Below, one piece after another: positions 1 through 20,729 of a stretch of 20,729 bases of DNA (position 1 is its first letter; every line of letters begins with the position of its first letter). The translations under genes and the position numbers were made by a program. The DNA comes from a virus. Where the stretch lies: positions 1 to 20,729 of the IMG/VR virus record IMGVR_UViG_3300048029_000182; one strand, written 5' to 3'. Below the pieces are notes generated by a model. The model had not been told where the DNA came from and did not search any database. It was given only the letters and a program-made list of their open reading frames with translations.

Positions 1-16
1 GTGCTTCGTCAGTCAT
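1..16 (-). CDS. Start of a further gene (cut by window edge)
   Basis: The fibre stop codon overlaps an ATG (TAATG), and CGAAGGAG lies 7 bases upstream of that ATG, a good ribosome site. The reading frame M-T-D-E-A runs off the left edge. Five codons allow no functional call; a fibre assembly chaperone or a small tail protein is often placed here. Confidence 0.5.
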
Positions 17-3000
17 TAGTCTTCTCCTTCGAGTTGTGCGACTCGCGCACGTAGTGATTGAATTTCTTTAACAAGCATAGGCACTAGCTTAGAGTAGTCT
101 ACGCCCATCATGTCGTCTTCTGTCTCGCCTTCGGTTACTGCTTCAGGTGCAACAGTCTGTAGCTCCTGTGCAACCATGCCGTATTTCTGGTGTGACCCGT
201 CAGCCTTCCAGTCAAAAGAACGTACTTGGATAGCGTCAATATCATCAGAAGCGAAAGGTGCGTCTATGATGTTTTCTTTGAGGCGTTGGTCTGATGAGGT
301 GTTGTAGGTTGTGGCAGTTGATGAAACGTAAACACTGCCCTTCTCAATGCCTTGCCGCCTAAAGGCTACTATAGTGCCGTCACTCGTACGCCTATCAAAG
401 TAAGCCGCTACGCCTCCACTACGTACTACTTTAAGGTAATGACTGTCGCCTCTTAGCGTTATGCCTTCTGCGTCAGCAGTGGTAGTTCCCACCAGCAAGT
501 TGCCAGAGGCATCAAACCTAGCGTACTCACTTTCTGTTGTTCCGTTATCCCCACTAAATCGAATAACACCATTAGATGTACCATTTCTCGACTTAATTAT
601 GATGGCATCACTAAGTTGACGTATTTCTCCCTGAGTATTTGTTCCGTCTGAATCATTAAACTGCAAACGAGGAACGCTTCCTGTTATATAAGTACCGCCT
701 GATAGGTGTAGGTTTTTGAAGCGATTAGTTGAGCCTCCAAGGTCGATGGCGGCGTCTCTAGCGGCACCAGCAGAAGTCGACGGGCGAACACCATTATCAC
801 CAAGAGACAAGAAAGCATCGTCACCTGCTGTGCCGCCAACGTATAAGTAACCGCTGACAGTGCCAATCTTTCCGACAGTAGTCCCATCCTTGGCAAAATC
901 TAGGATGTTACCGTCCGTGGTTTTACGGTTGAGGAACAACGCACGATTGCTGTCTCTTGCAATAAGCGTGTCGCCATCAGAGCGAACCTCAAAGCCCGCA
1001 GTGTTGCCGCCTGCTGCGGTTTTGCCCACAAGGAGTCGGCCCGACGAATCGATGCGAATACGCTCGGCTGGATTAGACCCAGATGTTCTGGTGCTAAATA
1101 TCATTACGCCATTTGTATTCGCGCTTGTGCCGTTTTCTTTTTCTCCGTGAATAGCCGCAAACGCGGTATTAGCATCTGTTTGACCAGTTGTCGCCTTACC
1201 GCAGAATGTTAGGCCACCGCCTACACCAGCCGCCATTGCGGAATCATCGGAAAGCTGTAGAACTGACTGACTAGATCCAAATGTCTGAGGCGTGCCTTCT
1301 ACATGGAGCACTCTGTTTGGGCTTACGACTCCAATGCCAACTCTACCTGAGTCATTAACAACAACCCGTGGCTGTCCAGCACCATCTGACAAAACGATGT
1401 GGTTGTTAGAGGTGCGGATGTCGAGGCCACCTTGGTTGCCATCGAAGCGACCGATGATGGTGTTGCCGTATCCAGTGGTAATCTGCGCTCCAGCGCCTTG
1501 CCCCAAAAGAGTTGTGTTATCGGCTGTCGTCAACGCACTGCCGGTGTTATATCCAAGTGCAATATTGTTTCCACCGGTAGTGATAGAGTCACCTGCCGAA
1601 CCACCAATAAGGGTGTTCGTACCCCCCGTAGTTATTGAGCGACCAGCGTGGTAACCAATACCGATGTTGTATGTCGAGCCAGTAGTGTTGAGGTTGTAGA
1701 GAGCATCATGGCCCATGGCGATATTGCGGTCAGCGCCAGAGCTGTTAGAGCGCATGGTCTCTTCGCCAATAGAAATGTTGTCGTCACCGTTATCGGTTCT
1801 ACCTGCTTGTACACCAACGTAGATCCCGCGATCACCCGCAGTTTTATTACTGCAAGCCTGATAACCCAGTACGGTGTTTTTTGTCTGAGTAGTTATTTCG
1901 TCTAAAGCACCGGCACCAAGTATTGTGTTTGAGTGTCCGGTAGTTAATTTGGCACCCGCTTGATAACCAACTGCGGTGTTATTTGCGGCAGTTGTAACTG
2001 CATCACCTGCAAGACCGCCGATAAAGGTGTTGTATAAACCTGTCGTTACTGATTGACCTGCTAAGGCACCGATAGCAGTGTTATAGGCGTTTGTTCCTGC
2101 GCCGGTATTGTTCTGAGTTGCTAGTGCGTAAAAACCTACTGCCACACTACGCTGGCCTGAAGTTTCAAACTTCATAGCTTGCTGTCCAACAGCGACGTTT
2201 TCATTGCCGTCTTCTAAAGCGGCTAGTGCTTGCGAGCCTACTGCAACACTACGCTGGCCTGTAGTAGTATCTTTGAGGGCGTAATAACCGACTGCCGTAT
2301 TGTTCGATGCGGTGGTGTTTGCGTTGAGAGCAAAGTAACCCAGTGCAGTATTAGAAGCTCCCGACGTGTTTGCGCCCAACGTGCCGTAACCAACCGCAGT
2401 GTGGTATGAGCCGGTATTTACAGCGTCTAAAGCAAAAGCACCAATGGCTACGTTCTGAGTGCCAGACGTGCTGTTTTGCATCGCCTGCTTACCGATTGCG
2501 ACGTTGTTAGAAGACGTTGAATATTGCAAAGCGGAAAAGCCTAGTGCTACGTTACCGCTCGCTGTTGTCATGGTACTAGCCGCAGACTTACCTATAGCAA
2601 GGTTTTCTGAGCCTGTGGTTGCCGCACCTAAAGAACTGTTACCAACCGCAATGTTGTTAGAAGCGGTAGTATTCGCGTCAAGAGCACTCGCTCCAATTGC
2701 GACATTGTGTATACCCGTGGTATTTGAAGAAAGTGAGTTGTAGCCAATCGCTGTTGAGCTTGAACCAGTTGTGTTTGACATTAACGCCAAGCGACCAGCG
2801 GCAGTGTTGTAGTTACCTGTCGTGTTTGCGTACAGCGTTGCCTGACCAAGACCTGTGTTGTCCTCACCCGTAGTATTGTTGTAAAGGGTTTGATAACCAA
2901 TGGCGACGTTCTCTGAACCGGTCGTGTTGCTGTAAAGCGCCTTTGAGCCAAAGGCGCTGTTGTAGCTTCCAGTGTTGGAGTACAAAGCCTCAACACCAAA

Positions 3001-4953
3001 CGCGTCGTTTCTGGTTCCGGTCTGATTTGAGTCCAGAGCCGCATAACCGACTGCGGTGTTATAAGCACCTGTCGTGTTTGCAGTAAGTGCGTTATTTCCT
3101 ACCGCAGTGTTGCCAGAAACAGTGTTAGCTTCTAGCGCCTGATAACCGACTGCGGTGTTTTGGCTTCCCGTAAGATTTAGTCGAGACGCATCTTTACCAA
3201 TCGCGACGTTTTGCGAGCCTGTTGTTTGTGAGTACGCCGCCGAATAACCGATTGCGATGTTATATGCTGAAGTAGTGCTATCAAACAAAGCATAGCCACC
3301 TATCGCAACATTCTGCCCACCTGTCGTGTTATCAGCTAGTGTCTCATTACCAATAGCGACGTTGTCATTTGCTGTCGTGTTTTCGTTAAGGGCGTTATAT
3401 CCAAGGGCGGTGTTGTACTGGCCTGTTGTATTTAATTTGAGGGCATTTACGCCCAATGCTACGTTTCTAGATCCGGTCGTGTTTGATTGCAAAGCAAATG
3501 TACCAACTGCAACGCTATAATCGCCTGTTGTTGACGCCCGCAAAGCAGAAGCACCAAGTGCCACGTTGTAAGAGCCTGTTTGACTAGAATCAAAAGCAAG
3601 CGAACCGACTGCGGTGTTGTAGCTTCCAGTCGTTATTGCGGTACCGGCATTGTTGCCAATGAGTACGCTGTTACTACCAGTTGTTACGCTATTAAACGCA
3701 TTGTTACCCAAGGCTACGTTGTTACTACCCGTAGGATAATTACCGTCTAGCTTGATAGTGCCGTCTACGTCTAGGCCACCAGCGTTTGCCGTGCCTGAGA
3801 GGTGAAGGTCTTTAAATTTGGTAGTGCTATAGCCAATGTCTACCTGACCATTCGTGTAGCTTCCGCTAGACGTGTTAGTGGGAATAATAGAATTAAGTGA
3901 TGCCTCGAAGGTAACTCCGGTATCGCCAGAACCTACGTACATGCCGCCTGAGTTGTTGCCCAAAACGCCAACTGTGGTGTTGTCTTTGCGTAGTGATATG
4001 AGCGTGCCGTTGTTTGCCGTTCGATTTACATGCAACGGCTCTGCACCACCTCTTGTTGCTCTCAAAAACCCAGCGATATTAAGTTCAATGCCTGCTGTGT
4101 TAGCACTTGCAGAGGTCTTACCCACCAGAAGATTGCCCGAATCAAGGCGCATCTTCTCAGAGCCATCTATTTCAAACCTATGTCTGCTATTACCAAACTG
4201 ATTACCGGCATCAGCTTTGTAATACATATTGCCATCAATGTTTACGATACTGCTGTAATTTGAATTTGTTGTATCAGAAAACCTAATTTCGGGGTCACCG
4301 CCTGAAAGATGTAACAGAGCGGCTGGACTGCTAGTGCCCAGACCTAACCGGCCTGATGAATCAATGCGAGCCACCTCACTACCGCCGTTATAAAAACGAT
4401 GTCCGCTAGTGCCTGAGCCGTTGTCGTTGCTCTTGAAGTAAAGCAAGCCGTTTGTTAGTTGGAGATAGCCGTTGCCGCCGCTATCAATTAACTGAATGGA
4501 TGCGCTTGCGTCGGTGCTTGTAAATCTAGCGACCTCGTTTGATGTGCCGCTGTTAATCTTGAGTAAATCAGCACTGACCTCGCCAGTTACGTCTATGCCT
4601 GTGGAGGTGGTGGCTAGTTTTTCAGCGTTGTCGTAATAAAGTTTTACGCCACCGTTTGCGTTAGCGGCCAAATACTTTTCTTGAGCAGTGCTTTGAATTT
4701 CAAAGTTAGTACCACGAATATAAAGGTTGCCTGTCCCAGAGTCTTCAATAAAACTATGGTTGCCATTGTGATAAATTTGTAGATCAGAGCCAGCACCGAA
4801 GACTGCCTTAGCGTTGTCAGCAAATGACAGGTTGCCGGTGATGCTGTCGCCAGACTTCTCAACCTTATCCGTGTTGAGGTTAGTAAAGTTGCTATCGACT
4901 TCGTTGTTAGTTAACGGTGAGCCTTTGCCTGAGCGTGTTGTGATAGTAGCCAT
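16..4953 (-). CDS. Giant tail fibre with YadA-head-like repeats and S74 chaperone
   Basis: At 1645 residues this is the largest protein and the likely receptor-binding fibre, probably a trimer. Residues 1-45 (ATITTRSGKGSPLTNNEVDS...) look like a tail attachment segment. Residues about 46-130 carry 'DLQIYHNGNHSF' and 'LYYDNAEKLATTSTGIDVTG', modules common in marine phage fibres. Residues about 410-1172 hold about 45 NVAIG-type units of ~17 residues resembling the YadA head beta-roll. Copies of another module flank them (see findings). The C-terminus is a Peptidase_S74 intramolecular chaperone: SSDQRLKENI at 1553-1562, 'FDWKADGSHQKYGMVAQEL', 'MMGVDYSKLVPMLVKEIQSL', ending in a coiled coil. In that family the Ser-Asp bond is self-cleaved after trimerisation. 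There is no signal peptide or membrane anchor, so it is a phage fibre and not an autotransporter. Confidence 0.95.
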   Translation of the reverse strand: MATITTRSGKGSPLTNNEVDSNFTNLNTDKVEKSGDSITGNLSFADNAKAVFGAGSDLQIYHNGNHSFIEDSGTGNLYIRGTNFEIQSTAQEKYLAANANGGVKLYYDNAEKLATTSTGIDVTGEVSADLLKINSGTSNEVARFTSTDASASIQLIDSGGNGYLQLTNGLLYFKSNDNGSGTSGHRFYNGGSEVARIDSSGRLGLGTSSPAALLHLSGGDPEIRFSDTTNSNYSSIVNIDGNMYYKADAGNQFGNSRHRFEIDGSEKMRLDSGNLLVGKTSASANTAGIELNIAGFLRATRGGAEPLHVNRTANNGTLISLRKDNTTVGVLGNNSGGMYVGSGDTGVTFEASLNSIIPTNTSSGSYTNGQVDIGYSTTKFKDLHLSGTANAGGLDVDGTIKLDGNYPTGSNNVALGNNAFNSVTTGSNSVLIGNNAGTAITTGSYNTAVGSLAFDSSQTGSYNVALGASALRASTTGDYSVAVGTFALQSNTTGSRNVALGVNALKLNTTGQYNTALGYNALNENTTANDNVAIGNETLADNTTGGQNVAIGGYALFDSTTSAYNIAIGYSAAYSQTTGSQNVAIGKDASRLNLTGSQNTAVGYQALEANTVSGNTAVGNNALTANTTGAYNTAVGYAALDSNQTGTRNDAFGVEALYSNTGSYNSAFGSKALYSNTTGSENVAIGYQTLYNNTTGEDNTGLGQATLYANTTGNYNTAAGRLALMSNTTGSSSTAIGYNSLSSNTTGIHNVAIGASALDANTTASNNIAVGNSSLGAATTGSENLAIGKSAASTMTTASGNVALGFSALQYSTSSNNVAIGKQAMQNSTSGTQNVAIGAFALDAVNTGSYHTAVGYGTLGANTSGASNTALGYFALNANTTASNNTAVGYYALKDTTTGQRSVAVGSQALAALEDGNENVAVGQQAMKFETSGQRSVAVGFYALATQNNTGAGTNAYNTAIGALAGQSVTTGLYNTFIGGLAGDAVTTAANNTAVGYQAGAKLTTGHSNTILGAGALDEITTQTKNTVLGYQACSNKTAGDRGIYVGVQAGRTDNGDDNISIGEETMRSNSSGADRNIAMGHDALYNLNTTGSTYNIGIGYHAGRSITTGGTNTLIGGSAGDSITTGGNNIALGYNTGSALTTADNTTLLGQGAGAQITTGYGNTIIGRFDGNQGGLDIRTSNNHIVLSDGAGQPRVVVNDSGRVGIGVVSPNRVLHVEGTPQTFGSSQSVLQLSDDSAMAAGVGGGLTFCGKATTGQTDANTAFAAIHGEKENGTSANTNGVMIFSTRTSGSNPAERIRIDSSGRLLVGKTAAGGNTAGFEVRSDGDTLIARDSNRALFLNRKTTDGNILDFAKDGTTVGKIGTVSGYLYVGGTAGDDAFLSLGDNGVRPSTSAGAARDAAIDLGGSTNRFKNLHLSGGTYITGSVPRLQFNDSDGTNTQGEIRQLSDAIIIKSRNGTSNGVIRFSGDNGTTESEYARFDASGNLLVGTTTADAEGITLRGDSHYLKVVRSGGVAAYFDRRTSDGTIVAFRRQGIEKGSVYVSSTATTYNTSSDQRLKENIIDAPFASDDIDAIQVRSFDWKADGSHQKYGMVAQELQTVAPEAVTEGETEDDMMGVDYSKLVPMLVKEIQSLRARVAQLEGED
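1436..3724 (-). repeat. About 45 tandem NxAxG coding repeats (YadA-head-like)
   Basis: By reading the translation I count about 45 units of the form N-[TVI]-[AI]-[IVL]-G-x-x-A-L-x-x-x-[TN]-T-G-x-x, period about 17 residues or 51 bases. Units vary, so the DNA is a degenerate and not an identical repeat, but stretches such as ACCGCAGTnGG and GTTGTnGCC recur. The Asn and Gly at fixed spacing fit a left-handed beta-roll with one turn per unit. Confidence 0.9.
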
Positions 4954-4960
4954 AATTACC

Positions 4961-5404
4961 TCAAGATGCCGAGAGCGATATCGTCCACTTAATCGCTAGT
5001 GAATCATTTGCTTGTTTGTCGATTGCGGTGAAGGTCACGCGACAAAGCATTGTGCCGCCTGTCGATGCGTTGAATATCGCCGCCTCTGTTAGTTGACCAG
5101 TAGAGTCACCGGCCTCGAATACCGCTCGATAAAGAATGCTGTTGTCTGTGACGGTAGAGGTCTCAATTAGCTCTCTGCCGCCAAGCTGTGTTTCTAGCGT
5201 CGTGTTACCGGCTACAGGTGCCGTTGTGCCTGTACCCACACCCATGTGCGTCATGACCGTCTCGTCGTCTTTCATGCGGTCAACGATGAAGTTCAAACCT
5301 GTATTAACGACAAGGTTGCTTGTGGTGACTGACTGCTTCGCTTTGCCCTCACTGTCTAGCAGGGTTAACTCTGCAACGCCTTTAACTTTTAATGTATCCA
5401 GCAT
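4961..5404 (-). CDS. Virion structural protein, fibre-associated (collar/fibre-like)
   Basis: The 147-residue protein is mostly beta. It reads 'KVKGVAELTLLDSEGKAKQS', then 'SNLVVNTGLNFIVDRMKDD' (about residues 29-47), 'MTHMGVGTGTTAPVAGNTTL' (about 51-70), 'ELIETSTVTDNSILYRAVFE', 'LTEAAIFNASTGGTMLCRVT' and 'LAIKWTISL' at the end. The 'VNTGL.FI..R', 'MGVGTGTT', 'L.EAAIFN' and '..I.WTI.' segments recur in small phage proteins next to tail fibres, where they act as a fibre adaptor or short fibre domain. I am confident it is a virion protein, less so of its precise part. The ribosome site is CTGAGGACTGAT, and its own stop TGA lies within the fibre's ribosome site. Confidence 0.75.
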   Translation of the reverse strand: MLDTLKVKGVAELTLLDSEGKAKQSVTTSNLVVNTGLNFIVDRMKDDETVMTHMGVGTGTTAPVAGNTTLETQLGGRELIETSTVTDNSILYRAVFEAGDSTGQLTEAAIFNASTGGTMLCRVTFTAIDKQANDSLAIKWTISLSAS

Positions 5405-5412
5405 ATCAGTCC

Positions 5413-5622
5413 TCAGAACGTGTCAATCGTGCCAACATAGTCGGCATCGAAGTAGCTCATGTCACAGTAATCGGTTTTAATTAGATCGCCGCTGTCTGAC
5501 AGAGCTACCGTGTCAGTCGTGTTGATGAACTTGATGAACTCATCAATCGTGATCTTTGCAACCAAGGCGGTGTTGCTGATAGCAGCAATAAGGCTCTTAC
5601 CGACCGCCTTTACATTAATCAT
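5413..5622 (-). CDS. Small protein of unknown function, fibre block
   Basis: The 69-residue protein has no recognisable domain. The first half is hydrophobic and helical (NVKAVGKSLIAAISNTALVA) without being clearly membrane-spanning; then 'KITIDEFIKFINTTDTVALS' and an acidic, aromatic end (DYCDMSYFDADYVGTIDTF). The ATGA overlap with the BppU-like gene suggests the two are translated together and may form a complex. The last codons run into the ribosome site TGAGGAC of the next gene. Function cannot be inferred beyond membership of the adsorption block. Confidence 0.65.
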   Translation of the reverse strand: MINVKAVGKSLIAAISNTALVAKITIDEFIKFINTTDTVALSDSGDLIKTDYCDMSYFDADYVGTIDTF

Positions 5623-5948
5623 GCGTAATCAGCCCGCAGGAAAAACTCTAGTTCATCGAAAACTGTCTCACGCTTGCCAGAGGCAAACACGACTTCGATT
5701 TCACCAGTGTAGTAGCCCTCATCAATGTCCAATTGAGTGCCACTAAAGTTGAATAGAGCAATGCCATCGTCTAGGTCGTCATCGCCTGCCACATTATCGA
5801 GCGAGAACAGCACCGTCGTGGTGCGTCGCTTTCTAAAGTGCAGCTTGATAGTCGCACCTGTAAGGTCTTCTGCACTGCCCGTGTCTGCGCGCGTCAACGT
5901 CGCTTTAATTTGCGGGCCGGTATCGCCCTGTACGAGATTTATGGTCAT
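5619..5948 (-). CDS. BppU N-terminal-like baseplate/fibre connector protein
   Basis: This 109-residue protein resembles the N-terminal domain of lactococcal phage upper baseplate protein BppU (Ig-like domain that anchors receptor-binding proteins). It opens 'MTINLVQGDTGPQIKATLTR' and continues 'DLTGATIKLHFRKR', 'ALFNFSGTQLDIDEGYYTGE' and 'FDELEFFLRADYA'; the G-D-T-G-P near the start, L-T-G-A-T and a central F-R/M-R strand are the recurrent pattern of that family. A longer reading from 6047 adds 33 residues of unlikely composition that overlap the upstream gene. I chose the ATG at 5948 because GGAGG lies 6 bases before it and the domain begins there. It ends in an ATGA overlap with the following gene. 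Confidence 0.8.
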   Translation of the reverse strand: MTINLVQGDTGPQIKATLTRADTGSAEDLTGATIKLHFRKRRTTTVLFSLDNVAGDDDLDDGIALFNFSGTQLDIDEGYYTGEIEVVFASGKRETVFDELEFFLRADYA

Positions 5949-5965
5949 GGATGCCTCCGCTGGTC

Positions 5966-5976
5966 CAATTATATCA
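5966..5976 (-). promoter_or_regulatory. Possible extended -10 promoter element before the fibre block
   Basis: The minus strand reads TGATATAATT, with a consensus TATAAT (5973-5968) and an upstream TG, i.e. a perfect extended -10. It sits in the 32-base gap between the 63-residue gene and the BppU-like gene. No -35 hexamer is visible at 16-18 bases upstream. A start near 5961 would leave a leader of about 13 bases including the GGAGG ribosome site. Confidence 0.3.
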
Positions 5977-5980
5977 TCAG

Positions 5981-6172
5981 CTAGGGGTCGATATACGCAA
6001 GAATGCTCGGCTCGTTGGTTTCGGTGTTTATGTAAGAGGCCAGCCAATACTGCAACACGTTACTTAACGACTGCGACGCAATAGCCGCCTCTGCCTCTGC
6101 CATCGTGTCATAGGTAGCTATAACAAGTTCCTCGTTGTCAGTAGTGCGTGTGTATCCAAGTGTAAAGCTCAT
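5981..6172 (-). CDS. Small protein of unknown function, tail tip region
   Basis: The 63-residue acidic protein cannot be assigned. It starts with a strand-like 'MSFTLGYTRTTDNEELVIAT', then a helix 'YDTMAEAEAAIASQSLSNVL' and ends 'NTETNEPSILAYIDP', a beta-alpha-beta look without known motifs. The start is supported by TTTTTGAGGTAGTT before the ATG, using the stop region of the J-like gene. It is followed by a 32-base non-coding gap, one of the largest in the tail cluster. Compact proteins at this place in phages are often tip or fibre-attachment components, but that is only positional. Confidence 0.65.
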   Translation of the reverse strand: MSFTLGYTRTTDNEELVIATYDTMAEAEAAIASQSLSNVLQYWLASYINTETNEPSILAYIDP

Positions 6173-6174
6173 AA

Positions 6175-9084
6175 CTACCTCAAAAACTGTATATGCCCCG
6201 CAATGCCTACCGACATCGACGCGGAGCCACTACTTAAGCCGTAGTGTTGTGCTCGTATCCGATAATCCTCTTGTGCGCCGCTTGCCGCTAAGGGCTGAAA
6301 TATCAGGTGATTAGTCAAAGCCGTTATCCCGAGGATTCCATATCGCGGCTCTGTAAATGGCGCATAGGTTAGCCAAGTGCCCGATGATGTCCACTTATCA
6401 GCGTTGTAGTAAATGTCACCCGAGCTGATAACCGTGTTGCTAGAGTAAATTATGCGCGTCCTATCTGTCCCAGCTTGGTATTCGACAGACACGACATTGT
6501 ATACAGCACTAGGGGACGTGGCAGAGGTAGCGATACCGCCGTACATATCTAATTCCGCCATGACATTGCCAGCCACTTCGATATAACGAGCGCCAAACGC
6601 TACGCCGCCATTTCCTACAACCGTGCCGAGTGACGTTCCTGTCGTTTCGCCTTTGCTCTTTCTCTCCACTCTCACGCCTACAGTAAAATCACTCGACGGA
6701 GAGCTGGCAGTTATACCCATCATCGCCATCAAAGAGGCGCGTTTTTTTACGTCAGACTCAGGCGCAGGCGTACTAAACGAGCCAAAGGTTGTCAGCGACG
6801 TGCCAAGGGTAGTGCTCAGCGCGTTGTAGATGCCGAAAGTAATGCCTTCAGATACCGCGCCGTCGATCTCCTCAGACTTGGGTAGCTGAATGCTTTCGTA
6901 TTCTGGGCCGACAGTCGTTGAGACGTTGCCTGAGAAATCCACAGCCTCAAGCCAAAAATACTTGATTGTGCCTTTGCCCTCACTAGACGCGGCAGGGTAT
7001 ACAAATTCCGTGCCATTAATCTGTGCGACAGGGCTTGAAGGTTTCGTTATCGAACTGGCCACATAAATCTGCACATAGGCAAAATCGGCATCAGTCGGAT
7101 TAGTCCACTGCACCGTAAGGTTTTTGAGGCCGCTGGTAATCTCGACATTAGTGACAGGGCTTGGCGCTGTCGTGTCACCTGAAAACGACTGATCCAATAA
7201 CGTCGTGCCGGTGCTTGTGACCCCTAATAAGTTCTGTACCTGAACGCGGAAGTCATAGTTAGACGTGACATCTAACCCAGACAGCAAAATACGCGTTTCT
7301 TTAGTCTCGGCGTGAAAATAGTTTGTCGTGCCGTTGACGTTGTAACGCACCTTATAGAAATCAACGAAAGCATCGTCCGGCGCTGTCCATGTCAGCTCTG
7401 TCGTCGTCGTGCTTGAGCCGTCAGGGCCGAGCAAGCCGATTTCGTTTTTTGCCAAGCTTGTGACGTTATCGACCGTTCTACCGTTATATAAGTCCAGTTC
7501 ACCGCCCTTGAGGAAGTCTAGCTCGTCGCTGGTCGTCCACTCGTAGATCGCTGAGGCTGTTTCAATAAGCTGAAGGTTTACCGCCAGATTGCCGCCAGCC
7601 GTAATGGCCAGCGAGTAATCAATAACCTCAAATATTTTCTCGTTGTAGCCCAAGCGTTCGTTAGTCAGCTTAATGGTGTCGCCGACTTTTACCTGCAAGC
7701 CCTTAAGGTTAACCGTCATCGTCACGACGACTTGCTGGCGCGACTTAAGCAAAGCAATCTTAGCTAGTCGCTGCGCCTGCGTATTGTTAGTCACGAACGG
7801 TAAAGGCATATCTAAGTAGATAGGATCGCCGTCCTCTTCATCGTAGGTAGAGCTGATCTGCGCAGGGTAGTCCAGCACCTTGTAGTTTTTTTCTTCAGAG
7901 ACAAAGATGCCTTTAACGCCGTTATAGACACCGCGACGCGACTGCTTTGTCTGCGTCTGAATGTCAGAGACGCAATCGGCCTCTGTAAATTCAATAGTAG
8001 GCGCTAAGTAAGCTGTGCCAGTGCCACTACCTGAGCCTGTGGCCGTAAACTCCAAATCGACAACATTGTCATCTGCACCGATAGCAGTAAAGTCAGTGTC
8101 GCCGATGGTAAGAATTCTGTACTTGGTGCCGACAACAAAGCTACCCGCATTAATGGCAAGCAAGCCTGCGGCGTCAATAAAATACTTGCCGCCTGAATAG
8201 GTTAAGCGGCCACCCATCGCAGACAGGATTTGTTCGATGTTCGATTTAATTTGGTTATCGGTGTTAATTACACCGTGACACTTGTAACGCGTCTGCGTGC
8301 CGCCACCACTAAGACTGACATCCTCGTCACAAAGATTTGCGGCGGCTGTCAGCGCAGTCGTATTAATTAGCGTATGGGCTTCACCTAGTCCGTACTTCTT
8401 ATCCACTAAGTAATCACGCACGCAAAGCGCTGGATTATCGGAGTACGTCCATGTGGTGTCGTTAGTTGCGCTCTGCCCGCTCTCTCTAGGATCGTAAACC
8501 TTACGGCCTTTGAGAATGGCAGTGATGTTTGGCACACCTTGCGGAAACTTGTCTTGGTTCCACTTCAGCTTAAAGTGCGCATAGGCCATATCATTGAGTA
8601 CGTGGTCGTTTGTCCACTCAGAGAAAGCGGAAACAAGTGTTTGATCTGCTGTCGTCTGTGAGCCGTCAAATGTGGTCACAGTGACGTAATCAGTCCAATC
8701 GCTAGTAACCGACCCGTTCTGATACGCCCTGAAGTCGTTGAACCAAAACTCCTCAAACGACTCAATCTCGTGCGACGCAAATACAATCACAAGGTGCAAA
8801 AACTCGTTGTTTGTACCGGAATGCTGAATGTAAACAATCTGCCCGCCGACGCGCATTTGTCCGTAGATAATTTGCCTTGGACCTGCCGGATCTCGACTTG
8901 TCTGCGATATGCCGCGAAGCTGTGCGCCCAAATTAGGTTTAGGTGCTAAAGCGCGTGACACCATAGACAGACCAGCACCAATTGCGAATGCAGTGGCAAA
9001 TTGTGCAAACGTAATTGCTTGGAAGCCGATATAGGCCGCTGCACCTAACGCGCTAGATAAGCCTGCGACTGCTGCAATAGCCAT
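6175..9084 (-). CDS. J-like central tail tip / host-specificity protein with FN3 domains
   Basis: The 969-residue protein forms the central tip below the tail hub and commits the phage to the receptor, as lambda gpJ does. Residues 1-50 are hydrophobic and small-residue rich (gpI-like segment). 'RDPAGPRQIIYGQMRVGGQI' (about 64-83), 'FEEFWFNDF' and 'AILKGRKVYDPRESGQ' are J-family signatures, as are 'DNPALCVRDYLVDKKYGLG' and 'GGRLTYSGGKYFIDAAG'. Residues about 306-360 hold an extra module (see findings). Two fibronectin type III domains follow at about 551-626 and 631-721 (ELTWTAPDDAFVDFYKVRYN; TAPSPVTNVEI...VQWTNP). The C-terminal ~240 residues are beta-rich and unlike anything I recognise, a candidate receptor-binding part. 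The ribosome site is GAGGTAAATAC. The last codons TTG AGG TAG are the next gene's ribosome site. Confidence 0.92.
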   Translation of the reverse strand: MAIAAVAGLSSALGAAAYIGFQAITFAQFATAFAIGAGLSMVSRALAPKPNLGAQLRGISQTSRDPAGPRQIIYGQMRVGGQIVYIQHSGTNNEFLHLVIVFASHEIESFEEFWFNDFRAYQNGSVTSDWTDYVTVTTFDGSQTTADQTLVSAFSEWTNDHVLNDMAYAHFKLKWNQDKFPQGVPNITAILKGRKVYDPRESGQSATNDTTWTYSDNPALCVRDYLVDKKYGLGEAHTLINTTALTAAANLCDEDVSLSGGGTQTRYKCHGVINTDNQIKSNIEQILSAMGGRLTYSGGKYFIDAAGLLAINAGSFVVGTKYRILTIGDTDFTAIGADDNVVDLEFTATGSGSGTGTAYLAPTIEFTEADCVSDIQTQTKQSRRGVYNGVKGIFVSEEKNYKVLDYPAQISSTYDEEDGDPIYLDMPLPFVTNNTQAQRLAKIALLKSRQQVVVTMTVNLKGLQVKVGDTIKLTNERLGYNEKIFEVIDYSLAITAGGNLAVNLQLIETASAIYEWTTSDELDFLKGGELDLYNGRTVDNVTSLAKNEIGLLGPDGSSTTTTELTWTAPDDAFVDFYKVRYNVNGTTNYFHAETKETRILLSGLDVTSNYDFRVQVQNLLGVTSTGTTLLDQSFSGDTTAPSPVTNVEITSGLKNLTVQWTNPTDADFAYVQIYVASSITKPSSPVAQINGTEFVYPAASSEGKGTIKYFWLEAVDFSGNVSTTVGPEYESIQLPKSEEIDGAVSEGITFGIYNALSTTLGTSLTTFGSFSTPAPESDVKKRASLMAMMGITASSPSSDFTVGVRVERKSKGETTGTSLGTVVGNGGVAFGARYIEVAGNVMAELDMYGGIATSATSPSAVYNVVSVEYQAGTDRTRIIYSSNTVISSGDIYYNADKWTSSGTWLTYAPFTEPRYGILGITALTNHLIFQPLAASGAQEDYRIRAQHYGLSSGSASMSVGIAGHIQFLR

Positions 9085-9088
9085 GTAT

Positions 9089-9538
9089 TTACCTCAGCAT
9101 GAAAGAGTAAACGCGCTCTATCTCTTCAAAGCCAAGACGCTCAAGTATGGCGTCGAATGGCTGATGCGCTTTTGTGTTGATATGTACTTTGGTGACGCCT
9201 TCGGCCTCTAACGCATTAAGAGCAAACTTAATTAGCTTAACGCCTGTCAGTCCCTTACGAGCGGCCTTAGTCAGAAAGATAATGTCGTTGTTGGCAAACA
9301 AGTGATCGCGGTAATGAAGCGACTTGCTGACGATGACAACAAAGTAGCCCATCAGCTTGCCGTCTTTACGCGCAGTGAACACACGCAACGCGTTGATCTT
9401 GTCCAGCTCTGCGTAGGCTCGCCAATCAGGGTTTAGCTTAATCTTGTCTTTGTTTAGCGCGATCTCTTCATAGTGTTGCTGTAACAATGGTTCCGCTTCA
9501 CGCTTAACTTGTGCGAGTGCCTCTAGTGCAAAGTCCAT
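9089..9538 (-). CDS. GNAT-fold acetyltransferase-like protein in tail cluster
   Basis: The 149-residue protein looks like a phage GNAT protein. There are N-terminal helices with 'EPLLQQHYEEIALNKDKIKL', a strand pair 'ALRVFTARKDGKLMGYFVVI' (about residues 50-69), a central strand 'NDIIFLTKAARKGLTGVKLI' (about 83-102) at the place of the acetyl-CoA loop, a helix 'KFALNALEAEG', strand 'VTKVHINTK' and the C-terminal 'AILERLGFEEIERVYSFMLR', the usual LGF ending. The pyrophosphate-binding motif is degenerate (R-K-G-L-T-G in place of RxxGxG), so catalysis is uncertain. Its slot between hub-like and J-like genes is normally an NlpC/P60 peptidase. The ribosome site TAAGGAGGCATAGC is the best in the tail module. 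The last codons (CTG AGG TAA) form the next gene's ribosome site. Confidence 0.75.
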   Translation of the reverse strand: MDFALEALAQVKREAEPLLQQHYEEIALNKDKIKLNPDWRAYAELDKINALRVFTARKDGKLMGYFVVIVSKSLHYRDHLFANNDIIFLTKAARKGLTGVKLIKFALNALEAEGVTKVHINTKAHQPFDAILERLGFEEIERVYSFMLR

Positions 9539-9549
9539 GCTATGCCTCC

Positions 9550-10182
9550 TTATGGCCGCTGTGTGTTTTCTGGCGGGAAGTCACCGCCGCCACCAGAATC
9601 GACGCCACCGCTAGCGCCCACTTTGTTGCGTCCCCAAATGATTTCCTTCTCTTGCATCTCTGCAACGAACTCCAAGCCCTTGTCATTCGGGTAGTCGATC
9701 TTTTGATCTTCAGCGGTGTAACGTCGCCCGCGCGTTCGCTCAAACTCGATCAATCGGTTCTCAACCGTGACTTGTATGGTTGCTGACTCGCTTCCGTCAT
9801 TGATGACCATAGTATCCATGAAGCCACTAAAAACAGTGACAGGATCAGACGTGACATTGCCATTAGCATCTATCGCTCCGAGTAACACCTTAAGCTCGCG
9901 ACCTTGATAGTCTTCGTCTCTGGCTTTGCTAATTAGTGGATCGGTGACGCCGGAAAGCGTGACGTTTAAGCCATTAGCTTGCAGCTCTGCACTTTCAGAT
10001 ATCTCGCTAACCTGTAGCAACGTACCGGCACCCACATAATCGACGCTATCAACTGTCAGATTCCCGATACCGCTCCACAAGTTCAAATTTCCGCTGTCGA
10101 ACGCGCACTGCATTAGCGTTATAGGTCGCACTAAATCGGCAGTAACCGCCGACTTCATGGCCGTTGTCAGTTCTCTACTCAT
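9550..10182 (-). CDS. Tail tip/hub-associated protein (DUF2163- or gpL-like)
   Basis: The 210-residue protein is the second after the tape measure and matches the position and general pattern of DUF2163/lambda gpL-like tail tip proteins. It starts 'SRELTTAMKSAVTADLVRPI', followed by 'LWSGIGNLTVDSVDYVGAGT' and 'LLQVSEISESAELQANGL' (about residues 35-70), then 'GLNVTLSGV', 'DYQGRELKVLLGAIDANGN' and 'VFSGFMDTMVINDGSESATI', with 'RRYTAEDQKIDYPNDKGLEF' late. The C-terminal ~20 residues are a Gly-rich tail (GGVDSGGGGDFPPENTQRP). I see no Cys cluster of the kind that would mark an iron-sulfur site as in lambda gpL. Its TAA stop is part of the strong AAGGAGG ribosome site of the following gene. Confidence 0.75.
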   Translation of the reverse strand: MSRELTTAMKSAVTADLVRPITLMQCAFDSGNLNLWSGIGNLTVDSVDYVGAGTLLQVSEISESAELQANGLNVTLSGVTDPLISKARDEDYQGRELKVLLGAIDANGNVTSDPVTVFSGFMDTMVINDGSESATIQVTVENRLIEFERTRGRRYTAEDQKIDYPNDKGLEFVAEMQEKEIIWGRNKVGASGGVDSGGGGDFPPENTQRP

Positions 10183-10718
10183 ATCGCCTCAACGCACGCA
10201 AAGGTGAAGCCGTATAGACTAGCTCGGTTTATGTTCCACTCGATTTCATTGCTTGCAAGACGCCATGTCCCTTTTGGCAATGTAAAGTCCATGGAAGTGC
10301 TAGCCGTTATCGCAGTTCTCAGCGGTGGCATAATGTCTATCGTACTAGCGCCAATATCTGTGAGGATATACAGCACGCCGTTGATCTCGAAGTAATCACC
10401 AACAACCGCACCTGTTACCGATCCCGTTACAGTAGTCGCATTGCGGGTGCCGCTTGTAATTGAGCCGGTCGCAGTGGTGTTGTGCAATGGATTACCCATT
10501 GTGAACGTGCTGCCTTGGCCTCTTAGTGACGCAAAGAACGCCTCAACCTGTTTGGCGTCTGATCGTTTTAGCGGTGGCAACGTGACCTCTGCCTCCCACC
10601 TTACGCCTTGATGCTGGTAAACCTGCTGGTCAAAAGTAAACGGTGACGTACTAATCGACGTGGCCGAACGCAAGCGCATGGTCATTGAGGTGAAACCGAT
10701 ATTAGGAAAAGCCGCCAT
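10179..10718 (-). CDS. Tail tip protein, distal-tail/minor-tail-like
   Basis: This 179-residue protein, the first after the tape measure, is in the slot of lambda gpM or GTA distal tail (DUF2460-like) proteins, which form the ring at the end of the tail tube. Visible segments are 'SPFTFDQQVYQHQGVRWEAE' (about 27-46), 'VTLPPLKRSDAKQVEAFFAS' with 'LRGQGSTFTMGNPL' (about 46-80), a beta-rich middle with 'GDYFEINGVLYILTDI', 'IDIMPPLRTAI', and the ending 'LPKGTWRLASNEIEWNINRA'. The 'L..G..F.MG.PL' and '.I.PPLR..I' pattern recurs in a family of phage minor tail proteins. The exact ring it forms is inferred from gene order. It overlaps the next gene by 4 bases. Confidence 0.7.
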   Translation of the reverse strand: MAAFPNIGFTSMTMRLRSATSISTSPFTFDQQVYQHQGVRWEAEVTLPPLKRSDAKQVEAFFASLRGQGSTFTMGNPLHNTTATGSITSGTRNATTVTGSVTGAVVGDYFEINGVLYILTDIGASTIDIMPPLRTAITASTSMDFTLPKGTWRLASNEIEWNINRASLYGFTFACVEAI

Positions 10719-12544
10719 TATGCACCCACCATCGCTTTGCTAAAGCCACCGCCACGCATCCTAGAGTCTGCCACAGCCGCTTTCGCCGCGTTACTAATCT
10801 GAGGTAGTAGGTTAGCAATCTCTGCCCGTACGGTTTGCTGTACGCCTGTAGTGACATTTATGTGCTGGACAACGGTAACACCACCGCCACCAAGCTGGTC
10901 ATTCGGCACGACGCGCCCTGTGGTGCTAGGGATAAATAGTTCTGGTCCTTTCTCACCTACAATCGCAGGTCGCCCGCCAGTGGCTACGCCTCCATTTGCG
11001 AACTGAGGCAGGCCACCGCCACCGCCACCGGCACCGGCACCGGCACCGGCACCGCCACCAAATCCGCCGGTAATTGCGCCAAAGGCCGCATCTACAAGAT
11101 ACTTTTGAACGAGAATCCTAATCAAGCTGTCGACTACACTTTTAGCCATGCTTTTTATCGCGTCGCTGAAGTTCTTAGCGCCTGTAATAGCCGAAGTAAA
11201 TGAATCACCTAAGCCTGTGATAGCTTGGTCACCTAGCTTTTCAAGCTGTGGTGTTAGGTCTCCTGCTAGCTGTCGGGTGCGCTGCAAGCTAGCCATAAAG
11301 GTCTCGAAGGCGCTTGGCATTTCGTCTTGCAAATTACCAGCTAAATCACTTAGGCTTTCAGTTGTAGTTCCAATCTTGCCTTTGATTGACTCTAAGGTCG
11401 TGACGATTGGCCCAGAGTCAAAAGCAGTAAATAATCCTAAATCACCGCTTTCCTCTCGAACCCTTTGCATTTCTTTTAAAACTGCAAGCTCTTCAGTTAA
11501 CCTAGCTATATGCTTAGGGGCATTCCTCTTTTGTCGGTTGTTACCCTCTGTCTGTTGTCGTTGATACATCTTTAACGTCTCAGTAACGTCATGGATTCTA
11601 ACGGCTAGCTCAGAGGCAGACTTTTGGTCGTCAGGCGTAAATAGACCAGTCATGCGCCCTTTAATGAGTATAAGTTCATTAGCGAATGCACTAACGCCTT
11701 GAGAAAGTTTTTCAAAACCTTTAATGGCAATTATTAGTCCATCTATAAGGTATGTTGCTAATCCGTCTGCAAACTTTTTAACACTTTCGTCGGTCTTACC
11801 AAAACTTGCGCTTACTTTTTTGGTAATTAGGTCTGCAAGTGCAGATATTGCGGGAGCCAGAGAAGCTACGGTCTGTTTGACTACCCCACTGAATAATGAC
11901 TGCATTCGGAATAATGCGTCGTTTGCATCTTCAACACCTTTCGCCGCCTTTGCTGACATGACAACGCCAAGCATTCTTGCTTCACCTATTAAGTCGGTCA
12001 GGCCGTCACGACCCAAAGCAAGAGTGTTTACAAGTGCCGCACCCTCAGAGTCGAATAACTTAAATGCTATTTTGAGAGGATTCACACCTTTAGTTTTTGC
12101 CTCTTCAAAAGCATCAGCTAAAGTTAGCATCTGCTGGTCTAAAGGCAGTTGAGTCAGTTTTCGAGCGTCAATATTTAGCTCACGCAATGCGCCCTTGGCC
12201 TCACCTGTGCCAACAGCCGCCTCTGCCGTTCGACGAGTGAACCGCTGAAGCGCCATGTTCATCGTGTTGACTTCGACGCCCGTTAGTTGGCCTGCGTACT
12301 GCAAGGCACTTAAGGCTTCGGTGGTAGTGCCTATTCTCCCCGCTGTTTTAGCTAGCGCATCGGTAGCTTTTAGTGAATTAGATATGAGCAAGCCAAGACC
12401 GCCAGCGCCTACTGCGGCAACCAGTGCGGTCTTAAAGCTAAAGAAAACTTTGGAGAGCTTGCCGAAAGCGGCCTGTATCGACCGCAGAGCCTTTTGCGTT
12501 TGGTCAAACGCCTTGATAATGATGCTTACGGTTTCAGTTGCCAT
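10718..12544 (-). CDS. Tape measure protein
   Basis: The tape measure determines tail length and passes into the host during DNA entry. The 608 residues are largely helical. An N-terminal segment has a hydrophobic stretch at about residues 36-57 (FKTALVAAVGAGGLGLLISN), then 'RIGTTTEALSALQYAGQLTG', found in many lambda-type tape measures. A second hydrophobic helix appears near 265 (YLIDGLIIAIKGFEK). Close to the end come a Gly/Ala low-complexity run (about 494-510) and 'FANGGVATGGRPAIVGEKGP' followed by 'ELFIPSTTGRVVPNDQL', the classic C-terminal signature. At roughly 0.15 nm per residue this length predicts a tail near 90 nm. The start overlaps the end of the GT frame; the stop shares TAATG with the next gene. 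No peptidase or lysozyme domain is evident. Confidence 0.93.
   Translation of the reverse strand: MATETVSIIIKAFDQTQKALRSIQAAFGKLSKVFFSFKTALVAAVGAGGLGLLISNSLKATDALAKTAGRIGTTTEALSALQYAGQLTGVEVNTMNMALQRFTRRTAEAAVGTGEAKGALRELNIDARKLTQLPLDQQMLTLADAFEEAKTKGVNPLKIAFKLFDSEGAALVNTLALGRDGLTDLIGEARMLGVVMSAKAAKGVEDANDALFRMQSLFSGVVKQTVASLAPAISALADLITKKVSASFGKTDESVKKFADGLATYLIDGLIIAIKGFEKLSQGVSAFANELILIKGRMTGLFTPDDQKSASELAVRIHDVTETLKMYQRQQTEGNNRQKRNAPKHIARLTEELAVLKEMQRVREESGDLGLFTAFDSGPIVTTLESIKGKIGTTTESLSDLAGNLQDEMPSAFETFMASLQRTRQLAGDLTPQLEKLGDQAITGLGDSFTSAITGAKNFSDAIKSMAKSVVDSLIRILVQKYLVDAAFGAITGGFGGGAGAGAGAGGGGGGLPQFANGGVATGGRPAIVGEKGPELFIPSTTGRVVPNDQLGGGGVTVVQHINVTTGVQQTVRAEIANLLPQISNAAKAAVADSRMRGGGFSKAMVGA
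11026..11054 (-). repeat. In-frame hexanucleotide tandem repeat in tape measure gene
   Basis: On the plus strand CACCGG repeats almost perfectly about five times, flanked by related CACCGC units. On the coding strand it encodes the alternating Gly-Ala run of the tape measure. Because the unit is six bases, copy-number change would keep the frame and only alter the linker length. Confidence 0.7.
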
Positions 12545-13027
12545 CGTTCGACTCGCTCATAATCTTGAAGTAAGCGAGCCACTCATGGAACTCAGTAACC
12601 GAAATCTGCTCTACTTCTTCGATAGTCTTGTGTAACCGATCAGCCAAGGCAATTAAGTTCATCCGCGACTGATCGGACTTTAGTTTTTTTCGACATCCTC
12701 AAACCCCTCGATAGTGCCAAACATCTCATTGGCAATATGCGAGACGACGGTTGTCTCTTCCCCCATTAAGTCGATGCGATCTTCAGCCGAGGTGAACAGT
12801 TTTTCGCCATCCTTGCTCTCAGCCTTCATAAGAATCAAATCAACCATCGCCGCAATGCTTGGGTTTTGCATTACTTGAGGATGACGCTTCTGCAACTCAT
12901 TGAGGTCATAGCAGGTTAGAGGGCGACAGTACAAAACAAAATCGCCGTCACCGTCCCCCCATTCTGCAACGCTAATTTTGCGGCGCGAGCCTTTACGACG
13001 CGCCCGCAATTCTTTAGCGAGACCCAT
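12534..13027 (-). CDS. Tail assembly chaperone, GT-type -1 frameshift fusion
   Basis: This is the minor fusion product made by ribosomes slipping one base back at 12689-12683. It should be 164 residues: the 115 of the unshifted protein plus 49 encoded in the -1 frame (12683-12537), ending with TGA at 12536-12534 inside the tape measure start. The extension includes 'MNLIALADRLHKTIEEVEQI' and 'SVTEFHEWLAYFKIM', closely matching the T-domain pattern of other phages (ALA..LGKT.EE......EF.EWLAYF). In lambda the T-domain recruits the tail tube protein to the tape measure-chaperone complex. The extension has no good independent ribosome site. Without the frameshift, 135 bases ahead of the tape measure gene would be untranslated, which is unusual in this packed operon. 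Confidence 0.87.
12636..12689 (-). promoter_or_regulatory. Programmed -1 ribosomal frameshift signal
   Basis: Three parts are visible in order on the minus strand. The slippery heptamer A AAA AAC (12689-12683) is in the correct X-XXY-YYZ phase. A 6-base spacer TAAAGT (12682-12677) contains the zero-frame stop. A perfect 8-bp stem follows, CCGATCAG (12676-12669) pairing with CTGATCGG (12643-12636), with a 25-base loop that can be shortened by a T-G, C-G, G-T extension. Spacer length and stem position fit known stimulators of -1 slippage. Confidence 0.87.
12680..13027 (-). CDS. Tail assembly chaperone, G-type (unshifted product)
   Basis: The 115-residue product is the abundant form of the two-protein chaperone set that coats the tape measure during tail assembly, as lambda gpG does. 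It has a basic N-terminus (MGLAKELRARRKGSRRK), then 'VLYCRPLTCYDLNELQKRHP' (about residues 31-50), a pattern seen in many small phage chaperones, and a helical C-terminus ending GFEDVEKN. The last codons are GAA AAA AAC TAA, which place the slippery heptamer A AAA AAC exactly in frame at the stop. Its position between tube and tape measure genes is diagnostic. Alternatives are unlikely given the frameshift signal. Confidence 0.88.
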   Translation of the reverse strand: MGLAKELRARRKGSRRKISVAEWGDGDGDFVLYCRPLTCYDLNELQKRHPQVMQNPSIAAMVDLILMKAESKDGEKLFTSAEDRIDLMGEETTVVSHIANEMFGTIEGFEDVEKN

Positions 13028-13428
13028 TAGTTAGACGCTTCTGTGATTGCGCCTGATACCTGCACGGAAAACGACGCCTCAACGAGACCATCGTATGACG
13101 CCGAAATAGTTTTAGCGGTTACGATCCCAGCGCCTGCGTAATACTTCTCGCCTCCGCCTGTTCCTGTTGGGTGGATTTCCCAGTCGATAGCCGCACCAGA
13201 ATCAAGCACCAAATGCTGTGCGTCTGCGTCATCCCAAAGCGCGTCGATAGTTAGAGTCGCGTCTTTGAGGCTAGAAAGGTAAGACTTAACAGTGTCACCC
13301 ATAACTGTGTCTTCGATTGTGTCCGCAGTCTCGTCGATGCTGTATGAACGCACCTCACCTACAACCGCTTCACTTCCTCCACTAACGGCAACCTTAACCG
13401 AGCCGCTTGAGCCTTTATGTGTAGCCAT
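13027..13428 (-). CDS. Major tail (tube) protein
   Basis: The tube protein forms the stacked hexameric rings of the tail. The 133-residue sequence is beta-rich with small residues: 'GSSGSVKVAVSGGSEAVVGE', 'RSYSIDETADTIEDTVMGDT' (about 27-46), 'KSYLSSLKDATLTIDALWDD', 'YYAGAGIVTAKTISASYDGL' and the final 'VEASFSVQVSGAITEAS'. The 'YSIDETADTIEDTVMGD..KSYLSSLKDAT' pattern is typical of short tail tube proteins of siphoviruses. It lies directly before the frameshifted tail assembly chaperones, as in lambda-like gene order (V, G, GT, H). It shares a TAATG stop-start overlap with the chaperone gene, so the two are probably coupled although their needed amounts differ greatly. Confidence 0.9.
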   Translation of the reverse strand: MATHKGSSGSVKVAVSGGSEAVVGEVRSYSIDETADTIEDTVMGDTVKSYLSSLKDATLTIDALWDDADAQHLVLDSGAAIDWEIHPTGTGGGEKYYAGAGIVTAKTISASYDGLVEASFSVQVSGAITEASN

Positions 13429-13440
13429 GAATTTTCTCCC

Positions 13441-13872
13441 TTACGCGTCACCGCGTGTATATGAATAAAGAATCTGTACGGTGACAATGACGCCGCCAAT
13501 AGGGTCTATTGTACCATCATCCACCTCGACGCTGATAACCTGCGTATCTACCGCGTAACCTCCACGCGTCCTATCTTCATCAAGTTTTTCGTCGATAGCC
13601 TCTGCAATCTGATTGCGGGCAGTGTCGATGTTCTTGTGCTTAACAAAACAGACAAGCTCATAGTCGATAGTGCCATGCCTGCTCGTCATGCTGCCACCGA
13701 GGCTGGCGTCTTCTCGCGTCTCGTTGGCTGTGCGTACTAAGATCGCCGGAAACTGTGCGTTTGATAGCTTGTCGAAGTCGAAAGGCTCGCGCGTCACCTT
13801 CTTAACTTTAGGTGTCGTGATCGCTTGCAGGGTCGTCACTAGGTTCTTTGCGATGTTCTCTCTCACGCTCAT
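13441..13872 (-). CDS. Tail terminator/completion protein
   Basis: Tail terminators (lambda gpU type) cap the tail tube at its head-proximal end and set the joint with the neck. The 143-residue protein has an N-terminal helix (SVRENIAKNLVTTLQAITTP), a beta strand with 'FPAILVRTANETRE', 'TIDYELVCFVKHKNIDTARN', a helix 'QIAEAIDEKLDEDR', then the strands 'DTQVISVEVDDGTIDPIGGV' and 'VTVQILYSYTRGDA'. This alternation and the typical ending of a strand with 'Y.Y.RG' are common in terminator proteins. The assignment also rests on position, just before the tail tube gene. It overlaps the upstream gene by 4 bases and is separated from the tube gene by 12 bases that carry a GGGAG ribosome site. Confidence 0.75.
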   Translation of the reverse strand: MSVRENIAKNLVTTLQAITTPKVKKVTREPFDFDKLSNAQFPAILVRTANETREDASLGGSMTSRHGTIDYELVCFVKHKNIDTARNQIAEAIDEKLDEDRTRGGYAVDTQVISVEVDDGTIDPIGGVIVTVQILYSYTRGDA

Positions 13873-14300
13873 AACTTAAGCCCCTTAAAGTACGCATCAC
13901 GTATAGCGCGGGTATCGCCCCTGTTTAGGCCAAAGAATGGACGCTTTCGGTTGTTAAATGCGGCCTTCCTAGATTCTGCCCTGCTGTCGAAGTAGATCAA
14001 GCCGTCTTGACCCTGTAGACCCGACTGCATTGACTTGCGCATGCGGCCCGTAAAGATCAGCCGAACCTTATCGACTGGCCTGCCCTTGCTAGCTCGAAAC
14101 CCCTTATAGGCTTCTGAGTATGGGCGAAACGGTTGCTCGTGGACATCTAAGCCAAGGCTAGTGCGCTTCTGTATGCGGTTTAAGCCTTCTGCCGCCGCTC
14201 TACGCATTGCCCGCTTGTGATTCTGCGTGAACGTGCGCCCGAGCTTCTGCACCATCTTGCGCAGGTCACGGGGCTTCGTGTCTATGCTTACAGTAATCAT
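13869..14300 (-). CDS. gpG / HK97 gp10-like head-tail joining protein
   Basis: This 143-residue very basic protein resembles the phage virion morphogenesis family (Mu gpG, P2 gpS) and HK97 gp10, which act in head completion or head-tail joining. Diagnostic features are an N-terminal helical region 'DLRKMVQKLGRTFTQNHKRA', the segment 'PYSEAYKGFRASKGRPVDKV', 'LIFTGRMRKSMQSGL' (about residues 81-95) and the C-terminal 'NRKRPFFGLNRGD', matching the 'RPFLGLS' ending of the gpG family. Neighbours on both sides overlap by 4 bases (ATGA), an arrangement that usually indicates translational coupling. Which of the two related families it belongs to would need a profile search. Confidence 0.75.
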   Translation of the reverse strand: MITVSIDTKPRDLRKMVQKLGRTFTQNHKRAMRRAAAEGLNRIQKRTSLGLDVHEQPFRPYSEAYKGFRASKGRPVDKVRLIFTGRMRKSMQSGLQGQDGLIYFDSRAESRKAAFNNRKRPFFGLNRGDTRAIRDAYFKGLKL

Positions 14301-14710
14301 CGGTCGAGGCGGTTCAGCGGAATGCTTTCCTTTTCCTTGTCGGTGACAGTGCCGTCATTATCAGCGTCGTACTCAACACCATCTTGGAAAACAGCGTCTA
14401 GCTCTTCACCGTAACGTGCCTTGTAAAAGTCTATCATTTGCAAAAAGCGGTCGTCGTCTACCCAGTTAGTAAGCTGCGGCAACGCGTACTTCCACAACAC
14501 AAGGTAAGCACTAGCGCGTGTCCATTGTGCTTCTGTCAGATAGCTAGCATCCATCTCGCCAGCAATGCCCTTGCGATGCCACCATCTATTGCGGATTTCA
14601 CGCTCAACGTCAGCCTGCGCTTTGGCGTGCTCGTCGGTAAACGCTGGTATCCCAAGATCAAAGATGTCAGGGACAATCGCCTCTAAATCGTTGTCAGTGC
14701 TAAACGCCAT
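14297..14710 (-). CDS. Head-tail connector/adaptor-like protein with EF-hand loop
   Basis: The position (after capsid, before gp10/gpG-like and tail terminator genes), the 137-residue length and the mostly helical make-up fit the gp6/gp15-type adaptor ring that docks under the portal. Visible segments are 'AQADVEREIRNRWWHRKGIA' (about 31-50), 'TEAQWTRASAYLVLWKYALPQL' (about 59-80) and 'FLQMIDFYKARYGEELDAV' (about 89-107). Close to the C-terminus, residues 115-126 read DADNDGTVTDKE, which fits the canonical EF-hand calcium loop (acidic at positions 1, 3, 5, Gly at 6, Val at 8, Glu at 12). Only one loop is present and the flanking helices are short. Calcium binding is inference. It overlaps the next gene by 4 bases. 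Confidence 0.75.
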   Translation of the reverse strand: MAFSTDNDLEAIVPDIFDLGIPAFTDEHAKAQADVEREIRNRWWHRKGIAGEMDASYLTEAQWTRASAYLVLWKYALPQLTNWVDDDRFLQMIDFYKARYGEELDAVFQDGVEYDADNDGTVTDKEKESIPLNRLDR

Positions 14711-14714
14711 TTAA

Positions 14715-14993
14715 TCACCACTTTACCTTTGCGGCCCAATAGACAGCATCTAGTGGTGTCGCGTTTCGTAGATTCTTTTCGTGTCGTGCGTACCAAGCCG
14801 CTCGCATTGCTTTGTCGCGGGCTGACTCCCCATCTTTAGGTGGGTAAGTCTTCGCGCCTTTAGCGCCGAACCTTACTAGCTTGATAACGCCTTTGTAGCG
14901 AGCCAATACCGCGTGCGATTTGTTCGGATGTCGTGGCGTGCGCTTTGCCACGTTGTAATCCTCGAACCGTTCACCGCGATAAGTAACTGCCAT
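14715..14993 (-). CDS. Small basic protein of unknown function, capsid-neck junction
   Basis: The 92-residue basic protein does not match a function I can name. What is visible: 'VIKLVRFGAKGAKTYPPKDG' (about residues 36-55), then 'ARDKAMRAAWYARHEKNLRN' and a C-terminal 'YWAAKVKW'. The pattern of FGxxGxxTYP, an RHxKN stretch and a terminal W-rich segment loosely recalls DUF5754-like small proteins found in phages and large algal viruses, but I cannot confirm it. It sits between the capsid hairpin and the head-tail adaptor, where decoration or neck proteins often occur. The ribosome site GAGGT is 6 bases before the ATG, directly behind the hairpin, so its expression depends on readthrough. Confidence 0.8.
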   Translation of the reverse strand: MAVTYRGERFEDYNVAKRTPRHPNKSHAVLARYKGVIKLVRFGAKGAKTYPPKDGESARDKAMRAAWYARHEKNLRNATPLDAVYWAAKVKW

Positions 14994-15006
14994 GTAAACC
15001 TCAAAG

Positions 15007-15028
15007 TAAAACGGGGCCGAAGCCCCGT
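15007..15028 (-). terminator. GC-rich UUCG hairpin after the capsid gene (partial terminator or 3' stabiliser)
   Basis: On the minus strand, ACGGGGC-TTCG-GCCCCGT gives a perfect 7-bp stem (15022-15028 with 15011-15017) closed by the very stable C(UUCG)G tetraloop, followed by TTTA. It starts 6 bases after the capsid stop codon. The U-tract is short (three or four T) and the next gene's ribosome site (GAGGTTTAC) follows at once, so I expect attenuation or 3'-end protection of capsid mRNA more than full termination. Confidence 0.75.
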
Positions 15029-15034
15029 GAGAGC

Positions 15035-15871
15035 TTAGAGAGTAGCGTCGAAGTACATCTCAACACCATAGCTGTCGTCTAGCTCTGCAACACCGTATAC
15101 GGCAGTTGCGTTTAGCTCGAAAGCACGGAGAGAGGCGTTTCGCTCTGTCTCTAGGTTGAAGTCACGCTTCATAGCGATACACAGTGACTCAGGAGCAAAG
15201 ACAGCGCCTTTCGCATCACCAGAACCATCTACGGTGATGTTAGCCGACTGGTATACGTCGATGCCGCCGATAGAACCGACGAAACCGTTGCGCATTGCTT
15301 CGTTCTGAGCATCGCCACCGTTGGGGTTCGCGAAGGTGTTGGTCAGGTTAGCTGACAACTGGTAAGCGTGGTATGGGTGAACAACCGCCGCCATTGGACC
15401 AGTTACCTTTGCATTGCGGAGAGTTGCCGCCGCCTTAAACAAGTCAGCAACAGTGATCTCCTGAGCCGCCGCACCAAGTGACGCAGAGAAGCCATCGAAC
15501 AATGCGATGATGTCCTTGTCGATCTTAGTAGCGATTGCGTTACCGAGAACAGTACCAAGCTCTTGAGCTGGGTTGCCTGCGCCCATAGTAGCCATGTCAG
15601 TAAGAACAACCTGCGCACCTACTTCACCGATGGTGCAAGTCACGCTTGTGGTTGATACTTCTGTCGCGCCCATGTCTGTACCTTCAGTAAGGTCAGCCGC
15701 TGAGATCGCTGGGTACTTAGGAACCTGAATAGTCTTACCAGCTACGTTACCGATGTCGTAACGAGTGATAAGGCCAGCCATCAGTGATTGCTCTTCAGCT
15801 GTGAAGCGAGCTTGAAGAATTATGTTAGCGAACAGATCGTCTAACGTAGTTGAAGTTGTTTCGTTAGCCAT
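15035..15871 (-). CDS. Major capsid protein (HK97 fold)
   Basis: This is the main shell protein, present in hundreds of copies. The 278-residue sequence begins with a helical N-arm (ETTSTTLDDLFANIILQARF), then 'AGKTIQVPKYPAISAADLTEG' (about residues 45-65) and 'EVGAQVVLTDMATMGAGNPAQELGTVLGNAIA', a segment shared by many HK97-fold capsids of the marine podo-/siphovirus type. Later come 'MAAVVHPYHAYQLSANL', the 'GSIGGIDVYQSANI' strand-loop and 'ATAVYGVAELDDSYGVEMYFDA' at the C-terminus. It is followed directly by a strong hairpin (15007-15028), consistent with capsid mRNA being treated differently from the rest of the operon. The ribosome site TTTGAGG lies 11 bases before the ATG. No delta-domain or maturation protease gene is adjacent. 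Confidence 0.93.
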   Translation of the reverse strand: MANETTSTTLDDLFANIILQARFTAEEQSLMAGLITRYDIGNVAGKTIQVPKYPAISAADLTEGTDMGATEVSTTSVTCTIGEVGAQVVLTDMATMGAGNPAQELGTVLGNAIATKIDKDIIALFDGFSASLGAAAQEITVADLFKAAATLRNAKVTGPMAAVVHPYHAYQLSANLTNTFANPNGGDAQNEAMRNGFVGSIGGIDVYQSANITVDGSGDAKGAVFAPESLCIAMKRDFNLETERNASLRAFELNATAVYGVAELDDSYGVEMYFDATL

Positions 15872-15894
15872 GATTTAAAGCCTCAAATAATAGA

Positions 15895-16566
15895 TTAAAT
15901 TTTGCCAGCCAGCTTCAGCTCTCGATAAAGCCTCTGACCTTCTTCGCCCATAGCGAGCATATCCGAGCTAGTTAATGGCTTACTCGTAGAGCCTCCACCC
16001 ACTGCACCTTGTGAGCCTGCGCCACCTGCTGACGCTTTGACGAAGTGCGGGTTTGTTGTCAGGAAGTCAGACACTAACTCATCGACACTTAGCGGGTCGC
16101 CCTTGTCGTTATAGCGTGGTGTCCCGTTCGCATCGTAAACCTCTGCGGTGCCGTCTTCAGACAGCCGAACCGAACCACGTAACAACTGACCGACTTGCTC
16201 TGCCGATACTGCGTTGTTTCTACTCGCCGCCGTGAGCAATGCCCCATCGACTAACTGGCTTTCGAGACGTTGCTTGTACGTCCTAATTTCCTGATCTTTC
16301 TTTTCGACGGTCTGCTTAAGAATCGACTCGAACTCTCCGCGCTCTTTCTGCTTCTCAACTTCAGCCTCTTGCTGACGCTGTAAAAGCGACTTAGCTTCGT
16401 CGAGGTCGATACCTTCTAGCCTTTTGTCGTATTGGCGCTTAGTGCGGGCAACACGGTCAGCCACTATTCGGTCTAACTCTTCCTGTGTGAACGTCTTTGC
16501 TTCCTGAACTTCTGGTGTTTCCACTGCGGCTTCAGTTACCGCGTCTACCATGACTTCATCGCTCAT
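15895..16566 (-). CDS. Capsid scaffolding-like protein (coiled coil)
   Basis: Scaffolding proteins direct assembly of the prohead and are removed before or during packaging. The evidence is architecture and position: 223 residues, strongly charged, with a long predicted coiled coil from about residue 25 to 110 (KTFTQEELDRIVADRVARTK, then heptad-like QQEAEVEKQKERGEFESILK). A folded segment follows with 'GALLTAASRNNAVSAEQVG' and 'TPRYNDKGDPLSVDELVSDF' (about 110-170), then a low-complexity Gly/Ser/Ala linker (AGGAGSQGAVGGGSTSKP) and a short C-terminal helix that could contact capsid. This resembles the scaffold or GP20-like minor structural proteins that precede HK97-fold capsid genes. I see no protease signature. 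The ribosome site is AGAGGA, 7 bases before the ATG. Confidence 0.82.
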   Translation of the reverse strand: MSDEVMVDAVTEAAVETPEVQEAKTFTQEELDRIVADRVARTKRQYDKRLEGIDLDEAKSLLQRQQEAEVEKQKERGEFESILKQTVEKKDQEIRTYKQRLESQLVDGALLTAASRNNAVSAEQVGQLLRGSVRLSEDGTAEVYDANGTPRYNDKGDPLSVDELVSDFLTTNPHFVKASAGGAGSQGAVGGGSTSKPLTSSDMLAMGEEGQRLYRELKLAGKI

Positions 16567-16593
16567 GTTACGAATCCTCTTTCGAGTAGGGTT

Positions 16594-16603
16594 AATTGTA
16601 TCA
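16594..16603 (-). promoter_or_regulatory. Possible extended -10 promoter element ahead of scaffold/capsid
   Basis: TGATACAATT on the minus strand fits an extended -10 (TG-N-TACAAT) and lies in the non-coding gap 28 bases upstream of the scaffold start. I see no -35 hexamer at 16-18 bases upstream. A near-identical TGATATAATT occurs in the other short non-coding gap near 5970. Both may be chance in an AT-rich spacer. Confidence 0.2.
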
Positions 16604-16605
16604 AA

Positions 16606-16656
16606 TTAGCGTGACTTACGCTTTTTCTTACGCTTGTCTTTCTTATGGTACGGCAT
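16606..16656 (-). CDS. 16-residue highly basic micro-ORF
   Basis: The encoded peptide is MPYHKKDKRKKKRKSR, with 11 Lys/Arg out of 16 and one His. It has no family that I recognise and is far below usual gene-calling length. What supports translation is the leader: TAAAGGAGGATTT directly precedes the ATG, an essentially perfect Shine-Dalgarno sequence that also contains the stop codon of the MuF gene. The micro-ORF fills half of the only ~100-base gap in the head module, between MuF and scaffold. Such a basic peptide could bind nucleic acid or the acidic scaffold, but that is inference. The alternative is that the ribosome site serves reinitiation into the scaffold gene and the peptide itself has no role. 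Confidence 0.6.
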   Translation of the reverse strand: MPYHKKDKRKKKRKSR

Positions 16657-16666
16657 AAATCCTCCT

Positions 16667-17407
16667 TTAGTCAGGAACAGGCACCCACCAATGGCGGCAG
16701 TTGTAGCCGCCTCTCACACGGAACGGATCGCCCGAGCGTTTGCCCTTCCACGAGTCGTCCCATATCTCATAAATTTCGTCTGTCGTGTATTCCTTTCCGA
16801 CGTGCTTCTGGCAGAAGGGGCGCGTTGATTCGATGGTGTCGCCCTCATACCTAAAGGTCATGATGCCAGCCTCTGCCGCCGCCGCCTGCTGTATGGATGA
16901 GCTAAACTCGAAAAGCGAGTCATGTAGCATGGTCTTTGAGTATCGTTGCAGGTCAGCGTCTAACAGGTTGTTAAGCTCAGACAAGCTTGCAGAAAACGGC
17001 GTGCCCGACAGCGTGTTGTTGTACACCTGCTGATATAGCGCCTCTGCGAACTCGTCAGCCAGTGCCTCATGACCCGTAAAGCTAAACTGCTGAAGCTGTC
17101 CGATGACTGACTGCGGTACACGAAAGTCGGCGAACTGCTCCATGAACTCTTGCGTCAGTGCTACGGCGTCGGGATACTCGCGAATAATGTCGTCAATGAC
17201 CGTCAGGTATTCATCGCGCACAAGGCCGTCTATTTGCGCTCTGAGGGCGAGTGCGGCATCTAGGTCAAACAACACACCATCACGTAGAGGAAGGCCAGCA
17301 AGCGCGTCTGTGAGCCTTAAGCGCAATGACTCCATAGCACGCAAAAGACGACGCTCATGTGCAGAGGTCGCCCTTTCTAATGCGCGTGTGAGTTCCTCAC
17401 TGTTCAT
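16667..17407 (-). CDS. MuF/SPP1 gp7-like minor head protein
   Basis: This is a minor head component of the Mu gpF / SPP1 gp7 type, thought to ride inside the capsid near the portal and affect DNA exit. The N-terminal two thirds of the 246 residues are helical and rich in Leu, Glu and Arg. The C-terminal MuF signature is clear: 'RPFCQKHVGKEYT' at about residues 196-208, 'EIYEIW', then 'GGYNCRHWWVPVP' at the very end, with the Cys and His residues that define the family. The gene follows the portal with an 11-base overlap, the normal place for a MuF protein. No toxin or extra enzyme domain is fused to it, unlike in some MuF proteins. Its TAA stop runs into the strong ribosome site of the micro-ORF that follows. 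Confidence 0.9.
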   Translation of the reverse strand: MNSEELTRALERATSAHERRLLRAMESLRLRLTDALAGLPLRDGVLFDLDAALALRAQIDGLVRDEYLTVIDDIIREYPDAVALTQEFMEQFADFRVPQSVIGQLQQFSFTGHEALADEFAEALYQQVYNNTLSGTPFSASLSELNNLLDADLQRYSKTMLHDSLFEFSSSIQQAAAAEAGIMTFRYEGDTIESTRPFCQKHVGKEYTTDEIYEIWDDSWKGKRSGDPFRVRGGYNCRHWWVPVPD

Positions 17408-18791
17408 CTGCTGGCGCTACTGCCGTGAAGTCACCAAGTGCCTGCTGTCCTTGCTCAATCTCAGTGTGTGCCTGTGCAAGCATTTCATCATCGAGCAACA
17501 AGTCTGCAATCTGCTTATCGACAGCCTGTGCGAATGTAGTAGAGCGCACGCCTGACGCCTTAGCTTGCTGCAGGTAGCGCAGCTCAGATTCGTAGTCGCG
17601 GATGTCAAAGCTATTGGGGTAGCTGATCTCTACCTCATGGAGCGGATGACCTTGCCATGTACACCACAACTGCCACAACTGCTCCTCGGCTAGCTCTAAG
17701 ATGTCAGCTTTCTCTGAAAGCTTGGCATTTAGCATTTGGAACTCTGTCTGCATTGCCACGCCTGACTGTGTGATTGCCTCAGTGCCACGTACTGCACCCA
17801 TGTGCGACATGCGGTTGATAGCGTCAATCTTGTCGGTGATAGATGCACGGATAGCGTCGAGGTTAGCGCCTGACGGTTGCATCTGGTACGGCTTGAGTGC
17901 GCCGTCCATGTCATCGCTGATGTTAATGACTGCGCCCGCACCTGCACTTGCGTCGGTGTCGTAGGTCTTAACCAGTGTAGGGTGGTTAGAGATGCGGATA
18001 AGTTGCTCGATCTCCGAAAGCTCTTGGTAGATAGCGCGTTGCATATACGCGATGTCTGAGATGTCGCTAACGCCAATGCCGCGCACGATTGAGCGGTTAG
18101 AGGGTAGGTGTACTGCGGGAATCTTGCCGATAGGGTTGTCGATAGTCTCGACTACCTGCGCCTGATCACCAAGGTAACGCACTAGCTGGATCTTCTCGCG
18201 ATCCCAAATACGGAAATAGGTCTCTGTCGTCGTGCCGTCAATGCGGTTCACCGACTCGCGTACCTTCATATAGGTCAGCTCATGGCGACCACTAGGCATA
18301 CGCTCATACTTCCAGTCGTAGACGTTCTCGGGCGTGATTAGCGTGACGTAGGGGCGTATCTCCTGCGCTAGCTCCTCGGCCCGTGTGCCTGCTGTCGATT
18401 GCGGCTTGTCCAGCATGATCCAGACGTGACCGTAAACGCTCGACCAGATCTGCGCCTCACGCATGAAGCTGTTGAAGTTTTGACCGTCGAGGTTTGCGTC
18501 GTTCATAAACGCCTCTAGGTCAGCACTGCCCTCCATCTGCTGGAAGTTACGAGTAGGCGGTACACGCCATAGAAACGAGCTGTAGACGTGAACGACGTTC
18601 CGACAATGGTTGTCTAGGGGTGTCAGCTCTAAACGCCGTGCGTAGGCGTTCTTGTCCTCGTTGAGGTAGCTAGTAAGGTACGAGCCATCTTGATAATCCT
18701 GCCCGCCCATGTAGCTCCTAACGTAGAACTCCCAGCGGGCTACGTTGTTCTCATAATCGGGGTGTTGATATTCGATGTCTTCGTAATACAT
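17397..18791 (-). CDS. Portal protein
   Basis: The dodecameric portal forms the DNA channel at the unique head vertex and binds terminase and the neck. This 464-residue protein starts immediately after terL, and its ribosome site (GAGGTGG) lies inside the end of terL. The segment from about residue 55 (LTPLDNHCRNVVHVYSSFLW) and the 'NPIGKIPAVHLPSNRSIVRGIGVSDISDI' region (about 220-250) are characteristic of SPP1 gp6/DUF4055-type portals. After it come the long helices expected of the stem and wing, with 'AITQSGVAMQTEFQMLNAKL' close to residue 355. The C-terminus is acidic and helical. The neighbours TerL and MuF-like protein fix the assignment. It overlaps the next gene by 11 bases. Confidence 0.93.
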   Translation of the reverse strand: MYYEDIEYQHPDYENNVARWEFYVRSYMGGQDYQDGSYLTSYLNEDKNAYARRLELTPLDNHCRNVVHVYSSFLWRVPPTRNFQQMEGSADLEAFMNDANLDGQNFNSFMREAQIWSSVYGHVWIMLDKPQSTAGTRAEELAQEIRPYVTLITPENVYDWKYERMPSGRHELTYMKVRESVNRIDGTTTETYFRIWDREKIQLVRYLGDQAQVVETIDNPIGKIPAVHLPSNRSIVRGIGVSDISDIAYMQRAIYQELSEIEQLIRISNHPTLVKTYDTDASAGAGAVINISDDMDGALKPYQMQPSGANLDAIRASITDKIDAINRMSHMGAVRGTEAITQSGVAMQTEFQMLNAKLSEKADILELAEEQLWQLWCTWQGHPLHEVEISYPNSFDIRDYESELRYLQQAKASGVRSTTFAQAVDKQIADLLLDDEMLAQAHTEIEQGQQALGDFTAVAPADEQ

Positions 18792-20003
18792 TTACGTCCA
18801 CCTCTGCGGGGATTGCGGCGCGTTCGCCTTTCTAATTGGAAATAGATACTCCACCGCATAGCCAAGTGCATCGTTCATGTGGTCAAAGCCGTCCTTCTCA
18901 GGCTGACTTGTACCCTCTTTGTAGGTGTGGCGTTCCAATGACTCAATCACCTTCTTGCACTTAGGGTCAACGTATAAACGCCGGATACCATCGCTGGAGA
19001 GTAGCCGACTGTTTACCGCGTTTATTCTGTCTCTTACTGCCGCATGTGAGTTTCGGACGCGTACCTCGAAACCCGCGTTTTGCAATATCGACAAGTCTGT
19101 CCTGCCACCTGCGCTTGTCTTACGTTGCCGACTAGCAGGGTCAGGGTATATCACTATTGTACCATTTCCGTAGCGTTCGCGAAGCTCTGCGACCATCTCG
19201 TCGGTGTTCGACCCAAACATCACGATTTCATCGAAGACGTGCAGCGTGTCGCCCTTGCGTGTCATTAGCACGGCGCTCATCGGGTCGAGGTTAAAGTCCA
19301 TGCCTACGTGAATAACTGAGCGGTCGCCATCGTGCCGTTTTACTGATTCCTCTCGCTTGAAGGAGTAGTAGATGACCCCCTGATATGACACGAAGGCGGC
19401 GCAGTATTCTTGCTTGAAGGTTCGTTCGTCCAAGTCCGCTTTAGCTGACTCAATTTCTGTCGGTGCAACATTTCCGCCTTCAATCGTGGTGTATTGATGT
19501 GAACTCCATCCGTCATCGCCGTCTAATCCTTTGCCATATAAATCGTAAAAGTGGTTGCGCCCTTTTGGTGTACCAATAAAGACCGCAGAGCCGCCCCTAT
19601 CGCTGAGGCTTGGCCTAATCACTTCGTACCATGCCTCTTTGCGCATATCGGCAAACTCGTCCAGCACAACGAAGTCTAGTGATCGCCCTCGTAGGTTGTC
19701 AGGCTTCTCTGCACCTTTGAGGGATATAGTCGAGCCGTTCAGCAGGCTAAGTGTCAGTGCAGTCTCATTGGTCTTTGACACATACGCGGGCGGTATTTGG
19801 CTAATAAGCATTTCCCACGCTATTTCCTTTGCCGCCTTATACGTTGGGGCGACGTACCATACGTGCTGGTCTTTTTTTTGCAGTGCCTTGGCTAGTAGTT
19901 CTGCCGTGCTTAGAAATGTCTTGCCGAAACGCCTGCCCGCTACGACTACCCGAAACCTTGTGCTGTCATCGAATATCTTAGTCTGCGGCTTCGTCAATAT
20001 CAT
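18792..20003 (-). CDS. terL: Terminase large subunit (ATPase/nuclease)
   Basis: This is the motor and nuclease that pumps phage DNA into the prohead and cuts it. At 403 residues it is a compact TerL. The Walker A is GRRFGKT at residues 23-29, preceded by VVVA. The Walker B is FVVLDEFAD at about residues 110-118, and the coupling segment VFIGTPKGRNHFYDLY follows. The C-terminal RNase H-like nuclease shows its acidic residues in GMDFNLDPMSAV, in the IYPDP segment and in the final DHMNDALGYAVEYLFP. The ATG at 20003 is chosen because it leads directly into the ATPase domain; its Shine-Dalgarno sequence is weak, so translational coupling to terS through the 26-base overlap is likely. It abuts the portal gene exactly (TAA then ATG). 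Confidence 0.97.
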   Translation of the reverse strand: MILTKPQTKIFDDSTRFRVVVAGRRFGKTFLSTAELLAKALQKKDQHVWYVAPTYKAAKEIAWEMLISQIPPAYVSKTNETALTLSLLNGSTISLKGAEKPDNLRGRSLDFVVLDEFADMRKEAWYEVIRPSLSDRGGSAVFIGTPKGRNHFYDLYGKGLDGDDGWSSHQYTTIEGGNVAPTEIESAKADLDERTFKQEYCAAFVSYQGVIYYSFKREESVKRHDGDRSVIHVGMDFNLDPMSAVLMTRKGDTLHVFDEIVMFGSNTDEMVAELRERYGNGTIVIYPDPASRQRKTSAGGRTDLSILQNAGFEVRVRNSHAAVRDRINAVNSRLLSSDGIRRLYVDPKCKKVIESLERHTYKEGTSQPEKDGFDHMNDALGYAVEYLFPIRKANAPQSPQRWT

Positions 20004-20340
20004 CGCGTGTTAGCTTAATAACGACGGGCGGTAAGTCTTGTGCTTCGGGCTGTGCCTCTTTCCATCCTGCCTGTGTCTTCAGATAGAAAATAGCCGCCGC
20101 TGTGTTGCCTGATTTCGCTTGGCTGATTAGGTTTGTGCCGATTCCTGCAATAGCTTTAGCCTGTCCTTTTTTATAGTGTTCGGAAAGGCGCTCATCACGC
20201 TTACGCATTTCATAAAACGTGGTGCGGGATATGCCGAAGTAGTCCGCTATCTGATCGGTATTAAGTACAGCCGCAAGTGTTTCCACCTCTCGCAACTGGT
20301 CATCATTTAACACCTTAGCAGGGCGACCCGTCTTACTCAT
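19978..20340 (-). CDS. terS: Terminase small subunit (HTH DNA-binding)
   Basis: The DNA-recognition subunit of the packaging motor binds the pac/cos site and hands DNA to the large subunit. The 120-residue protein has a basic N-terminus ([11 protein letters not shown]), then a helix-turn-helix at about residues 25-48 ([20 protein letters not shown]), which recalls homeodomain-like phage terminase small subunits. A helical central part (residues 60-90, with [19 protein letters not shown]) probably oligomerises. The acidic C-terminus (DDIDEAAD) probably contacts TerL. The segment '[18 protein letters not shown]' is typical of phage small terminases. Its end overlaps the large subunit by 26 bases, which gives strong positional support. 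A stand-alone regulator is possible but unlikely here. Confidence 0.85.
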
Positions 20341-20729
20341 TAAAGGCTTCCCCTGTATCGGCGTGTATAGCCTTTTTGCCTGTGTAATCCTGCCAGCGTT
20401 TGATGATTACGTCGCAGTATTTAGGATCAAGCTCCATTATATACGCGTCAATACCATGCTTTTCTGCCGCAATGAGTGTCGAGCCAGAGCCACCAAAAAA
20501 ATCGGCAATGGTTCGCGCGCTAAGATTAAAACGCTTAATTATCCATTCCATCAAAGACACAGGCTTCTGCGTAGGATGCACCCTGTTAGTTTTTTCACTA
20601 GCCTGCGTAAACTGACGCACAACACTTCGAAAATTTGCCCATGCAAGCTCACAATCAGTTTGATCGCTTTGCCCGTTGTTTTTATCCCATACAAGCCAGC
20701 ACTCACTGTCTGGCAATACACTGCAATAG
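20333..20729 (-). CDS. DNA N4/N6 methyltransferase, C-terminal part (cut by window edge)
   Basis: Transfers a methyl group from S-adenosylmethionine to adenine or cytosine in DNA; a phage copy usually protects phage DNA from host restriction. The visible C-terminal ~130 residues carry WLVWDK near the start, then [17 protein letters not shown] (motif X-like, SAM binding) and [15 protein letters not shown] (motif I, SAM-binding loop), followed by [15 protein letters not shown]. Motif I lying at the C-terminus fits the beta-type order of the N6_N4_Mtase family. The catalytic DPPY/SPPY motif is not in the window and should lie upstream. The frame stays open through the right edge, so the TTG at 20716 is not a convincing start and the gene is partial. 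It overlaps the small terminase start by 8 bases, which suggests co-expression. The target base and recognition site cannot be told from this fragment. Confidence 0.9.

Follow-up and report, generated by a model that had tools for sequence, protein, structure and literature searches.

A short open reading frame between the tail tube and tape measure genes of a marine siphophage ends in GTC GAA AAA AAC TAA, and the locus raises the question of whether it encodes a single protein or, by a slip of the ribosome just ahead of its stop codon, two. We favor the second reading, at a probability of roughly nine in ten: judging from sequence comparisons, the locus carries a -1 programmed ribosomal frameshift signal that would make a G/GT pair of tail assembly chaperones of the HK97/lambda type.

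Genomic context of the locus

The window, i.e., the 20.7-kb IMG/VR virus record analyzed here over its whole length, carries the structural module of a siphophage on its minus strand in the order terminase, portal-like protein, capsid, head-tail connectors, tail terminator, tail tube, G, tape measure, and distal tail proteins (the names of the head genes were read from gene order and typical sequence and were tested in part). The small G/T gene pair lies directly between the tail tube and tape measure genes (Table 1). Overlap of T with the tape measure gene is 11 nt long in 9 of 12 representatives of the window clade and 1 nt long in 16/17 representatives of clade C and 19/19 of clade D.

A blastn search of the window DNA against a phage collection gave no match, and isolate relatives were reached by tblastn. 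The window terminase is ca. 50% identical to pelagiphage terminases, and its G/T proteins are ca. 40% identical to those of Roseobacter phages CRP-406, CRP-811, CRP-821 to CRP-823, and CRP-831. The hosts of the related marine phages are Roseobacter and Pelagibacter. Conservation was assessed in 371 loci that comprise five clades and one Moraxella phage, with 80 close relatives of the window (83-99% identity in G) and about 290 more distant ones for which isolates from Roseobacter, Pelagibacter, and an uncultured host served as seeds. Below, clade A is the clade of the window, B1 (with the CRP-822-type isolates) and B2 are groups of the CRP-like clade, C includes HTVC111P, E includes DSL-LC06, and D, with HTVC026P, is a pelagiphage clade.

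Table 1. Coordinates of the features discussed in the text (window numbering).
Feature	Position	Strand	Basis or remark
Tail tube gene	13027-13428	minus	PF06199, phrog_1407
G, putative tail assembly chaperone CDS, 115 aa without stop	12683-13027 (12680 with stop)	minus	Open reading frame, gene position, fold match
SD-like GAGGA, candidate 5' stimulator	12696-12700	minus	6 nt upstream of heptamer; GAG bias
Slippery heptamer A_AAA_AAC	12683-12689	minus	X_XXY_YYZ phase; conservation
0-frame stop TAA	12680-12682	minus	Directly after heptamer; adjacent in 368/371 loci
5' arm of stem, CCGATCAG	12669-12676	minus	6 nt after heptamer; candidate stimulator
3' arm of stem, CTGATCGG	12636-12643	minus	Covaries with 5' arm
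T domain, -1 frame, 49 codons, LKSDQSRMNLIALADRLHKTIEEVEQISVTEFHEWLAYFKIMSESNDGN	12537-12683	minus	Open frame, omega, phrog_337
T stop TGA	12534-12536	minus	11 nt inside tape measure gene
Overlap of T stop and tape measure start, 11 nt, ATGGCAACTGA	12534-12544	minus	Reading of the open frames
Tape measure gene	10718-12544	minus	phrog_9483, PF09718; start at 12544

A slippery heptamer next to the stop codon of G

The initial annotation had described a heptamer in the correct phase at the end of G, a perfect inverted repeat six bases further on, a -1 frame that stays open for 49 codons and stops just inside the tape measure gene, and a second product of 164 residues, all of which is borne out by our reading of the window. 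The heptamer A_AAA_AAC (read from 12689 to 12683) follows the X_XXY_YYZ pattern near the end of G such that a -1 slip gives a fusion, and G plus its -1 extension add up to 164 aa. AAAAAAC by itself is not rare in the window (6 matches versus 3.5 expected), so that its weight rests on position and conservation; the longer pattern AAAAAACTRA occurs twice versus 0.11 times expected.

Conservation of this arrangement is nearly complete. A_AAA_AA(C/G/T) ends exactly at the G stop in 368/371 loci, including 81/81 of the window clade, and the three exceptions (L333-L335) have a single TCC codon between heptamer and stop; homologues that lack the heptamer or interrupt the -1 frame by stops were thus not what we found. 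Clade E has Glu, Ala, Gly, Ser, Val, or Ile at codon -9, yet the third position of this codon, which supplies the X of the heptamer, is A throughout. Host genomes gave a single locus, L375 from a Pseudomonadales MAG (64% identity in G), in a search for which the broad profile A7 was too divergent; L375 has a canonical G_GGA_AAC in place of the A-run and retains the adjacent stop, the T frame, and a hairpin. Together with the third base in clade E, this replacement indicates that the X_XXY_YYZ pattern is what is kept and not the A-run as such. In E. coli, slippage at A_AAA_AAC is far weaker than at A_AAA_AAG (PMC5009743), and its efficiency in the host of the phage studied here may differ.

Candidate stimulatory elements on both sides of the heptamer

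Several nucleotides upstream of the heptamer, the window contains an SD-like element that is also visible as a codon bias among its relatives. The glutamate codon at position -18, five codons before the last 0-frame codon, is mostly GAG and not GAA (12/12 representatives of clade A, 16/16 of B1, 6/7 of B2, 16/17 of C, and 23/27 of E), and this GAG usually sits in GAGGA or GAGG. Elsewhere in G, GAG makes up 13-55% of glutamate codons, giving p-values for the bias of 8e-4 to 8e-18 that are optimistic because the representatives are related to each other. The bias is found in five of six groups and is absent from clade D (3/20). With GAGGA upstream, the heptamer, and a downstream stem, the signal has the three parts known from E. 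coli dnaX, for which the spacing between SD-like element and heptamer is close to the 6 nt seen here.

The downstream inverted repeat (CCGATCAG/CTGATCGG) is an exact match over 8 bp, set off from the heptamer by a 6-nt spacer and enclosing a loop of 25 nt, and it begins within the distance of 5-8 nt from the heptamer that we took for a stimulatory stem-loop. It occurs once in the window and in 0/100 shuffles, a control that is post hoc for the chosen sequence. The 63-nt fold, which in its minimum free energy form pairs beyond these 8 bp, reaches -18.8 kcal/mol with a z-score of -2.9 (0/200 shuffles as good), and RNAalifold predicts the identical 8-bp stem.

Covariation among relatives argues that this stem is maintained as RNA. 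All eight pairs can form in 28/28 distinct sequences of the window clade (100% of cells paired, with slid controls pairing at 5-42%), and two pairs change on both sides, from C-G to G-C and from A-U to G-C. An alternative pair of arms that occurs in relatives is GCGGTCAG/CTGACCGC. Cells with double changes number 20 compared to 7.3 in shuffles, a value reached by 0/500. The number of independent events is small, since the two covarying pairs changed jointly and did so in no more than one or two lineages. The change in the 5' arm (GAT to GGT) replaces Asp with Gly in T and the changes in the 3' arm are synonymous, which argues for selection at the RNA level. In group B2, these arms are part of a longer hairpin; within the 8 bp, a third pair covaries there, and further pair types occur (A-U to U-A or C-G). 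Shuffling of synonymous codons gave a moderate signal per single sequence (median p 0.045 in clade A) and a weak one for B1 and C since the amino acids limit the possible shuffles, and covariation and slide controls were therefore used as evidence for structure instead. No Rfam family matched within the window.

Other routes to a second product

It seems quite improbable that T is instead produced by transcriptional slippage, i.e., that RNA polymerase stutters on the run of seven A's and that some mRNAs with an extra A are then translated in the ordinary way. The run has this length in most loci and reaches nine in clade D, and there is a precedent in the A9 of Thermus thermophilus dnaX (PMC3711429). 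However, most published motifs have at least 8 bases in the run (PMC3711429), and a homopolymer of about this length is present neither in the window (7) nor in its clade (6 to 7). The run has only six A's in locus L080 of clade A and in roughly half of clade E, and L375 has no A-run at all (GGGAAAC) and keeps the junction. Moreover, the conserved downstream stem is still untranscribed when the polymerase is on the run, and the GAGG motif is meaningful for ribosomes only. Transcriptional slippage is thus disfavored for the window clade on these comparisons and credible in clade D only. There, all 20 representatives carry nine A's, and the lack of both stimulators next to this run suggests that clade D works by transcriptional or tandem slippage like T. 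thermophilus dnaX.

It is far less plausible still that T is a separate gene with an internal start and no frameshift, for which the obvious candidate would be the ATG in the hairpin loop (MNLIALAD), present in 8/12 representatives of the window clade. No SD sequence precedes this ATG on inspection by eye, it becomes TTA, CTG, ATT, or TTC in relatives, and the stretch is free of ATG, GTG, and TTG in 16/17 representatives of C, 20/20 of D, and 13/16 of B1. Nor would an internal start account for the conservation of the heptamer and of the first residues of T. The same replacements speak against a proposal of the initial annotation by which this ATG could couple unfolding of the stem to slippage. 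Internal initiation was also considered as a route for the whole family and rejected, as there is no conserved ATG, GTG, or TTG and the -1 frame is open for only 2-24 codons upstream.

The T frame is a conserved coding sequence

The -1 frame is under purifying selection at the protein level according to substitution patterns in every group. Based on Nei-Gojobori counts, omega for the T frame is 0.07 in clade A, 0.11 in B1, 0.18 in B2, 0.20 in both C and D, and 0.13 in E, compared to 0.68-1.17 for the continued G frame (about 1.2 in the window clade) and 2.2-3.5 for the third frame; both of these alternative frames behave as non-coding, with 3.5-6.3 stops each per sequence. The idea that the -1 frame is open by chance, or that T has decayed and only G remains in use, can hardly be reconciled with these values of 0.07-0.20, with the stops in the other frames, and with the 39 codons of T that align without gaps across the five main clades.

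Homology searches place both parts of the product among tail assembly chaperones. Matches to phrog_344 ("tail assembly chaperone") were obtained for 28/42 G proteins of relatives, and matches to phrog_337 for 23/48 of their T domains; HK97 gp13 and the T region of HK97 gp14, respectively, belong to these two families as well (E 5e-29 for HK97 T). The window proteins match PHROGs weakly, G with phrog_20784 (E 0.0099) and T with phrog_337 (E 1.6e-4). Together, the phrog_337 matches of the window, its relatives, and HK97 indicate that the ending which the initial annotation had called T-domain-like is homologous to a known T domain. Pfam gave no relevant match for G or T, and a sequence-profile search of the PDB gave chance matches only. 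An AlphaFold model of the G chain alone (pLDDT 83) has the HK97 tail assembly chaperone 2OB9 as its best PDB match (Foldseek E 2.8e-3; VIA-align Z 8.7, 3.8 A over 100 residues) and also matches named tail chaperones among viral models, pointing to a tail-chaperone fold.

As the initial annotation had anticipated, ordinary gene calling misses the second product: T is not annotated in any of the examined isolate records of the phage family. Two pelagiphage records have an antisense "hypothetical protein" over T, and in the record of the Moraxella phage, the T region is listed on its own under the name "tail protein". Since T is unannotated and G is often called "hypothetical" in records of related marine phages, the chaperone linking tube and tape measure is missing there.

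Apparent exchange of the stem's 3' partner among relatives

We also scanned, in an unbiased manner, every stem that could form from a 5' arm within the first 40 nt. This recovered the stem of the window clade and found stems in A, B1, B2, C, and E that share a 5' arm starting 4-7 nt past the heptamer and differ in their 3' arms. Numbered from the first base of the heptamer, columns 14-21 pair with 47-54 in A and B2, columns 13-19 with 29-35 in C (7 bp, 9-nt loop), columns 14-23 with 86-95 in E (62-nt loop), and columns 14-24 with 106-116 in B1 (81-nt loop). The long-range stem of E is 97.9% paired with four covarying pairs (covariation score reached by 0/500 shuffles), and that of B1 is 99.1% paired (slid controls 26-46%) with one covarying pair (2/500). 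RNAalifold predicts both long stems as well, with no conserved inner helix. The stem of C is nearly invariant and consequently has no support from covariation, and for clade D a scan to +300 nt gave only short, A/U-rich, and unconvincing candidates.

We lean, by a small margin over even odds, towards a family in which slip site, 5' arm, and frameshift outcome are retained and the rest is exchanged: the 3' arm would lie in four different places inside T (a 7-bp stem with 9-nt loop, a hairpin of 8-18 bp, and stems with 62-nt and 81-nt loops), and one clade would have an A9 run in place of stem and SD-like element, probably a change from ribosomal to transcriptional slippage. In a tree of G and T, clades A, C, D, and E each form one side of a branch, and we claim no direction of change because the split between B1 and B2 and the deep branching order are unsure. 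If this view is true, phage tail genes use long-range stems to stimulate frameshifting, and the family forms a natural series on the replacement of a stimulator while the protein is kept.

Proposed mechanism

The -1 frameshift reading of the initial annotation is supported by the heptamer, selection on the T frame, stem covariation, and PHROG matches, and we infer from these sequence data that slippage takes place, that the SD-like element has an effect, and what the proteins do. Most ribosomes would translate G as far as TAA and release a product of 115 aa. For a minority, the hairpin 6 nt ahead, probably helped by pairing of the anti-SD to GAGGA 6 nt behind, would hold the ribosome on A_AAA_AAC; these ribosomes would re-pair one base upstream and enter the -1 frame ahead of the adjacent stop. 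Their product, GT, would gain the 49-residue T domain. By analogy to lambda, where G is modeled to bind the tape measure protein and T to recruit the tube protein (PMC5009743), G may coat the tape measure protein and the few GT molecules may recruit tail-tube subunits. Frameshifting of 6-7% has been measured at HK97-like chaperone sites (PMC3711429).

Comparison with known systems

G/GT frameshifting itself is textbook, and frameshifted tail chaperones, AAAAAAC sites, and AAAAAAC adjacent to a stop are already known. HK97 gp13/gp14 (2OB9) is similar in gene order, -1 frameshifting, predicted G fold, and the PHROG of T, but its slip site G_GGA_AAA is in phase with a stop several codons further on, whereas A_AAA_AAC abuts the stop here, and in HK97 an additional gene precedes the tape measure gene, whose start is overlapped by T in the window. 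The lambda G/GT frameshift, reportedly described by Xu, Hendrix, and Duda in 2004, likewise involves a G open reading frame with a -1 extension overlapping the tape measure start, and the respective roles of G and GT are presumed to apply here; its heptamer G_GGA_AAG is followed by a stop several codons on, and the likeness seen here is one of layout. The lambda mechanism has been reviewed (PMC5009743).

E. coli dnaX shares the combination of SD-like element, heptamer of the A_AAA_AAG type, and downstream hairpin (PMC5009743, PMC3711429), but its frameshift shortens the product while the one in the window extends it, and its heptamer has AAG where most clades here have AAC; the gene is unrelated and only the signals are alike. 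Acinetobacter phage Loki has AAAAAAC adjacent to the G stop (PMC5313236), and the tail chaperone of Caulobacter phage phiCbK has an AAAAAAC site (PMC3556154); the available sections of these two papers contain no comparative evidence for RNA structure. We find that a strong hairpin folds 8 nt after the Loki heptamer and that the Loki T region has no evident resemblance to T of the window family, which indicates that the layout of a hairpin after a stop-adjacent heptamer recurs. The paper on CRP-822-type phages does not mention frameshifting (PMC12629253).

In IS911 and ALIL-type elements of the IS3 family, complex or long-range downstream RNA structures stimulate bacterial -1 frameshifting (PMC5009743), compared to which B1 and E have a single long-range stem (81-nt and 62-nt loop, respectively) with no conserved inner helix and are best seen as candidate stimulators. 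The turnover of pairing partners among relatives may be the part that specialists do not expect, and some of the stimulators were possibly proposed in the 2004 study of Xu and colleagues. Among phage tail chaperones, this family provides evidence from covariation for RNA stimulators, and its natural variants (compact hairpin, long-range stem, and A9 run) make it possible to ask what stimulators need and how the ratio of two products is kept while the signal is rebuilt.

Variant slip sites and gene junctions

At clade D pelagiphage loci, 9 A's lie ahead of the stop of the tail chaperone gene G, and neither an SD-like bias nor a conserved stem was found there when looked for. Judging from sequence, clade D is a candidate for a changeover to transcriptional slippage inside the family. 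The bacterial homologue L375 carries G_GGA_AAC-TAA in place of A_AAA_AAC and retains both GAGG and the hairpin, the stem having one A.C mismatch. A codon between heptamer and stop (TCC) occurs only in L333, L334, and L335, all from clade E; each of the three retains the T frame, and the long-range stem is kept in L335, the one of them that was aligned.

The antisense genes annotated over T in two pelagiphage records are very likely spurious.

Coordinates of features in the window and at compared loci
Feature	Position	Strand	Source
A-run, clade D example	L086:1776-1788		HTVC026P
Altered heptamer, G/T homologue	L375:3322-3348		bacterial MAG contig, Pseudomonadales
Antisense "hypothetical protein" across T domain	L089:1562-1708	-	HTVC112P record annotation
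Antisense "hypothetical protein" across T domain	L091:3180-3332	-	HTVC111P record annotation
T stop/tape measure start overlap	12534-12544	-	window; also clade C and D loci
Tail fibre-like protein, 1645 aa	16-4953	-	window; read by eye
Second copy of AAAAAACTAA	20586-20595	-	window, close to contig end

Read by eye, the tail fibre-like protein contains numerous short repeats of the NTAVGYxAL type that are almost identical to one another, and its C-terminus (SDQRLKENI...) resembles an intramolecular chaperone.

T ends inside the beginning of the tape measure gene: the two share 11 nt in 9/12 loci from the window's clade, and 1 nt (TAATG) in 16/17 of clade C and 19/19 of clade D. Ribosomes that have just ended the frameshift product GT may reinitiate there and go on to translate the tape measure protein; the amounts of the two proteins would then be coupled.
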